Source: Actinomycetes bacterium (lineage in GTDB: Bacteria; Actinomycetota; Acidimicrobiia; Acidimicrobiales; SZUA-35). Taken from it: a stretch of DNA of 64,000 bases. Below, in pieces: positions 1 to 64,000 of the stretch; position 1 is the first letter of the stretch, and each line of letters opens with the position of its first letter. The stretch is taken from the NCBI GenBank assembly GCA_024280015.1, contig JAJRQY010000026.1, positions 1 to 64,000 on the forward strand, written 5' to 3'. Made by a program: the position numbers and the translations under genes. The notes below the pieces were generated by a model that did no database searches, was not told where the DNA came from, and saw nothing but the letters and a program-made list of their open reading frames with translations.

Positions 1-1418
1 CCGACATCAATCTGGCTGGACTTGGCCGCAAGCAGATGGAACTGGCCGAGCACGAGATGCCTGGCCTGATGTCCCTCCGAGCCGAGTTCCACGACGAGCA
101 ACCCCTCAAGGGTGCTCGCATCATGGGCAGCCTGCACATGACCATCCAGACTGCCGTTCTGATCGAGACCCTCACCGCTCTCGGTGCCGAGGTTCGTTGG
201 GTCAGCTGCAACATCTTTTCCACCCAGGACGAAGCGGCCGCTGCTGTTGTTGTTGGGCCAGAGGGAACCACTGACCGCCCAACCGGTGTCCCCGTTTATG
301 CCTGGAAGGGCGAGACGTTGGACGAGTACTGGTGGTGTACCGAGCAAGCCCTCATGTGGCCAGACAACGAAGGCTTCTGCAACCTGATCCTTGATGATGG
401 CGGCGATGCCACCCTCCTGGTTCACCGTGGTGCTGAGTATGAGGCTGCCGGGTCTGTTCCCGACGCCACCGATGACGACCCAGACGAGTGGCACACCATC
501 ATTGCCTTGCTCAAGAAGCTGCATGCGCAAGACAACACCCTGTTCACGCGTATGGCCGCCAACATCCGGGGAGTCTCCGAAGAGACCACAACTGGCGTCA
601 TGCGTCTCTATGAGATGCGCGACAACAACACCCTGAAGTTCCCCGGCATCAATGTGAACGACGCCGTCACCAAGTCCAAGTTCGACAATAAGTACGGCAC
701 CCGCCACAGCCTCATCGACGGCATCAACCGCGGTACCGATGTCATGATTGGCGGCAAGGTCGCCATGGTGCTTGGCTACGGCGACGTTGGTAAGGGTTGT
801 GTCGAAGCACTTGCTGGTCAAGGTGCCCGTGTTCTCGTCGCTGAAGTCGACCCGATCTGTGCTTTGCAAGCAGTGATGGATGGCCACCAAGTCACCACCA
901 TCGAGCGGGTGCTCGGTGAGGTCGACATCTTCATCACCGCTACTGGCAACAAGGATGTCATCTCGGTGGAGATGATGTCCAAGATGAAGCAGGGTGCCAT
1001 CGTCGGCAATATTGGTCACTTCGACAATGAGATCGACATTGCTGGCCTTTACAGCACTAGCGACATCCAGCGCATCAACATCAAGCCTCAGGTCGACGAG
1101 TTTCGCTTCCCCGATGGCAAGTCAATTATCATGCTCAGCGAAGGTCGCTTGCTTAACCTTGGAAACGCAACTGGTCACCCAAGCTTTGTCATGAGTGCCA
1201 GCTTCACTAACCAGGTGCTGGCCCAGATTGAGCTGCACAAGAATGCCGAAGACTACGGTCTGACCATCACCACTCTTCCCAAAATCTTGGATGAGAAGGT
1301 AGCGAGGCTCCACCTTGATGCCCTTGGTGTCAAGCTGACCGAACTGTCGAAGGAACAGGCCGACTATCTTGGCCTGGATGTCGACGGCCCGTACAAGCCG
1401 GAGTTGTACCGCTACTAA
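1..1418 (+). CDS. ahcY: S-adenosylhomocysteine hydrolase (adenosylhomocysteinase), 5'-truncated
   Basis: Cytosolic enzyme that reversibly splits S-adenosylhomocysteine into homocysteine and adenosine, relieving product inhibition of SAM methyltransferases. The reading frame is open to the left edge (first complete codon at base 3, residues [20 protein letters not shown]), so the true start lies outside the window and only a short N-terminus is missing. Visible hallmarks are the NAD-binding glycine loop GYGDVGKG, the preceding family block [19 protein letters not shown], and the C-terminal KPELYRY tail that reaches the neighbouring subunit's NAD. It is followed by a good intrinsic terminator, so it ends a transcription unit. 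Identity is certain from these blocks. The adenosine deaminase at 47.3 kb could consume the adenosine made here, which is an inference. Confidence 0.97.
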
Positions 1419-1448
1419 CAGCCGACGTTTGTTCACGAACTGAACAGC

Positions 1449-1498
1449 GCGGGCTCAGCGACCCTTTACCGGTCGCTCAGCCCGCATTGTTGGTTTTT
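1449..1498 (+). terminator. Rho-independent terminator after ahcY
   Basis: Two 15-base arms (1449-1463 and 1471-1485) pair with a single C-C mismatch around a 7-base loop. They are followed by a T-rich run (ATTGTTGGTTTTT). The position 30 bases after the ahcY stop and before comF fits a terminator for ahcY. Confidence 0.85.
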
Positions 1499-1582
1499 GG
1501 TCTGGGGTTCCTTGAGGATCCGACTTTGTCTGGTGAGGCTTTGGCTGCCCCAGCTGTCATCGCGCCTTACTAGGTTGGGTTC

Positions 1583-2251
1583 ATGTTCTTGGAACGACGA
1601 TGTCCTTCGTGTCAGCGACGCTCCCGTTTTGTCTGTGACCGCTGCCTTGCTCGCTTCAATCCGTCGGGGGTGGTCCAGCTTTCTGGCCTGGACCAGGTCC
1701 GGAGCATCTTTGACTATGACCAATCGCTTGGCCGGGTGATTTTGGCAGCCAAGAATCAAGGGCGACGCGACATCTTGCGCCAATTCGGTCGACGCATGGG
1801 GGATGAGACCCTGGTCAATCCGGCCGTGTGGGGCGATCCGAGTCAGTGGCGTGATCCGACTGCGTCACCGAAGGCCTCCAAGATCAACCCAGTCGAACAA
1901 TTCGATGTTGTGACCTGGGTTCCCGCCAGCCCGGCCAATCGTCGAAGACGCGGCTATGACCAAGGCCTACTCTTGGCTCGATCAGTCGCCAGGCACGGTC
2001 GTTTGCCGATCCGCCGCCTCCTCACTCGCCGAGGTGGGCCACAGAAGGGGCGAGGCCGAGAAGAACGCTTAGCCGGTGTCGAACTCTGGCCCGTTTGCCC
2101 AGTACCGATGTCGGTGCTTGTCGTCGACGATGTGGTGACGACGGGTGCTTCGCTTCAGCAGAGTGCATCGGCACTTCGCCGTGGCGGAGCCAGATTTGTG
2201 AGTGCCATGACCATCGCCTCTACCGGTTGGTCTGCGCCGGGACGAGAATAG
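1583..2251 (+). CDS. comF: ComF family protein (phosphoribosyltransferase-like)
   Basis: A 222-residue ComFC/GntX-type protein. The N-terminus carries a four-cysteine zinc-ribbon-like motif (CPSC at about residue 8, CDRC at about residue 18). The C-terminal half is a type I phosphoribosyltransferase fold with the PRPP loop VLVVDDVVTTGASL near residue 180 and the family block ANRRRRGYDQGLLLA. In naturally competent bacteria ComFC helps bring single-stranded DNA into recombination; elsewhere the role is unclear. No other competence gene is visible here, so I do not infer competence. A segment between the two halves (DPSQWRDPTASPKASK) looks like a lineage-specific insert. It precedes hpf by about 70 bases on the same strand, an arrangement common in Actinobacteria, where comF, hpf and secA are neighbours. 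Confidence 0.85.
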   Translation: MFLERRCPSCQRRSRFVCDRCLARFNPSGVVQLSGLDQVRSIFDYDQSLGRVILAAKNQGRRDILRQFGRRMGDETLVNPAVWGDPSQWRDPTASPKASKINPVEQFDVVTWVPASPANRRRRGYDQGLLLARSVARHGRLPIRRLLTRRGGPQKGRGREERLAGVELWPVCPVPMSVLVVDDVVTTGASLQQSASALRRGGARFVSAMTIASTGWSAPGRE

Positions 2252-2321
2252 ACCTAAGGTGAACGCTGCACCCGCAGATGTGCACCTGCGAGTCAATACA
2301 ACCACAGAGAAGGGAGCCTCC

Positions 2322-2891
2322 ATGGAGGTTACGGTCAGCGGTCGACACACGACGGTTTCGGAGAAACTTCGGAATCAGGCAGTCGAAAAGATCGGGCGGC
2401 TTGATCGATATCTCGACGGGATGGACAGGGCCGAAGTCCATTTCTGGGAAGAGAAAAATCCCAGAATCGAGGATAAGGAGATCTGTGAAGTCACCCTTGA
2501 GGGTCACGGTCACCACATTCGGACCAAGGTTTCTGCCCCTGACGGGTTTACCGCGATCGATCTGGCGGTCGACAAGCTGGAGCGCCAGCTACGCAAGTTG
2601 AAGACGAAGCTGAAGAACCAGCGCCAGAACCGAGAGCGACCCGATCTTCCACCAGATCTCGTCACCGATCTGCTCGTGGCGCTTGAAGAGGAGGCGGTGG
2701 AGCCCGTCTACCGGATTGTGAAGAATAAGAAGTTTGAGATTCGGGAAATGGAAGCGGGTGCTGCCGCCTTGCAAATGGACCTGCTCAACCACGATTTCTA
2801 CATCTTCACGAATGAAGAAACATCCAAGACTGCTGTCGTCTATCGACGAGAAGACGGCGATATCGGCTTGATTGACATCAGTCGTAAGTAG
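2322..2891 (+). CDS. hpf: Ribosome hibernation promoting factor, long form
   Basis: A 189-residue long-form HPF/RaiA that dimerises 70S ribosomes into inactive 100S particles in starvation. The N-terminal S30AE/YfiA domain begins MEVTVSGRHTTVSEKLRNQA and includes the basic KLKTKLKNQRQNR helix. The C-terminal dimerisation domain follows a linker, from about residue 130 (VYRIVKNKKFEIREMEAGAA) to GLIDISRK. I chose the ATG at 2322, not the in-frame codon at 2259, because a purine-rich ribosome site (AGAAGGGAG, 2307-2315) sits correctly before it and homologues start with this strand. Its place between comF and secA is conserved in related bacteria. A strong hairpin follows the stop. Confidence 0.95.
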   Translation: MEVTVSGRHTTVSEKLRNQAVEKIGRLDRYLDGMDRAEVHFWEEKNPRIEDKEICEVTLEGHGHHIRTKVSAPDGFTAIDLAVDKLERQLRKLKTKLKNQRQNRERPDLPPDLVTDLLVALEEEAVEPVYRIVKNKKFEIREMEAGAAALQMDLLNHDFYIFTNEETSKTAVVYRREDGDIGLIDISRK

Positions 2892-2931
2892 GGCAACCAC
2901 AGCACCAATTAGGTTTGTTCATATTCAGAAG

Positions 2932-2963
2932 GGTCAGGACGAGGTGTATGCCTCGTCCTGATC
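2932..2963 (+). terminator. Hairpin between hpf and secA, possible terminator or processing site
   Basis: Perfect 11-base arms TCAGGACGAGG (2934-2944) and CCTCGTCCTGA (2951-2961), extendable by two more pairs, close on a 6-base loop. There is no T-run after it, so it may be a Rho-type or processing hairpin and not a classic intrinsic terminator. It lies 40 bases after hpf and 50 bases before secA. Confidence 0.55.
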
Positions 2964-3014
2964 GCTTCAGGGTGCACCAGGGCTAGACAGTGGTGCCGGT
3001 AGACTCTTGAAGCG

Positions 3015-5825
3015 ATGAAGCTCTTCAATAAACTCCTTAAAGCTGGTGACGGCAAACGCCTGAAAATGGCCAAAGCCGTTGTCGCACCGATCAACGCCCT
3101 CGAGCCTGAATTCGAACGTCTTAGTGACATCGAGCTGGCGGCTAAGACTGACGAGTTCAAGCAGCGAATCGACAATGGCGAGTCGCTGGACGATTTGTTG
3201 ACCGAGGCATTCGCCACCGTCCGAGAGGCAGCCAGGCGCGAGATTGGGCAACGCCACTACGACGTTCAGCTGATGGGCGGGGCTGCCCTTCATTGGGGTT
3301 GGGTTGCCGAGATGCGAACAGGCGAAGGTAAGACGCTTGTCTCGACCTTGCCCGTCTACCTCAACGCATTGACAGGTAACGGGCTCCACGTCATCACGGT
3401 GAATGAGTATTTGGCAACTCGAGACTCCGAATGGATGGGCCAAATCCACAAACGTCTTGGCCTGTCTGTTGGCCTTATTGTTCCTGGCATGAATGATTCG
3501 GCGGTGAAACGGGCCCAGTACGCCTGCGACGTTACCCACGGCACCAATAATGAGTTTGGCTTCGACTATCTACGAGACAATATGGCCCGGTCGCGCGCCG
3601 ACATGGTCCAGCGAGGCCATCACTACGCCATTGTTGATGAGGTCGACTCCATCCTGATTGATGAGGCGCGAACTCCCCTGATCATTAGCGGCAAGGTCAA
3701 GGGTGCGGCAGACCTCTACTACCGCTTCCGTGACGTGGTCATCAAACTCAAGCGAGATGAAGACTATGAGGTCGATGAGGAGAAGCGAATAGTCGCCATC
3801 CTCGATGATGGCATCACCAAGGTCGAAGAGATGCTCGAAATCGAGAACCTCTATGACGGTGTGCAGGGCGACTTTGTCCACCAGCTCAACTCAGCCCTCC
3901 GGGCGAAGGAGCTATTCCACAAGGACAAGGACTACCTCGTTGTCGACGGTGAGGTAAAGATCGTTGATGAGTTCACTGGCCGAGTTCTCGATGGCCGCCG
4001 TTGGTCCGATGGCCTACACCAAGCGGTGGAGGCCAAAGAGAAGGTGGAGATCAAGGAAGAGCAGCAGACATTAGCCACTGTCACCTTGCAGAACTACTTC
4101 CGCATGTATGACAAGTTGGCAGGCATGACTGGTACCGCGCTCGGCGATGCTGTCGAGTTAGAAACAACCTATGACCTGCCGGTGGTCCAGATTCCAACCA
4201 ACAAGCCCATTGTTCGAATGGACGAAGCAGATCTGATCTACAAGACCGAGGCGGCGAAGTACCAGGCTGTTGTTGATGATCTTGCGGGTCGAGTTAAGAA
4301 GGGTCAACCTGTCCTTGTCGGGACGGCCTCGGTCGAAAAGTCCGAGCTTTTGAGCAAGATATTGGACGAGAATGCCATTGCCCACGAGGTTCTCAACGCT
4401 AAACAGCACACCAGGGAAGCCGAGATTGTTGCCCAGGCTGGGCAGGCTGGCGCAGTAACGGTCGCCACCAATATGGCTGGCCGTGGTGTCGACATTGTGC
4501 TCGGCGGCAATGCTGAGCAACTGGCCGACCGTGACACGCGGGCAGCTGGTCATGATCCGGAGGACCCCGAGGAGGGCGAGGCGTACTACGCCAAGCGTCT
4601 GAGCTATTGGGAAGCAATCACCGCAGCCGAAGGCGAGAAGGTGCTTGCTGCCGGTGGCCTCTATGTGTTGGCAACCGAACGTCACGAAAGCCGTCGAATC
4701 GACGATCAGCTTCGTGGTCGCGCTGGTCGTCAGGGTGACCCGGGCGAGTCACGGTTCTACTTGTCGCTCGAAGATGATCTCATGCGAATCTTTGCGACTG
4801 GTGCATCCAGTTGGGTCATGGACAAGGCATTGGCCGAGGATGAAGCTATCGAATCAAAGATGGTCTCGAAGTCGGTCGAGCGAGCGCAGAATACCGTCGA
4901 GCAGCGAAATGCCGAAACACGAAAGAACGTCCTTGAATACGACGAGGTGTTTAATCAGCAACGCAAGGTTGTGTACACCCGTCGTATGCAGGTACTGGAC
5001 CAGGGTGACCTTCGAGGCGACACGATTGATTCCATTGGTGATGTGGCCGAGGTGTTGGTTCAGACCCATTGTCTTGAAGAACTGGAAGACTCCTGGGACC
5101 TGGAGGCGCTCCACGCCGATCTCCACACGTTCTGGCCATCGGAGATCTCTGTCGAGACCATGTCCGAAGCCAACGGTACTTCCGATCTGATTGATCAGAT
5201 CAATACCGAAGGAGTGGCGTTCTATGAGGCGAAGGAAGAAGAAATCGGCTCAGACCTGATGCGTCAGATCGAACGGCAGATCATTCTTCAGCTTTCTGAC
5301 CAGCGCTGGCGTGAGCATCTCACCGAAATGGATCACCTGCGTGAGGGCATCAATCTTCGCGCTATGGGTCAGCGCGACCCGCTCACGGAATGGCAGCGCG
5401 AAGGCTTTGATCTGTTCAGCACCATGATGACATCCTTGTCGGCTGACTTTGTGAAGTACATCATGCATGTACAAGTCACCAAGCAGGTTGCTCAGCCGGT
5501 TGCCGGCGTTGGGGTCGCTCCAGTCGAGGGTTCGACCTTGCTCAACAAGTCAGGTTCGGACGGATCTGCAGATTCGGGCAAGGCCGATGCGTCACCGGTC
5601 GCTGAGGCGCAAGCCACCAAGGCCCCCGGTGGTCGGGCGCCTGTGGCAACCAACGTTGTAGCGGCAAAAGCCGACGCGAAGTCACTTCTTGCCAAAGACG
5701 ATGCCGCACCGAAAGAAGCCAAGCAGAAGCAGAAGACGGTGATCAAGGACGAGTGGGATAAGACTGGCCGGAATGAACCTTGCCCATGCGGAAGTGGCAA
5801 GAAGTTCAAGCAGTGTCACGGCTAG
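3015..5825 (+). CDS. secA: Preprotein translocase ATPase SecA
   Basis: A 936-residue motor ATPase that pushes unfolded preproteins through SecYEG at the inner face of the cytoplasmic membrane. The DEAD-like motor shows Walker A MRTGEGKTLV near residue 103, Walker B-type DEVDSILIDEARTPL near residue 210, the helicase motif TNMAGRGVDIVLGG near residue 490 and QLRGRAGRQGDPG near residue 565. The scaffold and wing domains follow, then an Ala/Lys-rich linker of about 80 residues. The C-terminal SEC-C zinc motif is intact (NEPCPCGSGKKFKQCHG), as in SecAs that bind SecB or ribosomes. Length and motif set mark it as housekeeping SecA1; nothing suggests the accessory SecA2 type. prfB starts 12 bases after the stop. 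Confidence 0.98.
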   Translation: MKLFNKLLKAGDGKRLKMAKAVVAPINALEPEFERLSDIELAAKTDEFKQRIDNGESLDDLLTEAFATVREAARREIGQRHYDVQLMGGAALHWGWVAEMRTGEGKTLVSTLPVYLNALTGNGLHVITVNEYLATRDSEWMGQIHKRLGLSVGLIVPGMNDSAVKRAQYACDVTHGTNNEFGFDYLRDNMARSRADMVQRGHHYAIVDEVDSILIDEARTPLIISGKVKGAADLYYRFRDVVIKLKRDEDYEVDEEKRIVAILDDGITKVEEMLEIENLYDGVQGDFVHQLNSALRAKELFHKDKDYLVVDGEVKIVDEFTGRVLDGRRWSDGLHQAVEAKEKVEIKEEQQTLATVTLQNYFRMYDKLAGMTGTALGDAVELETTYDLPVVQIPTNKPIVRMDEADLIYKTEAAKYQAVVDDLAGRVKKGQPVLVGTASVEKSELLSKILDENAIAHEVLNAKQHTREAEIVAQAGQAGAVTVATNMAGRGVDIVLGGNAEQLADRDTRAAGHDPEDPEEGEAYYAKRLSYWEAITAAEGEKVLAAGGLYVLATERHESRRIDDQLRGRAGRQGDPGESRFYLSLEDDLMRIFATGASSWVMDKALAEDEAIESKMVSKSVERAQNTVEQRNAETRKNVLEYDEVFNQQRKVVYTRRMQVLDQGDLRGDTIDSIGDVAEVLVQTHCLEELEDSWDLEALHADLHTFWPSEISVETMSEANGTSDLIDQINTEGVAFYEAKEEEIGSDLMRQIERQIILQLSDQRWREHLTEMDHLREGINLRAMGQRDPLTEWQREGFDLFSTMMTSLSADFVKYIMHVQVTKQVAQPVAGVGVAPVEGSTLLNKSGSDGSADSGKADASPVAEAQATKAPGGRAPVATNVVAAKADAKSLLAKDDAAPKEAKQKQKTVIKDEWDKTGRNEPCPCGSGKKFKQCHG

Positions 5826-5837
5826 GCGGTCACTTCG

Positions 5838-6950
5838 ATGGCAGACCTTACTGACAGGATCGCGCGTCTACATATCGAGCTAGGCGAAGCCGAGGAATAC
5901 CTCCGGATTGCCGAGTTGCGTAGCCGCTTGCCTCAACTTGAGACGGAGATGGGCCGTCCTGATCTCTGGGATGATGCCGACCGCGCCCGCAAGGTCCAGA
6001 CCGAGTTCACCTCGGTCAAGGACGACCTCACCCTTTTTGATCAGCTGGCCGGTTCAGTTGAAGAAGTCGAGATCCTTTGGGAGCTCGGAAAAGAGGAGGG
6101 CGATGAAGCCTCAGTTTCCGAAGCCGAATCCCTGATCAAGAAGCTGGCCCAAGAGTTCACTAGCCTTGAATTACGCGCTCTTTACACCGGCGAATACGAC
6201 GAAGGTGATGCTGTTTGTGAGGTTCACTCTGGCGCTGGTGGAACTGATGCCCAGGACTGGGCAGCCATGCTGTTTGAGATGTATCGTCGCTGGGCCGACA
6301 AGAATGGCTTCGATCTGACGGTAACCGAATGGCAGGACGGGCAAGAAGCCGGTATTTCAACCGTTGGCTTCTCGGTCCAGGGCCGGTATGCCTACGGCAT
6401 GCTCCAGGCTGAGCGCGGGGTCCACCGGCTGGTTCGTATCTCGCCATTTGATTCCCAAGCTCGGCGCCACACTGCCTTCGCCAGTCTCAGTGTCTGGCCC
6501 AATATCGAGGATGCGGCCAAGCAAGTCGATATCGAGGATAAGGAACTGAGGGTTGACGTCTTCCGCTCATCGGGTGCCGGGGGCCAGCATGTCAACACAA
6601 CCGACTCAGCAGTGAGGATCACTCACCTGCCGACGGGAATCGTTGTTTCCTGCCAGAACGAGCGAAGCCAGCACCAGAATAAGGACCGTTGTATGCAGAT
6701 GCTTTCGATTCGACTCGTCGCTCTGGAGAAGCAGAAGCGAGAAGACGAGCTGGCGGCCGCCGCGGGGGAATCCCTGTCCACTGAATGGGGCAGCCAGATC
6801 CGGTCCTATGTTCTTCAGCCCTACCAGCAGGTCAAGGATGAACGATCGGGAATGACCTCCGGCAATCCTGATGGGGTGCTGAACGGCGATGTTGGTCCGT
6901 TCATGGAAGCATGGTTGCGATGGCGTCGAGCAGAAAACATCAGCGGATGA
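5838..6950 (+). CDS. prfB: Peptide chain release factor 2
   Basis: A 370-residue class I release factor that recognises UGA and UAA. Domain 2 carries the RF2-specific SPF tripeptide (RISPFDSQARR), and domain 3 the catalytic GGQ (SSGAGGQHVNTTDSAVRITH) that triggers peptidyl-tRNA hydrolysis. The block VHSGAGGTDAQDWA is also typical. The gene is open from the ATG at 5838 with no internal UGA near codon 25, so it lacks the autoregulatory +1 frameshift seen in E. coli and many other bacteria. RF2 is the factor that would compete with selenocysteine insertion at the UGA in fdhA of this window. It is probably co-transcribed with secA (12-base gap). Confidence 0.98.
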   Translation: MADLTDRIARLHIELGEAEEYLRIAELRSRLPQLETEMGRPDLWDDADRARKVQTEFTSVKDDLTLFDQLAGSVEEVEILWELGKEEGDEASVSEAESLIKKLAQEFTSLELRALYTGEYDEGDAVCEVHSGAGGTDAQDWAAMLFEMYRRWADKNGFDLTVTEWQDGQEAGISTVGFSVQGRYAYGMLQAERGVHRLVRISPFDSQARRHTAFASLSVWPNIEDAAKQVDIEDKELRVDVFRSSGAGGQHVNTTDSAVRITHLPTGIVVSCQNERSQHQNKDRCMQMLSIRLVALEKQKREDELAAAAGESLSTEWGSQIRSYVLQPYQQVKDERSGMTSGNPDGVLNGDVGPFMEAWLRWRRAENISG

Positions 6951-6987
6951 GTAAGTTGTTCACCGCCTCCATCCGATGGGAGATCTC

Positions 6988-7665
6988 ATGATCAAACTTG
7001 AGGACGTAACCAAGGAGTACCCGGGCGAGACGATCGCCCTCCGCAACGCCGATGCCGACATTGGTAAGGGCGAATTTGTGTTCCTTATTGGACCCTCCGG
7101 CTCGGGCAAATCGACCTTTCTCCGCTTGCTGAACAAGCAAGAGCTGCCGGATACTGGTCGTATCTTTGTTGCTGGTAAGGACATTGGCAAGATGTCTCGG
7201 CGCGACGTACCGAAGTTGCGGCGTAACATTGGTGCCGTCTTTCAAGACTTCAAGCTCCTTTCCAACAAGACTGTTGGCGAGAATGTGAGTTTTGCTCTCG
7301 AAGTCATTGGGCGGCCTCGACACGTTATTTCCACCCAAGTGCCAGCCATTCTGGAACTGGTCGGCCTTGGTGAGATGTCGCACAAGTACCCCCATCAGCT
7401 TTCTGGCGGAGAGCAGCAACGAGTTTCCATTGCCCGGGCATTTGTGAACCGGCCGTTGATCCTCCTGGCTGATGAACCAACCGGAAACCTTGACCCTCAG
7501 ACGGCCATTGGCATCATGCGGCTTCTTGACCGGATCAACAAGACAGGGACCACGGTTCTCATGGCGACCCATGATCGTGGCATTGTTGACACCATGCGCC
7601 GCCGAGTCATCGAACTAGCGGACGGTCATATTGTTCGTGACCAATCACGCGGCGTCTACGAGTAG
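6988..7665 (+). CDS. ftsE: Cell division ATP-binding protein FtsE
   Basis: A 225-residue ABC ATPase that works with FtsX to switch on peptidoglycan hydrolases at the division septum. Visible motifs are Walker [10 protein letters not shown], the Q-loop region AVFQDFKLL, the signature [14 protein letters not shown], Walker [14 protein letters not shown] and the switch histidine in MATHDRG. Two in-frame ATGs exist (6976 and 6988). I chose 6988 because GGGAG at 6978-6982 is a well-spaced ribosome site and homologues begin MIKLEDV. The order prfB-ftsE-ftsX is classic for Actinobacteria, where the next gene is usually smpB. Here ftsX is instead followed by a ferredoxin. Confidence 0.96.
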
Positions 7666-7673
7666 GGCTGACC

Positions 7674-8567
7674 ATGGCTTTTCGACTTGACTATGTGGCC
7701 AAGGAAACCGGACGGAACCTTGTTCGGAACCCGTCGCTCACTATTGCCACGGTGCTGACGGTTGCCGTCTCACTGACACTACTCGGTGCAGCCATGCTGA
7801 TCCGAGTTGGGGTTGCTGGCTTGAATGATCGTTTCCGCGATGATGTGGAATTCATTGTCTGGGTTGACCCCGATGTCACCCCCGAACACCTTGCCCTCAT
7901 TGTTGACACGCTCGATTCGTCTGCCAATATCTCCGATTCTCGCTATGTCGCTCGGGAAGAGGTCTACGCCGAGTTCCAGCAGTACTACCGCGAGTCGCCG
8001 ACTGTTCTCGAGCTGGTGAATCCCGACGAGGTACCGACCTATTTTGAGGTAGTACCCATCGAGCCCGACCTGGCCGTTGTTCAGGCATTGGGTAAGGAGT
8101 ATGAGAAGCTCCCCGGTGTGTTCAAGGTTCAGTACGCGGCTGAGTACATCAAGAAGCTCAATGACTTCACCCGATTGGCCTCGCGGGTGATGATGATTGC
8201 TGCCCTGTTCTCCGCCGGAGCATCAACAATGCTGATGTACAACACGATTCGCACTGCAATGTATGCCCGTCGACGTGAGATCGAGGTGATGCGGCTCGTC
8301 GGCGCTACCAACTGGTTCATCCGACTTCCGTTCATGATCGAGGGCATGATCCAGGGAGCAATTGGAGCTGGATTCAGTGTGATCGCCGTACTCCTGCTCA
8401 ATCGAGGGATTGGCAAGCAGCTCAACAAGAACGAGCTCAAGCTACTGGCAAGCTTCGACCTGAATCAGAGTGACTTGCTGAGCATCAGTGGCTGGTTGTT
8501 GTTAGCGGGAGCGATGATTGGCTTCTTGAGCGCTGGAATTGCGGTCACCCGCTATTTGGACGCCTAG
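7674..8567 (+). CDS. ftsX: Cell division protein FtsX
   Basis: A 297-residue membrane partner of FtsE. It has one N-terminal membrane segment (IATVLTVAVSLTLLGAAMLI), an extracytoplasmic loop of about 140 residues with the FtsX_ECD pattern (VEFIVWVDPDVTPEHLALI), and three C-terminal membrane segments with the family block RREIEVMRLVGATNWFIRLP before the last pair. The outer loop relays FtsE ATP hydrolysis to hydrolases such as RipC-type enzymes. It starts 8 bases after ftsE and has the usual actinobacterial length. No hydrolase gene is adjacent. Confidence 0.96.
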   Translation: MAFRLDYVAKETGRNLVRNPSLTIATVLTVAVSLTLLGAAMLIRVGVAGLNDRFRDDVEFIVWVDPDVTPEHLALIVDTLDSSANISDSRYVAREEVYAEFQQYYRESPTVLELVNPDEVPTYFEVVPIEPDLAVVQALGKEYEKLPGVFKVQYAAEYIKKLNDFTRLASRVMMIAALFSAGASTMLMYNTIRTAMYARRREIEVMRLVGATNWFIRLPFMIEGMIQGAIGAGFSVIAVLLLNRGIGKQLNKNELKLLASFDLNQSDLLSISGWLLLAGAMIGFLSAGIAVTRYLDA

Positions 8568-8616
8568 GTATACAACCCAACTGGCGGCCCAAACGTGGCT
8601 GTGGCAGAATCTGCCT

Positions 8617-8811
8617 ATGCGTATCCAAGTTGATTCCGAGAAATGTGAAGGCCACAACCGCTGCTACTCAATCGCTGCCGAGCTTTTTGATGTCGATGAT
8701 TATGGCTATGCCACTGCCGCTGGCGATGGACAGGTTCCTTCTGAGCTGGAGGAGAAGGCTCGACTAGCTGCGGACAATTGTCCGGAGTACGCCATTACTA
8801 TTACTGACTGA
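8617..8811 (+). CDS. Small [3Fe-4S]-type ferredoxin
   Basis: A 64-residue ferredoxin of the kind that feeds electrons to cytochrome P450s in Actinobacteria. The cluster motif is CEGHNRC near residue 9 (C-x2-H-x2-C, with His in the place of the second Cys of a [4Fe-4S] motif) plus a distal NCPEYAI. The replaced cysteine predicts a 3Fe-4S cluster. The start at 8617 gives the standard MRIQVDSEKC N-terminus. No P450 gene lies within the window, so the partner is unknown. It stands alone between ftsX and a convergent permease gene. Confidence 0.88.
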   Translation: MRIQVDSEKCEGHNRCYSIAAELFDVDDYGYATAAGDGQVPSELEEKARLAADNCPEYAITITD

Positions 8812-8821
8812 GGGCGCAGGC

Positions 8822-9544
8822 TTAGCCGAGCAGGACCCGGCCAAGAGCGAAGACCGCAGCAAGTCCACAGACGGTCAATATGAGGGGCCGGAGCCGCTGG
8901 TCGAAGTGGGGGATGATCCATTTCGAGGTGTAGTTTCCGCCAAGAGTGAAGGGGAGCAGCGCAAATCCTGTTCGAATGTCTGTGGCGTTGATCTTGTTCG
9001 CTAGCAGGAGAACCGCTAGTGATGCTGGTGCCCCGAAGAGCATCTGGAGGCTGACCGTTGACCGTAGTCGTTCACCTGTCTCGTTCTGGTAAAGAATGCC
9101 GATGGGTGGCCCGCCAATTCCCATTGCGGTTCCAAAGAGAGCCGATACCGAGCCTGCGATCAGCAGGGCTGGTCTCGTTCGCTTGATGGCGGGCGCCCAC
9201 AGGCTGATGGTGACGGCAGCCAACACACTGCTGCCGCCGAGAATGCTCAGCTGAGTCCGACTCAGGATTGACAGAATCACCAGCGCACCGACATACCCAG
9301 GGACCCGGCCGAGGCTGAACCACCCCACTTCAGACCAATCGGAATGACCCCGATTTCGCCAGGCCATGACAAAGACCATGGGGAAGGCACAGATCAGGGT
9401 TGTCTGAGGGATTAGTACCGGTTCGACCATGATGAGGACTGGAAAGGCCAAGACGATCATTCCGAATCCAATTACCCCCTGGAGGATGGCTCCAATGAAA
9501 AGGGCGAGGGCGACTGCTACGAAGGCCCAGCCGGTCACATGCAT
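8822..9544 (-). CDS. Sulfite exporter TauE/SafE (TSUP) family permease
   Basis: A 240-residue polytopic membrane protein with about eight hydrophobic segments. The TSUP fingerprint is present in two halves: GAILQGVIGFGMIVLAFPVL near residue 18 and GTAMGIGGPPIGILY near residue 138. Members move sulfite, sulfoacetate or other small organic anions; the substrate cannot be told from sequence. A strong ribosome site (AAAGGAGG) precedes the ATG at 9544. It is convergent with the ferredoxin gene and has no evident metabolic neighbour. Confidence 0.85.
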   Translation of the reverse strand: MHVTGWAFVAVALALFIGAILQGVIGFGMIVLAFPVLIMVEPVLIPQTTLICAFPMVFVMAWRNRGHSDWSEVGWFSLGRVPGYVGALVILSILSRTQLSILGGSSVLAAVTISLWAPAIKRTRPALLIAGSVSALFGTAMGIGGPPIGILYQNETGERLRSTVSLQMLFGAPASLAVLLLANKINATDIRTGFALLPFTLGGNYTSKWIIPHFDQRLRPLILTVCGLAAVFALGRVLLG

Positions 9545-9915
9545 TCTGCCTCCTTTCTGTGTCTGTGTTCTCAGTTAGGGCTATTGCCCGACAGAGACTA
9601 GACATAGTTTCTGCTGCCGGGGTGCTATTCCGACAAGGTCGCGACGGTGGCTGAGACTGGTCGCTCCGGCCCGACCCAAGTGGCCTCAGGACGGCGACCT
9701 AGTGAAGCGCTCGTGTGAGCTGGCGAGAGCGAGTGATGTACTCATCGGGTTTTTACGATTGGGGGACCGCTAATAGATTTACACGTGATGCGACATCATT
9801 GTTGCTGAGGTACTACTCTAATTGGAGTGACAGGGGCTACCCCTTGTTCCGGAGGTGTGGGTGGTGGGAATCGCCCCTCGCGATCCACACCTCCATTCTT
9901 GTAGTGCAGCCCGTG
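9545..9915. other. Gene-free stretch between the TSUP permease and DsbA-like genes
   Basis: No convincing gene is present. An open frame on the plus strand from 9715 runs antisense through the DsbA-like gene and lacks family features. The only structure seen is the compound inverted repeat listed separately at 9851-9894. The permease ribosome site lies at its left end. Confidence 0.6.
9851..9894 (-). repeat. Compound inverted repeat downstream of the DsbA-like gene
   Basis: Perfect 10-base arms GGAGGTGTGG (9851-9860) and CCACACCTCC (9885-9894) enclose a second hairpin ATCGC/GCGAT (9870-9874 and 9880-9884) stacked directly on the right arm. On the minus strand it lies 20 bases after the DsbA-like stop, so it may end that transcript, although no T-run follows. 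Confidence 0.55.
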
Positions 9916-10530
9916 CTACGCGAAGCAGCGATTGATGAGTTCATCCATCGCTGGCTGGTCGACGTTGACCTTGAGATGCCCGTCAACCTTGCTGATGTCA
10001 AGGACTGGACAGAATTGGGAATCGTCGTCGATGAAGAAATGAGGCGAGCCAACGGCCCCTCGCTCTTGACCTCGTGTGTATTCGCTAAGAACTTGATCTT
10101 CGGTTCCGAGACTGGTGAGACCGTGCTGCTCGGCGATTGCTTGCAGCACGGCGGTGTCCGCGACATCTTGACCGTTCTCAAAGAGGGCTCGGCGAACAGC
10201 CATTGCAACCTTTTCACCGGTTTGGTCATCAAGGTCGTAGGCGGCGGCGGTGAGAGCAAGGCTGGGCATCGAAGATGCCGGAAAGTTTGCCGCTCGGAAG
10301 CCTGTGAAGAGATCTGGAGCTATTTGAGGGGCGATCTCGTCGATCTCGTGACCAATGAAGATGCCCTCCACCGGCTCATTGTTGACCAATTCCAAGGGCC
10401 AGCTTCTGATCTGAAGGTGCACGTCGTCGCGACCAAGACTGGCTCGCTTCTCCATGAGACGGGTAAGACCGACGTAGGCGAACGGGCAGACGACGTCGGC
10501 GTAGATCTCGATTTTTGGCATAGGGGACAA
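9916..10530 (-). CDS. DsbA family (FrnE-like) thioredoxin-fold protein
   Basis: A 204-residue protein with the DsbA/FrnE layout: a short strand IEIYADVVCPFAYVG leading into the active-site helix, a helical insert, and the cis-Pro loop GAVGSPHFFID near residue 165. FrnE-type proteins usually carry a CxxC or CPWC active site. Here the site reads CPFA, so only one of the two cysteines is present and classic disulfide exchange is unlikely; a glutathione-S-transferase kappa-like or isomerase-like chemistry is possible. There is no signal peptide, so it should be cytosolic. It is followed by the compound hairpin at 9851-9894. Confidence 0.8.
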   Translation of the reverse strand: MSPMPKIEIYADVVCPFAYVGLTRLMEKRASLGRDDVHLQIRSWPLELVNNEPVEGIFIGHEIDEIAPQIAPDLFTGFRAANFPASSMPSLALTAAAYDLDDQTGEKVAMAVRRALFENGQDVADTAVLQAIAEQHGLTSLGTEDQVLSEYTRGQERGAVGSPHFFIDDDSQFCPVLDISKVDGHLKVNVDQPAMDELINRCFA

Positions 10531-10978
10531 TCTACTTGGTCGGCATCACGACGGACACCGATGGTTATTTACGACCAGTGAGCCCTGCCTCGCGATGCGA
10601 TCATGTGGTCCTGTCATGAGGTTCTATGAACTTTCTCAGTGCTCATGCGTCATGATGTTGACGCAGTCCTCCACTGACTGCGTCCCCGGCCTCTTTGACG
10701 GCGGTTCGCGTGGACGTCGGTGTGGGTCGGGTGCCGACGGCGGCTCCCGACCCATCCTGGCTCTTTCAGTCAAACCTTGGGAACTCCCGAGGCCCGCTGG
10801 GTGTGGTTGTGAGCGCTAGCGAGGCTCTGGGGCTGGATGAAGGTATGGCCGCCCACTAGTCATGTCACGATGTTGTGAGCGCGGGCGTGGGTTTGGGTGA
10901 AGGTATGGCTGCCCGCTAGTAATGTCACGATGTTGTGAGCGCTAGCGAGCAACTCGAATTTCGCCGCAGGCGAAAACG
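10531..10978. other. Gene-free stretch before tmRNA, with tandem repeats
   Basis: I see no credible gene. A plus-strand open frame at 10595-10819 has Cys/Gly/Ser-rich composition and no ribosome site. The right half holds an imperfect 60-base tandem repeat (listed separately). A short hairpin TTTCGCC-GCA-GGCGAAA at 10959-10975 lies just beyond the tmRNA 3' end and could help end that minus-strand transcript. Confidence 0.6.
10801..10948. repeat. Imperfect tandem repeat, about 60-66 base period
   Basis: The motif GTTGTGAGCGC recurs at 10806, 10872 and 10932. The segment running from TGAAGGTATGGC through ACTAGT-like and TGTCACGATGTTGTGAGCGC is repeated at 10838 and 10898 with exactly 60 bases between copies and only a few substitutions. 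About two and a half copies are present. It is non-coding and borders the tmRNA gene. Function is unknown. Confidence 0.8.
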
Positions 10979-11370
10979 TGGAGCTGGGGGGAATCGAACC
11001 CCCGTCCGCCAAGGAGTCACCGCACTTGCTACGACCATTCCCGAGACATCGATGTTGTGGTCATCGCGTTGCCGGGTCAGCGGCCTGCTACGAGAGCAAG
11101 CACGACCACATAGTCTTTCCTAAGCGTCAGGGGTCTTTGCCTCCTGTCAATGGTCTCTCCCATTGTCCACCACTGCTTCTGTTGCCGGGTTGCAGTGATC
11201 AGACCCCGCGTGACCTCACGGCTCGCAGTTTTCCTCTGTACTACCTAATAATTAGGCGGCAAGAGCGAAGTCAGCCTTATTGGCGCTTCTATAAAGCCCT
11301 GTTTAACGAGTCTGAGCAACTCGGGTCGCATGTACGACTTCTCGTCTCGACGTCGAAACCGGTCAGCCCC
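10979..11370 (-). ncRNA. ssrA: Transfer-messenger RNA (tmRNA)
   Basis: tmRNA rescues ribosomes stalled on broken mRNAs and tags the peptide for proteolysis. On the minus strand the 5' end reads GGGGCTGACCGGTTTCGAC, the canonical tRNA-like start, and the 3' end reads GGGGGTTCGATTCCCCCC then AGCTCCA. The 5' GGGGCUG pairs with the 3' CAGCUCC to form the acceptor stem. The next templated bases are CG, so the 3' CCA is not fully encoded and must be added. The tag frame ends in LAA as expected. Length is about 392 bases, normal for the one-piece type. smpB, which usually sits nearby in Actinobacteria, is not in this window. Confidence 0.96.
11252..11284 (-). other. tmRNA proteolysis-tag reading frame, ANKADFALAA
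   Basis: Within ssrA the minus strand reads GCC AAT AAG GCT GAC TTC GCT CTT GCC GCC TAA. This gives the tag ANKADFALAA with the ALAA C-terminus recognised by ClpXP-type proteases. The first codon GCC is the likely resume codon. It is followed at once by a second in-frame-independent stop region (TTATTAG). Confidence 0.9.
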
Positions 11371-11410
11371 GGGTTTCGAAGAGACGAAGACCTCACCAAC
11401 AGTTTCCATG

Positions 11411-11438
11411 ATGGTGGATCAGACGTTTCTTCTGTCAA
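11411..11438 (-). promoter_or_regulatory. Possible ssrA promoter
   Basis: On the minus strand a perfect -35 hexamer TTGACA (11438-11433) is followed after 16 bases by CACCAT (11416-11411), a weak -10. A start near 11405 would give a precursor with about 35 extra bases, which fits 5' processing by RNase P. The weak -10 keeps this tentative. Confidence 0.35.
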
Positions 11439-11657
11439 GTAGCACGCCCGAAGGCTTGGTCAGTCTATCGGCAACGTTGAGTGAGTTGAGGGTGAGGTGA
11501 GACGGACTTGCGAGAATCGGTCGCGGTCGGTCATCCAGGTTGTGTGGGTTGGCGGTGAGGATCTTGGTTCAACATGTCAAACCACATCCCAGCTCAGGTT
11601 CATCGTTACTCGTGCCGATGCTCTCTCTAGGACTACTGCAAGATCTAGGGGATTCCG

Positions 11658-12152
11658 GTGAAGAGAAGCTTTGTCAAGGTCGCGAGAATGCGTATTGAAG
11701 ATGTGGGCGTTGGCGATGTTGTCAACCGGGAACCCGATTCTCAAACTGGCTGGTTCGAGGTGGCAGAGACGACGTCGCTCTTCAACGATGACATCCAACT
11801 TGCCGACCGAACAGAACTCCTCACGATCTCGGGACCATTTTTCACAATCGTCGGCGTTCAGTTCGTGAGTGAAGCTGAGGTCCCGGACCAGCCTCCAAGC
11901 CCATTATCTCCTGCTGCCAGTGAGAGCGAAGATGAGGGTGAAGACGAGGGTGCTGCTGAGCAGTCCTCTGAGCCTGACCAACCAGCTCAGTCGAGCCAAC
12001 CTGCTCAGTCGAGCCAACCTGCTCAGTCCGGCCAGCTGGCTCGCGTTGACGAGGAATATGGTGACCAATCTCATGCCGAGAAGGGTGCTCTGCCCCAGCT
12101 ACCGTCAAGGCAGCCTTCTTCGCCATCAGGGGTCGGAGCCCTTGTTAGCTAA
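11658..12152 (+). CDS. Hypothetical protein with QPAQSS tandem repeats
   Basis: I do not recognise this 164-residue protein. The first 70 residues look like a compact beta-rich domain (MRIEDVGVGDVVNREPDSQT...ELLTISGPFFTIVGVQFV) that could bind or scaffold. The rest is an acidic and Ser/Gln/Pro-rich tail with three near-perfect QPAQSS hexapeptides around residues 111-128. There is no signal peptide or membrane segment. The start is GTG at 11658, supported by AGGGGA at 11646-11651 six bases upstream; an ATG at 11688 is the alternative. It converges with the pseudokinase gene, 15 bases from its end. Confidence 0.6.
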   Translation: MKRSFVKVARMRIEDVGVGDVVNREPDSQTGWFEVAETTSLFNDDIQLADRTELLTISGPFFTIVGVQFVSEAEVPDQPPSPLSPAASESEDEGEDEGAAEQSSEPDQPAQSSQPAQSSQPAQSGQLARVDEEYGDQSHAEKGALPQLPSRQPSSPSGVGALVS

Positions 12153-12167
12153 GGATCCGCTAGTCCT

Positions 12168-13634
12168 CTAGATGTCAAGGTCAAGGCCCGGGATTGGAGG
12201 CAAGGTAAAGGTCGGAACGGTAAAGCTTGGAACAGTCGGGGCTGTTGTCGGAGGCTTGGTCGGTTCCGGTTTTGGTTCGGTAGTCGCCGGAGTCGATGAT
12301 GTCGGACCAGGCTTGATGGTGACCACCGATGTAACGGTCGTTGCAGGCACCGTGGTCGACACGGTCGGCGGGGCCAACGTTGTTGGCGGCCGGGTTGTTG
12401 GTGGGCGGGTTGTTGGTGGGCGGGTTGTCGCCGGTCGGGTTGTTGGCGGTCGAGCAGTCTGCTTGGTTGTTGGCCGTGGTTTCGATGTCGGGCTAGGAGA
12501 GACTGGCTGGGTCGTGGTCGAGGACGGGGCCTCTGTTGTTGTCGAAGACGATTCAGGCAGCGACGTCAGACTTGTTGTGACTTGTTCTCGCTCCGTTGTC
12601 GTTTCGGGAACAGTTGTCGTTCCCAGGATTTTGATCTGTGGCTCCTTGTGAATTTCTGCTGGGGAGCGGGAGGTCGCGAATGCGCCAATTGCTCCGATTC
12701 CGAGAAGGATGACAGCAACAATGGCAACACGAGGCACAAGCCCGAAGCTGACTCGTGATCCGGCGTTTTGAACAGCGGGAATAAAGGCAGGCTGATGATC
12801 GGAGAGCTCGATTGGAGGCGTCGCCGTCTGCAAGTCCAGCAAGAAGGTCGTTGCGTCGGGGTGACGATCTTGTGGACGCTTGGAAATCGCCTGCCGAACA
12901 ACGTCGCGAATCTCAAGTGGGATGTGCTCGCCCAATTCGATCGGGACCTCGTTGCCGATCCGTTCAGACAATTCGGAGAAGCTGGCCACCCCGGCGAATG
13001 GAGCCGAGCCCAAAAGGCTGGCGTAGAGGGTCATTCCTAACCCGTAGACATCGCTTCGTTGTCCTACTGGTTCGCCTTGCAGAACCTCGGGGGCGAGATA
13101 GTGCTGATGAATCGCTAGCGGTTCAGGATCGACCGGGAGTTGAAAATCGTGATTGAAACTGGCGAGACCGAAGTTGGTGATGACGGTTTCTTTGCCAAGA
13201 GCAACTCGGATAGTCGTTGGGTCAAGCTGACCGTGTACGAGTCCAGCCTGGTGGATCTGGCTGACACTCCGAGCGACATCGGTGAGGGTCTCGACCGAGG
13301 AGCGCCATGTTTTTGTCGTGGAGGGCTGGAGATCGTCTTGAAGCGCATGTCGAACCTGGTTGGGAACGATGAGAAAGGTTCGACCGCTCTCTGATCGACC
13401 TATTTCCAGAGGGCGCTCAACCTGAGAACTCACCATGGCCTGGTCCAGCAGAGTGAACTGGTCTTTGAGGGACTCATGAAGTTGACGCTTGCTCGCCGTC
13501 TCATGAACCTTGAGTAAGACCGCCTCGCCAAGAATCTTGTGATCAGCGGTTGAGACGCGCCAAAAACCCTCAAGCTCTTGCTCGTCAATATTCTCTAAAT
13601 TTTGAACGCCCAGTTGCTCCACGTAGCTATCCAC
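12168..13634 (-). CDS. Membrane-anchored Ser/Thr protein kinase-like protein, predicted pseudokinase
   Basis: A 488-residue protein with a kinase fold (about residues 20-272), one membrane segment (about 299-320) and an outer tail of about 170 residues made of Thr/Pro repeats (TTRPP units). The layout copies PknB-type receptor kinases, but catalytic residues are lost: the HRD loop reads HGQ (134-136), the following Lys is Asp and the Asn is Thr (HGQLDPTT), DFG reads NFG (154-156), and no glycine-rich loop is visible. Structural residues remain (APE at 181-183, SDVYGLG at 194-200). So it probably binds partners and does not phosphorylate. The start is GTG at 13634. A PASTA domain is absent, so the ligand is unclear. 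Confidence 0.85.
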   Translation of the reverse strand: MDSYVEQLGVQNLENIDEQELEGFWRVSTADHKILGEAVLLKVHETASKRQLHESLKDQFTLLDQAMVSSQVERPLEIGRSESGRTFLIVPNQVRHALQDDLQPSTTKTWRSSVETLTDVARSVSQIHQAGLVHGQLDPTTIRVALGKETVITNFGLASFNHDFQLPVDPEPLAIHQHYLAPEVLQGEPVGQRSDVYGLGMTLYASLLGSAPFAGVASFSELSERIGNEVPIELGEHIPLEIRDVVRQAISKRPQDRHPDATTFLLDLQTATPPIELSDHQPAFIPAVQNAGSRVSFGLVPRVAIVAVILLGIGAIGAFATSRSPAEIHKEPQIKILGTTTVPETTTEREQVTTSLTSLPESSSTTTEAPSSTTTQPVSPSPTSKPRPTTKQTARPPTTRPATTRPPTTRPPTTRPPTTLAPPTVSTTVPATTVTSVVTIKPGPTSSTPATTEPKPEPTKPPTTAPTVPSFTVPTFTLPPIPGLDLDI

Positions 13635-13717
13635 CTAGCAAATTCTGACCCCGGAGCATTCTACGCCGAGTGGGCGAGGTTTTGATGGCAGGGGCTGGTG
13701 AACGGTAGGGTTTTCCC

Positions 13718-14452
13718 ATGAACAAGAGGCTTGCCATCATCACCGGAGCATCCAGCGGGATCGGCCAAGCTATTGCTGCCTCGGCCAAGCAGGGTGGTGC
13801 GACTGTTGCCACCTGTAGTCGTCGTGATATTGCGAACCAGCAGCATCTTTCTCTCGATCTTGGACAACCCGAGTCCTGGATAGTGTTTGACAATTGGATC
13901 ACCGGTCTGATCTCGGACGAATCCTGGCAAGAAATCGTCTTGATACATGCGGCTGCGACCATCGAGCCGATTGGGTTCTCCGGACAAGTGGATGTCGCCA
14001 ATGCCACTTCGGCGGTCTTGCTAAACGCTGTCAGCCCACTCCTCATCGGCGATAGCTTCCTCCGGTCGGTGGCCCAGAGTGCACCAGAAGGCCAGTCGGC
14101 AGTCTTGATGCAGGTCTCTTCTGGTGCAGGCAAGCGTCCGTTCCCTGGATGGGCCACCTATTGTGCGGCTAAAGCAGGGGTCGATATGTGGGTACGGACC
14201 GTTGCGCTCGAACAGGCTGAACTCGGTACCGGGGTCCGGGTATTGTCCATTGGCCCCGGGGTCGTCGCCACAGGCATGCAGGCATCGATCCGGTCCAGTT
14301 CGGCTGCTGAATTTCCCCAGGTCCAGCAGTTCCGTGAGCTTCACGATGATGGGAAGCTAGCCAGCCCCGAATCAGTCGGAGCAAAGCTGTGGGAGATAGC
14401 CATTGGATCAGCTTGGGAGTCCGGCTCAGTCATGGACATCAAGGATTTCTAA
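13718..14452 (+). CDS. Short-chain dehydrogenase/reductase, sepiapterin/benzil reductase-like
   Basis: A 244-residue classical SDR enzyme, NAD(P)H-dependent and cytosolic. The cofactor loop TGASSGIGQAIA is at residues 10-21, and the catalytic Tyr/Lys are in YCAAKAG near residue 149. An arginine cluster CSRRD after the second strand suggests NADPH preference. The pattern of short alpha-beta spacing and WATYCAAKAGVDMWVRTVALEQ resembles the sepiapterin reductase/benzil reductase group. The substrate cannot be inferred. It is divergent from the pseudokinase gene with about 80 bases between them. Confidence 0.85.
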   Translation: MNKRLAIITGASSGIGQAIAASAKQGGATVATCSRRDIANQQHLSLDLGQPESWIVFDNWITGLISDESWQEIVLIHAAATIEPIGFSGQVDVANATSAVLLNAVSPLLIGDSFLRSVAQSAPEGQSAVLMQVSSGAGKRPFPGWATYCAAKAGVDMWVRTVALEQAELGTGVRVLSIGPGVVATGMQASIRSSSAAEFPQVQQFRELHDDGKLASPESVGAKLWEIAIGSAWESGSVMDIKDF

Positions 14453-14473
14453 GCGGCATTCTTCCGCGCACTG

Positions 14474-14857
14474 CTAGGTACGAACAAGACCTTCAGGCTG
14501 AGTGGGTGTTCGGATCCAGATGAACCAGGAGCCGATCAGCCCACAGAGTACGACGATGAACTTGACCGGAATGATGTCGATGGCGAAGGTGACGCTCAAG
14601 ATGATGGAAAGCCACATCATGAAAGTGGCCCGGATCTTGATGGACTTGCGCATTCCCAGCCCAGCTCGGTAGTCGCTAACCAGAGGACCAATTGTTGGGA
14701 GGTCCAGTATCCATCGCTCAAATCGGGGGCTACTGCGAGAGAAACAGCCAGCGGCGAAGACAAAAAACCCAGTTGCTGGTAGGCCCGGCAGCAAGATGCC
14801 CAGGCCACCGAAGGCGACGCAGATCCAGCCGAGGACAAACCACAATGCTCGGATCAC
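14474..14857 (-). CDS. DUF454 (YbaN) family inner-membrane protein
   Basis: A 127-residue membrane protein of unknown role. It shows the family start GWICVAFGGLGILLPGLPATGFF, with two N-terminal hydrophobic segments, the conserved CFSRSSPRFERWILD patch, and two C-terminal segments (MMWLSIILSVTFAIDI and FIVVLCGLIGSWF). The start is GTG at 14857. It is convergent with the SDR gene (21-base gap). No partner gene is evident. Confidence 0.85.
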   Translation of the reverse strand: MIRALWFVLGWICVAFGGLGILLPGLPATGFFVFAAGCFSRSSPRFERWILDLPTIGPLVSDYRAGLGMRKSIKIRATFMMWLSIILSVTFAIDIIPVKFIVVLCGLIGSWFIWIRTPTQPEGLVRT

Positions 14858-14961
14858 GCTGATACCGCAACCGTCGTTGTCAGTCGATTTCGCTGGTCCA
14901 CCAACGCAGTGTGCCTCAGATTGAGCCGACAGGCTGTCGGAATCACGGTCACTGGCCCGGC

Positions 14962-15672
14962 CTAGGGCCTTGACCGGAAGAGAATATCGAAGATCCGGAG
15001 GTCGCTAAGGTTGATCGCAGCCGAATCCGTCCTCGACGCTTCCGAGCGGATGGACCGGACCAGTTCCCGCGTGTCCTGATCAAGTGCCGATTTCCAACGA
15101 AGCCACCAGGTTTCGTCCTTGGAGTAACCCAACGTCTTGCGAAGGATGCGGTCATCGATGGGGACGAGGCCTGGCCGCTTGGCTGCTAGCAGACGGGTGG
15201 TGTTCGCTTGCCCGATGTCACGGTGTCTCTGATCTCGTTTCTGGAGTGCCTTTCGGCCTTGCTTGGCTCGTTTGAGATTGGATGATAGGGCATCAGGACG
15301 AGACGGAATCTGGCTGGTCGGTCGACGAATGAGGTGGAACAGGTCGGCGATCTTCAAGATGGATTTTGGGTCGCAGTCTTGGAGGATGGCATTGACGGGA
15401 ACCTCCGCCAGGATTTCTGCGGTTAGCCACTGGCCTTCGTCGCTGAGCAACCAGGCCGCCGTCGGTGCAGGTACTGGGCGACCGAGCATCGAAACAGCAA
15501 CAAGGTCGGTTGCGGTGATCTGGGTTGGGTCACTCGTCCATGAAAGTCGGTCGAATTGGCCCCTGGTGGAACGAAGGTGGCTCACGATGTGAGTTGCTGG
15601 ATGGGTCACGCGCTGCAGGAGAGTGCCGGGATCTCGCCTGAAGCTGGCATTTGGAGCTGGCTCAGTCTTCAT
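14962..15672 (-). CDS. DUF6308 family protein
   Basis: A 236-residue cytosolic protein of unknown function. It matches my memory of the actinobacterial DUF6308 family through ITATDLVAVSMLGRPVP near residue 53 and the block TTRLLAAKRPGLVPIDDRIL near residue 160, which resembles a helix-hairpin or nuclease-like 'life-or-death' DNA-damage neighbourhood in other genomes only loosely. A basic central stretch (RAKQGRKALQKRDQRHRD) suggests nucleic-acid or phosphate contact. It lies 11 bases from the downstream lipoprotein gene on the same strand, so they may share a transcript with proS upstream. Confidence 0.7.
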   Translation of the reverse strand: MKTEPAPNASFRRDPGTLLQRVTHPATHIVSHLRSTRGQFDRLSWTSDPTQITATDLVAVSMLGRPVPAPTAAWLLSDEGQWLTAEILAEVPVNAILQDCDPKSILKIADLFHLIRRPTSQIPSRPDALSSNLKRAKQGRKALQKRDQRHRDIGQANTTRLLAAKRPGLVPIDDRILRKTLGYSKDETWWLRWKSALDQDTRELVRSIRSEASRTDSAAINLSDLRIFDILFRSRP

Positions 15673-15683
15673 TGGGCTCCAGA

Positions 15684-16712
15684 TTAGCGAAGCTGGAGTG
15701 AGTATGTTCGCTGGATGTTTTGGCTGAACTGGGAAACGGCCTCGTTAGCGTCCTCCAGGCGCATGGTGAGATCAGATGTCGACTGCAGTTCATAGAGGGC
15801 GAATGGGACCGTGCTGCTCCAGCTCAACTGACCTAGGAGCTGGGTAGAGCCAGTCAGCAGGGTGGCTGGTCCGTTGGAGAGCCGAATGTCACCAAGGTGG
15901 TAGTCAACGATGATTTCAACCTCAGCGATTGCCACCCGATCGTTGATGTCGGTAATTGTTGCCCGGCTGGACACAGTAGCCGGAAGGCCGCCAGTCAGGG
16001 TTTGGATTGATGTTGTCCAGATGGCTCCTTGGCCCAGGTCCTCAGGTGGTATTGGTATCTGGGCCAATGCCAGGGCATCAGCAAAGCCGGTGAGTGTTTC
16101 CACCGTCGACAATTCGTTGAGCCCGGGTTGGATCTCCTGCACCCTTTTGTTGAGGTGTATGTCGGAGGTCTGGTCAATCCAGAGTCCTTCGATGGAGGCC
16201 ATGTTTTGGGCTAAGTCGTTGAGAGCCCAACGAGGTCCAGTCCTCTCGTCGATATCTGTCTGGCCGATGGTTGACCGGACGGTGATCCGGTCGTTGTTGA
16301 CGGAATAGACCACCACATCTATGTCCGTACTGGCCCGCGTCACCACCGGCGGCTCAGGTGGGCTGTCAGCCACTGAGATGATCAGTGCCTTGTTGTCATC
16401 AAGGACGAGCTGGTTGGTGGAGTCCGGTTCTGTGCCGAGCAAGACCTGGAATCGAGGCTCTGCCCCCTGGCTGACAACGCTGAGTTCGTAGTCCGTCGCC
16501 TCAAACTGGGTGGTTGATGTGGTGGCTGGGGTCGCCGATGGCTCAGTCGTCGTTGTCGAAGACAGAGCGCTACCACCGCCTGCGGAGGCAGCCGAGGTGG
16601 GCGCTGAGTCCGCTTGAATTGCGGGGCGTTCGACGGTGCAGCTGGCACCTATGAAGGTGAGTGAGGCTAAGAGGAGCAACATCCGTGACCGGTCGCGGCC
16701 ACCGCCTGACAC
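15684..16712 (-). CDS. Predicted lipoprotein of unknown function
   Basis: An approximately 340-residue exported protein. A short basic n-region (GGGRDRSR), a hydrophobic core MLLLLASLTFIGA and the lipobox cysteine in GASC predict a lipoprotein. A Ser/Ala/Thr linker follows, then a beta-rich domain with WALNDLAQNMASIEGLWID and repeated strand-like segments. I do not recognise the domain. The start is uncertain: GTG at 16712 gives the best signal peptide, an ATG at 16682 is the minimal option, and an ATG at 16772 would overlap proS by 44 bases. It follows proS directly, so coupling with proS transcription is likely. Confidence 0.7.
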   Translation of the reverse strand: MSGGGRDRSRMLLLLASLTFIGASCTVERPAIQADSAPTSAASAGGGSALSSTTTTEPSATPATTSTTQFEATDYELSVVSQGAEPRFQVLLGTEPDSTNQLVLDDNKALIISVADSPPEPPVVTRASTDIDVVVYSVNNDRITVRSTIGQTDIDERTGPRWALNDLAQNMASIEGLWIDQTSDIHLNKRVQEIQPGLNELSTVETLTGFADALALAQIPIPPEDLGQGAIWTTSIQTLTGGLPATVSSRATITDINDRVAIAEVEIIVDYHLGDIRLSNGPATLLTGSTQLLGQLSWSSTVPFALYELQSTSDLTMRLEDANEAVSQFSQNIQRTYSLQLR

Positions 16713-16728
16713 TGCCGGGGAGGAGTGC

Positions 16729-18438
16729 TTAGGATTTGGCCGCACGAACGAGATCTGCCACATGCCCAGCAATATCGCCGAGGGCTACGTTGGTTGTTTC
16801 TTCGGTGGAGCGAATCGTGAACTCGGCTTCACCGTTCTTGAGGCCACGAGGGCCAAGGGTGATGCGGAAGGGGAAGCCGCACAGTTCCGCATCGGCAAAC
16901 TTCACACCGGCTCGGGCATCACGGTCATCCAGTAGAGCGTCAACCCCGGCGGCCTTCAGATCGTCGTAGATTGTTTCGCCGGCGGTCATGGTTTCTTCAT
17001 CGGTTCGCATGAGAGTGATAACTACCTCATAGGGAGCGATGGAGACGGGCCAGATGATTCCCTTGTCGTCATAGTTGGCTTCGACTGCCGCGGCCATATT
17101 GCGGCCGATGCCAATGCCGTAGCTCCCCATGACCACGGGAACAACCTTGCCGTCGGGGTCAGCAACCGTCACGCCGAATACGTCAGCGAACTTGGTGCCA
17201 AGCTTGAAGATGTGCCCAATCTCAATACAGCGGTCAACTTCCAGAGGGGTCCCGCAGTTTGGACAAGCTTCGCCCGCTTCAACTTCGCGCAAGTCGGCCC
17301 ATTGGCCAACCGTCAGATCGCGTTCGACGCTGACCCCTCGGAAATGCCAACCGTCATCGTTCGCACCGGTTGTCATATTGACACGACCACGCAGCGCCTC
17401 ATCAACAATGACCGGGTGATCGGTTACTCCGACGGCTCCGAGGCTGCCGGGACTGGCGCCGAGGGCCTTCATGGTTTCATCTGGGCCGGCGGGGCGGATA
17501 TCGATGGCGCCAGTGGCATCGGCCAGCTTCTGGGTGTTCAGCTGGTGATCGCCGCGAACCACGACCAGGGTGATGACCTTGTCCAGCACCATCACCAAGG
17601 TTTTGAGCTGTTGGGTCGCTGCTGCTCCGCCTTCGAAGGCTTCCAGGGCGGCAATGGTCAACACCCCAGGGGTGGCGAACTTCTCGGTTTCGGTTAGTGC
17701 TTCGCCATCGTCGATGGTTGGAAGACTCGATATGGCCTTCTCGATATTGGCGGCGTAGTCGCATTTGCGGCAGATGATGACGTCATCTTCGCCGGCATCG
17801 GACTTGGTCATGAACTCGATGGAGTCGGTGCCTCCCATGGCGCCGTTGCTGGCTTGGACTCCGAAGGATGGGACACCGAGTCGGTCAAAGATACGGCGAT
17901 AAGCCTGGTCGTGGGCGGCGAAGGCGGCATCGAGACCGGCGGCGTCAATATCGAAGCTATAGGAGTCCTTCATGGCGAATTCGCGAACTCGCAGCAGGCC
18001 GCTCTTGGGTCGCGCCTCATCGCGGAACTTGGTCTGGATGTGGTACCAAACCTGGGGGAGTTGCTTGTAGGAGGTCAGCTCGGCGGCGACGGTGGCAAAG
18101 ATTTCCTCATGGGTCACGCCAAGGGCAAGATCGGCACCCTTTCTGTCTTTGAGGGTGAACATGATCTCGCCCATGGTGTCCCAACGTCCAGACTCTTGCC
18201 AGATGCTGGCGGGATGCATGGTCGGCAGCGAAAACTCTTGTCCCCCAATGGCATCGATTTCTTCGCGGACAATCTGGGCCACCTTCTGATGGACCCGCCA
18301 ACCCAGAGGCAGCATGGAGTAATGCCCGGCATGAAGCTGGCGAATGAAACCGCCCCGAATAAGTAGCCGGTGGCTTGGAGCAACCGCGTCGTTAGGGGCA
18401 TCTCGCAAGGTTGGGACGAAGAGTTTGGACCAGCGCAT
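16729..18438 (-). CDS. proS: Prolyl-tRNA synthetase, bacterial type
   Basis: A 569-residue class II synthetase that charges tRNA-Pro. Motif 2 is seen in RDEARPKSGLLRVREFAMKD near residue 138, and motif 3 in GSYGIGIGRNMAAAVEA near residue 445. Between motifs 2 and 3 lies the editing insertion domain (about residues 230-390) that clears mis-charged Ala-tRNA, typical of the bacterial ProRS type. The C-terminal anticodon-binding domain runs from PYEVVITLMRT. The editing domain includes MTKSDAGEDDVIICRKCDYA with two cysteines. Length is standard. It starts at the ATG at 18438, divergent from the formate dehydrogenase operon. Confidence 0.97.
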   Translation of the reverse strand: MRWSKLFVPTLRDAPNDAVAPSHRLLIRGGFIRQLHAGHYSMLPLGWRVHQKVAQIVREEIDAIGGQEFSLPTMHPASIWQESGRWDTMGEIMFTLKDRKGADLALGVTHEEIFATVAAELTSYKQLPQVWYHIQTKFRDEARPKSGLLRVREFAMKDSYSFDIDAAGLDAAFAAHDQAYRRIFDRLGVPSFGVQASNGAMGGTDSIEFMTKSDAGEDDVIICRKCDYAANIEKAISSLPTIDDGEALTETEKFATPGVLTIAALEAFEGGAAATQQLKTLVMVLDKVITLVVVRGDHQLNTQKLADATGAIDIRPAGPDETMKALGASPGSLGAVGVTDHPVIVDEALRGRVNMTTGANDDGWHFRGVSVERDLTVGQWADLREVEAGEACPNCGTPLEVDRCIEIGHIFKLGTKFADVFGVTVADPDGKVVPVVMGSYGIGIGRNMAAAVEANYDDKGIIWPVSIAPYEVVITLMRTDEETMTAGETIYDDLKAAGVDALLDDRDARAGVKFADAELCGFPFRITLGPRGLKNGEAEFTIRSTEETTNVALGDIAGHVADLVRAAKS

Positions 18439-18594
18439 GAGGGCTGAGGCTAGCGACCCATGCTCGGCGTCACGAGGAATTCGTTCGTATCGAGTAGGCC
18501 GCCATCTCCTATCGAGAAGTCTGATGGTGCAGATGACGGGTATTTGGCGGCGAACTGTCAGCTTTTCACTGGTGACGAGTGCGATACTGAGCCC

Positions 18595-20547
18595 ATGCGA
18601 GCCTCAACGAAGAATCGGAACATCCGACACACTCCTAAGCAACGTCTCACTCATCCCTGGGTTCGTGTCGATGGTGAGCTTCGTCCGGCAACCTGGGAGG
18701 AAGCACTTGCCCGCGTCACCGAAGGTTTCGCCAAAACCAAGGCCGAGCTTGGTGGCGAAGGGTTCGCAGTTTTCTCGTGTTCAAAGAGCACCAACGAGAT
18801 GAACTATGCCGCCCAGAAGTTCGCTCGGACGGTGTTGCAGACCAACAACATCGACTCCTGCAACCGAACCTGACACGCTCCTAGCGTCGTCGGTCTGGCG
18901 ACAGTGTTTGGTGCCGGTGGTGGCACCGTCTCCTATGAGGAGATTGAGGAAGTCGATGTCATCCTGCTCTGGGGCTCCAATGCTCGTGAAGCTCATCCCA
19001 TTTTCTTCCATCACCTGATGACAGGTCTGGACAATGGGGCGACAATGTTCGCCGTTGATCCTCGGCGCAGTTCGTCCTCCAAGTTTGCTGATGTTTGGCT
19101 TGGTCTGAACCTTGGGTCCGACGTTGCCATGTCCAATACGGTTGCTCGGGAGATCATCAACCAAGGGTTAACCAATAGGGAGTTCATTGCTCACTCCACC
19201 ACTGGTTTTGAGGCCTACGCCAAATCAGTTGAGCCCTTCACTTTGGAAGTCGGCGAGCAAATTACTGGTGTTCCTGCTTCGGCCATAGCGGAGATGGCTC
19301 GGGCCTACGCCACCGCGGACAAGGCCCAAATCTTGTGGACCCTTGGTATTACCGAACACCACAATGGTGTCGACAATGTCCTGGCCCTTTGCAACCTGTC
19401 CCTGCTGACCGGTCATATTGGACGCTGGGGAAGTGGACTTGTTCCCTTGCGGGGCCAGAACAATGTGCAAGGTGGTGGCGACATGGGAGCGCTGCCAAAC
19501 AAATTCCCCGGTTTCCAAGACATCACCGACCCGGAAGCCCACGCCAAGTTCAGTGAGTTGTACGGAGTGGACTTGCCGGACAAGAACGGTTTGCATCTGA
19601 CTCTCATGTTTGAGGCCATGGAGCGGGGCGAGATCACCTCGGCCTACATCATTGGCGAGAACCCGGCCGATTCTGAGGCTGACATCGAGTTTGCTCGAGC
19701 GACCTTGCGTGGCTTGGACACCTTGGTGGTGCAAGATATCTTCATGACCCGCACCGCCGAACTGGCCGATGTTGTTCTGCCTGCTTCGGTTGGTTGGGCC
19801 GAATCTGATGGCACCGTGACTTCTTCGGAGCGTCGGGTGCAGCGGGTCCGGGCCGCGGTCACTCCGCCAGGGGAGGCCTGGCATGACCAAGACATCATTG
19901 GTGAGTTAGCGCGGCGCATGGGATATGACTGGGGCAAGCCGACATCGGAGGAGCTGTGGGACGAGCTTCGTTCCTTGTCGCCGCTTCACATCGGCATGTC
20001 TTATGAACGGCTGGAGGATGGTGGTCTGCAATGGCCATGCCCCGATCTGGATCATCCCGGCACACCGTTCCTACACGGTTGGCTGTGGGAGGATGATCTT
20101 GGTGGCCATCCGCTCGCCCCGTTTAGCGTGGTCGAGGCGGCGGGACCCAAGGAAGAACTCAGCGCCGAGTTTCCCATACGGTTGACCACCGGTCGGGCCC
20201 TGGATTCGTACAACACGGGTGTTCAGAGCGGTGGCTTTGATTCGCCCATTCGCTACGGCGACGCGCTGGATGTGAACCCGGCCGATGCAGACCGGCTTGG
20301 CATCGCCGACGGCGAGCTGGTGAAGGTGTCTTCGCCTCGCGGCTCGGTCGAGATGGCAATCAGGATCCAGCCCGAGATTCCCGTAGGGCTGACGTTCACC
20401 ACCTTTCACTTTCCCGAGCTGGTGGATATCAATGTCTTGACCAGCGATGCTTGGGACAAGAAGTCGGGAACGGCTGAGTTCAAAGCGGCTGCCATTCGCA
20501 TCGACAAGATCAGCGCGAATGCCGGCGAGGGAGAATCCAATGGCTGA
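18595..20547 (+). CDS. fdhA: Formate dehydrogenase catalytic subunit, selenoprotein lacking its N-terminal [4Fe-4S] domain
   Basis: Molybdopterin enzyme oxidising formate to CO2. The frame is interrupted by one TGA (18871-18873) in the context SCNRT-U-HAP, exactly where formate dehydrogenases carry the active-site Cys/Sec, followed by the conserved His. Read as selenocysteine (residue 93), the gene gives 650 residues and continues with GLATVFGAGGGTVS and VILLWGSNAREAHP. A SECIS hairpin follows the UGA. The C-terminal molybdopterin dinucleotide-binding domain runs from about residue 530. The usual N-terminal Fe4S4 domain is absent: the protein begins at the RLTHPWVRVDGEL segment that normally follows it. 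The missing domain is on the third gene of the operon. Start ATG 18595 has no strong ribosome site. fdhB overlaps the stop by 8 bases. Confidence 0.93.
18871..18873 (+). other. Selenocysteine UGA codon (Sec93 of FdhA)
   Basis: In-frame TGA flanked on both sides by continuous formate dehydrogenase homology (NRT before, HAP after). The preceding and following frames are the same, so no frameshift is involved, and the position equals the catalytic Sec of E. coli FdhF. Confidence 0.92.
18874..18902 (+). promoter_or_regulatory. Bacterial SECIS element
   Basis: Arms GTCGTC (18886-18891) and GGCGAC (18897-18902) form six pairs, one of them G-U, closing on the five-base loop GGTCT. The GGU-CUG codons fall at +7 and +8 after the UGA. 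From my recollection of E. coli fdhF, both the loop and its distance are the same there, which is the site bound by SelB. Confidence 0.9.
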
Positions 20548-22291
20548 CCTTCACCTGACCGAGGATCGAGCTAGCGCGACCGAGGTCGCCGCTATCGACG
20601 CGGCCATTGCCGCCGTTAGCCTTGATCCCGCCGTCGTGCACGAAACCGAACGCCTGGTACGCAGCGGTACCAAACGTAAGAACGATCGCCGTCACGGTCT
20701 GTTGCCTGCCTTACATGCCTTGCAGAAGGAGTCGGGCTGGATCAGCCCCGGCGGTGTCAACCACATTGCCGAGGTGTTGCAAGTTCCGCCGGCCGAGGCT
20801 TTTGGCGTGGCCAGCTTCTACGAGCTCTTCCGGGTTGACGGTGCCCCGGATCAGGAAGATGACGTTGTCCATGTCTGTGTTGATGCTGCTTGCCAGATTG
20901 CCGGAGCCGATCAGGTCATCGCCGACTTGGAAGCTGCAGGCAAGCAGGTGCACCGCAGCCCCTGTCTTGGCCAGTGCGAGCGACCGGTGGCCCAGTTCAT
21001 TCAAGGACGTCGCAAGCCCGACTGGGTGGAAGCAGACGCCGAAGATGAGTTGTGGAACCTTCCCCAGAAGCACGACCCATCGCTCAAACTACTGAAGCGG
21101 GTCGGCCGTATCGACCCCACCAGTCTCGATTCCTATGTCGGAGTCGGCGGCTATGCCGCACTGTCCAAAGCCTTCGCTCTCGGGGCCGATCAGGTCATCG
21201 AAGAGGTACTCGCGTCGGGTCTGATGGGCCGAGGCGGTGCTGCTTTTCCCACGGGAATCAAGTGGCAAGGTGTAGCCGGAGAATCTGGCCAGAAGCATAT
21301 TGTGGTTAACGCTGATGAGTCCGAGCCTGGCACGTTCAAGGATCGTACGATCATGGAGAACGACCCTTTCGCCTTGATCGAAGCGATGACCATCGCCGGT
21401 TTTGCCACCGGCGCCACCAAGGGTTGGATCTATATTCGAGGTGAATACCCGCTAGCCACCAAGCGCTTGGAGGGGGCCATTGTGGCCGCTCGGGAAGCTG
21501 GTTTCTTGGGTGAGGGCATTGCCCGGTCCAGCATCGACTTTGATATCGAGGTTCGGCGAGGAGCGGGTGCGTACATTTGTGGCGAAGAAACTGCTCTGTT
21601 CAATTCGTTGGAAGGCTTTCGCGGCGAACCCCGTCAGAAACCACCCTTCCCGACCACCAACGGCTTGTTTGATCAGCCAACCGTCATCAACAATCCGGAG
21701 ACCCTGCTCAACGTCTTGGACATCGTGCAAGACGGGGGAGCGACCTACGCCTCTACTGGAACCGGCGGTTCAAACGGTCAGAAGCTTTTCTGCCTCTCGG
21801 GTCACGTCAATCGGCCCGGCACCTATGAGGTTGAGTTTGGGCCAACCCTTGGAGATCTGTTGGGGCTGGCCGGTGGTGCAACCGGAGAACTCAAGGCAGT
21901 GCTGCTCGGGGGTGCCGCTGGCTCCTTTATTGGACCGGACATGCTGGAACTTCCCCTCACCATGGAAGCCACTCGTGAGGCTGGCCTATCTCTCGGGTCA
22001 GGTGTGATCATGGCCTTCAACGACAGCACCGACTTCCCCGCAGTTCTCACCCGGTTGGCCGAGTTCTTCAAGAACGAGAGCTGTGGTCAATGTGTTCCGT
22101 GTCGGGTGGGTGCGGTTCGCCAGCACGAGATGTTGGTCCGAACCAGTGCCAATCCAAGCGAGGCCGATAGTCAGCTACTGAACGAGATGGATCAGGTTAT
22201 GAAGGACGCGTCCATTTGCGGTTTGGGTCACACTGCTTCAACCGCGGTGAGATCGGCCATTGCCCTGGGTCTGATTGGAGGTCAGTCATGA
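20540..22291 (+). CDS. fdhB: NADH-dehydrogenase-like NuoE-NuoF fusion subunit of formate dehydrogenase
   Basis: A 583-residue diaphorase subunit that passes electrons from the formate dehydrogenase to NAD+. Residues about 20-160 are a NuoE-type thioredoxin-like domain with four [2Fe-2S] ligands (C113, C118, C142, C146). Residues about 180-583 are NuoF: the FMN/NAD site GRGGAAFPTGIKW, NADESEPGTFKDR and YICGEETALFNSLEG, a SLBB-like segment, and four [4Fe-4S] ligands (C515, C518, C521, C560). Fusions of this kind occur in NAD-dependent formate dehydrogenases and in bidirectional hydrogenases. I chose ATG 20540 with a GAGG site upstream; it overlaps fdhA by 8 bases, and the next gene overlaps it by 4, so translation is coupled. 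Confidence 0.93.
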   Translation: MADLHLTEDRASATEVAAIDAAIAAVSLDPAVVHETERLVRSGTKRKNDRRHGLLPALHALQKESGWISPGGVNHIAEVLQVPPAEAFGVASFYELFRVDGAPDQEDDVVHVCVDAACQIAGADQVIADLEAAGKQVHRSPCLGQCERPVAQFIQGRRKPDWVEADAEDELWNLPQKHDPSLKLLKRVGRIDPTSLDSYVGVGGYAALSKAFALGADQVIEEVLASGLMGRGGAAFPTGIKWQGVAGESGQKHIVVNADESEPGTFKDRTIMENDPFALIEAMTIAGFATGATKGWIYIRGEYPLATKRLEGAIVAAREAGFLGEGIARSSIDFDIEVRRGAGAYICGEETALFNSLEGFRGEPRQKPPFPTTNGLFDQPTVINNPETLLNVLDIVQDGGATYASTGTGGSNGQKLFCLSGHVNRPGTYEVEFGPTLGDLLGLAGGATGELKAVLLGGAAGSFIGPDMLELPLTMEATREAGLSLGSGVIMAFNDSTDFPAVLTRLAEFFKNESCGQCVPCRVGAVRQHEMLVRTSANPSEADSQLLNEMDQVMKDASICGLGHTASTAVRSAIALGLIGGQS

Positions 22292-23151
22292 GTGAGCAGT
22301 CGACTGCGACCATCTCAACGGTCACTGTTTCCATCAACGGCTCCTCAGTGACCGTTCCCGAAGGTGCATCTCTGAAGGATGCCTGTGGAGTGGCCGGAGT
22401 GGAGATACCAACCCTGTGCTGGGCTGCCAACCTGACTCCGGCCAATGCTTGTCGCTTGTGTGTGGTTGAGGTGGAGAATTCTCGGACCTTGGTTCCGTCA
22501 TGCTCACGCCAGGTCGAAGAGGGCATGGTGGTGCAGACCGATTCCGAACGGGTTCACCACAGTCGAAGAATGGTGTTGGAGTTTCTGGGATCGAGCGTTG
22601 ACCTCAGCCAGGCCGATGACCTGGCCCGCTGGTCCAAGGCGTATGGGGCTGACCCCGACCGCTACGGGAATAGTCCAGCCAGGATCGAAGAAGAGATCAA
22701 GATCCAGGACAACCTCTACATCCGCGACTACGACAAGTGTGTGCTCTGCTTCAAGTGCGTGGACGCCTGTGGCGATGACGCCCAGCACACCTTCGCCATC
22801 GCCGTTTCTGGTCGGGGATTCGGGGCCCGAATCAGCACCGAGTTTGATGTTTCGCTACCGGACTCGGCCTGTGTCTACTGCGGCAACTGTGTCGCTGTGT
22901 GCCCCACCAACGCGCTGCAATTCAAGTCGGAGTTTGATCTGCGAGAAGCCGCGGCTTGGAAGCCAGAGGAGCAGACCGTGACCCGGACGGTGTGTTCCTA
23001 TTGCGGTGTTGGCTGCAATCTAGAGATGCATGTTCAGGACAACACCATTGTCAAGGTCACCTCGCCGAATGACCACAGCGTCACCAACGGACACTTGTGC
23101 ATCAAGGGTCGCTTCGGCTGGCAGTACGTCCAACCAGTGGCGACCGAGTGA
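22288..23151 (+). CDS. HoxU/NuoG-like iron-sulfur subunit carrying the formate dehydrogenase Fe4S4 domain
   Basis: A 287-residue electron-wire protein. Order of clusters: an N-terminal [2Fe-2S] ferredoxin domain (C44, C55, C58, C72); two [4Fe-4S] sites (C151/154/157/161 and C195/198/201/205); and a C-terminal molybdopterin-oxidoreductase Fe4S4 domain (C236, C239, C243, C271) with the relay lysine K273. That last domain, ending KGRFGWQYVQ, normally opens the catalytic subunit; here it ends this protein, while FdhA starts just past the same boundary. The usual NuoG His-Cys3 cluster segment has no cysteines (about residues 90-135), so that cluster is lost. ATG 22288 follows GGAGG and overlaps fdhB as ATGA. 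Confidence 0.9.
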   Translation: MSEQSTATISTVTVSINGSSVTVPEGASLKDACGVAGVEIPTLCWAANLTPANACRLCVVEVENSRTLVPSCSRQVEEGMVVQTDSERVHHSRRMVLEFLGSSVDLSQADDLARWSKAYGADPDRYGNSPARIEEEIKIQDNLYIRDYDKCVLCFKCVDACGDDAQHTFAIAVSGRGFGARISTEFDVSLPDSACVYCGNCVAVCPTNALQFKSEFDLREAAAWKPEEQTVTRTVCSYCGVGCNLEMHVQDNTIVKVTSPNDHSVTNGHLCIKGRFGWQYVQPVATE

Positions 23152-23168
23152 CTGGGTGCCCTGCCCGG

Positions 23169-23192
23169 GGCCAACCCCAGGCTCGGGTTGCC
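23169..23192 (+). terminator. Possible hairpin after the formate dehydrogenase operon
   Basis: GGC-AACCC (23169-23178, with one bulged C) can pair with GGGTT-GCC (23185-23192) around a short loop, 17 bases after the operon's last stop. There is no T-run, so the terminator call is weak. Confidence 0.35.
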
Positions 23193-23224
23193 TGATGCCC
23201 ACCTCGTCTGGTTAGCTTGCAGAC

Positions 23225-23818
23225 ATGGACAGTGATGGATGGGACCAACGATACGCCGACAGCGACTATGTCTGGACGGTGAAGGTCAATCAGTTCGTAG
23301 AAGAACATCTGGCTGGTCTTGAGCCAGGAACAGCCATTGATCTGGCCGCTGGAGAGTGTCGCAACACTGTCTGGCTTGCGGGATTGGGTTGGGACGTCAC
23401 CGCCGTTGACTATTCCCAGGTTGGCTTGGACAAGGGTCACAAGCTGGCAGATGACCACAAGGTCAGCGCCAACTATGTGTGTGCTGATGCCACGACCTGG
23501 CAGGCCCCAGAGCCAGTTGATCTCGTCGTGCTGAGCTACCTGCAGCTACCAAAGGCAGAACGGACCGCGGCGCTGGAACACGCCAAGACCTGGTTGAAGC
23601 CCGGCGGGATGATCTTCATCATTGCTCATGACCAGACCAATATTGACGGTGGCTATGGCGGACCTCCATCTAAGGAAGTCTGTTATGACCTGGATGAGAC
23701 GGTGGCTGCGCTTGAGGGCCTCACCATCCAGAAGGCTGAGGTGGCCAAGCGTGTGGTTACCAAGCCCGACGGAGAGCACACCGCGCTGGACACCCTGGTC
23801 ATCGGGGTGGCGTCATGA
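23225..23818 (+). CDS. Class I SAM-dependent methyltransferase, TehB-like
   Basis: A 197-residue methyltransferase fold. SAM motif I is AIDLAAGECRNTVWLAGLGW near residue 37 (variant of the GxGxG loop), the acidic residue ending strand 2 is in VTAVDYS, and motif II/III follow at CADATTW and DLVVLSYLQLP. The opening WDQRYADSDYVW is typical of TehB/thiopurine-methyltransferase-like small-molecule enzymes. Substrate unknown. The stop overlaps the following ridA start as ATGA, so they are translated together. Confidence 0.82.
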   Translation: MDSDGWDQRYADSDYVWTVKVNQFVEEHLAGLEPGTAIDLAAGECRNTVWLAGLGWDVTAVDYSQVGLDKGHKLADDHKVSANYVCADATTWQAPEPVDLVVLSYLQLPKAERTAALEHAKTWLKPGGMIFIIAHDQTNIDGGYGGPPSKEVCYDLDETVAALEGLTIQKAEVAKRVVTKPDGEHTALDTLVIGVAS

Positions 23819-24210
23819 GTGAGCGTGGACCAATCATCCCTGAGGGTCAACAAGGGACCTACGATCGCTTCCACTTTCCTGCCGCCTTCCGGGTTGGCGA
23901 CACCGTGCATGTTTCCGGTGTGATTGGGCATGGTGCTGATGGTCGGGTTCCAGCCGAGGCCGCAGACGAATTTAAGGCAGCCTTTGATGCCCTAGGGGCA
24001 ACACTGGAGGCCGCAGGCGCTTCGCTGGCTGACATTGTTGACCTCACCACCTTTCATGTTGGAATGGACGAGATGGAGGCCTTCATGGCTGCCAAGGATG
24101 CCGCAATAGCCGAGCCCTACCCGGCCTGGACTGCCATTGGCTGTGCCTCCCTCATCATTCCGAAAGCTCGGGTTGAAGTGAAGGCCACCGCGGTCATTCC
24201 CCTCGACTGA
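23815..24210 (+). CDS. RidA family protein (enamine/imine deaminase)
   Basis: A 131-residue YjgF/YER057c/UK114 protein. Canonical RidA hydrolyses reactive enamines and imines made by PLP enzymes such as threonine dehydratase. Visible traits are FPAAFRVGDTVHVSGVIG, the central helix AFDALGATLEAAGASLADIVDLT and the C-terminal PYPAWTAIGCASLIIPKARVEVKATAVI. The catalytic arginine of true RidA normally occurs in a xxRxx motif near the C-terminus; the PKARVEVKA arginine matches it in position. It is coupled to the methyltransferase upstream. Confidence 0.88.
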   Translation: MSERGPIIPEGQQGTYDRFHFPAAFRVGDTVHVSGVIGHGADGRVPAEAADEFKAAFDALGATLEAAGASLADIVDLTTFHVGMDEMEAFMAAKDAAIAEPYPAWTAIGCASLIIPKARVEVKATAVIPLD

Positions 24211-24315
24211 GGCCACCTTCGCGGAGATAGTGCTTGTCGCTGAGCGCGCCTGGAACTGTTTGTAGCTCCCTCTCTTGACTTTGATTCCCAAATTCAGACC
24301 TTGGGGTTGTGTTCC

Positions 24316-24359
24316 AGCCCAAATCAAGCGAACATGTGTTCGATGAATGAATTTGGGCT
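24316..24359 (+). promoter_or_regulatory. LexA/SOS box nested in a larger inverted repeat at the dinB start
   Basis: The core GAAC-ATGT-GTTC (24330-24341), flanked to CGAACATGTGTTCGA, matches the actinobacterial LexA box. It abuts the dinB ATG at 24343. Around it lie perfect 9-base arms AGCCCAAAT (24316-24324) and ATTTGGGCT (24351-24359). The right arm is inside the first codons of dinB. Confidence 0.8.
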
Positions 24360-25596
24360 AGACACAGACAAACCGGTCGATATTGATCTAACCCAAGACG
24401 AGTTGCCGCACGTCGATGCCCCAACGATCCTGCATGCCGACCTTGATGCCTTCTACGCCTCGGTCGAACAACGAGATAATCCGGAACTTCGAGGCATCCC
24501 GATCATTGTTGGCGCGGGAGTTGTTCTCGCTTCCAGCTATGAGGCTCGGGCCATGGGTGTTCGAACGGCGATGAGTGGGCGAGAGGCTCGCAAGCGGTGC
24601 CCTCAGGCCATCGTGGTGTCACCCCGAATGAAGGCCTATTCCCAGGCCAGCAAGGATGTGTTCGAGATATTTCGTGACATCTCCCCGATGGTGGAGGGCC
24701 TGTCCATTGATGAAGCATTCATCGACGTGACCGGGTTGCGGCGGCTTGTTGGGCCGGCACGGGGGATCGCGGAGAACCTGCGGAGGCGGGTCAAACAAGA
24801 GGTTGGTCTTGACATCAGCGTTGGTATTGCCTCCACCAAGTTCCTGGCTAAGGTAGCCAGCGGGGTGTGTAAACCTGATGGCTTGCTCGAAATCGAGGCC
24901 GGTCGAGAGATCGAGTTTCTTCACCCGCTTCCTGTTGGCAAGCTCTGGGGTGTTGGGCCAGTGACCGACCGCAAGCTCCGTGAGCGAGGGGTCGCCACGG
25001 TGGCCGAAGTTGCTGCGCTGAGCAAGGATCAGCTCGTTGCCATGCTTGGCAATGGCTCAGGTCGGCACCTGCATGCATTGGCCCACAATCGTGACCCGCG
25101 TCGGATCGAAACCGGCAAGCGCCGCCGTTCCATTGGGTCCCAACGAAGCTGTCCTGGCGGGGGAGTCGATAGACAAGAAGCCGAGGCCATCTTGTTGGAA
25201 GTGACCGATCGGGTCACCTACCGCATGCGATCGGGCCATCGGGTTGGCAAAACAATCATCCTTCGCCTCCGGTTCGGGGACTTCACCCAGGCCACTCGAT
25301 CGATGACGGTTCATCAGGCAACGTCGGAGACAGCGGTTGTTCTGGCCGCTGGTCGAGCCTTGCTGAGTGGAGCATGGCCAATAATTCGGGAGCGCGGGCT
25401 GACCAAGGTTGGCATCGCGGTCAGCGGCCTGAGTGATGACTCGGTTATCCAGCTTGCCCTATCCCTGGATGGCAAGGATGCCGTCCAGCTTGATGCGGCC
25501 ATGGACCAGGTTCGAGACCGGTTCGGTCGTTCCTCCATCGGGCTTACAACCCTGACGAATCGACCCAAGTTTGAGGTTCCGCTGCTCGATGTTTGA
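24343..25596 (+). CDS. dinB: DNA polymerase IV (Y-family translesion polymerase)
   Basis: A 417-residue error-prone polymerase that copies past damaged bases. The catalytic palm shows HADLDAFYASVEQRD and the second acidic pair in LSIDEAFIDVTG near residue 127. The finger tyrosine and steric-gate region follow in SSYEARAMGVRTAMS. A helix-hairpin-helix lies in LWGVGPVTDRKLRERG, then the little-finger domain. No clear C-terminal beta-clamp peptide is visible beyond the final LPLLDV-like tail (FEVPLLDV). I chose ATG 24343. A TTG at 24301 is possible but would place the SOS box inside the gene, and a TTG at 24403 would give a shorter leader. The SOS box argues for LexA control. Confidence 0.93.
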   Translation: MNEFGLDTDKPVDIDLTQDELPHVDAPTILHADLDAFYASVEQRDNPELRGIPIIVGAGVVLASSYEARAMGVRTAMSGREARKRCPQAIVVSPRMKAYSQASKDVFEIFRDISPMVEGLSIDEAFIDVTGLRRLVGPARGIAENLRRRVKQEVGLDISVGIASTKFLAKVASGVCKPDGLLEIEAGREIEFLHPLPVGKLWGVGPVTDRKLRERGVATVAEVAALSKDQLVAMLGNGSGRHLHALAHNRDPRRIETGKRRRSIGSQRSCPGGGVDRQEAEAILLEVTDRVTYRMRSGHRVGKTIILRLRFGDFTQATRSMTVHQATSETAVVLAAGRALLSGAWPIIRERGLTKVGIAVSGLSDDSVIQLALSLDGKDAVQLDAAMDQVRDRFGRSSIGLTTLTNRPKFEVPLLDV

Positions 25597-25643
25597 TGGC
25601 CCGCAGTTGACGATTGCAGGCTCATCAGGGCTACGTTGCCTGG

Positions 25644-26594
25644 GTGACAGCAAATACGGCCGCCCAAGGGGCAGGACAAGGCCCGACCGTGGCCGCCGGC
25701 GGTGGGGCAGACGCTGATTCGCGAGCGATGGGTAGCGGCCTGATTGGTGCTGCCCTATCGGTTACCGCTTGGGGTGCTGGCAGTGTGCTGGCTAAGGGCA
25801 TCGACCTGGATCCAATGGCCATTGCCGTCTACCGATTTGGTCTGTTCTCGGTGCTCATTCTGGCCTGGATGCAGTTTCGAGGAACCACGCTCAGCCTACG
25901 AATCTTGAAGCGGTCCATGTTCGGCGGCTTGGCTCTTGGCATCAACGTTGCCCTGTTTTTTAGTGCAGTCAAGATCACCAATGTGGTCAATGCCACCTTG
26001 ATCGGTTCGCTCCAACCAGTGCTCGTTGGTGTCATCGCCGCCCGGTTCTTCGGTGAACAGATCAAGAAGCGGGATGCTTTACTGTCCATCGGTGCGTTTG
26101 TTGGTGTCGGTTTGGTCATGCTCGCTTCCAACGGGACACCGGAATGGAGCGCCAAGGGTGATGCCTTGGCCTTCTGCGCCATGTTGTCCTGGGCCACCTA
26201 CTTCATTGCCTCCAAACAGTCCAAGGGTCGACTCACGCCGACTGAGTTCACTGCTGGAACCTCAGTTTGGGCCTTTCTTGTCAATATCCCCCTGGCCCTG
26301 GTCTTTGGTCAGGACCTCTCGTGGCCCGATCGAGGAAGCCTTGCCTGGCTCATGGTGCTGGTCCTTGTTGCCGGAGTTCTTGGGCACTCAATCATGAACT
26401 GGTCCCTGGTACGGATTCCCCTCTGGGTCGGCTCAACCTTCACCTTGCTCATTCCGGTCATCTCTTCACTCATTGCCTGGGTCGCGTTGGGTGAGAGCTT
26501 GAGGTTCACTCAGGTTGGGGCCATGGTTCTGGTGTTCGGCGCTTTGGCCCTCATCGTGCAAGGCCAAGCGAAGGCCACTCGCCTCCAGGCCTGA
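25644..26594 (+). CDS. EamA/DMT superfamily transporter
   Basis: A membrane protein of about 316 residues with ten hydrophobic segments in two EamA repeats. Repeat 1 covers about residues 30-155 (SVTAWGAGSVLAKGI through GVGLVMLAS). Repeat 2 starts at ALAFCAMLSWATYFIASKQ. The family exports metabolites such as amino acids or other small polar compounds; the substrate is not readable from the sequence. The N-terminus is uncertain: GTG 25644, TTG 25614 and ATG 25728 are all in frame, and the last still preserves the first membrane segment. It is convergent with the corrinoid activase gene. Confidence 0.85.
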   Translation: MTANTAAQGAGQGPTVAAGGGADADSRAMGSGLIGAALSVTAWGAGSVLAKGIDLDPMAIAVYRFGLFSVLILAWMQFRGTTLSLRILKRSMFGGLALGINVALFFSAVKITNVVNATLIGSLQPVLVGVIAARFFGEQIKKRDALLSIGAFVGVGLVMLASNGTPEWSAKGDALAFCAMLSWATYFIASKQSKGRLTPTEFTAGTSVWAFLVNIPLALVFGQDLSWPDRGSLAWLMVLVLVAGVLGHSIMNWSLVRIPLWVGSTFTLLIPVISSLIAWVALGESLRFTQVGAMVLVFGALALIVQGQAKATRLQA

Positions 26595-26599
26595 TCTCG

Positions 26600-28618
26600 T
26601 TAGCCCCGGCTGCGACGTCGGCGCTTGGATCGGCCAGATCCCTCCGGTCGGGCCACCGGGTCAGGCGCCGATGGGAAGGCCATCGCCTTGACGAAGAGGT
26701 CCTGGAATGCCGGTTCCATCGCCGTCTCGATTTTCACGACCTTGCGAACGACCTCTTCGATCTCGGCCCGTTCGGACCGAGACAACAGGAGACGAACCGC
26801 ACCGGTGCCAGCCGAGTTGCCGGGGGAGGAAACCGTGCCTGCGCTGGTGGGAATCAGATCGATTGCTGCCGCGGCAAGAGGGTCGATGTGAGCACCAAAG
26901 GCTCCAGCCAAGCGGATGTCATCCACCTGATCGAGATCGGCGTGTTGCATCAGTAGATCGATACCCGCCTTGAGTGCTGCCTTGGCCAGCTGGATGGCCC
27001 GGACGTCGTTCTGGGTTATGCGCAATTCGGCTTGGTTGCCCTCAGCTTCCTCCTCGCTGGCCGCGAGTAGGACGTAGGCGAAGGTGCGGTCATCAGCAAC
27101 GATCCGTCCTGAGGCAACAGCGCCCGGACTGATGTCACTGGCTTGGCGAATGACACCCTTCTTGTCCAGAATTCCGGCAACGGCCATTTCGGCCAAGACC
27201 TCGATCACACCAGAACCACAGATGCCAATGATCCCGCTTTTGGGTGGGGCGAAGTCGGGCTCATTGCTCCAAAGCTCGGATCCGATCACCTTGAAGCGAG
27301 GCTCAAGAGTCTCTGGGTCAATTCGCACTCGTTCGATGGCACCGACCGCGGCCCGAACACCGCACGAGAGCTGAGCTCCTTCAAAGGCTGGTCCGGTTGG
27401 TGAAGAAGCAGCCCACAGGTTTGACTTGTTTCCGAGAACAATCTCGGCATTGGTTCCAACATCGACCAGCAGTTGAATACCTTCGGAATGATGAGGGCGT
27501 TCGGCCACGATGGCCGCAGCAGTATCCGCCCCGACATGACCAGCAATACACGGGGCGATATAGACCGCAGCGTTGGGGCAATCAAGATCCAGTTCGGTGG
27601 CCATGATTTCGACGGCCTCGTCGGTCTCCAAGATGAAGGGCGCGGTGCCGAGCGGGATGGTGTCATAGCCCAGCAGCAAGTGATGCATGACTGGATTGCC
27701 GACCATGCTCATTTCCAGGATCTTGTCCCGAGTAATTGATGCTTCAGCCACAACCTCGCCAATGAGTTCATCCAAGGCTGTTCGGACGGCGGTTGTGAGC
27801 TCGACGTCTCCGCCGGGATTCATCATCACGTAGCTAACCCGGCTCATCAGGTCTTCACCGAAGCGAATCTGTGGATTCATTCGGCCGCTGGAGCCAACGA
27901 CTTCGCCGGTTGCTAGGTCGCAGAGGTGTCCGGCAATGGTGGTTGATCCGATGTCGACGGCCATGCCGTAGGCGGCGTCGACGAAGCCCGGCCAAACCGC
28001 AGCGACAATCAACTGTCCGTCAGCCTGAGTACGAAGAGCCACGGTGAGGCCGGCTGGCTCATTCTCGGACGCGACTTCAGTCGTTGCCCGGCTCGCGGCG
28101 ATGGCCTGAGCCACCTGAGAGTCGAGGGTTCCAGGAACAAGGATTTCTTCGATGTCCCAGTCTCGAGCCAGGGCAACCCGAAGCAGGAGCAGGGGAGGAG
28201 CGACACCCGAAACCTCAACATAGCGAAGCTCGGTAACTGGGTCGATGGTCAGGCCCTCAAGATTGACCTTCTTGCGGATCACCTGCTTGTGAATTTGGCT
28301 CGATTCAGGAATATCGATGACAACATCGGTCTGGACAACAGCCGCGCATCCGAGGCGGTGGCCCTCGAGCAAGGGACGCTTCCCCGCATAGGAGGTTTCG
28401 GTTGATCCCGGGGCGCTGAGAGCAGTGGCATCAATGTCCAGTCCCCACTTGGGAAATGAGCCGACACCAGGAATAACCTGGCAGCGGCCACAAATACCTC
28501 GTCCACCACAAACCGAATCGAGATCAATGCCGAGTTGACGGGCGGCATCAAGCACCGTTGCGCCATCGGCAACCTGGCCTTCACGTCCACTTGGCGTGAA
28601 GATGATTCGATTGCTCAC
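26600..28618 (-). CDS. RamA-like corrinoid reductive activase (2Fe-2S ferredoxin + ASKHA domain, DUF4445)
   Basis: A 672-residue ATP-dependent activator that re-reduces inactive Co(II) corrinoid proteins. The N-terminal ferredoxin domain has [2Fe-2S] ligands C37, C43, C46 and C91. A linker leads to the ASKHA ATPase core, with phosphate-1 loop VDIGSTTIAGHLCDL near residue 218 and VDVGTNAEIVLGN with SSPTGPAFEGAQLSCG further on. This layout is that of RACo/RamA-type proteins (DUF4445 family). It is the last gene of the minus-strand corrinoid operon and overlaps the preceding gene by 4 bases. The C-terminus is a basic tail (GSGRSKRRRRSRG). The natural partner is the corrinoid protein at 29.6-30.4 kb. 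Confidence 0.9.
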   Translation of the reverse strand: MSNRIIFTPSGREGQVADGATVLDAARQLGIDLDSVCGGRGICGRCQVIPGVGSFPKWGLDIDATALSAPGSTETSYAGKRPLLEGHRLGCAAVVQTDVVIDIPESSQIHKQVIRKKVNLEGLTIDPVTELRYVEVSGVAPPLLLLRVALARDWDIEEILVPGTLDSQVAQAIAASRATTEVASENEPAGLTVALRTQADGQLIVAAVWPGFVDAAYGMAVDIGSTTIAGHLCDLATGEVVGSSGRMNPQIRFGEDLMSRVSYVMMNPGGDVELTTAVRTALDELIGEVVAEASITRDKILEMSMVGNPVMHHLLLGYDTIPLGTAPFILETDEAVEIMATELDLDCPNAAVYIAPCIAGHVGADTAAAIVAERPHHSEGIQLLVDVGTNAEIVLGNKSNLWAASSPTGPAFEGAQLSCGVRAAVGAIERVRIDPETLEPRFKVIGSELWSNEPDFAPPKSGIIGICGSGVIEVLAEMAVAGILDKKGVIRQASDISPGAVASGRIVADDRTFAYVLLAASEEEAEGNQAELRITQNDVRAIQLAKAALKAGIDLLMQHADLDQVDDIRLAGAFGAHIDPLAAAAIDLIPTSAGTVSSPGNSAGTGAVRLLLSRSERAEIEEVVRKVVKIETAMEPAFQDLFVKAMAFPSAPDPVARPEGSGRSKRRRRSRG

Positions 28619-28953
28619 GCGGTTTCTGTTTCAACAGGCTCTGGTTGTGGCTCAGCGAAACCACCATTGCGGACCAATTCGTCCAGCCGTTCAAGGGGAA
28701 AAGAAGCATCCAGTTCTTCCGCCAATGCCTCGGCCGCGGTCGCGTGGTCACCCTTGAGGGGCACCTTTTCTTGGCGCCATTCGTTCACGTATGCGCTGGA
28801 GGTCGTGATATCGGCCACCATGGCGGCCCGATCAATGGCTTTCTGAAACCGCGGCTTCAGCAGGATCTGGTGTTTATCTTGACGAGACTTGGCGTTCACC
28901 TGGGCTGGAATGTCTCGCCAATAGATGGTGATGAGTTGTGCGCCTCGGGCCAT
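28615..28953 (-). CDS. 'Virulence factor' (PF13769-type) small protein of the corrinoid cluster
   Basis: A 112-residue cytosolic protein. The name is historical; no virulence role is implied. It shows the family opening LITIYWRDIPAQVNAKSRQD and the block VNEWRQEKVPLKGDHATAAE. In other bacteria members sit beside corrinoid-dependent methyltransferases, DUF1638 proteins and RamA-like activases, as here. The role is unknown, but the consistent setting suggests assembly, activation or a regulatory part of methyl transfer. It starts 2 bases after the DUF1638 gene and overlaps the activase gene as ATGA. Confidence 0.82.
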   Translation of the reverse strand: MARGAQLITIYWRDIPAQVNAKSRQDKHQILLKPRFQKAIDRAAMVADITTSSAYVNEWRQEKVPLKGDHATAAEALAEELDASFPLERLDELVRNGGFAEPQPEPVETETA

Positions 28954-28955
28954 GG

Positions 28956-29669
28956 CTACTCGCTATCGGTTTGATGTGAGGTGGATCCGCCTTGGCGGGC
29001 GGTGGGTGCAGTGATGCTAACGGTGACCGGGTGCCCCAACGCGTCCTGGAGGGGTGACAATCCCGTGTGGCGGCGATCAAAGGCCAGTCCCAGGCGCTTG
29101 GCCGCATCGGCCGCCATGGCCGTCAGCTCCGCAAGCTGCTCGGAGTTATTGGTTTGTGACAGGTAGACCACTCGTTTGTAGTTGCCGAAGTACATGTCCA
29201 ACAGTTCGGGATGCGTGTGGATCTTGAGCGGTCTCCAGATGAGCTGATCAAAATGTCGAGCCAGAAAGTCAGTCAGGAAGAATGTGCCGAGTTCTTCGTC
29301 ATGCAAGGCACGGAAGGCTTCAGCGCCAACGAAGAAGGAATAACAATGGTCTCCGGGCAACCGCTCAATTGGGATAGCAAGTTCGGCCTGGAGTCGCTCC
29401 ATGAGTGAATCCAACAAACCGCCGGTCCCACAATCGCCATAGCCAAGGATGATCTTGTCCAGTGCTGTCCCTTGCTGCGCTGCGCCTGCAACCACCGCTC
29501 GAACTTGTTGTTCTATTGCCTCTGGAATCTTCGCTGGTCGGCTGTGCAGCGGTGCGGGCAGGTAGGAGGCATTGACTCCGACTGCTCGCAGTTCGCGAAC
29601 AAGCGCGCCGCATGCAATGACTGCGGTTGATGAGTCGAAGGGTGCTTCAGCTGGCAGCGAGTGCGGCAC
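28956..29669 (-). CDS. DUF1638 family protein of the corrinoid cluster
   Basis: A protein of about 237 residues, family of unknown function. Recognised by the start TAVIACGALVRELRAV, the glycine-rich LGYGDCGTGGLLDSLM, and the Cys-containing GDHCYSFFVG. Three well-spaced cysteines (in IACGAL, YGDCGTG and GDHCYSF) could bind a metal or cluster, as suggested for the family. The frame is open far upstream inside the corrinoid gene, so the start must be chosen: GTG 29669 overlaps the upstream gene by 23 bases and keeps the whole domain. The constant company of corrinoid proteins suggests a role in methyl-transfer chemistry or cobalamin handling. Confidence 0.82.
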   Translation of the reverse strand: MPHSLPAEAPFDSSTAVIACGALVRELRAVGVNASYLPAPLHSRPAKIPEAIEQQVRAVVAGAAQQGTALDKIILGYGDCGTGGLLDSLMERLQAELAIPIERLPGDHCYSFFVGAEAFRALHDEELGTFFLTDFLARHFDQLIWRPLKIHTHPELLDMYFGNYKRVVYLSQTNNSEQLAELTAMAADAAKRLGLAFDRRHTGLSPLQDALGHPVTVSITAPTARQGGSTSHQTDSE

Positions 29670-30387
29670 GTCGTTCGTCAACCAGAGTCTTTGCTGTCTC
29701 CGCAGCAATGGCAGCATCGGAACAGTACGCATCGGCACCAACGGCGAGACTGAATTCCTCGTTGAGGGGAGCACCGCCAACGATCACGATGTAATCGTCT
29801 CGTTTGCCCCGTTCGATCAGGGTGTCGATGACAACCTTCATATAGGGCATGGTGGTGGTCAGCAGGGCGGACATGCCGAGAATGTCGGCGTTGTGTTCAT
29901 CCAAGGCGTCGAGGAAGCTGTCAACATCGGTATTAATACCGAGGTCAACAACCTCAAATCCGGCGCCTTCCAACATCATGCCGACCAGGTTCTTGCCAAT
30001 GTCATGGATATCGCCCTTGACGGTGCCAATGACAACCCTGCCAACGGCCTCGACCCCGGTCTCGGCCAACAATGGCCGCAAGATCTCCATACCGACCTTC
30101 ATGGCGTTGGCTGCGAGCAGGACTTCGGGAACGAACAAGATGCCGTCACGGAAGTCGTCGCCAACCACCTTCATGCCAGCAACGAGCGCCTTGTTGAGGG
30201 TCTCCTCTGCGGACCAGCCGCGTCCTAGAAGGATCTGGGTACCTTCTCCGATTTCTTCCCCCATGCCGTCATAGAGATCGTCATGCATTTGGGCCGTGAG
30301 CTCAGCATCATCAAGAGTTGACAGATCGAGATCGTCGTTGAACTCGTCCTCGGAATTGTCGCTGGATGGGATGGAGGCGTCAGACAT
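29647..30387 (-). CDS. Corrinoid (B12-binding) methyl-carrier protein, MttC/MtbC-like
   Basis: A 246-residue protein that carries a methyl group on cobalt between two methyltransferases. A four-helix cap domain (about residues 30-110, EETLNKALVAGMKVVGDDFR) precedes a Rossmann-type cobalamin domain with the base-off motif DIHDIGKNL, where H128 ligates cobalt from below. The second loop is GMSALLTTTMPYM and the third IVGGAPLNEEF. The N-terminal 30 residues are acidic and disordered, longer than in most relatives. It is the first gene of a four-gene minus-strand operon whose other members are accessory. No MttB/MtgB-type methyltransferase lies beside it, so the methyl donor is unknown. Confidence 0.93.
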   Translation of the reverse strand: MSDASIPSSDNSEDEFNDDLDLSTLDDAELTAQMHDDLYDGMGEEIGEGTQILLGRGWSAEETLNKALVAGMKVVGDDFRDGILFVPEVLLAANAMKVGMEILRPLLAETGVEAVGRVVIGTVKGDIHDIGKNLVGMMLEGAGFEVVDLGINTDVDSFLDALDEHNADILGMSALLTTTMPYMKVVIDTLIERGKRDDYIVIVGGAPLNEEFSLAVGADAYCSDAAIAAETAKTLVDERRAALAAS

Positions 30388-30457
30388 TGGAGGATCGTTT
30401 CTGGCTCGGATCGAGAACCGGTTGTTTCCAACAAGTGGAAGAATACCGTATCGTGCG

Positions 30458-31318
30458 ATGATGACCGGTCAAGAACAGGGTTCAGACTCACTATCGGCGG
30501 CTGGAGCCGAGGATCCAGGATCCTTTGCTATTGCGCCCCACATTGAGGAGGTCACGAACCTCATCCGAACTGCGAGCGAGCGCTCACTGGAATGGTTCCG
30601 CCAGGGCGCACAGGGACGTGGTCCAATTGGCAACAAGGCGACTCCCGGTTCATTCGATCCGGTGACTGAGGCCGACCGGTCCGTTGAGGATGAGATCCGG
30701 GCCGGGCTGCACGCACTGTTCCCTGACCACGCCGTTGTCGGCGAGGAACGAGGAACGACTGGGGACGGTCAGCGGCGTTGGATCATTGATCCCATTGACG
30801 GCACCCGTGCTTTTATCAGCGGTCAGCCAATGTGGGGAACCCTCGTCGGCTTCCAAGATGGTGACCAGGTGTTGGCTGGCTGGCTCCACCAACCGACAAC
30901 CGGCGAAACCTATGTTGCCTCACCCGCTGGATCCTGGTGGGATTCTTCTTCGGGCCGACGGTCGCTCGGCACGTCAGATGTGGTCAAGCTTGATGACGCA
31001 ATCTTGTTATGTACTCATCCCTCGATGTTCGCAAGACCGCAGGAGCAGGCGGCCTTCGCCCGGGTTGAAGAATCGGTCAAGATGAGCCGCTTTAGCGGTG
31101 ACTGCATCAACTATGCCTTGCTGGCTACCGGGTCAGCGGATCTGGTCATCGAGAATCAGCTCCAGCCCTACGACATCATCCCGCTGCTTCCAATCATCGA
31201 AGCGGCCGGGGGAGTGGTGACCAACCTCGAGGGCAAACCCCCTCTGGATGGGGGTTGGGTCATTGCCGCCGCGACCCCTCAACTTCATGCTCAAGCCTTG
31301 GAGCTACTCGCTCACTAA
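30458..31318 (+). CDS. Inositol monophosphatase family phosphatase, possibly histidinol-phosphatase HisN
   Basis: A 286-residue Mg2+-dependent phosphatase. Metal-binding motifs are VVGEERG near residue 95, WIIDPIDGTRAFISG near residue 108 and the C-terminal QLQPYDIIPLLPIIEAAGG. The motif RAFISGQPMWGTLVGF and the FSGDCINY segment resemble actinobacterial HisN-type histidinol-phosphate phosphatases more than inositol-1-phosphatase, but other sugar phosphates are possible. Two adjacent ATG codons (30458, 30461) begin the gene. It is divergent from the corrinoid operon with about 70 bases between them. No other histidine gene is present. Confidence 0.85.
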   Translation: MMTGQEQGSDSLSAAGAEDPGSFAIAPHIEEVTNLIRTASERSLEWFRQGAQGRGPIGNKATPGSFDPVTEADRSVEDEIRAGLHALFPDHAVVGEERGTTGDGQRRWIIDPIDGTRAFISGQPMWGTLVGFQDGDQVLAGWLHQPTTGETYVASPAGSWWDSSSGRRSLGTSDVVKLDDAILLCTHPSMFARPQEQAAFARVEESVKMSRFSGDCINYALLATGSADLVIENQLQPYDIIPLLPIIEAAGGVVTNLEGKPPLDGGWVIAAATPQLHAQALELLAH

Positions 31319-31322
31319 CACA

Positions 31323-32474
31323 TCAGATCAGGTCAGCGACCACGGTGGCTGCTCGTTCGGCGACACGCTGCACCATGCCTCGCTCGGCCCACCATTCGGG
31401 GTCAACATCCTTACTGTGATCGAGGTCGTCTTGGAAGTGTTGATCAAGCTCGGCAACGACCGTTTCGTCGAAGATGACCAGGTTGACCTCTTCGTCGTAT
31501 TGGAAGGATCGTTGGTTGATATTGGCCGAGCCAACGCTGGCAACCTCACCGTCAACGGTCAGTATCTTGGCGTGGAGCATGGTCCGGTTGTACATCCGGA
31601 TGGAGATTCCTTCATCAAGTAGTTCGCTGAAGCGGGCCTCGCCAACTATCTGTACAAATCGCTTGTCGGCGTATTGACCGGGGACCAGAACCTCAATCGT
31701 GACACCACGATGAGCAGCCCCGATAAGCAAGGCTGACAACTCATCGTCCGGATTGAAGTAGGCGGTGGTGATTCGGATGTTGTGTTTGGCTGAGCTGATC
31801 AGGATCTCCAGCATGCTGGCAATATCGTTTCCGCCTGCCTCGGCCGCACCAGCAATCACCTGAATCACTGACGAACCGGATGTGTCATGGTCGGGAAAGT
31901 GATCAAAAAGCGCGTCGATTTCCAAAGGTCCGGTTTCGACCCAGTTGTCGACGAAGGCGCCGCGAATACCGTCAACGGCAGGGCCAACGACCCGGAAGTG
32001 GGTGTCGCGCCACGAGTCGGGCTGATCACCGTTGCCCGTCCACTCTTGGGCGATACCAACACCCCCAGTGAAACCAACGACTTCGTCGCAGATGAGGAGC
32101 TTGCGATGGGTCCGATGGTTGGCCCGGCGCAAGGGACTGTCGATGGGGCGGAACCAGCGAACATCACAACCCGCTGTTCGCATGTCCTTCATCTGGCGCC
32201 GAGAGATGTTGCGGCAGCCCAATGCGTCGAGGAGCACTCGGACTCGCACACCGGCCCGGGCCCGCTCGGCAAGAGCAGTGGCAAACTGCTCGGTGATATC
32301 GCCTTGCCAGTACACGAAGGTTAGGAAATCAATACTGCGGGTAGCAGAGCTGATTGCCTCCAACATGGCGGCGAAAATCTCGTCACCGTTACGAAGGACC
32401 TTGACCGTATTCCCGGTCGTTGCCGGAACACCCAGCAGTCCTTCCAGGCGCCGTCGCCAGTTGGTTTCGCTCAA
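31323..32474 (-). CDS. Phospholipase D superfamily protein, cardiolipin synthase-like
   Basis: A 383-residue two-HKD enzyme. The first motif is HRKLLICDEVVGFTGG near residue 125 and the second HAKILTVDGEVASVGSANINQRS near residue 290; both contain the H-x-K-x4-D triad. This layout suits a cardiolipin synthase that joins two phosphatidylglycerols or a related phosphatidyl transfer. There are no N-terminal membrane helices, unlike ClsA, so it resembles the ClsB/ClsC-type. It starts at TTG 32474 with a GAGG site upstream (about 32480). It converges with the phosphatase gene (5-base gap). Confidence 0.85.
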   Translation of the reverse strand: MSETNWRRRLEGLLGVPATTGNTVKVLRNGDEIFAAMLEAISSATRSIDFLTFVYWQGDITEQFATALAERARAGVRVRVLLDALGCRNISRRQMKDMRTAGCDVRWFRPIDSPLRRANHRTHRKLLICDEVVGFTGGVGIAQEWTGNGDQPDSWRDTHFRVVGPAVDGIRGAFVDNWVETGPLEIDALFDHFPDHDTSGSSVIQVIAGAAEAGGNDIASMLEILISSAKHNIRITTAYFNPDDELSALLIGAAHRGVTIEVLVPGQYADKRFVQIVGEARFSELLDEGISIRMYNRTMLHAKILTVDGEVASVGSANINQRSFQYDEEVNLVIFDETVVAELDQHFQDDLDHSKDVDPEWWAERGMVQRVAERAATVVADLI

Positions 32475-32576
32475 CAGAATCCTCGTCGCGTCATCAAGTC
32501 CTCGGGTGAAAGATCTGTTTGAACCCTAACCTAAGCACTCGTCTCCTGTTGGGCTTGGTCGACTATCCTGGATGTC

Positions 32577-32822
32577 GTGAGCTTCCTTCGTCGAACCGTC
32601 CAGAAACGTTTCCCGGCTACAGTCAAGCTGGGGGACGTGATGATTGTTGGCAATGCTGGACTGCGGTTTGCCCATCGCCAAGGTTGGATCGACGACGACA
32701 TGGCTAAGCGCTTTGGCGCAGCTTCGGGTAGTGGTGGAACTGGTCTCTCTGCTACCGAGTTGGCCCTTATCGCCGGTGCTGCTCTGCGAATTGTTGGCCG
32801 GGCCCGTTCCAAGAAGGCCTAA
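32577..32822 (+). CDS. Small hypothetical protein (81 aa)
   Basis: I do not recognise this. The start is GTG 32577. It has a basic N-terminus (MSFLRRTVQKRFPATVK), a glycine/alanine-rich middle (GAASGSGGTGLSATELALIAGAALRIV) that could be one membrane or amphipathic helix, and a basic C-terminus (RARSKKA). The codon usage looks coding (many C/G third bases). It is divergent from the cardiolipin synthase gene, about 100 bases away. Confidence 0.45.
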   Translation: MSFLRRTVQKRFPATVKLGDVMIVGNAGLRFAHRQGWIDDDMAKRFGAASGSGGTGLSATELALIAGAALRIVGRARSKKA

Positions 32823-32854
32823 CTCCGAGCTTCCGATTTTCCCCAATCCACGCA

Positions 32855-33063
32855 CTAGGGGAAGAGACTGAAGAAGCTGAAGATGAGGTCCAAGAAATCG
32901 ACGACGTCGACGAAACCTCGAATCGTTCGTCTGACCTTGCCCTTCTTCCGCCTAGTACTCGTCACGAGATACACAACGATGTACCTCGGGGAGAAGTTCC
33001 CGGGAGCTAGCGGCTGGCCAGTGACTCACCGACTGGTTGTCCGAAGTCGTTCTGAGCGCCCAT
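32855..33063 (-). pseudogene. Possible small frameshifted gene on the minus strand
   Basis: The gap 32823-33133 has no annotated gene but hides coding-like sequence on the minus strand. From an ATG at 33063 one frame reads MGAQNDFGQPVGESLASR then stops. A frame shifted by -1 picks up at once, reading PGNFSPRYIVVYLVTSTRRK... and ending in the hydrophobic GFVDVVDFLDLIFSFFSLFP, with roughly three quarters G/C at third positions. This looks like a small protein broken by one indel (real or assembly error) or two overlapping short frames. The plus-strand alternative (32883-33065) is less GC3-rich. Confidence 0.35.
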
Positions 33064-33133
33064 GACCGGGAGGCTAGCAGTTGATGATCTGGTGTCAGGA
33101 GGACTGGGTGTGCTGCCCGAACGGGGATGCCAT

Positions 33134-34153
33134 CTACCCAACGAGCTCGGTGACGGCGGAGGAAAAGGTGCCAAGCGCCCGTTCTACGTCCTTGGTCGAG
33201 ATGTCCAGATGGCAGACAAGTCTCATCGGTGAGCCAGCAAAGACCAGGATGTCCTCGGCGGCCAGCTTCTCGGCCAAGACTGCCGGGTCCAGCCCGTCGA
33301 AGCTGACGAACTGCATATTAGTATGGGGTCCGTCGACACTAACGCCAGGCAGTTTGGCTAAGCCTTCGGCCAGACGAATGGCGTTGGCATGATCCTGCGC
33401 CAGCCGATCAATATTGTTGCTCAGGGCATGACTTCCGGCTGCGGCCAGGATCCCAGCCTGGCGCATGCCGCCGCCAACCATCTTGCGCCAGCGTCGAGCC
33501 TCATCAACCAGATCCTGACGACCAACCACTACCGATCCGACGGGCGCCCCGAGCCCTTTGGACAGACAAACCGAAACCGTGTCAAACCCTGCGGCGGTCT
33601 CCGCCGGTGCCTGGCCACCAGCCACTGATGCATTCCACATGCGAGCGCCATCCAGGTGAAGACCGAGACCATGCTCATGGGCCAGGGTTTGGGCGTCGGT
33701 CACATACTCCTGAGGCAGAACCTTGCCGTCATGGGTGTTCTCCAGACAGAGCAGCTTGGAGTGGGCAAAGTGATGCATGCTCGGCTGACGCTTGATGGCA
33801 GAGTCCAGCTGGTCGAGGTCGAACAAGCCGTTCGTATCCAGCATCACTGGTTGGGGTTGCACACTGCCAAGCACAGCAGCACCGCCAGCCTCAAAGAGGT
33901 AGGCGTGGGCCTGTTGGCCGACCAGGTATTCATCACCACGCTGGCAGTGGGCCAGGATCGCCAGAAGGTTGGATTGTGTTCCGCTGGAGACAAAGAGGCC
34001 AGCATCCTTACCTAGCAACTTGGCCGCTTGGGCCTCCAAAGCATTGATCGATGGATCTTCCCCGTAGACGTCGTCGCCAACCTCGGCTTGGGCCATTGCC
34101 GTGCGCATGGCATCAGAGGGCTTGGTGACGGTGTCGCTACGGAAATCGATCAT
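33134..34153 (-). CDS. ltaE: Low-specificity L-threonine aldolase family enzyme
   Basis: A 339-residue PLP enzyme of the beta-eliminating lyase group that splits L-threonine to glycine and acetaldehyde, with activity also on allo-threonine. Recognised by the start [20 protein letters not shown], the cofactor region [17 protein letters not shown], the aspartate loop [13 protein letters not shown], and the PLP lysine in [15 protein letters not shown] near residue 200. Cytosolic. Glycine produced here could feed C1 units through glycine cleavage, an inference only. It starts at ATG 34153, just downstream (on the same strand) of the TetR gene. Confidence 0.92.
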
Positions 34154-34217
34154 GACTGGACCGTATCGTCAGCTCGGCAACTCTTCAGGTCTCCTACAGC
34201 TTTGGCCGAGCAGTTTG

Positions 34218-34793
34218 CTAGCTGCGGAGGCCGAGCCAAGCCAGGTTCGTCATGTGGGTGAGAAGCTCGTCTCGACTCAGGGTCGTGTCCTGACTCGTCA
34301 CCCAGAACCGGACCATGCCCTCGACCAGTCCAACCACTCCATAGGCAAGGGCGAGCCTGTCGTCGTCGTCGAGTCCGCTGATGGCAATGAGGGTCGAGAC
34401 CGTAGCTGCCATTTTGGCTTCAAAACTCAGAGCACGGGCGGCAAACTCTGGGTCCTCACGGGTGGAGCCACTCACGATGATGGAGAAGCCGTCCCGATCT
34501 GACTCGATGAAGTCCAGATAGCCAGAGAATCCGGCCGTTACCTGCTCGAACGGTGATCCGGTTCGGGTTGTCTGATTGAAGACCGCAGTGTCCAGTCGCT
34601 GGCCGATGTCGCTTAGCACCTCACTGAACAGATCGCGTTTGGAATCGAAGTGTTGATACAAGACCGGCTTGGTCACTCCGGCTTCTTCAGCGATTTCGTT
34701 CATGGATGTTGCGTGGAAGCCATTTGCCGCGAACGTTCGCCTGGCTACGGTCAAGAGCTGTTCGCGCCGTTCGTCGCGCGGCAAGCGACTCAC
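34218..34793 (-). CDS. TetR family transcriptional regulator
   Basis: A 191-residue regulator. The N-terminal helix-turn-helix is clear (ILTVARRTF-like helix, then [26 protein letters not shown] near residues 29-55). The C-terminal ligand domain has no recognisable signature. The start is GTG 34793, overlapping the stop of the upstream membrane-protein gene (GTGA), so the two are translationally coupled. Targets are unknown; threonine aldolase lies 64 bases downstream and may share the transcript. Confidence 0.88.
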
Positions 34794-35050
34794 CAACTGT
34801 CGTCGCGATCAGCCCGGTTGGCGGCCTTGACTCCATAGTTAAACACCATTGCTGGAGCCAACAGCAACGATCCGACGACCATGAGGATCACGATGATCAC
34901 GGTTTGCGCCTGCTTGAACCCGGTGGCGAAGCCAATGAAGAAGACGGTGCTAGCTAAAACGTAGAGGGCGGTTCCCGCCCGCATTCCCTTGGAAACGAGG
35001 TTGGCGATTCTGGCTCGCTTGACCCGAACCGGGTCGAGGGATTCTTCCAT
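34790..35050 (-). CDS. Small membrane protein, hypothetical
   Basis: An 86-residue protein with two hydrophobic segments (ALYVLASTVFFIGFATGF and VIIVILMVVGSLLLAPAMVF), a basic N-terminus VKRARIANLVSKG and a charged tail [10 protein letters not shown] recall similar short proteins in actinobacterial genomes without a known role. It overlaps the TetR gene by 4 bases, which may mean it is a target or a sensor partner. Function unknown. Confidence 0.65.
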   Translation of the reverse strand: MEESLDPVRVKRARIANLVSKGMRAGTALYVLASTVFFIGFATGFKQAQTVIIVILMVVGSLLLAPAMVFNYGVKAANRADRDDSW

Positions 35051-35109
35051 GGGTCCTAGCCTGCCCGCAATCGCTGCCGATCCAAACAGTCGTGCCCAAA
35101 CAGTCTTAC

Positions 35110-35943
35110 CTAGACAGAACTATCTAGAGAAACAGATTCTGCTTGCTTCGGACCAGTGGTCAGACCGAGTTTGGGCTTGGCGGGCAAGATTTTGACACCT
35201 TCCACCGATCCAAGCTGACCTTCAGCAATGTCATCCAAGGAGGCGGGATCGCCAGTATCAAGGCCAAGCAGATCAAGTTCGGTTGGCGCTGGCGGCATCG
35301 GGGCAGCAACGCCTTCGGTGGTGAGATCGATGACCGAAGACGGTTCGCCAGACGTTGGCGTGCCTGCCGGAGGAATAGCTTCATCGTCGAGAATCTCATC
35401 AATGCTGACCCCGGTCCTGCGAGGCAGGAGGAGCAAGTTCATGAACAAGACAAAGAGCCCGGCGATCATGATCAGGTCACCGAATGAGATGACTTCGTTG
35501 ACCAGAGGAATAGGAATGATGTCCCCCAGAATGGGAAGGGTGGTGTCCAACGTCTCGAGTTGCCCAACCTGGCCGATTCCGGCGATGTCGCTGGCTACAA
35601 CTCCCTCATGTATCTGGCCTGCCTTGTCTAAGGCACTAAATCGGGTGGGGATATGACCATTGAAGACGAGGACCGTCAGATTGAGAAGAAGGCCAATCGA
35701 GACGATCGTCATCCCCTTCAGATGGAGGTTCCTTCCCAAAGCGGTGATCAGTAGGAATGAGCCGATCATGAGCACTACTGCCCCTCCGCCCCAGCTGAAC
35801 TGATCGCCAATGGTCTGCAGTATCAGACCGACGATGAGCAGCGGAACCCACCGCAACGCCATTGTTCGTAGGTTTTCTGGCTTTCCACCGCGAGCCATGC
35901 CGACGGCAAGTCCCGCGATGATTGCCAATGGTGTGAGCAACAT
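35110..35943 (-). CDS. DUF5317 family membrane protein
   Basis: A 277-residue protein with about five membrane helices in the first 190 residues (LLTPLAIIAGLAVGM, WVPLLIVGLILQTIGDQ, VVLMIGSFLLITALG, IVSIGLLLNLTVLVFNG and DLIMIAGLFVLFMNLLLL), with a short motif NGHIPTRFSALD between the fourth and the following segment. The C-terminal 90 residues are a soluble, acidic, Pro/Thr-rich tail. I recognise the membrane part as DUF5317. ATG 35943 is preceded by TAGGAA. Function is unknown; the tail length is unusual for the family. Confidence 0.75.
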   Translation of the reverse strand: MLLTPLAIIAGLAVGMARGGKPENLRTMALRWVPLLIVGLILQTIGDQFSWGGGAVVLMIGSFLLITALGRNLHLKGMTIVSIGLLLNLTVLVFNGHIPTRFSALDKAGQIHEGVVASDIAGIGQVGQLETLDTTLPILGDIIPIPLVNEVISFGDLIMIAGLFVLFMNLLLLPRRTGVSIDEILDDEAIPPAGTPTSGEPSSVIDLTTEGVAAPMPPAPTELDLLGLDTGDPASLDDIAEGQLGSVEGVKILPAKPKLGLTTGPKQAESVSLDSSV

Positions 35944-36015
35944 TTCCTAGCCTCCAAGAACGATCGTAGTTGGCACAAGGCCAATGCCGCAGGCCAACGC
36001 AATCTTCTGCGTCAG

Positions 36016-36681
36016 TCAGCTTGCCGAATCAATCCAACAGACCACATCACGACGACCGCGTATCCAGATTCCTTCAGTCGGGACGAACTCCTTAGCAATC
36101 GATTCCGACTGTGAATAGGGCAGACCAAAGATCACTTCGAATTCTTGCAGACAGAGACGGGCCGCTGCCCGACGAACCTCTCGATCCCCGGGCCAAGGGG
36201 TGTCAACCGGGGAATCGTCAGTGGTCAGGTCGCACTCGGTTGCAATGAGAAGGAATCGAGCCAGGTCATCAGTAGCGGGGTTCTGCTGAAGACAGAACGA
36301 GGCAAAGACCTTGCCCTCATTGGTTCCTGCGCAGTCGACGGTGGCCACGATTGTTGGACTAGGAATGGTCGTTGCTGGATCCCCCAAGGTCTGGGGGGTT
36401 GTTTCGGCTGTGGCGGGTGTTGTCTCTGTTGGGGATTCTGTCGTTGTTGTCGTTGTCTCTACCAGAGCGGGAAGCTCAGCCCAGCAGGTTCCAACGTCTA
36501 GGTCCAAATTTGGAGTGAGGGCCAACATGAGAGGGGCTGCAGTTGTTGTGCTCTCTCCTTCAGCGAGAGTGGAATCAGAGCCGTCGGAGGACAACCCGTC
36601 CGAAGACGTGCAACTGGAACCGATCAGTATGATCGCCAAGAGTATCAGAGGGCCCCTGAACCAGAGACGAGAACATTTCAC
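36016..36681 (-). CDS. Predicted lipoprotein, septum-formation-like domain
   Basis: A 221-residue exported protein. After a basic start MKCSRLWFRG comes a hydrophobic core ending in the lipobox LIGSSC, then an acidic/Ser linker. The mature part has a Thr/Pro-rich segment (TTTTTTESPTETT) and six-odd cysteines in a pattern like CAGTNEGKVFASFCLQQ, ECDLTTDD and ARLCLQEF, resembling the septum-formation (DUF4190-linked) domain of Actinobacteria; that link is tentative. The start is GTG 36681; a TTG at 36702 gives a longer n-region. Confidence 0.6.
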   Translation of the reverse strand: MKCSRLWFRGPLILLAIILIGSSCTSSDGLSSDGSDSTLAEGESTTTAAPLMLALTPNLDLDVGTCWAELPALVETTTTTTESPTETTPATAETTPQTLGDPATTIPSPTIVATVDCAGTNEGKVFASFCLQQNPATDDLARFLLIATECDLTTDDSPVDTPWPGDREVRRAAARLCLQEFEVIFGLPYSQSESIAKEFVPTEGIWIRGRRDVVCWIDSAS

Positions 36682-36775
36682 CGGCACAGTATGGCCCAAC
36701 AATGTCGGTCGTGGTCACCCAATTTGGGGCGAAGGTGATTGATCCTCAGGTCAGCTTCATTGGATTGGAACCCGG

Positions 36776-37876
36776 TTAGAGAGCCGGAAGCAGTCGATCG
36801 AGGTGGCTGAAGCAGACAAAGAGTGCCACCAGGAATCCTGGTGTGGCCAGGATGTAGGACGGCCAGCGCTTCCACATCCGGCCAAGCCCAATGGCTACCG
36901 CAGCCACGAGGGCGGTCACAAGGGCCCACAAGATGGTTGGGGTTCTCTCGGCGTAGTTCCAACCGAGTGCCTCATCGAGAGCGTTCTCGCCAATTCCGAT
37001 GACGTTTCCTTCATCCAGGGCCAGCTCGTCGATGGGGCCAGCGTCATCGCTGGCGGCAACAATCTCGGGAACCGTTGTTGGCAGTAGAGGGGCCGGTTCT
37101 TCGACCAGCAAGGCGGTCACCACGATTCGCTGCCGGGCCGAGTACTTGGGGTGACAGGCCGTCAGAGTCAGGCGGTTGTCGCCAAAGTCCTGGAGAATTT
37201 CGACCTGGCTTGGGCTGACAATGAAGTGGCCGACCTCTTCTCCCTCGTCATTGATCTGGGGCATGACTTCATAGACAAAGTTTCCTTGCAGGGTGGTTAC
37301 CAGAATCTCGTCTCCTGGTTCCAACAGGTCAAGGTCTCCAAAAGGTGATCCATAGGTTGTTCGGTGTCCGGCAATGGCGGCGTTGCCGGGTTGACCAGGT
37401 AGGGGAGAGGTTGAGTAGTGGCCGGGGCCCTTTCGCAGGTCGGGACGAGCTACCCCCTCAACAATGTGGCGCGACATGTCGATGGCCGGGATATTGATGT
37501 TGCCCATGACCGCACCTTGATCGGCCGTGAGCAAGGCAACCAGGGCCGGATCAATGTCATTGACGGGACCAGCATCGGCAATGACCGGATTATCAGAGTC
37601 AGCGCTCTCGGCGGAATCAGCGTTGGCTGGTTCCGCGTCATCTGTTGCTGGTGTTGTCGTAGTCGGGGCATCAGGGTCAGGTTCGTCCAACTCTTCGGTC
37701 AGGGCCTGGATTGAGGCAAGCTGCTCTTCAAAATCGGTCTCCAGAGAGTCTTGGGCGCGCGTTTCTTGCAGACCGGTTCCCCAGAGCTGAAATCCGGCGA
37801 AGGCGAGGGTCAGCATGCCCATGGCAATGAGCGCGCGACCGATGCCACCAATCACGGCGGCTGTGCGATGTGTCAT
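36776..37876 (-). CDS. Sortase, class E-like, with C-terminal membrane helices
   Basis: A 366-residue transpeptidase that would link surface proteins to the cell wall. N-terminal membrane anchor (VIGGIGRALIAMGMLTLAFAGF), acidic Thr/Asp-rich stalk (about residues 55-110), then the sortase barrel: catalytic His in AIAGHRTTYG near residue 169, catalytic Cys in LTLTACHPKYSARQRIVV near residue 240, with the assisting Arg in SARQR. The NINIPAIDMSRHIVEGV strand is typical of class E/D. Unusually, two more membrane helices follow the barrel (TILWALVTALVAAVAIGLG and ILATPGFLVALFVCFSHL). No LPxTG-type substrate is adjacent. It is divergent from the ccm operon. Confidence 0.88.
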   Translation of the reverse strand: MTHRTAAVIGGIGRALIAMGMLTLAFAGFQLWGTGLQETRAQDSLETDFEEQLASIQALTEELDEPDPDAPTTTTPATDDAEPANADSAESADSDNPVIADAGPVNDIDPALVALLTADQGAVMGNINIPAIDMSRHIVEGVARPDLRKGPGHYSTSPLPGQPGNAAIAGHRTTYGSPFGDLDLLEPGDEILVTTLQGNFVYEVMPQINDEGEEVGHFIVSPSQVEILQDFGDNRLTLTACHPKYSARQRIVVTALLVEEPAPLLPTTVPEIVAASDDAGPIDELALDEGNVIGIGENALDEALGWNYAERTPTILWALVTALVAAVAIGLGRMWKRWPSYILATPGFLVALFVCFSHLDRLLPAL

Positions 37877-37990
37877 AGACCTATACCCAACTCCGACCTA
37901 ACTCCAAAATCATACGCTCCGAATCCTAGAGGCCCAGAAAGAACCATGGGGTGCACCCATTTGTTCCATCGGCTCTAAAGTTCTAAAGCT

Positions 37991-38743
37991 GTGCCAAATC
38001 CGAGCAAAATCTCAAATGACGATCCTGCTGCTGTTAGCGGCCGCGATCACGTCGCTTCTGGTACTGACGCGCCCATTGTCCAGTTGCAGGAAGCTGTCAG
38101 CCTGATCGGCCAGTTCCCAGCCCTGGCTGGAGTGAACCTTGTCGTTGGCCCGGGCGAAGTTGTTCTGATCCGTGGACCGAATGGCGCGGGTAAATCAACC
38201 CTGCTTCGTCTGTGTTCGGGGTTGGCATCACTCACCAGTGGTGCGGGCCGGATTCTTGGACATGACATTTCTGACCGAGCCGGACGTCGAGCGGTTCGTC
38301 GAGAAGTTGGGTTGCTTGGTCACGCCACCTCTCTCTATGACGAGTTGACGGTCGAACAGAACATCCGTTTCTGGGTCGGAGCCAATCGATCCGATGAGAC
38401 CATGGTTGAGCCAGTGATGCATCGGTTCGGATTGGATGGACGGCTTCGTTCCGTCCGTGTTGCTGGATTGTCAGCTGGCCAACGGCGGCGCACGGCAATG
38501 GCCATTGTTGTTTGCCGGAGGCCATCGCTGTGGCTCCTGGATGAGCCGCATTCTGGGCTGGATGAGGACGGCCGAACTCTGGTCGATGACCTGGTTGTCC
38601 AGGCCGCTCAGTCTGGAGCGACGGTTCTTATTGCCTCGCACGAGGTTGATCGGGTTAGCGAACTTGCCGCTCGGACTGTTGTGATTGCCGGTGGTCGAGT
38701 TCATACCGGTGAGCAACTGGGGGACAGTACAGATGCTTCGTGA
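37991..38743 (+). CDS. ccmA: Cytochrome c maturation ABC ATPase CcmA
   Basis: A 250-residue ABC ATPase that, with CcmB/C/D, drives release of haem-loaded CcmE. Walker A GPNGAGKST at about residue 60, Walker B LWLLDEPHSGLDEDGR near residue 178 and the signature VAGLSAGQRRRTAMAIVV confirm it; AGQ replaces the GGQ of the consensus LSGGQ, as in many CcmA proteins. The first 30 residues are a non-conserved extension starting at GTG 37991. First gene of a nine-gene overlapping operon; ccmB overlaps it by 11 bases. Confidence 0.92.
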   Translation: MPNPSKISNDDPAAVSGRDHVASGTDAPIVQLQEAVSLIGQFPALAGVNLVVGPGEVVLIRGPNGAGKSTLLRLCSGLASLTSGAGRILGHDISDRAGRRAVRREVGLLGHATSLYDELTVEQNIRFWVGANRSDETMVEPVMHRFGLDGRLRSVRVAGLSAGQRRRTAMAIVVCRRPSLWLLDEPHSGLDEDGRTLVDDLVVQAAQSGATVLIASHEVDRVSELAARTVVIAGGRVHTGEQLGDSTDAS

Positions 38744-39425
38744 TGCTCGCCTGGTCGCGGCCAAGGATCTGCGAATCGAATGGTCATCCAAGGTGCTGAC
38801 CGCACAAGTCTTACCCTTCGGGTTCTTGGTTCTGATCTTGTTCGGTTTCGGGATTTCACCCGAGCGGATTGTGCAGGGGAAGGACGGGCGCTCGGTGCTG
38901 GAAGACGTCTCACCGGCCTTGTTCTGGCTGGCCGTACTGTTCTCTGCCCTTCTTGCCCTCGGGCGATCCTTCGCCATTGAAGCAGACGATGGGAACCTGG
39001 ATGCCCTCCAGCTTGCTGGGCTTGAGCCGGCCGGTGTGTTCCTGGGCAAGACGGCGGCCGTCGCGGTCGAACTGGCCGTACTGGAAGTTGTTGTCGGCTC
39101 TGGGGCGCTCTTGCTTTATGGGGCCACCATTCGTCACTGGCTTCTTCTGATCGTGGTGTTGGTCACCACCACGTTGGCGCTGTCTGGCGCCGGTATCCTG
39201 TATGCGGCGTTGGGAGCCGGGTTGCGGGTACGAGACACGCTCGTTCCACTACTTGTTCTCCCGGTGCTAGCTCCTGTTCTACTTGGGGCTACCCGTGCCA
39301 CGGAAGCAGCCCTGTTTGGGGCTGCGGCCGACGGGTGGTCGTGGGCCGGTTTCTTAGGGGCTTTCTCGCTTCTTTACCTCGGAGCGGGCATCCTTCTCTT
39401 TGGCGCTCTATTGGAAGAATCGTGA
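38733..39425 (+). CDS. ccmB: Haem exporter protein CcmB
   Basis: A 230-residue membrane subunit of the CcmABCD complex. Six hydrophobic segments are visible, with the family start RLVAAKDLRIEWSSKVLT, and the conserved FAIEADDGNLDALQLAG cytoplasmic loop near residue 78. I chose ATG 38733, which starts within ccmA (11-base overlap) after a GGGGGA site, over a longer frame from 38685. It is followed 36 bases later by ccmC. Confidence 0.9.
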   Translation: MLRDARLVAAKDLRIEWSSKVLTAQVLPFGFLVLILFGFGISPERIVQGKDGRSVLEDVSPALFWLAVLFSALLALGRSFAIEADDGNLDALQLAGLEPAGVFLGKTAAVAVELAVLEVVVGSGALLLYGATIRHWLLLIVVLVTTTLALSGAGILYAALGAGLRVRDTLVPLLVLPVLAPVLLGATRATEAALFGAAADGWSWAGFLGAFSLLYLGAGILLFGALLEES

Positions 39426-39461
39426 GACTGAGCATGGGTTCGCTCCAGAATTGTTTGGGAC

Positions 39462-40292
39462 ATGACTGCTGACCAAATTGCTGATGGATCGTCATCAGGG
39501 CTGTCTGTCGAGGATCGTGCTCCTGGCTACAAGGCGCCAATCTTGAGTACCGGCTCAGAAGCGACTCGGGTCATTGGTGTGATCGCCCTCCTCTCGACCG
39601 CCGCCATGCTGGCCTTTGGGTTACTCATCTCTCCGCCTGACCTCTTCCAAGGCGACTCTGTTCGCTTGTTCTATCTTCACGTTCCGGTTGCCATTGTTGC
39701 CCTGTACCTGGCGTTCACTATCACCCTGATCGGCAGCGTCATTCACCTGGTCAACGGATCAACGTTCTGGGATCTGCTGGCAGGTGCGGCCGCCGAAGTT
39801 GGGGTGGTGTTCCTTGGCTTAACCCTCGTTACGGGAATGCTTTGGGGGCGGCCAACGTGGGGCAGTTATTGGGAATGGGACCCGCGCCTGACGTCGACCG
39901 CCGTTTCCTTTGTGCTCTACCTCGGCTATCTGGCGGTACGCAAGCTGGACATGGATCCAGCCGCTCGCTCACGCCGGGCGGCGGTACTTGGCATTGTTGG
40001 CTTCGCCAACACCATTATCGTTAAGTACTCAGTTAGCTGGTGGCGCAGCCTGCACCAGGGTTCGACCCTCAAACCCCTGGACTCCCAGATCGAGGGACTG
40101 ATGATGTTCTCGTTCGCTCTTGGCCTGGTCTCCATGCTCAGTATTTTTGCCTGGCTGGTGATGCACCGGTTCCGCTTGGCCTGGCTGCAGCACCGGGTTG
40201 ACGCTCACCGATTAGAGGCCGCTCTACTCGAACGCCGCAGTGAAGGCGAAGCCGGTATTGCCAAGAGCGGCCTTGCTCCTGGAGGCGCCTGA
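39462..40292 (+). CDS. ccmC: Haem-handling protein CcmC
   Basis: A 276-residue membrane protein that loads haem onto CcmE. Six membrane segments surround the tryptophan-rich haem signature WGSYWEWDPRLTSTAVSFVLY near residue 130. Conserved histidines that ligate haem are in FYLHVPVA (near residue 72) and SLHQGSTL (near residue 195). The C-terminal tail (about 40 residues) is basic and longer than in proteobacteria. It overlaps ccmD by one base pair of its stop. Confidence 0.93.
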   Translation: MTADQIADGSSSGLSVEDRAPGYKAPILSTGSEATRVIGVIALLSTAAMLAFGLLISPPDLFQGDSVRLFYLHVPVAIVALYLAFTITLIGSVIHLVNGSTFWDLLAGAAAEVGVVFLGLTLVTGMLWGRPTWGSYWEWDPRLTSTAVSFVLYLGYLAVRKLDMDPAARSRRAAVLGIVGFANTIIVKYSVSWWRSLHQGSTLKPLDSQIEGLMMFSFALGLVSMLSIFAWLVMHRFRLAWLQHRVDAHRLEAALLERRSEGEAGIAKSGLAPGGA

Positions 40293-40420
40293 TGAACTAT
40301 GTACTCGCGGGCTACACAATCGTGTTTGTGACGCTTGCTCTCTATTCGCTTCAAATGGTAAAGCGAGGGCGAGACCTGTCCCGACAGCTGCCTGAACAGG
40401 AGCGCCGTTTCCTTGACTGA
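40292..40420 (+). CDS. ccmD: Small CcmD-like membrane protein
   Basis: A 42-residue protein easy to miss because of its size. It reads MNYVLAGYTIVFVTLALYSL and then QMVKRGRDLSRQLPEQERRFLD: one membrane helix followed by a basic then acidic amphipathic cytoplasmic tail, the standard CcmD design that holds CcmE to the ABC complex. A strong GGAGG at 40281-40285 precedes ATG 40292, which overlaps the ccmC stop (ATGA). Position between ccmC and ccmE settles the identity. Confidence 0.9.
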   Translation: MNYVLAGYTIVFVTLALYSLQMVKRGRDLSRQLPEQERRFLD

Positions 40421-40934
40421 CCAAACAACTGATTCGACCAATGATCCAACCGGGGCCTCCGGTATTGATCTCACGCCGCAGAGCAACCGACAGGTCCGTG
40501 GTCCCCATTCCAAGGGACGGAATCGACTGATTGTTGGCTCAATCACCCTGGTACTCGCGTTCGTGCTGTTCAAGGCGCTCAGCAGTGCCAGTGTCTTTTT
40601 CTACAATGTTGACGAAGCCGTAGCCGAGCAAGTCGAACTGGGTGAGCGCACCTTCCGGATGCAGGGCGTTGTTGTCTCCGAACCGGTGAAGGACGCGACC
40701 GGAGTGATCACCTTCGGTGTGTCGTTCAATGATGTTGATGCAGAGATTCGTCATATTGGGGAAGAGCCGACCGACCTGTTCGAGATTGGCATGCCAGTGG
40801 TTATTGAGGGTCATTGGGATGGCCGGGTCTTCGAATCGACCCAGATTCTGGTGAAGCACTCCGAGACCTATATCGCCGACAACGAAGGCAACCAGGACCG
40901 ACCTGGCGTCGGCGAGAACGGGGTCCTTCCGTGA
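40413..40934 (+). CDS. ccmE: Cytochrome c-type biogenesis haem chaperone CcmE
   Basis: A 173-residue haem chaperone. A disordered N-terminus (about 35 residues) leads to one membrane anchor (LIVGSITLVLAFVLFKAL) and a beta-barrel domain (FRMQGVVVSEPVKD). Haem is held covalently by the histidine in LVKHSETY near residue 149, with the following tyrosine, the H-x3-Y pattern of classic CcmE, not the cysteine variant. The start is TTG 40413, supported by AGGAG at 40398-40402; it overlaps ccmD by 8 bases. Confidence 0.9.
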   Translation: MTDQTTDSTNDPTGASGIDLTPQSNRQVRGPHSKGRNRLIVGSITLVLAFVLFKALSSASVFFYNVDEAVAEQVELGERTFRMQGVVVSEPVKDATGVITFGVSFNDVDAEIRHIGEEPTDLFEIGMPVVIEGHWDGRVFESTQILVKHSETYIADNEGNQDRPGVGENGVLP

Positions 40935-42943
40935 ACCCAGCCTTGGGCTACGGGTTCTCGGTGCTCGGACTGTCCGCCTCGGTCCTTGGAGCGGTGGCCG
41001 GGGCCTACGCCCTGATTACTGGCCGACTCCACATCATGAAGCCGGTCCGGCAATGGGCTTGGCTAGTTTTTGTATCGGGCATTGGCACCTTCGTGATCAT
41101 GGAAATTGCGCTCTTTCAGCGTGACTACACCATTGCCTACGTGCAGAAAGTTGGAAGCTCGACCACTCCGGCCCTGTTCAATTTCGCCGCGCTCTGGTCA
41201 GCGCTCGAAGGCTCAATCATCTTGTGGGCTCTGCTGTTGTCGGGCTATGTGGCCGCCGTCCTGGTGAAGTTCCGTGATCGGGCCACTGATCCACTCATGG
41301 GCTGGGCGCTGGTCATCATGTTGGCCATCAGCGGCTTCTTTTTTGCTCTCATGGTCGGGCCAGCCAACCCATTTTTGCGGGCAGTCGTTCCGCTGGGTTT
41401 CGATGGCCCCGGGCCGAACCCGTTGCTCCAGAACCACATCCTGGTGGCCTTTCACCCTCCGATGCTCTACCTGGGGTACGTCGGATTCTCTGTTCCATTC
41501 GCTTTTGCCACCGCTGCCCTTATCACTGGCCGTGTTGGAGAGGGCTGGCTTATTGAGACTCGGCGTTGGACGGTCGCCGCTTGGGGATTCCTGACTATCG
41601 GCATCGTGCTTGGGGCCTGGTGGAGCTATGAAGTGCTTGGCTGGGGCGGCTACTGGGCTTGGGACCCGGTTGAAAACGCCTCGCTCTTGCCTTGGCTTAC
41701 GGGAACGGCCTATCTGCATTCGGTCATGGTGCAAGAACGCCGTGGCATGTTGCGAGTCTGGAACCTGTCCCTATTGTGCGCCACATTCTCCCTCACCATC
41801 CTTGGAACATTCTTGACCCGCTCGGGAGTCATTGATTCGGTCCACGCCTTCTCCGAAGGGTCGATCGGACCGTGGCTGCTGGTGTTCTTCGCCGTCGTCG
41901 CCGGCGGCAGCATCGGTCTGATTGCCTGGCGTGGTGACGAACTTCGCTCGCCGGGAGCCATTGACTCGCCCTTGTCCAGAGAAGCCGCGTTCCTGGCCAA
42001 CAATGTGGTGTTCGGTGCGCTGGCCTTCGTCATCCTTCTCGGCACCGTGTTTCCCCTTTTGGCCGAGGCATGGAACGATTCCCGGTTGACCATTGGTCGT
42101 CCCTACTTCGATTCGTTGGGCCGCCCGATCGCCTTCGTCATGTTATTCCTGATGGCGTCCGCACCAGTCCTGCCGTGGCGCAGAGCCAGTACCGAGCTGC
42201 TCGCCACTCGTTTGTTGTGGCCAGCAGCCGCCGGTGTTTCGTCAATGGCGCTGGCGATAGCGATTGGTGCCCGCGGGCTTTACCCGGTTCTGACCTTTGG
42301 CCTTGGCGGGTTTGCTGCCGGTGCCGCTCTTCGTCAGGTGATCCTGGCCACTCGTCGCCAAGGTTGGAGAGGATTCGTCGGCCGAACCAATGGTGGAATG
42401 ATCGTGCACATCGGGGTCGTCTTGATTGCCGTTGGCGTTGCCAGTAGCGAGGCGTACAAGACTGACCGCAGTGCCACCCTTTTGCCGGGCCAGTCGGTCG
42501 TTGTTGCCGATCACGAGTTCACCTACCTTGAGCTCAAGGCCGATGAGAATGATCGCAGGCAACGTATCTACGCCGAGGTCCAGATTGATGGGGAGGACAT
42601 CTATGCCCCCGCCCAAACCCGCTATCTACGTTCTGGCATGGTGGTCCCAACCCCATCAGTTCGACCCGGATTTAGCGAAGATTTGTTCCTGGTTCTGGAT
42701 AAGACACCGGATGATCCACAGGGGCCGGTCCGACTACGGATCATTGTTCGCCCGATGATCAGCTGGCTCTGGACCGGCGGAGCCTTGATGGGGATCGGCT
42801 CGATCTTGGCCATCTTCCCCGGCAAGCGTCGTCGAGGAACCGAGGCTGTTTCCGCCGTTCTGGCCAAGGCGCAGCAGAACAGTGAAGCTTCTGGAGTATC
42901 ACCTGCAGACGTGCCATCGGTGACAGGTGCCAGCCATGGCTGA
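40931..42943 (+). CDS. ccmF: Haem lyase subunit CcmF
   Basis: A 670-residue multi-pass membrane protein that attaches haem to apocytochrome c. It holds the tryptophan-rich WWD domain GWGGYWAWDPVENASLLPWL near residue 235, the haem-ligand histidines in NHILVAFHPPMLYLGY and in TAYLHSVMV, and a C-terminal periplasmic domain (about residues 520-620) followed by a last helix. Start GTG 40931 overlaps the ccmE stop (GTGA). It ends 8 bases past the start of the thioredoxin gene. Confidence 0.95.
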   Translation: MNPALGYGFSVLGLSASVLGAVAGAYALITGRLHIMKPVRQWAWLVFVSGIGTFVIMEIALFQRDYTIAYVQKVGSSTTPALFNFAALWSALEGSIILWALLLSGYVAAVLVKFRDRATDPLMGWALVIMLAISGFFFALMVGPANPFLRAVVPLGFDGPGPNPLLQNHILVAFHPPMLYLGYVGFSVPFAFATAALITGRVGEGWLIETRRWTVAAWGFLTIGIVLGAWWSYEVLGWGGYWAWDPVENASLLPWLTGTAYLHSVMVQERRGMLRVWNLSLLCATFSLTILGTFLTRSGVIDSVHAFSEGSIGPWLLVFFAVVAGGSIGLIAWRGDELRSPGAIDSPLSREAAFLANNVVFGALAFVILLGTVFPLLAEAWNDSRLTIGRPYFDSLGRPIAFVMLFLMASAPVLPWRRASTELLATRLLWPAAAGVSSMALAIAIGARGLYPVLTFGLGGFAAGAALRQVILATRRQGWRGFVGRTNGGMIVHIGVVLIAVGVASSEAYKTDRSATLLPGQSVVVADHEFTYLELKADENDRRQRIYAEVQIDGEDIYAPAQTRYLRSGMVVPTPSVRPGFSEDLFLVLDKTPDDPQGPVRLRIIVRPMISWLWTGGALMGIGSILAIFPGKRRRGTEAVSAVLAKAQQNSEASGVSPADVPSVTGASHG

Positions 42944-43490
42944 GTCGCATGAGACAGTGCCGCATGAGACAGTGCCGCGCAGCAATGCCACCCGGATGCT
43001 GGCGCTTGGCGTCGGAGTAGTCCTGATTGCCCTGATTGGGTTGCTCGCCTTTGGTGGGAATAGCGAAGCCGACTCCTCCAGCCGCCTCTTGGGCAAACGA
43101 GTTCCCGTTGTTGCCGGTGAAGCGATGCTTGGTGGCGACTTCGACATTGACCATTCCCGGGGGCGTTGGGTTGTCATCAACTTCTTCGCCACCTGGTGTC
43201 CCCAGTGTGTTGCCGAGCACCCGGACCTGATTGAGCTGGATGAATGGGGCAAGGCCAACAACAGCCTCGATGTCGTTGCTGTTGTTTTTGATGACTCCTC
43301 CACCAATATCGAAGCCTTCTTCGAACAGCATGGTGGGGACTGGCCAGTGATGAACGACTCCCAGCTCTCCATTGACTTCCAGATTCGTGCCGTTCCAGAA
43401 ACCTTCCTAGTCGATCCCGATGGTGTTGTCGTTGTTCACTACACCGGGGGTATCACCGCTGAGCAGATCAAGTCGGTGATCCAAGAGTGA
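42936..43490 (+). CDS. ccmG: Thioredoxin-like cytochrome c biogenesis protein (CcmG/ResA type)
   Basis: A 184-residue membrane-anchored thioredoxin that keeps the apocytochrome CxxCH cysteines reduced. The N-terminal 15 residues include a 15-base tandem duplication (HETVP twice). An anchor helix (MLALGVGVVLIALIGLLAF) leads to the fold with active site FFATWCPQCVAEHP near residue 86 and cis-Pro at AVPETFLVDPDG. Reducing power would come from a CcdA/DsbD-type partner not seen here. ATG 42936 overlaps ccmF by 8 bases; its stop overlaps ccmH. Confidence 0.92.
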   Translation: MAESHETVPHETVPRSNATRMLALGVGVVLIALIGLLAFGGNSEADSSSRLLGKRVPVVAGEAMLGGDFDIDHSRGRWVVINFFATWCPQCVAEHPDLIELDEWGKANNSLDVVAVVFDDSSTNIEAFFEQHGGDWPVMNDSQLSIDFQIRAVPETFLVDPDGVVVVHYTGGITAEQIKSVIQE

Positions 43491-43966
43491 AGGCATCACG
43501 AAGCCAACGTTCTGCCTCGTGGCTAATGCTGGGCCTGATGACGGTTTTCCTGCTCGGAGTCGCCACCTTTGGCTCCTCCGGTCCACGGGAAGGCGATGAG
43601 CGAATCCAGTATCTGAACACCATCTACGCCTGTCCCCAATGCGACGGCCAGAGTGTTGCGGAGTCCAACGCCGCGGTTGCATCACAAATCCGTGACTTCA
43701 TTCGACTCAAGGTCAATAGTGGAGCGACCGACCAGCAGATCCGAGACGAGCTTATTCGGGCCTATGACAGCAGTGTCTTGCTGACCCCTCCAGCGGAGGG
43801 GGTTTCGCTTCTGATCTGGATCTTGCCGGTGGTAGTTGCCGTTGGCGGCTCGGCCTTTGTTGTGTCGATCTTGCGGCGCCGCCAGGATGGTTTGCGAGAG
43901 GCAACCGATACCGACGAAGAGTTGGTAGCCAAAGCTCAAGCATCTGTCAGCTCGGGTGGCCAGTGA
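43487..43966 (+). CDS. ccmH: Cytochrome c maturation protein CcmH
   Basis: A 159-residue CcmH/CcmL/NrfF-type thiol protein. Signal-anchor (WLMLGLMTVFLLGVATF), then the active site YACPQCDGQSVAES (consensus LRCPxCxxQSI), a three-helix domain (RDFIRLKVNSGATDQQIRDELI) and a C-terminal membrane helix (LLIWILPVVVAVGGSAFVVSIL). It handles the CxxCH thiols for haem ligation with CcmF. Start GTG 43487 overlaps ccmG, and its stop overlaps the next start, both by 4 bases. Confidence 0.92.
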   Translation: MKASRSQRSASWLMLGLMTVFLLGVATFGSSGPREGDERIQYLNTIYACPQCDGQSVAESNAAVASQIRDFIRLKVNSGATDQQIRDELIRAYDSSVLLTPPAEGVSLLIWILPVVVAVGGSAFVVSILRRRQDGLREATDTDEELVAKAQASVSSGGQ

Positions 43967-44748
43967 GCAGCACAGCCGAGGCAATGAGCGAAGAGCGCGA
44001 CTTTCTGCTCGCATCTCTCAACGACTTGGAGCTTGAGTACGCCGCTGGTGATCTGGATGTTGATGACTATCAGCAGCTGAAGAATGACTACACCGTTCGG
44101 GCCGCAGATCTCATCCGAGAAATTGAAGGTATTGGGAAAGCTACTTCGAAGAACTCGGGGTCGAAGGCTTCCGTTGGGCCCAGTGCGGCTGGGTCAAAGG
44201 ACACAGCCATGGGTGGCAACTCGTTTGGTCGTCTGGTTGGCACCGCGGTTGGCTTGTTGATCTTCGCTGTTGGGGCTGGTTGGCTCTTGGCTCAAGCTGT
44301 TGGTGAGCGCGGGGCATCGGACGGCTTGACTGGCGCATTGCCAGAGTCGCCCCGAGAGAAGGTCCTGACTTGTCAGCAGCTCATGTCCACGGGTGAGCTG
44401 CGGGATTCGTTGGTTTGTTTTGATGAGGTTTTGGCTGAGGACCCGCAGAACGTTGAGGCCCTGACCTACAAGGGCTGGTTCCTCATCTTGGCTTCGGGCT
44501 CGGCCCAACAGGCCGGTGACGAAGAGGCTTTTGCCGAGTTCGTTGCTCTGGGAGAACGTTCATTGGCTGATGCGGTTGCCGTTGATCCCAGCTTCCCGGA
44601 TGCCCGCGCCTTTCGAGCTGTTGTCTTCTCACGCCTGGGTCGAGAAGAAGAAGCCTGCATGGAGCTATCGACTCTGGATGACTTGAACCCAGCGCCAATG
44701 ATCACCCAGTTGGTTGGACCCTTGGCTAACAGGCTTGCCTGCGAGTGA
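43963..44748 (+). CDS. CcmI-like/TPR protein, end of the ccm operon
   Basis: A 261-residue protein that probably presents apocytochrome to the haem lyase. The N-terminal EERDFLLASLNDLELEYAAGDLDVDDYQQLKNDY is the coiled region of CycH/CcmI. One membrane helix (LVGTAVGLLIFAVGAGWLLA) follows, then a TPR-like domain (TCQQLMSTGELRDSLVCFDEVLAEDPQNVEALTYKG...) in two or three repeats. Unlike E. coli CcmI there is only one membrane helix. Start GTG 43963 overlaps ccmH. Operon end; no clear terminator. Confidence 0.82.
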   Translation: MSSTAEAMSEERDFLLASLNDLELEYAAGDLDVDDYQQLKNDYTVRAADLIREIEGIGKATSKNSGSKASVGPSAAGSKDTAMGGNSFGRLVGTAVGLLIFAVGAGWLLAQAVGERGASDGLTGALPESPREKVLTCQQLMSTGELRDSLVCFDEVLAEDPQNVEALTYKGWFLILASGSAQQAGDEEAFAEFVALGERSLADAVAVDPSFPDARAFRAVVFSRLGREEEACMELSTLDDLNPAPMITQLVGPLANRLACE

Positions 44749-44772
44749 TTGGTCTGGCTTGCGAGAGTGACG

Positions 44773-45240
44773 CTACGTAAGCGAGTCAGCCTTCTTGGAA
44801 ACATAGCGGGCCTTGGTGATGGTGTCGGCCTCATAGTGCACGATCCAGATCGATCCCTTCTCACAACCCCGGCCCTTGATTGGGACACCTTCATCGGCCA
44901 GGTGCTCGATGACGCCAGGAATGATGTCGCCGTGAGAGCACAAGATGGTCCGAGCGTCGCGGTTCTTGTTCATCAACTTGATGACATCGCTGATGAGTGA
45001 ACCTTCCCACAGCACATCCTTCTCCACGATTTCCAGGCTGCGGGACTCGGCCAGCGGTCCGACGGTTTGCACACAACGAGTGGCTGGACTGGACAGAATC
45101 TTCTTGATCTTGACCGACGAAAAGAGCTCCGCCAGGGTCGCGGCCCGTTCCTGGCCCTTGTCGGAAAGCGGGCGATAGATGTCCCGCTGACTTGCTGATC
45201 GACTACCAGCGTGAGCATGACGAATCAGGTACAGGTCCAT
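44773..45240 (-). CDS. sixA: SixA-like phosphohistidine phosphatase
   Basis: A 155-residue histidine-phosphatase superfamily enzyme. The catalytic RHG-type motif is LYLIRHAHAGSRS at residues 3-15, the second arginine is in SSPATRCVQT near residue 55, and the second His in CSHGDIIPG near residue 105. SixA removes phosphate from phosphohistidine on signalling or PTS proteins; the exact substrate here is unknown. ATG 45240. It converges with the ccm operon. Confidence 0.85.
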   Translation of the reverse strand: MDLYLIRHAHAGSRSASQRDIYRPLSDKGQERAATLAELFSSVKIKKILSSPATRCVQTVGPLAESRSLEIVEKDVLWEGSLISDVIKLMNKNRDARTILCSHGDIIPGVIEHLADEGVPIKGRGCEKGSIWIVHYEADTITKARYVSKKADSLT

Positions 45241-45345
45241 GGGATTGCTCAGACTAATGGAACACAGCTGCTACTCGTACTGTCGTTCGTCATTTCTGTG
45301 GGCCTGACGAGCAGTAGCAGAGGTGAGTACCCCATCGGACTCGAC

Positions 45346-46197
45346 TCAGATGGCGGTCCATCCACCGTCGACGAACAGGATATGTCCGGTGATGTAGGCA
45401 GCTGCATCTGAGGCGAGGAGGAGCATGGCTCCGTCCAGTTCTTCCAACTGGCCGGGGCGCCCCATCGGGGTATTGGTATTGATGTAGTTCATGCCGCCAT
45501 CGCTGTCGAACATGCCGCCGTTCATCTCCGTCTCGAACCATCCAGGAGCAATGGCATTGACCCGAATGCCCTTGCGGGCCCATTGTGAGGCCAGCTCTCG
45601 AGTCAGGTTGTGCAAGCCACCCTTGGCCGCGGCGTAGCCCGGTGTTTTGAGCCGCCCACCGCCGTTGTGGCCCAAGACCGAGCCAATGTTGACAATGGAA
45701 CCGGGACGCCGATTCTCGATCATCCAGCGGGCCGCATGGCGGGCAACCTCGTAAGGGGCGACAAGGTCAATATTGAGTTCGTGCCGGAAGCCGTCAATGG
45801 TGTCGTCGATTGCTGGCACGACGCGCGAGATTCCCGCATTGTTGACGACAACATCGACCTGGCCGTATTCGGTAATTGCTGCGGCGATCAGGTCCTCGGG
45901 CGCCTGATCAGCGGCAATGTCGCAGGGGACGGCAAGCCCTCGGCCAAGTTCGTTGACCAGCTCGTCCAATCGTTCGGCTCGGCGGGCGGCAACCACCACG
46001 GTTGCGCCGGCCTGGGTCAGGATCTGAGCAAAGCGACGGCCAAGCCCCGAGCTCGCTCCGGTCAGGACGACGACCTTGTTGTCCATGCGGAAGCCACTCA
46101 TGACCTGGCTGAATGCTGTCGCTCCCTCAGTGCTGGGCGAGTCAGCTGGCTCTGTAGCTGGCTCGGCTTGGTTTGGGGGAGGTGTCGTATCGGTCAT
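45346..46197 (-). CDS. SDR family oxidoreductase
   Basis: A 283-residue classical SDR with an unusual Pro/Thr/Glu-rich N-terminal extension of about 35 residues before the domain. The cofactor loop is LTGASSGLGRRFA near residue 47, NNAG follows in VVVNNAGISRVVP, and the catalytic Tyr/Lys are in GYAAAKGGLHNL near residue 193. The FVDGGW end is typical of 3-oxoacyl or glucose dehydrogenase-like members. Substrate not predicted. ATG 46197 is 9 bases from the divergent pentapeptide gene. Confidence 0.85.
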   Translation of the reverse strand: MTDTTPPPNQAEPATEPADSPSTEGATAFSQVMSGFRMDNKVVVLTGASSGLGRRFAQILTQAGATVVVAARRAERLDELVNELGRGLAVPCDIAADQAPEDLIAAAITEYGQVDVVVNNAGISRVVPAIDDTIDGFRHELNIDLVAPYEVARHAARWMIENRRPGSIVNIGSVLGHNGGGRLKTPGYAAAKGGLHNLTRELASQWARKGIRVNAIAPGWFETEMNGGMFDSDGGMNYINTNTPMGRPGQLEELDGAMLLLASDAAAYITGHILFVDGGWTAI

Positions 46198-46206
46198 ACT
46201 GAGAGT

Positions 46207-46899
46207 GTGCCCTGGCTTGATCCACCTGACCCATTCGCGAAACCACCTCGGTTGACGTCACCAAAGAAACTGTTGGTCCGCTCGCTGGCCGCCGCCACAT
46301 TCGAGGATCTGGAATCGGGAGATACCTGGCTGGACATTGCCGGGGTCGAGCTGAAGGATTGTGTCCTTGATCTGACCTCCTACGAAACGATTGAGGTGAC
46401 TGAGAGTCGCTTGGTGGGGGTGAGGATGATCACTGCTCCCAACACTCTGGTGACGGTTCGAGACTCGGTGCTGGAGGGGTGTGACCTGAGTCGGATGCGC
46501 TCTGAATCGGTTCTTCGTTCGATCATCCAACGATGCAAGCTGGCCGGCGCCGAACTGGTTGGCGCGGTAGTCGATGTTGAGTTTGTTGACTGTTCGATTC
46601 GTATGGCCAACCTGGCTGGGATCCAGCTACAGCGAGTGAGTTTTGATGATTGTGAATTGGCTGACGTCGATCTCTTTAACGCCAACCTGGCTGATGTTGC
46701 CTTTGACGGCTGTCGGATCAGCGAACTCAACCTGGATCGAGCGACCTGTGAACGGGTCGACTTTCGCCTAGCCAGCCAGCTGGACTTCAAGGTGGCGCAG
46801 GATCTGAGTGGCTGCCTGCTCACGGTGTCCCAGACCCATGAACTGGCGACCTGGCTGGCTCACCAACTCGGTGCCAGCATCGAAACCGGGCCTGCCTAG
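46207..46899 (+). CDS. Pentapeptide-repeat protein
   Basis: A 230-residue protein whose centre (about residues 45-190) is a run of A(D/N)LxF-like five-residue repeats (CDLSR, CKLAGAEL, ANLAG, ADVDLF, ANLADVAF, LNLDRA), folding as a right-handed quadrilateral helix. Some such proteins mimic DNA and protect gyrase, but nothing proves that here. Start GTG 46207, only 9 bases from the divergent SDR start, so both promoters must overlap the neighbouring coding sequence or the mRNAs are leaderless. Confidence 0.85.
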   Translation: MPWLDPPDPFAKPPRLTSPKKLLVRSLAAATFEDLESGDTWLDIAGVELKDCVLDLTSYETIEVTESRLVGVRMITAPNTLVTVRDSVLEGCDLSRMRSESVLRSIIQRCKLAGAELVGAVVDVEFVDCSIRMANLAGIQLQRVSFDDCELADVDLFNANLADVAFDGCRISELNLDRATCERVDFRLASQLDFKVAQDLSGCLLTVSQTHELATWLAHQLGASIETGPA

Positions 46900-46908
46900 A
46901 ACGGTGGT

Positions 46909-47271
46909 CTAGCGGGCGGCGATGAGTTCGATGCGATTGCCGAATGGGTCATCAGTGAACCACTGGGAGATGCCGTGGATGACCGATCCTGGTCGGACCT
47001 CGTACCCCGCTTCGGCCAGCTTGGCCTTGAGCTGGTCAAGGTCATCAATGAGGAGCGCGGGGTGAGCCTTCTTGGCCGGTCGGAAGTCTTCTTCAGCTCC
47101 GAGATGGAGATGAACCTCGCCTTCCTCAAACCAGCAACCACCCTTGGCGTTGATTGGGGGTGGCTTGGGGACCTGGGTGAGGCCGAGCACTCCGACGTAG
47201 AACTCGGTCGCCTTCTTTTCGCCGCCAACCGGCATCGAGATCTGCATATGGTCAAGTCCAACAACGGCCAT
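46909..47271 (-). CDS. VOC superfamily protein (glyoxalase-like)
   Basis: A 120-residue vicinal-oxygen-chelate protein. It has the beta-alpha-beta-beta-beta pattern twice (VGLDHMQISMPVGGEKKATEFY and HPALLIDDLDQLKAKLAEAGY), with potential metal ligands H8, H55 (in VHLHLG) and E115. Members include glyoxalase I, dioxygenases and fosfomycin-resistance enzymes; function here is open. It is divergent from the adenosine deaminase gene. Confidence 0.8.
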   Translation of the reverse strand: MAVVGLDHMQISMPVGGEKKATEFYVGVLGLTQVPKPPPINAKGGCWFEEGEVHLHLGAEEDFRPAKKAHPALLIDDLDQLKAKLAEAGYEVRPGSVIHGISQWFTDDPFGNRIELIAAR

Positions 47272-47326
47272 ACAGCCACTATGCCAGTCCGCGCCAAGGA
47301 TTGGCCAACCCCGTATCGTTTGCTCG

Positions 47327-48358
47327 ATGGTTATCGAAGAAGAGCACTCGTGGTTGCAGGAATTGCCCAAGGTGGAGTTGCACGTCCACCTCGAAGGGTC
47401 CATGTCGGTTGACACGGTCCGAGCGTTGTCTGATCGGCATGGTGCTGACCCGACGAAGGTCTGGCCCAACGGTTGGCCCGAAGCCTTCTCCTTTGATGGG
47501 TTCCCCGACTTCGCCCAACAGTTCTTCTTTGGTTTATCCCTGCTTCGGTCCGGGCAGGATCTGGTCACCATTATTGAGGATCTGGCGGTGACGGTGGCCT
47601 CGCAGAATGTTCGCTATGCCGAGGTGACAACGACGGCCTACACCCATTTTCTGGACCGGGGCGAACGTTCGGGGATGAGTCAGGAGGAGTACCGAGATGG
47701 GCTGAATGAGGGTCGCCGCCGTGCTGCTGAGCATGGGGTCGAACTTGGATGGGTCATTGACATTCCCCGCGACTTGGAGATACCTGATCAGACGGTGACT
47801 ATCGACTATCTGGAAGGTCCGAATACACCGGATGGATTAGTGGCCATTGGACTCGGTGGATATGAGGTTGGCTTTCCCGCTGCTCCCTATGCCGAGCATT
47901 TCGCTCGGGCTCAGGCGATTGGGTTGCATTCGGTTCCTCATGCCGGGGAGACCGAGGGGGCCGAGTCGGTTCGGTCCGCCATTGTCGATCTTGGTGCGGA
48001 ACGCATTGGTCACGGGGTCCGCTGCCTGGAAGATCCCGAGCTGGTGAAGATGATTGTGGATAGCGGAGTGATGTTGGAGGTGTGTCCGACCAGCAATCTG
48101 CTGCTTGGCGTGGTTGAGGAGATGGAGGCTCACGCGCTTCCCGCGCTTCAGGAGGCCGGAGTCCGGACCTGTCTCAACACCGATGACCCAGGCTGGTTTG
48201 CCACTGATCTGGTGACCGAGCTGGGCATCGCTAGCGATGTGCTTGGCATTGACCGTACCGGGCATCTGGCCATGCAACAAGGCGCCGTGGCTGCCAGCTT
48301 CGCTTCTCAAGAACTCAAGACCAGCCTGCTAGCAGAGTTGGCCACCCACCCGATCTAG
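47327..48358 (+). CDS. add: Adenosine deaminase family protein
   Basis: A 343-residue metal-dependent deaminase. Zinc ligands and catalytic residues: HVHLEGS near residue 19, SVPHAGET near residue 205, GHGVRC near residue 230, and NTDDPG near residue 285. The motif CPTSNLLLG favours adenosine/adenine over AMP substrates; aminodeoxyfutalosine deaminase is the main alternative and cannot be ruled out. It would use the adenosine released by SAH hydrolase. A long hairpin follows the stop. Confidence 0.9.
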   Translation: MVIEEEHSWLQELPKVELHVHLEGSMSVDTVRALSDRHGADPTKVWPNGWPEAFSFDGFPDFAQQFFFGLSLLRSGQDLVTIIEDLAVTVASQNVRYAEVTTTAYTHFLDRGERSGMSQEEYRDGLNEGRRRAAEHGVELGWVIDIPRDLEIPDQTVTIDYLEGPNTPDGLVAIGLGGYEVGFPAAPYAEHFARAQAIGLHSVPHAGETEGAESVRSAIVDLGAERIGHGVRCLEDPELVKMIVDSGVMLEVCPTSNLLLGVVEEMEAHALPALQEAGVRTCLNTDDPGWFATDLVTELGIASDVLGIDRTGHLAMQQGAVAASFASQELKTSLLAELATHPI

Positions 48359-48397
48359 TCCGACACGAACACTCAGAACTCGGGCCGGATGAAGATA

Positions 48398-48435
48398 GTG
48401 CAGTTGGCGACCCACTAATGGGTCGTCAACTGCAC
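48398..48435 (+). terminator. Long hairpin downstream of add
   Basis: Arms of 17 bases (48398-48414 and 48419-48435) pair with a single G-U wobble around the 4-base loop CTAA. A short T-run (TCTTT) follows. It sits 40 bases after the adenosine deaminase stop and is the strongest hairpin in this part of the window. Confidence 0.75.
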
Positions 48436-48512
48436 ACTCTTTGGGCCGTCGTCCGGGACCTTCAAGCGGGCAGTCAGAGGCGAACAGTCAACAGCATTCC
48501 TAGGCTTGATGA

Positions 48513-49148
48513 ATGGGGACGAAGTCACAAGGCCAGATCGAGGCTGAGTTGATCAGCTACTACGACTCACAAGCGGAGAACCGGGCCAAGCTCAAGACGG
48601 AGGGCCCTCGGCTCGTGGCCATCGAGCGCGCCGCCCGGGATGTCCTGCCCCGGCCAACAGCGTCGATTCTGGATCTTGGCCCTGGAGCGGGCCGAGATAC
48701 CAGTGTGTTGCTGTCTCTGGGTCACGAGGTCATTGCCCTCGATTTGTCGATGGAGAATGCACGCCACTGTGCCAACCTGGGGGCGTCAGCGCTTACCGGC
48801 TCAGCCGTGTCACTGCCCTTCAGCGACGATTCGTTCGATGCAGGTTGGTCGCTGAGCGTGCTCATGCACATCGCCAATGAAGCCATCGAGCAAGCACTGC
48901 AAGAGCTGGCCCGAGTACTTCGCCCGGGAGGTGTAGCCATCATCGGCAGTTGGGGAGGTCCTGACCACACCGAACAGTTGCGGAGCAACACCGTGGACAT
49001 CGAACGGAACTTTAGCCGCCGGTCTGATCGTGTCTGGCAGGACCTGCTGACCAAGAATCTTGGTGAGATAACGTTCTATGAGACCTGGCCTCATCCCGAA
49101 GATGACGGGGATTGGTTCTATCAATGGGCGGAAGTTCGGGTCAACTGA
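48513..49148 (+). CDS. Class I SAM-dependent methyltransferase
   Basis: A 211-residue methyltransferase with SAM motif I SILDLGPGAGRDTSVLLSLGH near residue 49, the acidic residue ending strand 2 in VIALDLSMEN, motif II FSDDSFDAGWSLSVLMHI, and motif III ELARVLRPGGVAIIG. Small-molecule type; substrate unknown. The gene ends 15 bases before the convergent TetR gene. Confidence 0.85.
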   Translation: MGTKSQGQIEAELISYYDSQAENRAKLKTEGPRLVAIERAARDVLPRPTASILDLGPGAGRDTSVLLSLGHEVIALDLSMENARHCANLGASALTGSAVSLPFSDDSFDAGWSLSVLMHIANEAIEQALQELARVLRPGGVAIIGSWGGPDHTEQLRSNTVDIERNFSRRSDRVWQDLLTKNLGEITFYETWPHPEDDGDWFYQWAEVRVN

Positions 49149-49163
49149 TGCCAACCTCCTTGC

Positions 49164-49760
49164 TCAGAGGGCGGGCTTGAAGCCAGCTTCCAATTGGGTG
49201 AAGCAATCTTGCACCAGATCCGGGAGTGACTGATTCGTTGTCGGCAGCCAATGTCGAACCGAAGAGCGCATTGCCCCCAAGGCCGAAGCAGCCATGAGCC
49301 GGGGGAGAATATCTCCGGACCCTAACTTCATTCGTTCTTCCAGCGCTTCGGCTACTGCATCCTCCCAACCGGCTTGAAGTTGTAGATTCCGGGCGAAGAC
49401 TGAACCGGTTGTCATCATGATCTGGAAGCGGCGGCGAAGCTGTTGGTGCTGGACTTCATAGTCGTTGGCAACCTCGGCGAAGGCAACACCGAGTGCTGTC
49501 CATGCTGGCGAGTCGACTGGTTGTTCCTTTAGGGACTCAGTCACCCTGCTGAGTCGGGCGGCGTAGTCGCCAAGAACGACGTCTTCCTTGGTGGGGAAGT
49601 AGTGGAAGAAGGTTCGAGATGAGATGTCGGCCGCGGTGGCGATGTCGTCGATCGTTGTTGCGTCGAAGCCGTCTTTCTCGAAGAGGTCCATAGCCGCGGT
49701 TTCGATTCGGTCTGCCGTCTGCTTCTTCTTGCGTTCTCGAAGTCCTGGTTCCTGCGTCAT
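49164..49760 (-). CDS. TetR family repressor of the MMPL exporter
   Basis: A 198-residue regulator with a clear N-terminal HTH (ATTIDDIATAADISSRTFFHYFPTKEDVVLG, about residues 33-63). The C-terminal domain has the AcrR-type C-terminal pattern. It is divergent from the MMPL gene, and the space between them carries two inverted repeats that overlap the exporter promoter, so it very likely represses the exporter and itself. ATG 49760. Inducing ligand unknown. Confidence 0.92.
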   Translation of the reverse strand: MTQEPGLRERKKKQTADRIETAAMDLFEKDGFDATTIDDIATAADISSRTFFHYFPTKEDVVLGDYAARLSRVTESLKEQPVDSPAWTALGVAFAEVANDYEVQHQQLRRRFQIMMTTGSVFARNLQLQAGWEDAVAEALEERMKLGSGDILPRLMAASALGAMRSSVRHWLPTTNQSLPDLVQDCFTQLEAGFKPAL

Positions 49761-49790
49761 GAGATCATTCTAAGCCAAAAAACGCTATCA

Positions 49791-49844
49791 CTGCAATGTT
49801 GCAGAGAATAAAAGATTGCAGAGACTGCAAACATCTGTTACGAT
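49791..49844 (+). promoter_or_regulatory. MMPL promoter with overlapping TetR operators
   Basis: The sequence CTGCAA-TG-TTGCAG (49791-49804) and TTGCAG-AGA-CTGCAA (49816-49830) are perfect inverted repeats of the same half-site. TTGCAG at 49816-49821 doubles as a -35, with TACGAT (49839-49844) at a 17-base spacing. A repressor on these sites would block polymerase. Confidence 0.8.
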
Positions 49845-49887
49845 GCGAATATCTACAGAGCTTGACTGTTCAAAAGGGGAAGAGGCC

Positions 49888-52188
49888 ATGTCCAATTGGC
49901 TGTATCGCATTGGTATCTATTCGTTCCGGAATAGGAAGAAGACGGTGGCAACTTGGATTGCCCTCATCGTTGGCATTGTCCTGTTGAACCAGACCATCGG
50001 GGGAGGAGAGGTTGACGACTTCACCGTCCCCGGCGCTGAGTCGTCCCAAGCGGTCGACGTGCTCAAGGAACGTTTCCCCGAGCGCGCCGGCGCCACCGCC
50101 ATGGTGGTCTTTTACACCGAGGACTGCTCGGTCAATGACCCGGCGACCGCCGAAGCGATCAACGCCAGCCTGGCCGAGATCCGTGCCATGGATTCGGTTG
50201 TGCAAGCAACAGATGCCCTTGGCAGTCCCCGATCGGTGTCTCAAGATGGGACAACAGCATTCACCGCCGTGCAATTCAATGACACAACTGCTGCCCTCGG
50301 AACCGAGACCTATGACGAGCTGCAAGACACCGCCGAAATGGCAGAAGCCGCCGGCGTGCAGGTCGAGTTTGGCGGTGAGCTTCCCATCTTGATGAAGGAG
50401 CGAACCACTGGTCCTTCTGAAGCCATTGGCATGCTGGCCGCCCTCGTCATCTTGTTCATCACCTTCCGCTCATTCCGTGCGATGGCCATGCCGTTGGGAG
50501 CTGCCATTGTCGGACTAATCACCGGCCTTTCCATCGTCGGTCTGCTCGGTGGTTTGATCGACATACCCTCCATGGCTCCACGTCTCGGAACCATGATTGG
50601 CCTCGGTGTTGGCATCGACTACGCCCTCTTCATCCTGAGTCGCCACCGAGACAACCTGGCTGCTGGTATGGACCTGGAAGAATCCATTGGTCAGACCAAC
50701 GCCACCGCAGGTCAAGCCGTCGTGATTGCCGGTGGAACCGTCGTCGTAGCCATCCTGGGCTTGATGATGGCTGGCATTCCCTTTGTCTCCGCCCTTGGCT
50801 ACGCCGCATCCATCGTGGTTGCTGTCGCCGTCCTGGTTGCAATCACCCTTCTGCCCGCTCTTCTTGGATTCTCGGGTAACAAGATTCTCAGCCACAAGGC
50901 GCAGGTTCAGGCCAAGGAGCTTGCCGCTGGACACGCGGCCAAGCTCGACATCTTGGAGAAGCCAGAAGTCAGTTCGCAAACCGGCTGGGTTCGTTGGGCC
51001 CACTGGGTGTCCCATCATCCGTGGCGCAGCAGTATCGCTGCTTCGATCATCTTGTTAGTCATGGCCATCCCCGTTCTCGACATGCGCCTTGGCCAGGCCG
51101 ATGCTGGAACCGACCCGGCAGACACAACCCATCGTCAGGCCTATGACCTACTCGCCGCAGGATTCGGTGACGGATTCAACGGACCCCTGCTGGTCACGGT
51201 CGACCTGGCGGAAACCGACTCACCAGAAATGGTCGCCGGTGGTATTCGCGAAAGCCTGGTAGCCAGTGATGGAGTCGCCGCTGTTTCCCCGCCGGAGTTC
51301 AATGCCGCCGGTGACACTGCCCTCATCACCGTCATTCCCACTACCAAACCACAAGATGAGGCCACCAGTGACCTGATCCATCTCTTGCGGGATGAGACCT
51401 TGCCCACTATCACCGAAGGCACCGGAGCCGAAGCCTATGTCGGCGGTCCAACCGCAGCATTCATTGACCAGTCCGACAAGATTGCCGATCGGCTTCCCTG
51501 GTTTATCGGGGCCGTCGTTGCCGTCTCCTTCTTGTTGCTCATGACCGTCTTCCGGTCGATCCTGGTGCCGCTCAAGGCAGCCATCATGAACCTGCTTGCC
51601 ATTGGTGCGGCCTACGGCGTTGTCGTTGCTGTCTTCCAATGGGGCTGGGGTCGTTCGTTGATCGGCCTCGAAGAAGCGGTACCAATCGCATCATTCCTGC
51701 CCATGATGATGTTCGCCATCTTGTTTGGGCTGTCCATGGATTATGAGGTGTTCATCCTCTCTCGTATTCGTGAGGAGTATCAACGAGGACACACCAACAT
51801 CGACAGTGTCGTCGAAGGGTTGGGGGCGACGGCCAAGGTCATCACCGCCGCTGCGCTCATCATGATCAGCGTCTTCCTCGGTTTCGTTGTCAGTGATGAC
51901 CCGATCGTCAAGATGATGGGTGTTGGACTAGCCACCGCGGTTGCGGTTGATGCCACCATCATTCGCATGGTTCTTGTTCCTTCAACTATGGCTCTGATCG
52001 GCGATCCGAACTGGTGGCTACCAAAGTGGCTGGATCGGATCCTTCCCAATCTTGACCTTGAAGGCGGAGCAAATATCGGCGAGAGCTCGACAGTGGAGGC
52101 GATCGATCAGGATCTTGCAGCTGATAGTGACACCCCGGTGGCGGCAATCGCCGACACCACAAGCGAAGTAGGATCAAACCATGAGTAA
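49888..52188 (+). CDS. MMPL/RND family transporter
   Basis: A 766-residue 12-helix exporter. Each half has a first helix (TVATWIALIVGIVLLNQTI and SSIAASIILLVMAIPVL), a large extracytoplasmic domain, and five further helices ending in the conserved MIGLGVGIDYALFILSRHRDNLAAG and FGLSMDYEVFILSRIREE loops that carry the proton-relay residues of the MmpL/HpnN group. Such proteins export lipids, siderophores or drugs; the cargo is unknown. ATG 49888 is preceded by AGGGGAAGAGG. Its stop overlaps the DUF1971 gene by 8 bases. Control by the adjacent TetR is likely. Confidence 0.92.
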   Translation: MSNWLYRIGIYSFRNRKKTVATWIALIVGIVLLNQTIGGGEVDDFTVPGAESSQAVDVLKERFPERAGATAMVVFYTEDCSVNDPATAEAINASLAEIRAMDSVVQATDALGSPRSVSQDGTTAFTAVQFNDTTAALGTETYDELQDTAEMAEAAGVQVEFGGELPILMKERTTGPSEAIGMLAALVILFITFRSFRAMAMPLGAAIVGLITGLSIVGLLGGLIDIPSMAPRLGTMIGLGVGIDYALFILSRHRDNLAAGMDLEESIGQTNATAGQAVVIAGGTVVVAILGLMMAGIPFVSALGYAASIVVAVAVLVAITLLPALLGFSGNKILSHKAQVQAKELAAGHAAKLDILEKPEVSSQTGWVRWAHWVSHHPWRSSIAASIILLVMAIPVLDMRLGQADAGTDPADTTHRQAYDLLAAGFGDGFNGPLLVTVDLAETDSPEMVAGGIRESLVASDGVAAVSPPEFNAAGDTALITVIPTTKPQDEATSDLIHLLRDETLPTITEGTGAEAYVGGPTAAFIDQSDKIADRLPWFIGAVVAVSFLLLMTVFRSILVPLKAAIMNLLAIGAAYGVVVAVFQWGWGRSLIGLEEAVPIASFLPMMMFAILFGLSMDYEVFILSRIREEYQRGHTNIDSVVEGLGATAKVITAAALIMISVFLGFVVSDDPIVKMMGVGLATAVAVDATIIRMVLVPSTMALIGDPNWWLPKWLDRILPNLDLEGGANIGESSTVEAIDQDLAADSDTPVAAIADTTSEVGSNHE

Positions 52189-52507
52189 CGAAGATCAGAT
52201 TCCTGAGGGCTATGAGATGGCCCGCTCAACTCCCCAGTTTGATGCCGAATCGGTACCCGCCGGATTACTGGCTGCTCACCGAGTGGCCAAGGGCGTCTGG
52301 GGCCTCGCCGTTGTCGAATCTGGAACGCTCGAGTTTACCTTCGAGGACGAGGGGGAGCCGAGAGAACTGGGTGCTGGCGAATCCCAAGTCATCCCTCCGG
52401 ACCGACCTCATCACGTGAAGCCAGTGGGAGAGGTGAGTTTTCGAGTGGAGTTCTACCGGGCGCCAAGCGAAGATCCCATCGCTGAGGCAGCCGGGCTCAT
52501 TAGCTAG
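52181..52507 (+). CDS. DUF1971 (cupin-like) family protein
   Basis: A 108-residue single-domain protein resembling the N-terminal part of TehB-type tellurite-resistance proteins. It has STPQFDAESVPAGLLAAHRVAKGVWG and the C-terminal VIPPDRPHHVKPVGEVSFRVEFYR, where the HH pair could bind metal. Function unknown. It is translationally coupled to the MMPL gene (8-base overlap), so it probably serves the same stress response. Confidence 0.82.
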   Translation: MSNEDQIPEGYEMARSTPQFDAESVPAGLLAAHRVAKGVWGLAVVESGTLEFTFEDEGEPRELGAGESQVIPPDRPHHVKPVGEVSFRVEFYRAPSEDPIAEAAGLIS

Positions 52508-52518
52508 CAAAATCTGGC

Positions 52519-53031
52519 CTAGGCGTTGACCCAGGCGGGTCGCCATTCACCTGAGAGGTGGCCGGCTCCGCCTGGAGGCCAACACAGGGCGACAACCACT
52601 GTGCTCAGACCAAGGGCAACCGCAACATCTCCCAGCATGAGCAAGGCCAGAAGCATCGGGGTGTAGACGCCGACGATCATGTCGGTTGAAAAGAATCCAG
52701 CGATAGCCATAAGCGGCTGCTCCTGTTTCGTTGCCTTCTTGATGCTCGGCCGGCTGCGGTACAGCACGATGGCAATGCCGAGGTCAATGATGCTGAGGCG
52801 CGTGACAGCGGAGGAAAGAACGAGGGCGGAGCCAAGCAAGACCGTTCGGTCAGCGAGTTCGCTTCGTGAGAGTGAGCTGGTGTCACGCAAAGCCCGTAGA
52901 GTCGGAGTCAGCATGTCTCGGACCTGTTCGCCAACCGAACTCGACCCTCCAGAGACAAAGAGATAGAGCGCACCGAGGATTAGGGCGAACGCCGCTCCGG
53001 CCATACCAGCTTGAATCGGATCAGAGATCAT
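52519..53031 (-). CDS. Hypothetical membrane protein
   Basis: A 170-residue protein I cannot place. One N-terminal helix (AGMAGAAFALILGALYLFVSG), a soluble stretch with SSLSRSELADRTVLLGSALVLSS, then about three C-terminal hydrophobic segments (SIIDLGIAIVLYRS, FFSTDMIVGVYTPMLLALLML, VAVALGLSTVVVALCW). ATG 53031. It is convergent with the DUF1971 gene. Confidence 0.6.
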   Translation of the reverse strand: MISDPIQAGMAGAAFALILGALYLFVSGGSSSVGEQVRDMLTPTLRALRDTSSLSRSELADRTVLLGSALVLSSAVTRLSIIDLGIAIVLYRSRPSIKKATKQEQPLMAIAGFFSTDMIVGVYTPMLLALLMLGDVAVALGLSTVVVALCWPPGGAGHLSGEWRPAWVNA

Positions 53032-53107
53032 CCTGGGAGTATCGGCAGAACCACTAGAATCTGAACCCCAGCAATGCTGCCCTTCCGTGAATGCTCAGGT
53101 CCGCAAC

Positions 53108-53881
53108 CTAGTCGCCGCCGCCGTCTTCTTCTTCTTCATCATCATCGTCAGTGTCATCCCAGTCGATCTTCCACTCTCCGTCATCTCGATCGATTTTGAT
53201 GTCCCAGTCGCCGTTGTCAATCTTGTCTTTCCACTCGTCGACGATGTCCTTGAACGGGTCTCGGTCGTCATTGTCCCGGTGGTCGTCGTCTCGGTGGTGA
53301 TCTGGCTTCTCCGGTCTCGATGGCTTGTCGTCCTTGTCCCCGTCATGTTCGGGTTTGGCTGGCTTGTCGTCCTTGCTGGGTTTGGTTGGCTTCGACGGCT
53401 CAGGTTCGGACGGAGTCTCTGACTCATCCGGCTTTTCGGGAACAGTGGGATTCTCAACCCTTGGAGGTAGGACAACCTCGACCGGGTCGGGTTGGGACGG
53501 CTCTGGCCCAACCGTTTCTGGAGATTCGGGGACGGTAGTCGTACCTTCTGGCTCCGGAGTTGTCATGGGAGCGGGCTCGGGTGGCGCTGGCTCAGTTGGG
53601 GACGGACGAATAGCAGCTGGCTTCCTCACTTGTGGTCGCGCGGACTCTGACGGCGGGGAACGGTCTATTGACGGACGCAAGGTCAGCGGGGGTGCAGGCT
53701 GCTCGGGCTCGATATGGGGCATGGCAACAGCAACTTCATCGGAGTCGGGGAAGACCCGAATGTCTTCCAGCTGCGCCTTTGGAGCACCGTCCAGCGTGAG
53801 TGATGCCCCGAGGGCCACAGCGCTGATGAGCCCAACAGAAGCAACAGATGCGATGGTGATGGTTGCTGTTCGTCGAAACAT
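53108..53881 (-). CDS. Exported Pro/Glu-rich protein with a highly acidic C-terminus
   Basis: A 257-residue secreted or membrane-anchored protein. The signal segment is FRRTATITIASVASVGLISA. Then comes a long Pro/Glu/Thr-rich stalk (residues about 60-190), a Lys/Asp-rich zone (SKPTKPSKDDKPAKPEHDGD) and an acidic end that finishes DDTDDDDEEEEDGGGD. An acidic repeat-like WD pattern (DNGDWDIKIDRDDGEWKIDWDD) is unusual. No known domain. ATG 53881 is chosen because GGAGGG lies nine bases upstream; a longer frame reaches 54010. Confidence 0.7.
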   Translation of the reverse strand: MFRRTATITIASVASVGLISAVALGASLTLDGAPKAQLEDIRVFPDSDEVAVAMPHIEPEQPAPPLTLRPSIDRSPPSESARPQVRKPAAIRPSPTEPAPPEPAPMTTPEPEGTTTVPESPETVGPEPSQPDPVEVVLPPRVENPTVPEKPDESETPSEPEPSKPTKPSKDDKPAKPEHDGDKDDKPSRPEKPDHHRDDDHRDNDDRDPFKDIVDEWKDKIDNGDWDIKIDRDDGEWKIDWDDTDDDDEEEEDGGGD

Positions 53882-54052
53882 GAAAAGGGTCCCTCCGAGA
53901 ATCGTGTTCCGACTCATAGACGCCGGCCCGATCTGGAACGTTCCGCTCTCATCGAAGAATTCTTTGTCATTGGAATGGCCCCCGGCCCGGCCCACAGTCC
54001 CGTCTACCATGAGCGAGTATCTAGAATAGCTACCGAGGGAGCTGCGGGCACA

Positions 54053-54511
54053 ATGGGAATGTCACCTTTCGTTCAAGGCCTACGGGACAAGATCGGTCAC
54101 GAGCTGATCCTGTTGCCCTCCGTTTCGGTCCTAGTGATGGACCCAGAAGGCAGGATCTTGCTAGTTCGACAAGCCGACTCTGGACGCTGGGGGACCATTG
54201 GAGGAGCAATAGAACCGGGTGAATCACCAGAAGAATCTGCCAGACGCGAGGCGCTGGAGGAGGCCGGTATCGACGTCAAGCTCGGCGAGCTGGTCGGCGT
54301 ATTTGGTGGTGATGGGTATGAGGTGACCTACCCCAATGGTGATGTAACCGCCTACGTCACCGTTGTTTATCGGGCGACGATTGTTGCTGGAACGCCTCGA
54401 CCAGATGAGGACGAAACTACCGAAGTCGGCTGGTTCTTGCCTGAGGCCCTCCAGTCAATCGAATTGCATCCGTTCGCTCGGCGGTTGTTCGCTGACCTCG
54501 GGCTGGAGTAG
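54053..54511 (+). CDS. Nudix hydrolase
   Basis: A 152-residue Nudix-fold hydrolase of nucleoside diphosphates linked to another group. The Nudix box GGAIEPGESPEESARREALEEAGI fits G-x5-E-x7-REUXEEXGU. Flanking strands SVSVLVMDPEGRILLVRQA and YVTVVYRATIVAG are normal. The tail PRPDEDETTEVGWFLPEAL is typical of ADP-ribose or dNTP hydrolases; the substrate is unclear. ATG 54053 is the better start of two close ATGs. Confidence 0.9.
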   Translation: MGMSPFVQGLRDKIGHELILLPSVSVLVMDPEGRILLVRQADSGRWGTIGGAIEPGESPEESARREALEEAGIDVKLGELVGVFGGDGYEVTYPNGDVTAYVTVVYRATIVAGTPRPDEDETTEVGWFLPEALQSIELHPFARRLFADLGLE

Positions 54512-54530
54512 ACGGGCGCCGCTGGGGTAG

Positions 54531-55298
54531 CTAGTCGGGGTGCGTGAAGTACCGGCGGTTGATTTGGATGTAGCTGATGGCGTCCTCATAGTATTTGTCG
54601 TGCCCCGCTTCGATATGACCGGCGAAGGCTTCGTCCCCATGTGCGGCTTGATCGTGCATGTGACTAATCAGTGCGGAGAGTCGTTCGACCACCAGGTCCA
54701 GCAACTCTTCGTCGCATGGGGTGTCGTATTCATCACAGAAGAGACGTAATCGTCGCCGTTGCTCTTCGAGTGAGCCGAAGCTGGATGGATTGCTTGGTGG
54801 CGACAAGGGACAGAATCGAAAGACGGCATAGGCAACGTCCCAACGGGCAGGACCGGGTGACGCCGTGTCGAAGTCGAATACTCCATCGATGATGCCGTTG
54901 TTTAGGACACAGTTGTAGGGAGCGAAGTCGTTGTGGCAAATGACGTGCTCGTCTCGTCGGTGGTTCGAGCCAGTGGGCAGCCCCTGCCAGGGCGACTTCG
55001 GCAGGGCTTCGTAGTCCGCACCTGCGTCATGGAGACGTCGAAGGAGCAACGCAGCCGATATCAAGACCTTGTCGGTCTGGAAATGCTGGTGAGTCTGGGC
55101 GTCCAGAGTTGTGCCGGGCAGGTAACTGACCATCTCGTGGCCGCCTCGATCAAAGCCGAGAGGCCGTGGAGAACCCTCAAACCCTTGGTCTGCCAGGTGT
55201 GCGAGAAGGGACTGAATCTGGGCAGACCACGGCTGACCCGGTCGGTGGAGGATGCCATCAATGAGCGTGATCTTGTTGAGTCCTCCAGATAGTTCCAT
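54531..55298 (-). CDS. Aminoglycoside phosphotransferase (APH) family kinase-like protein
   Basis: A 255-residue choline/aminoglycoside-kinase-fold protein. The catalytic loop is VICHNDFAPYNCV (H-x-D-x4-N) near residue 119 and the Mg-binding Asp is in GVFDFDTASPGPARWDVAYA. The N-lobe is short and starts with a family strand GGLNKITLIDGILHRP. Many members phosphorylate small metabolites, so this need not confer resistance. ATG 55298. It is followed on the same strand by no close gene. Confidence 0.85.
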   Translation of the reverse strand: MELSGGLNKITLIDGILHRPGQPWSAQIQSLLAHLADQGFEGSPRPLGFDRGGHEMVSYLPGTTLDAQTHQHFQTDKVLISAALLLRRLHDAGADYEALPKSPWQGLPTGSNHRRDEHVICHNDFAPYNCVLNNGIIDGVFDFDTASPGPARWDVAYAVFRFCPLSPPSNPSSFGSLEEQRRRLRLFCDEYDTPCDEELLDLVVERLSALISHMHDQAAHGDEAFAGHIEAGHDKYYEDAISYIQINRRYFTHPD

Positions 55299-55352
55299 GA
55301 TCCCGCACCTCGCTTTTGCCTCTGCTGCCGGTTACCTATCGCCTACTGCTGG

Positions 55353-56318
55353 CTACCTATTGATCTTGCCGGGTAGAAGGAAGGGGTAGGTGCGCCGACG
55401 GACCCGGCGTTGCCAGACCCGGTCGGCCCGCCGGATCTTTTGCATAAACGCCCAGGTCATCGCGTCCTGTTTGTAGTACTTGGCAATCTCTTCTGCGGTC
55501 AACTGGATGTGATTGGAATCGGCTGACAGTTTCGCGTTGGCGATCTCAAGCACGGTTGGAATCCAGTTCTCCAGCCCTTCCTTATTCAGGTTGGCGGCGA
55601 GGTCAATCACGGCGGTGCGCGGGTGATGGAAGTTGTCAATGGCCTCGTCGATGGCGAATCGTCGAGCGGGAGCACGCAGGGCCCAGGGGAGTGACGCCAT
55701 GAACAGTTCAAGGTCGAGTGTGGTCTTGCCTCTTTCGTCTTTCAAGAGCGGGGTGGTGACGTCGAGGTACGACAGGCTGTCGTCATCTTCGATGATCCAG
55801 TTGGCAAGTTGAGAATCGACTCCGACCTTGTCATCGATGGCCTCGACCATGGTTGAGATCAGACGTTCGAACATGGCTTCGCCTTCATCTTTACTGGCGG
55901 ACCGCAGCCAGGTCGGTCCGATCCGCTCGGCGGCGCGTAGTGGCTGAATGCAGTAGACGGTGATCGACCCGTTGGCCGGAGGAAGGGCAGTCAAGGACGT
56001 GGGAATAACGTGGACCGAGCGCCCCGCGAGTTCCTCCAAATAGGTCTCGAGATTACGCTGGTAGCGGTCAAGAATGGCCTTGCTCTTGAACGGAGGCAGG
56101 CGTTTGGCCACGAACTCGCCCTCGTCGGTTTTCGTGCGAAGGACAACGGATATCTCGCCAAAACCAAGCACGTCGAGATCGGACGGGTCGGCCCGCTCCA
56201 CGGCATCGGCCACATCGACTTCGAGCTTCAGGAGTTGTTCGATCGTTGGTCCCACCGGAGGGAGAATAGTCAGACTGTCTCGTTCCCTCAAGATGGTCTG
56301 TGTGGCGGATCCAAGCAA
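55353..56318 (-). CDS. DUF6206-like protein, kinase-like N-terminus
   Basis: A protein of about 321 residues, tentatively the actinobacterial DUF6206 family. The sequence LDVLGFGEISVVLRTKTDEGEFVAKRLPPF near residue 48 resembles the nucleotide-binding loop and the lysine strand of a kinase fold, with a C-terminal helical part rich in Arg/Lys (FMQKIRRADRVWQRRVRRRTYP). No clear catalytic HxD is seen, so catalysis is doubtful. The TTG start at 56318 is a guess; other in-frame starts follow. Function unknown. Confidence 0.6.
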   Translation of the reverse strand: MLGSATQTILRERDSLTILPPVGPTIEQLLKLEVDVADAVERADPSDLDVLGFGEISVVLRTKTDEGEFVAKRLPPFKSKAILDRYQRNLETYLEELAGRSVHVIPTSLTALPPANGSITVYCIQPLRAAERIGPTWLRSASKDEGEAMFERLISTMVEAIDDKVGVDSQLANWIIEDDDSLSYLDVTTPLLKDERGKTTLDLELFMASLPWALRAPARRFAIDEAIDNFHHPRTAVIDLAANLNKEGLENWIPTVLEIANAKLSADSNHIQLTAEEIAKYYKQDAMTWAFMQKIRRADRVWQRRVRRRTYPFLLPGKINR

Positions 56319-56391
56319 GGATCGACCATCGCCTCCAAGTAGAACGGTAAATAAATCAAAATACTGTTGACTGTCACACCCCTACAATAGT

Positions 56392-58050
56392 ATGCAACAT
56401 ATGTTCGATTCAATCGAAACCGGGCAACTGAATAGGGGTCCAGGTGCGGCAGAGCCCGATCGGGGCGTGCACACTTCCGGCGTCCCAAGCCCGGTGGAGC
56501 GGGACCCAGTCGGAGCTAAGTCAATCGAGTCTGAACAGCCAGCTCCGCGTACCCGGCCAACCGATATTGGCGAGTGCATGATTCTCACTGAGGACTTGTT
56601 GGCGACTGACGACCGGGTTGCTCGCCTCGCTGGCTCTCGCAATCTGGTTGACTGCAACATTGTCGACATGGTTGCCGATGTGATCTTTAGTGGCGAATGG
56701 TGTATCTCGGGTATCCATTCTGAACATCATTGGGTGGCCTACAAGCTTGGCATCACCCGACGTCAAGCCGCTCGCCTCATTGCCGTGGCGGAGCGCCGTG
56801 ACGAGCTGCCCTATGTTTTTGAGCGGTTCGACACTGGGTCGTTGAGCCTCGACCAGATGCTGTTGATTGTCCGGCATTGCCCCACCGGCTTTGATGAGAC
56901 TGTGGCCGAGCTGGCGGTCAACGCCACGATTCCACAGCTACGGCGCATCATGCGGGCCTATGAATTTCCTGATCCCAAGCCCAACGGTGGCGAAGATGAT
57001 GGAGAAGATGGTGGCGAAGATGATGGAGAAGATGATGGAGAAGATGGTCCAGGCTCTGGGACTTCAACTGACTCAGAACCGGAGCCCGGGCATGACACTC
57101 CGTTGGATCAAGGGCCGCCTCATCCTGACGATGCTTGCCCTTCAGACACTCCAGACGGTTTCGCTCCCGGTGATTTGGATAAGCCCTACCGAGGTTTTAG
57201 CTTTGGCTTCGACGACGATGGTTCGTTCCGGATGTGGCTTCGATGTGGAGCAGACGATGGTGCGGAGATCATGGCTGCGCTGGATCAGGCTCGTGCTTGG
57301 TTGAAGGCCGACACCGGCGATATTGATGTCAGCGGGTTTGAGTCCTTCTTGGCCATGCTTCGGGCGGGGGTGGAGGCTGACCCTTCTGGCTCTCGCGCCG
57401 CAGACAATCGTGTTCTGGTGCATCTGGAGGCAAGCGAGTTTGCTGCTTGGGCTATGGGACTACGACCAAATCTGCATCTTGGCCCGGTGTTGTCTTCAGA
57501 GGCCCTGGAACTGCTGTCTTGTGATGGCTCGATCCAGGTGTTGTTGAACAAGTTCGGTAAGCCCGTATCGCTGGGCCGAACCTCCCAAACTGTCCCTTAC
57601 TGGTTGCGGGAGATCATTCTGAATCGGGATCAGAGTTGCCGGTTCCCCGGGTGCTTCGCACAGCGATGGTTGGACGTACATCACATGAAGCATTGGATCA
57701 AGGGTGGCCGAACCGATCCGGACAATCTGGTGACCTTGTGTCGGCGCCATCACCGAGAGCATCATCGTGGGGCCTTCTCGATTGCCGGTAATCCGGAGAC
57801 CGAGGTCGATTGCTCTGAGTCGCATAGCGGCCTGCGCTTCGTTGCTCGGGACGGACGCGAAATCACGCGGGTCGTTCCTATACCGGAGGTGCCCCCAGAG
57901 GGCCACTATGTGCATGGTTCAGGAGAGCAGTTCGATTCGGCACTGGTCCATATCCCTCTCAATGGTCCTCCAAATGGCCGACCACGAACCTGGGTCCCGA
58001 GCACGAACACTCCGGTAGCTACTGCACCGTGCCATCCCGGTGCTCCCTGA
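56392..58050 (+). CDS. DUF222 / HNH endonuclease domain protein (13E12 repeat-type family)
   Basis: A 552-residue member of a large actinobacterial family. DUF222 covers roughly residues 60-200 (DCNIVDMVADVIFSGEWCISG and TRRQAARLIAVAERRDELPYVFERF), then a variable acidic linker with tandem GEDDGED repeats (about residues 200-225). The C-terminal HNH module is intact: CRFPGCFAQRWLDVHHMKHWIKGG, then NLVTLCRRHHREHH, near residues 416-460, with the zinc cysteines and catalytic HH pair. Function is uncharacterised; such genes occur in many copies and may be mobile-like. Start ATG 56392. Confidence 0.9.
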   Translation: MQHMFDSIETGQLNRGPGAAEPDRGVHTSGVPSPVERDPVGAKSIESEQPAPRTRPTDIGECMILTEDLLATDDRVARLAGSRNLVDCNIVDMVADVIFSGEWCISGIHSEHHWVAYKLGITRRQAARLIAVAERRDELPYVFERFDTGSLSLDQMLLIVRHCPTGFDETVAELAVNATIPQLRRIMRAYEFPDPKPNGGEDDGEDGGEDDGEDDGEDGPGSGTSTDSEPEPGHDTPLDQGPPHPDDACPSDTPDGFAPGDLDKPYRGFSFGFDDDGSFRMWLRCGADDGAEIMAALDQARAWLKADTGDIDVSGFESFLAMLRAGVEADPSGSRAADNRVLVHLEASEFAAWAMGLRPNLHLGPVLSSEALELLSCDGSIQVLLNKFGKPVSLGRTSQTVPYWLREIILNRDQSCRFPGCFAQRWLDVHHMKHWIKGGRTDPDNLVTLCRRHHREHHRGAFSIAGNPETEVDCSESHSGLRFVARDGREITRVVPIPEVPPEGHYVHGSGEQFDSALVHIPLNGPPNGRPRTWVPSTNTPVATAPCHPGAP

Positions 58051-58077
58051 ATTGGCGTGACCCGAAGACGGTCGGGG

Positions 58078-58473
58078 TCAACCCGGACCGAGCAGGTCCC
58101 ACTTGTTGCCGGCAATGTCGAAGAACACGACGACTTGACCGTAATCCTCTGTGCGAGGTTCGCCGACAAACTTCACGCCGGCAGCAACCATCCTCTGGTA
58201 GCTGGCATCGAAGTCATCGACGTTGAGGAAGAACGAGACCCGTCCACCGGTCTGGTTGCCAACCGCGGCCTCCTGGACTTCACCGTCCGCCTGCGCCAGC
58301 AAGATCCCGGTCTCGCCATCCTTTGGGCGGACTTCGACCCAGCGTTTCGGTCGGCCATCATTGGTGAGCGACGGAGAGTCGTCGATCAGATCGAAGTCCA
58401 AAACTTGGGTGAAGAACTCGATAGCAAGGTCGTAGTCGGCGACAACAATGGTGACAAGGTGCATGGAAGCCAT
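58078..58473 (-). CDS. VOC superfamily protein (glyoxalase/dioxygenase-like)
   Basis: A 131-residue protein with the two-module VOC fold: first half MHLVTIVVADYDLAIEFFTQVLDFDLIDD, second half VSFFLNVDDFDASYQRMVAAGVKF. Possible metal-binding residues are H5, E47 and a C-terminal D126 region. It resembles other bacterial glyoxalase-like proteins of unknown substrate. Start ATG 58473; a second ATG at 58464 is equally close to the domain. Confidence 0.8.
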   Translation of the reverse strand: MASMHLVTIVVADYDLAIEFFTQVLDFDLIDDSPSLTNDGRPKRWVEVRPKDGETGILLAQADGEVQEAAVGNQTGGRVSFFLNVDDFDASYQRMVAAGVKFVGEPRTEDYGQVVVFFDIAGNKWDLLGPG

Positions 58474-58521
58474 GGACCCATTGTGCCGTGCCGGGCCGCA
58501 TCGAGCTGCATCGTGCCGAAC

Positions 58522-58568
58522 CGAGCTGGACTGAGCTGAATCGAGCTGGACTGAGCTGAATCGAGCTG
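58522..58568. repeat. 20-base tandem repeat
   Basis: The 20-base unit CGAGCTGGACTGAGCTGAAT is present twice in perfect copy (58522-58541 and 58542-58561), followed by a partial third (CGAGCTG). It lies between two divergent genes. Upstream bases (CCGAACCGAGCTG, GCATCGAGCTGCATCG) are decayed versions of the same GAGCTG theme. Confidence 0.85.
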
Positions 58569-58590
58569 TGCCAAGCCGTAGGCTCTGTCG

Positions 58591-59445
58591 GTGAAAAGAT
58601 TTGTTAGCACTGGGCTAGTTGTCGCCATTGCCTTGTTGTGGGCTTCCCCGGCAATGGCCACATGGTCAGTCGTTGGGGTTGATCCCGAGACCGGTGAAGT
58701 TGGGGTAGCCATTGCATCATGTGTCCCCGCTGATGCACTAGGAGATCTCAACGAAACCCTCGTGCCCGTCGTGCTCATTCCCGATGTTGGAGCGGGCGTG
58801 ACTCAGGCTGCCCTCTTTCCGGCCGCTGCCGTTCGGATTCGTGAGCTAGTCGAGATCGGCCGAACACCGGAGAAGATCGTTGGCAACCTCATCGGTGATG
58901 AGTTTGACCCCGACGCTGCCCTTCGTCAACACGCTGTGGTCACCTTGGCGGGCGAAGCCGCCGGGTTCACGGGTGAGGAGAATTCGCCGACAGCGCTGGA
59001 CGCCCAGGCATCCGGAGTATCTGTCCAGGGGAACATCCTTGTTTCGGAATCTGTCGTCAACGATGCGCTGGCGGCGTTCGTTGAGCTAGACGATTCGCCA
59101 CTAGCTGAACGGCTGCTAGCGGCGCTGGTTGCTGGGGGAGAAGCCGGAGGCGACTCTCGCTGCGGAGACCAGACAGCCCTATTTGCCCAGCTTGCTGTGG
59201 CCAAGCCCGGTGATCAACCCTTCACGCCGTCCATCCTTATCACCGTTGGCCGACCGGAGGGCCAAGAGAGCCCAGTCACTGCTCTGGCCAGCGCCTATGA
59301 GTCGGGAGAACGTCAGCTCGCTGATGCCCCTGCATCTACGGGGGCCGGTCAAGGAATCGGACTCATTGCTCTGGCCCTTGCCCTACTCATGATTCCGGCA
59401 GCGATCTGGTATTGGCGCTGGTCCTACCGCAAACCTCGTTACTGA
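58591..59445 (+). CDS. DUF1028 family exported protein with C-terminal anchor
   Basis: A 284-residue protein with a signal peptide (VVAIALLWASPAMATW), whose mature N-terminus WSVVGVDPETGEVGVAIASC matches DUF1028 (Ntn-hydrolase-like fold). The domain ends near residue 220; then a linker and a C-terminal membrane helix (IGLIALALALLMIPAAIWYW) with a basic tail. The family usually has no signal or anchor, so exported anchoring is a variation. Enzymatic role unknown. Start GTG 58591. Confidence 0.82.
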   Translation: MKRFVSTGLVVAIALLWASPAMATWSVVGVDPETGEVGVAIASCVPADALGDLNETLVPVVLIPDVGAGVTQAALFPAAAVRIRELVEIGRTPEKIVGNLIGDEFDPDAALRQHAVVTLAGEAAGFTGEENSPTALDAQASGVSVQGNILVSESVVNDALAAFVELDDSPLAERLLAALVAGGEAGGDSRCGDQTALFAQLAVAKPGDQPFTPSILITVGRPEGQESPVTALASAYESGERQLADAPASTGAGQGIGLIALALALLMIPAAIWYWRWSYRKPRY

Positions 59446-59900
59446 CCCGGATCAGAAACAGCGTCGGTCGCGGGGTTCGTGCTTGCGTTGCTGTCCGTGT
59501 CCGTGCTCACGACTGTGCTTGTGTCCGTGCTTCTGGCAACGTTGGCTGCCTCAGCCCAGTCTCGGACCTGTGGCCGAATCTCGACTGGAACCTCGATGCG
59601 GGCCCGTTTGCCATCGGCGAACTTCAATCGCAGATGGCGGTGGTCGGCGTAGGCCTCAAAGTCTCCGATTGAGGCTTGGCGTGTTCCCGTAACTCGTCGG
59701 ATACTGACGCCCGTCTTTGATAGCCGGGCAAGTCGAGCCCCAATAATTGCGGCGGAGGCGAAGAACACAAGGGCGAGAGGTATCGCCCAGGGAAGAAGCT
59801 CACCCGAACGGCCGATCAGAACAGCCACACCGATCCCAAGAAGGGAAAGGGTCTGGAGTCGACTGCCGACGATCTTCAGAGGTTGCAAGGTCTCGCTCAC
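59439..59900 (-). CDS. Hypothetical membrane protein with Ser/Thr/Asp-rich tail
   Basis: A 153-residue protein with two membrane helices (LQTLSLLGIGVAVLIG, ALVFFASAAIIGARLA), a soluble domain with GVSIRRVTGTRQASIGDFEAYADH that resembles a PH-like/membrane-flanking strand set, and a low-complexity Ser/Thr/Asp tail (STDTSTVVSTDTDSNAST). Start GTG 59900 lacks a strong ribosome site. Function unknown. Confidence 0.6.
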   Translation of the reverse strand: MSETLQPLKIVGSRLQTLSLLGIGVAVLIGRSGELLPWAIPLALVFFASAAIIGARLARLSKTGVSIRRVTGTRQASIGDFEAYADHRHLRLKFADGKRARIEVPVEIRPQVRDWAEAANVARSTDTSTVVSTDTDSNASTNPATDAVSDPGQ

Positions 59901-60015
59901 CCCTTCATTGTGTCTAGGACTAGGGCCGGTTACACACGGAGACAAGAAGAACCCAACTTGGGAGATCCCATTCCTATCGCACCCCGCCGGCCACTCTGCC
60001 TGTCACACTGTTGCG

Positions 60016-61227
60016 GTGCCCCAACGCCTACTCGCTCGTCCCACATCGGATGCCCCGCTTTGCCCCATCGAACCGGACCAGTTGGAAAAGCATCTGGACG
60101 CAGGTTTGTTGGTCTGGTTGGACGTTACGACTGAGGACACTGTCGAGCTTGATGCGCTCGGCCAGCGTTTTGGGTTTGACCCAGCCGCGATCGAAGACAT
60201 TGTTGACATCGAACAGTTGCCCAAGGCCGATCACTATGACGACTACCTCTTCGTCGTCCTCCACGCCTTGGCCACGGAGAATGGGGCATCGGTTGCTGAG
60301 GTAAGCGGATCTGGCGCCAAAGGATCCAGCTCTACGGGGTCGAGCACCAGAGGGTCCAGCACCAGGGGGTCCAGCACCAGAGGATCCAGCACCAGAGGGT
60401 CTAGCACCAGAGAGGATCGTGTGGATACCCGAGAGGTCGACTGCTTTGTTCGGCCTCAACTGTTTGTCACGGTTCGAGCCAGCCATGTCACCGGTATCGA
60501 CTGGTTGTGGGACGCGGTGCAAAACTATGCCCACCTCACCGAACATGGGGCCGACGACTTGTTCGCTCAGCTCACTGAGGTGATCGGGCGGCGCTATCTG
60601 GAGGTCATCGATCACATGGAAGCCCGAATCGATGAGCTCACAGAGGATGCCATCGAAGCCGAACCACAGGTGCTGGCCGAGATTCAGACGCTCCGCCGAG
60701 AAGACGCAACCATTCGCAAGGTCCTTCGCCCGCAACGAACCATGATCTCGAACCTTCGCCACTACAGCCATCCTGTGATCGGCGACTCGGCAAAGCGCAT
60801 CCTGCTTGACTCCTTCGACGTTCACAACCAGGTGGTGGAGTCTCTGGCCTCAGCACGAGGTCTGCTTACCGACACCCTCGACACCTATCGCGGTGCAGCC
60901 GCTGAGCGACATGCCAATGCTGCCACCCTGCTGACTGTCTACTCCGCCATCCTGCTGCCTCTGACCTTGATCACCGGATGGTATGGGATGAACGTCAACG
61001 GCTTGCCTGCAGCTGAGCGGACCAGAGGTTGGCAGTGGGTAACGGCTCTCATGTTGGCCATTGCCGTTGTGAGCTGGTTCTGGTTTGTCCGAGTTGGACT
61101 CGTCCGTATTCCAAAACTCAACCGCGGGCGCTCAATCAGCCGTGGCCTGGCCAGCGCGGCCAAGGCCCCGGTTCGCCCGTTCACCATGTTGCGCGGATCA
61201 GCGCCAACCGAGCAAGACCCGGAGTAA
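60016..61227 (+). CDS. corA: CorA-family divalent metal (Mg2+/Co2+) channel
   Basis: A 403-residue CorA/ZntB-type protein. The soluble funnel (about residues 1-320) leads to two C-terminal helices with the pore motif WYGMNVNG between them near residue 333. The soluble part holds a low-complexity insert (about residues 104-132) made of GSSTR pentapeptides, encoded by a 15-base tandem repeat, which is not a normal CorA feature. Start GTG 60016 is the best candidate; a longer frame to 59908 exists. Confidence 0.9.
   Translation: MPQRLLARPTSDAPLCPIEPDQLEKHLDAGLLVWLDVTTEDTVELDALGQRFGFDPAAIEDIVDIEQLPKADHYDDYLFVVLHALATENGASVAEVSGSGAKGSSSTGSSTRGSSTRGSSTRGSSTRGSSTREDRVDTREVDCFVRPQLFVTVRASHVTGIDWLWDAVQNYAHLTEHGADDLFAQLTEVIGRRYLEVIDHMEARIDELTEDAIEAEPQVLAEIQTLRREDATIRKVLRPQRTMISNLRHYSHPVIGDSAKRILLDSFDVHNQVVESLASARGLLTDTLDTYRGAAAERHANAATLLTVYSAILLPLTLITGWYGMNVNGLPAAERTRGWQWVTALMLAIAVVSWFWFVRVGLVRIPKLNRGRSISRGLASAAKAPVRPFTMLRGSAPTEQDPE
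60328..60413 (+). repeat. 15-base tandem repeat inside corA
   Basis: The unit GG(A/G)TC(C/G)AGCACCAGA(G)-like occurs about five times (60340-60413), each encoding G-S-S-T-R, with a preceding degenerate GSSSTGSST. The array keeps the frame, so changes in copy number would lengthen or shorten the protein without breaking it. Confidence 0.85.
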
Positions 61228-61255
61228 TCGAGCCGACTTGCCCGACCGGCCAAAC

Positions 61256-62881
61256 CTACTTGAGGGTGACGGTTCCTTGCGGTGCTAACTCGATCCAGGT
61301 TGAGCCAGTGCTCAGCTTGATGACCTTGTTGTTCTTGTCCTTAAACACCATTGGCTGATCAGCCGATTCACGACTCCACGTGCCGCGGGTCAGAAACCCT
61401 TCGACGAAGACAAAGGCTTTGCCGGTTCCGATGGTGATGGCCTCGGGAGAGCGACCATCAGCAGAACTTGGTTCGTAGTCGGTGATGAGAACAATGACGT
61501 TGTCTGGAGCGATCTGGTTGCCAGTCTCCTCAAGGTGGGGCGTTCCGTTCTGGCTTCGCAACCAACCTTGTCGTGTTCCATCCCACTGGTAGGACGCGGT
61601 GGACAGACCAAAGTCGATACTCACACCGTTGGTCTTCTTGGCTACGCCTAGCCGCCGCTCACCGACCTGGCGATAGGTGAACACAGGGTTCGGAACTCCG
61701 CCTTGATCACCAGCCGCTGACCACAGACTCTCTGTGGAGGCGAACAGGTTGTAAGGAATTGAACGGCCCCGCTTCCGGTAGTAAGCGCTACCGGCAACAA
61801 GAGCATTGACGTTGACGATTGGTTCTTCGACAAGCTGAGCGAGGATTGCTGGGTTGGCACCGGAGGCCGCCAACAAGGGCGTATTGAATTGCTCCAACAG
61901 GTCAAAGTCGGTTGAACGGATGGATCGAACTGGTCCAACTTCGGCTGGGGCCTGGCTCTGGTAGATGGCAACAAACCGGCTGAGCCCAGCTTCGACCTTC
62001 TCCTCATAGACAATGTCAGCCTGACTCAATGCAGTCTGAGGCCGAGCCCGAGGGGCATTGTCGATCTTGACGGCCAGTGCAGGTGAGTTGCTGAGATCAT
62101 TTGTCAGCTGGCCGGTCAGAGGGTGAACAGATGTCAGTAGCGACTGAACACGACCGCGATACTCCTCGGCATCAAGGAAGCTGGACATGATGTCGCGATA
62201 GGCGACGCCACTGTTAATCTTTCGGGCCCAATAGGTCAGCCCGCCCTCGTCCGGAGAGCGGTGGAGGAGGCCGATATAGAGCATCGAAGCCTTCACCAAT
62301 CCATCAGTCTTGGTTCGAAACTCAGAGCTGTCAGCGAACAATGCCATGACGGTGCCCCGAGTGACTCCATTCTCCAGTTGCCCGGTCCAATAGCTAAGCC
62401 CTTCGGTATCGGCGGCCCGATCCAAAACGTTGGCGTAGACCAGTTCCACATAGTCGGTGTTGGCAAGCTCGCCGTATTTTGCTTGAAACTCGGCGGATTC
62501 AGTGAAGTTCTCGGAGATATTGTCCAAGGTTTCGCCGTTGGCAAGCCGGTCGGCCCAGAAACGCAGGCCATCGAAATCTGGACCCCGAAGGAAATGGGCG
62601 TAGTAGAGGCGAATGATCGGAGCATTCGTCCGCTCGAACTCTGGACTGCTGACCAGGTTCTCAATCAGTGCCGCTGGGCTTTGGCCTGCTTGTAGCTCGT
62701 TGGTCCAGAAGGTCAACCCTGCAGCATCGGGGGCCCGACCGAGAAAGTCTTCGTACTGACGGGCGACAAATTCTTGATCGGACATGTCGCCAGGATTGGC
62801 AGCATCGGCCGGTGAAGCTATCACCACCGTTGTGACCGAAAGTAGAAGGGCTAGGACCGTCGCCAGGACTCTAGTACGCAT
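61256..62881 (-). CDS. DUF4214-DUF3048 exported protein, first copy
   Basis: A protein of about 541 residues, exported (signal VLATVLALLLSVTTVVIASPADA). Residues 40-240 hold repeated DUF4214 units (FVARQYEDFLGRAPDAAGLTFW; LYYAHFLRGPDFDGLRFW; LVYANVLDRAADTEGLSYW; LYIGLLHRSPDEGGLTYW). The C-terminal 290 residues are DUF3048 (LAVKIDNAPRARPQTALSQA; IRSTDFDLLEQFNTP). DUF3048 members (YerB-type) are lipoproteins or exported proteins of unknown role. The start is taken as ATG 62881, before the MRTRVLAT signal. It sits directly downstream of a paralogue on the same strand. Confidence 0.85.
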   Translation of the reverse strand: MRTRVLATVLALLLSVTTVVIASPADAANPGDMSDQEFVARQYEDFLGRAPDAAGLTFWTNELQAGQSPAALIENLVSSPEFERTNAPIIRLYYAHFLRGPDFDGLRFWADRLANGETLDNISENFTESAEFQAKYGELANTDYVELVYANVLDRAADTEGLSYWTGQLENGVTRGTVMALFADSSEFRTKTDGLVKASMLYIGLLHRSPDEGGLTYWARKINSGVAYRDIMSSFLDAEEYRGRVQSLLTSVHPLTGQLTNDLSNSPALAVKIDNAPRARPQTALSQADIVYEEKVEAGLSRFVAIYQSQAPAEVGPVRSIRSTDFDLLEQFNTPLLAASGANPAILAQLVEEPIVNVNALVAGSAYYRKRGRSIPYNLFASTESLWSAAGDQGGVPNPVFTYRQVGERRLGVAKKTNGVSIDFGLSTASYQWDGTRQGWLRSQNGTPHLEETGNQIAPDNVIVLITDYEPSSADGRSPEAITIGTGKAFVFVEGFLTRGTWSRESADQPMVFKDKNNKVIKLSTGSTWIELAPQGTVTLK

Positions 62882-62983
62882 GATCTGATCGTATATCGGC
62901 CTTATCACGATAGGTCGTCTGGTTGGTGTATGTAGGTTGAATTACCCAAGGACCACAACACCTTCTACCGAAAAGCGGCCGGC

Positions 62984-64000
62984 TTAACGAAGGGTGACGC
63001 TTCCGGGTGGAGCAAGTTCAACCCAGGTCGTCCCGGTGGTCAGCTTGATCGGCTTTCCGTTCTGGTCTTTCAGAACCATTGGTGCATCAGCGCGTGACCG
63101 GCTCCAGGTCCCACGAATCAAGAACCCGTCGGTAAAGACAAATACTTCCCCTGACCCAACGGTTACTGCTTCAGGAGAACGGCTGTCTGCCGCGCTGACC
63201 TCGTACTGGGTGATCTGGACCACCACATTGTCAGGAGCGAGTCTTCGACCCGTATTCTCAACATGGGATGTGCCGTTCTGGCTGCGTAGCCAGCCTTGGC
63301 GGCCAACATCCCAACGGTAGGAAGCAGTTGAGTTTCCGAAGTTGACTTTCACACCGCCGGTCGACTCGGCCACAGCAGGGCGGGCGACGCCATCACGGCG
63401 ATAGATGAAGATCGGGTTGGGGATGCCGCCACGATCGCCAGCAAAGTCCCACAGCTTGGATGGATTGACCAGCAGGTTGTGGGGTGCTGACTTGCTATTG
63501 GTCCGATAATACGCTCCGCCAGCAACGAGGGCATTCACATTGATCACGGGTTCATTCTCGAGCTGGGCCAGCACAAACCGGTTCGCACCGGATGCTCCAA
63601 GCAGGGGAGTGTTGAACTGTTCCAGCACATCAAAGTCGCCGGTGCGAATCGAACGAACTGGACCAATCGCACCTGGGGCCTGACTTTGGAAAACGGCGAT
63701 GAAGCGACTCAGGTTCCCTTCAACCATCTCCTCATACACGATGTCGGCCTGGCTCAACCCGGTGTGGGGTCGAGCACCTGGTGCATTGTCGATCTTGATG
63801 GCTAGAGCAGGGACCCCAGCAAGCTGGCCAGTGAGCTGGCCGGTCAGAGGGTGGGTGGCAGAGAATAGGGCTTCGGTCCGGTTTCGGTACTCAGCTGACT
63901 CCAGGAATCCAGCCATGATGTCTCGATAGGCGACACCGCTCGCAATCCTGCCAGCCCAGTAGTCCAAGCCTTCCTGGTCCGGTGAGCGCTGCAGAAGGCC
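62984..64000 (-). CDS. DUF4214-DUF3048 exported protein, second copy (5' part outside window)
   Basis: The frame is open to the window end (last codons read GLLQRSPDQEGLDYW). The visible 338 residues are the last DUF4214 unit, then DUF3048 (LAIKIDNAPGARPHTGLSQA; IRTGDFDVLEQFNTP; ENEPVINVNALVAGG). It is a clear paralogue of the preceding gene by a head-to-tail tandem duplication with 102 bases between. The N-terminal signal peptide and other DUF4214 units must lie to the right of the window. Confidence 0.85.
   Translation of the reverse strand, partial: GLLQRSPDQEGLDYWAGRIASGVAYRDIMAGFLESAEYRNRTEALFSATHPLTGQLTGQLAGVPALAIKIDNAPGARPHTGLSQADIVYEEMVEGNLSRFIAVFQSQAPGAIGPVRSIRTGDFDVLEQFNTPLLGASGANRFVLAQLENEPVINVNALVAGGAYYRTNSKSAPHNLLVNPSKLWDFAGDRGGIPNPIFIYRRDGVARPAVAESTGGVKVNFGNSTASYRWDVGRQGWLRSQNGTSHVENTGRRLAPDNVVVQITQYEVSAADSRSPEAVTVGSGEVFVFTDGFLIRGTWSRSRADAPMVLKDQNGKPIKLTTGTTWVELAPPGSVTLR

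Follow-up and report, generated by a model that had tools for sequence, protein, structure and literature searches.

Does the in-frame UGA within an actinobacterial formate dehydrogenase gene encode selenocysteine (Sec), and what kind of enzyme does the surrounding locus specify? We addressed this for a 64,000-nt stretch of DNA from an Acidimicrobiales assembly (GCA_024280015.1, contig JAJRQY010000026.1, positions 1 to 64,000), referred to below as the window. On its plus strand, positions 18595..20547 form a frame of 650 codons for the catalytic part of a formate dehydrogenase (FDH) alpha subunit, here called alphaC, with a single internal UGA at codon 93 (18871..18873) in the motif SCNRT-U-HAPSVVGL. 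Ordinary gene calling with Table 11 breaks this gene into two open reading frames, 18460-18873 (137 aa) and 18904-20547 (547 aa), just as a preliminary description of the DNA had anticipated in stating that a gene caller would split or shorten it. That description had also placed the UGA at residue 93, at the active-site position and with uninterrupted homology on either side. The coordinates proved correct, and a 16-row alignment of relatives bore out the homology: homologous sites place the codon at the position of the Mo/W ligand, the motif is invariant save for its second Val, and both His94 and the Arg of a PLRGQNN motif—residues we take to be typical of FDH active sites—are invariant as well.

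The UGA is not a peculiarity of this assembly. All 137 distinct homologous sites read that carry SCNRT-stop-HAPS have TGA, and at least one TGA was present in 140 of 140 matches of ≥57% identity, from 138 genomes, among the matches listed; the position of the TGA was itself read in the fetched loci only, its presence being scored in the other listed matches. Ilumatobacter nonamiensis (L084), the one titled isolate, has the same TGA, as do many metagenome-assembled genomes. Some relatives had seemed to contain extra in-frame stops (‘1 TGA, 1 TAG’ or ‘2 TGA’), and re-reading seven such loci dismissed these: four on the plus strand (L047, L048, L180 and L185) have U93 and other stops only at or beyond the normal gene end, and for three on the minus strand (L041, L050 and L178) the stops fall at query position 93 and, in two cases, also at 646 and 647. 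A candidate UAA/UAG-recoded site (L200) was rejected, the codon there being TGC for Cys.

Formate dehydrogenases with Sec and a selenocysteine insertion sequence (SECIS) are a classical kind. Directly 3′ of the UGA, positions 18886..18902 can fold into a six-pair hairpin (18886-18891 with 18897-18902; five Watson-Crick pairs and one G-U) that holds the loop GGUCU at codons +7/+8, in agreement with the earlier account of this element. The isolated 17-mer reached −6.8 kcal/mol (z −2.57; 4 of 200 shuffles were equally good), and the minimum-energy fold of 51 nt from the single gene was predicted to be another structure. The likeness to E. coli, initially described as ‘the same place’ as in fdhF, held for the loop but not for the stem: in E. 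coli K-12 fdhF (NC_000913.3, U140; formate dehydrogenase H), with Sec at the homologous site, GGTCT lies at the identical offset (nt 22-26 from the U of the UGA), whereas the stem pairs in another register. Since another 51-nt fold wins and the stem registers differ, thermodynamics and resemblance to E. coli would not by themselves suffice to call a SECIS.

We examined conservation only across sites that could be compared like with like: non-identical 150-nt segments spanning the active-site codon that had the protein motif, the downstream Gly-Leu and 40 further codons free of stops. The fetched loci yielded 151 such sites, 145 with TGA and six with a Cys codon, the 145 being related by descent rather than independent events. 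Codons +7/+8 were GGT CTG in every one of the 145 TGA sites, while GGT at +7 occurred in none of the six Cys sites (GGA, GGG or GGC instead). Five further loci, read by alignment, followed suit (three with TGA, all GGT CTG; two with Cys, both GGG), bringing the totals to 148 of 148 UGA homologs and 0 of 8 cysteine homologs with GGU-CUG. Of 570 other Gly codons lying no more than 30 codons from the UGA, only 85 were GGT. The hairpin had its full six pairs at 143 of the 145 distinct sites with UGA but at none of the six with Cys; a chance hairpin is excluded because the pairs are conserved at the former and missing from the latter. One pair (18-30), formed by the third bases of codons +5 and +9, was C-G in 132 sites, G-C in 13 and mismatched in none, although both positions are synonymous for the usual residues and thus free of amino-acid constraint. 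On a 56-row tree, the pair was known for 45 Sec rows, among which it flipped between C-G and G-C at least five times. An RNA signal would be expected to produce both this contrast with the Cys homologs and the recurrent double changes, and we therefore conclude from these comparisons that the UGA at 18871-18873 is a selenocysteine codon.

The host encodes what such a codon needs. Within the assembly of the window (4.80 Mb, 175 contigs, 96.6% complete), a tRNA-Sec gene (selC) lies at positions 113316-113407 of contig C15, scoring 66.4 bits against an Rfam gathering threshold of 47, with the anticodon TCA according to ARAGORN. The same contig carries selA (from 152128) and, directly after it, selB (from 153348), and selD lies at C58:4240-5259 (L072); all three proteins score over their family cut-offs. 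A prediction that the organism should possess selA, selB, selC and selD was thereby borne out. SelD has an in-frame UGA of its own in the motif HGAG-U-GCK (residue 24 of the stretch translated) and is therefore probably itself a selenoprotein. FDHs also need FdhD, which is likely present, its match falling slightly under the cut-off (135.7 versus 140.9 bits). A few kilobases 3′ of selC (L009:11068-16975, on C15), we noted genes for a Mo oxidoreductase, a 4Fe-4S protein and two Sulf_transp-domain proteins, one of them also with a cytochrome b561 domain; these genes are possibly sulfur or selenium related. A second copy of the Sec FDH was not found in the assembly, which contains two distant Mo enzymes of the family. 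Plasmid records gave 452 matches, all below 60% identity and hence no close copy, 23 of 25 among the matches listed being annotated as fdhF.

Inspecting the domains revealed alphaC to be only part of a large subunit. It contains the Molybdopterin (PF00384) and Molydop_binding (PF01568) domains but no Fe4S4 domain, and its match to TIGR01591 spans positions 51-672 and scores 630.6 bits, short of the curated cut-off of 666.25. The shortfall may be explained by the ~50 positions that alphaC lacks. The missing front part (alphaN, 287 aa) is encoded at 22288..23151 on the plus strand, the second gene downstream of alphaC: it comprises 2Fe-2S (PF13510), 4Fe-4S (PF12838) and Molybdop_Fe4S4 (PF04879) domains, the last being the one that normally precedes the catalytic domain, and TIGR01591 positions 1-49 match at its end with 57.2 bits. 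Each half thus scores below 666.25, whereas their sum, by simple arithmetic, exceeds it. Compared with the solved FdsA (6tg9_A, 958 aa), alphaC matches residues 307-932 and the best stretch of alphaN matches 162-303. Between the two lies a gene (20540..22291, plus strand; EF) for a 583-aa fusion of NuoE- and NuoF-type parts, a putative FMN/NAD diaphorase subunit. The EF start and the alphaC stop share an overlap of 8 nt, the alphaN start and the EF stop one of 4 nt. The locus therefore shares with FdsABG-type NAD-dependent FDHs the NuoE-/NuoF-like diaphorase parts accompanying alpha, but not the single alpha whose N-terminal iron-sulfur domains are fused to the catalytic domain. The initial label of a Sec FDH was right in that the gene with the UGA is an FDH catalytic gene; it did not hold for a whole alpha subunit, TIGR01591 positions 1-49 being encoded elsewhere.

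The order alphaC-EF-alphaN differs from that of three canonical loci of the same class (L066-L068), which read EF followed by a fused alphaN-alphaC. Among 17 split-type class regions examined with wide flanks, 16 showed it; the exception, L056 (G315, 69% complete), has alphaC and EF, but no alphaN was found nearby, not even when the threshold was relaxed. It was also present in all eight split-type regions examined elsewhere in the phylum, four of which have Cys in place of Sec. Among the 80 nearest titled loci, whose labels, mostly Acidimicrobiia, Acidimicrobiales or Acidimicrobiaceae, are our ground for calling the group Acidimicrobiia, the arrangement was complete in 71, including one (L138) in which 2.3 kb separate alphaC from EF; eight of the nine incomplete loci are cut short by the end of the contig, and in the ninth (L119) alphaN was not found in the ~450 bases left past EF. 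An in-frame C..C...C motif upstream was lacking in 141 of 156 alphaC loci. We placed 56 of the 156 on a tree, namely all 15 with the motif and 41 without it, the latter in part a random draw. A single branch (SH-aLRT 100, from a quick, unrooted search run without bootstrap) set all 41 split genes apart from the rest, and at least five changes between Sec and Cys occurred on the tree. The large FDH subunit is very probably encoded as two separate, re-ordered gene pieces. Judged from these sequences, the split would most simply have arisen once, by fission at a domain border and re-ordering, and then have been kept, Cys relatives included.

How else might the locus be read? Were the UGA a genuine stop or a sequencing error, the region would hold a pseudogene or two separate genes, as the two open reading frames from ordinary gene calling would have it; moreover, the last codon of alphaC is itself TGA, so UGA does work as a stop in the source genome. 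Yet an error or a decayed gene would not leave at least one TGA in each of the 140 listed matches noted above, nor the same TGA in the isolate and the many metagenome-assembled genomes, nor would a plain stop be tracked by a SECIS signal that vanishes with Cys codons, in a host whose Sec machinery is complete. Given the joint conservation of UGA and SECIS, we reject a pseudogene or sequencing error, and we regard this whole line of explanation as having a negligible chance of being correct. Scarcely more credible is the proposal that GGU-CUG at +7/+8 reflects mere codon choice for a conserved Gly-Leu pair in the absence of a functional SECIS. Gly100 and Leu101 are indeed invariant in the protein alignment, but the eight Cys homologs read retain the same two residues with GGA, GGG or GGC, nearby Gly codons of the same genes seldom use GGT, and codon choice does not account for C-G/G-C covariation between two synonymous positions.

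With the UGA taken as a Sec codon, the identity of the enzyme could still be questioned: the locus might encode another Mo enzyme of the same fold, for instance an assimilatory nitrate reductase, or else a reductase of CO2 that works with a different partner. The sub-threshold TIGR01591 score leaves room for this, and the best PDB sequence match of alphaC is FdhF of a hydrogen-dependent CO2 reductase. Against it stand the far poorer match to the next family, NasC (407.6 bits versus a cut-off of 1100), the adjoining gene with NuoE- and NuoF-type domains, the Sec at the ligand position and, in the accessible part of PMC7176365, selenium-dependent formate removal by an Actinomycetospora strain. 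We consider such an alternative enzyme very improbable, if somewhat less so than the two readings above.

A Sec-containing FDH thus remains our interpretation: on the directly observed sequences, domains, SECIS conservation and covariation, Sec machinery and conserved gene order, the genes at 18595-23151 are very likely to encode a cytoplasmic NAD+-linked Mo (or W) Sec FDH with a split alpha subunit. From these data we infer how Sec would be inserted in the organism, how the subunits would assemble, and formate, NAD+ and Mo or W as the probable substrate, acceptor and metal. SelA and SelD would make Sec on tRNA-Sec (selC), and SelB would recognise the hairpin 3′ of the UGA, so that Sec is inserted at residue 93. 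There, it would serve as a ligand of the active-site metal, with alphaC binding the bis-MGD cofactor together with Sec, and alphaN would supply the metal-proximal [4Fe-4S] domain and the remainder of the iron-sulfur wire. Electrons would accordingly pass from formate to Mo/Sec on alphaC, on to the [4Fe-4S] clusters of alphaN, then to the FMN of EF and finally to NAD+. The accessible part of PMC7171172 offers Rhodobacter FdsABG as a model for formate oxidation at Mo-bis-MGD and for the electron path; by analogy, the [4Fe-4S] cluster matching A1 of that enzyme would sit on alphaN as the first electron acceptor.

Overlapping genes raise the matter of whether translation of the three subunits is coupled. 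We examined 95 loci, that of the window among them, in which all three genes are present, choosing the nearest possible start in each case, which biases the outcome towards overlap. By this measure, the EF start overlapped the alphaC stop in 61 of 95 loci and lay within 20 nt in 19 more, being further away or undefined in the other 15; the alphaN start overlapped the EF stop in 85 and lay within 20 nt in nine more. These overlaps fit translational coupling of alphaC, EF and alphaN, which, with the UGA in the first gene, would permit selenium control of the whole set. One may speculate that the permuted order makes a selenium gate of the whole enzyme, fission and permutation having turned the catalytic gene into a selenium-sensing regulatory leader: ribosomes stopping at the UGA would miss the EF and alphaN starts, so that all subunits would be made only with selenocysteine. 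We hold this to be rather unlikely. The 15 loci with a distant or undefined EF start speak against it, as do the four Cys operons, which keep the same order, showing that the gene order persisted without a need for Sec.

We also determined how widespread the system is, using samples of 395 genomes from the class of the window and 396 from its phylum. At a threshold of 1e-60, 216 of the 395 class genomes matched alphaC, and at least 138 carried the gene with the UGA (140 rows of ≥57% identity). SelA was found in 259 (E ≤ 1e-40) and tRNA-Sec in 247 (E ≤ 1e-9). The supposition that Sec is uncommon in Acidimicrobiia-like actinobacteria, voiced in the preliminary description, therefore fails for the sampled class. 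Of the 138 genomes with alphaC, 125 have selA (Fisher p 6.5e-16, a statistic that ignores kinship); seven of the remaining 13 have tRNA-Sec, and the last six are 60-77% complete. The same gene was found outside the class in the phylum sample, where four genomes of 6-10 Mb from one genus have Cys at the site. Within the class, two genomes (G226 and G121; L067 and L068) possess a separate, fused FDH in canonical order, with a UGA and GGT CTG at +7/+8, while a fused relative of theirs (L066) has Cys and GGG. Many small genomes of the class (0.6-1.1 Mb), belonging to one genus (g89, family f34), carry selA and/or tRNA-Sec and are missing from the 216 genomes with an FDH match; presumably, they retain the machinery for a different selenoprotein.

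Several known systems bear comparison. E. coli FdhF has its own Fe4S4 domain and is part of formate hydrogenlyase rather than being NAD-linked. Rhodobacter capsulatus FdsABGD (6tg9; accessible part of PMC7171172) shares the domains and, presumably, the electron path, but has a single 958-aa FdsA with Cys386 and the operon fdsGBACD, whereas here there are two polypeptides, Sec, the order alphaC-EF-alphaN and a NuoE/NuoF fusion. Other actinobacteria, too, have been documented to use Sec, FDH being one of their selenoproteins (PMC5029168, as far as accessible). The closest counterpart may be FDH3 of Actinomycetospora chiangmaiensis DSM 45062 (FdhA3/FdhB3/FdhC3), described in the accessible text of PMC7176365 as cytoplasmic and NAD+-dependent, with Sec predicted and all three subunits detected in the proteome. 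At 640, 614 and 316 aa, its subunits resemble the 650, 583 and 287 aa found here—a likeness of lengths and names, not of alignment—and on the strength of these sizes an enzyme of this type was probably produced and detected there before. In that same text, FdhA3 and FdhC3 are not called a split alpha subunit, as alphaC and alphaN are here, and the strain needs selenite to remove formate; since it has two further Sec FDHs, this dependence is not specific to FDH3. In Geodermatophilaceae, also actinobacterial, Sec FDHs with recoding to UAG have been reported (Mukai et al. 2016, as cited in the accessible part of PMC5330540), in contrast to the UGA and the tRNA-Sec anticodon UCA of this genome. 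A sponge-symbiont study reported SelA/SelB in the majority of symbiont bins (PMC5649159, accessible part), and one of our loci (L140) is contig MPNQ01000054.1 of Sva0996 bin134 from that study. Our search of the literature on actinobacterial selenoproteins and FDHs, confined to main texts, largely open-access, gave no description of the split alpha layout among the papers listed, which is weak evidence of its absence.

Elsewhere in the window, the minus strand at 26600-30387 encodes an MtgC/MtbC-like corrinoid protein, a RACo-type reductive activase, and DUF1638 and PF13769 proteins, likely a cluster for corrinoid-dependent methyl transfer, from which one-carbon units could flow towards formate. 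We did not count the corrinoid/RACo genes as part of the FDH system because, at the threshold used, only the nearest of the 80 titled loci (L075) retains any of them nearby. The window further contains a tmRNA gene (10978-11370, minus strand; tag peptide ANKADFALAA) and, at 5838-6950, a peptide chain release factor gene with PCRF and RF-1 domains in one uninterrupted frame.

As a selenoprotein, this enzyme is ordinary; it is the conserved split and permuted layout that is modestly new. A large, poorly cultured actinobacterial group, to judge from the prevalence of selA, probably uses selenium for formate oxidation, with an enzyme whose catalytic gene standard gene calling truncates. Owing to the split, the cluster that first takes electrons from Mo should lie on another polypeptide than the Mo/Sec site. 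Nature would here supply an FDH in two pieces, of use to both basic study and engineering, and a means of testing whether selenium supply gates synthesis of a whole complex.
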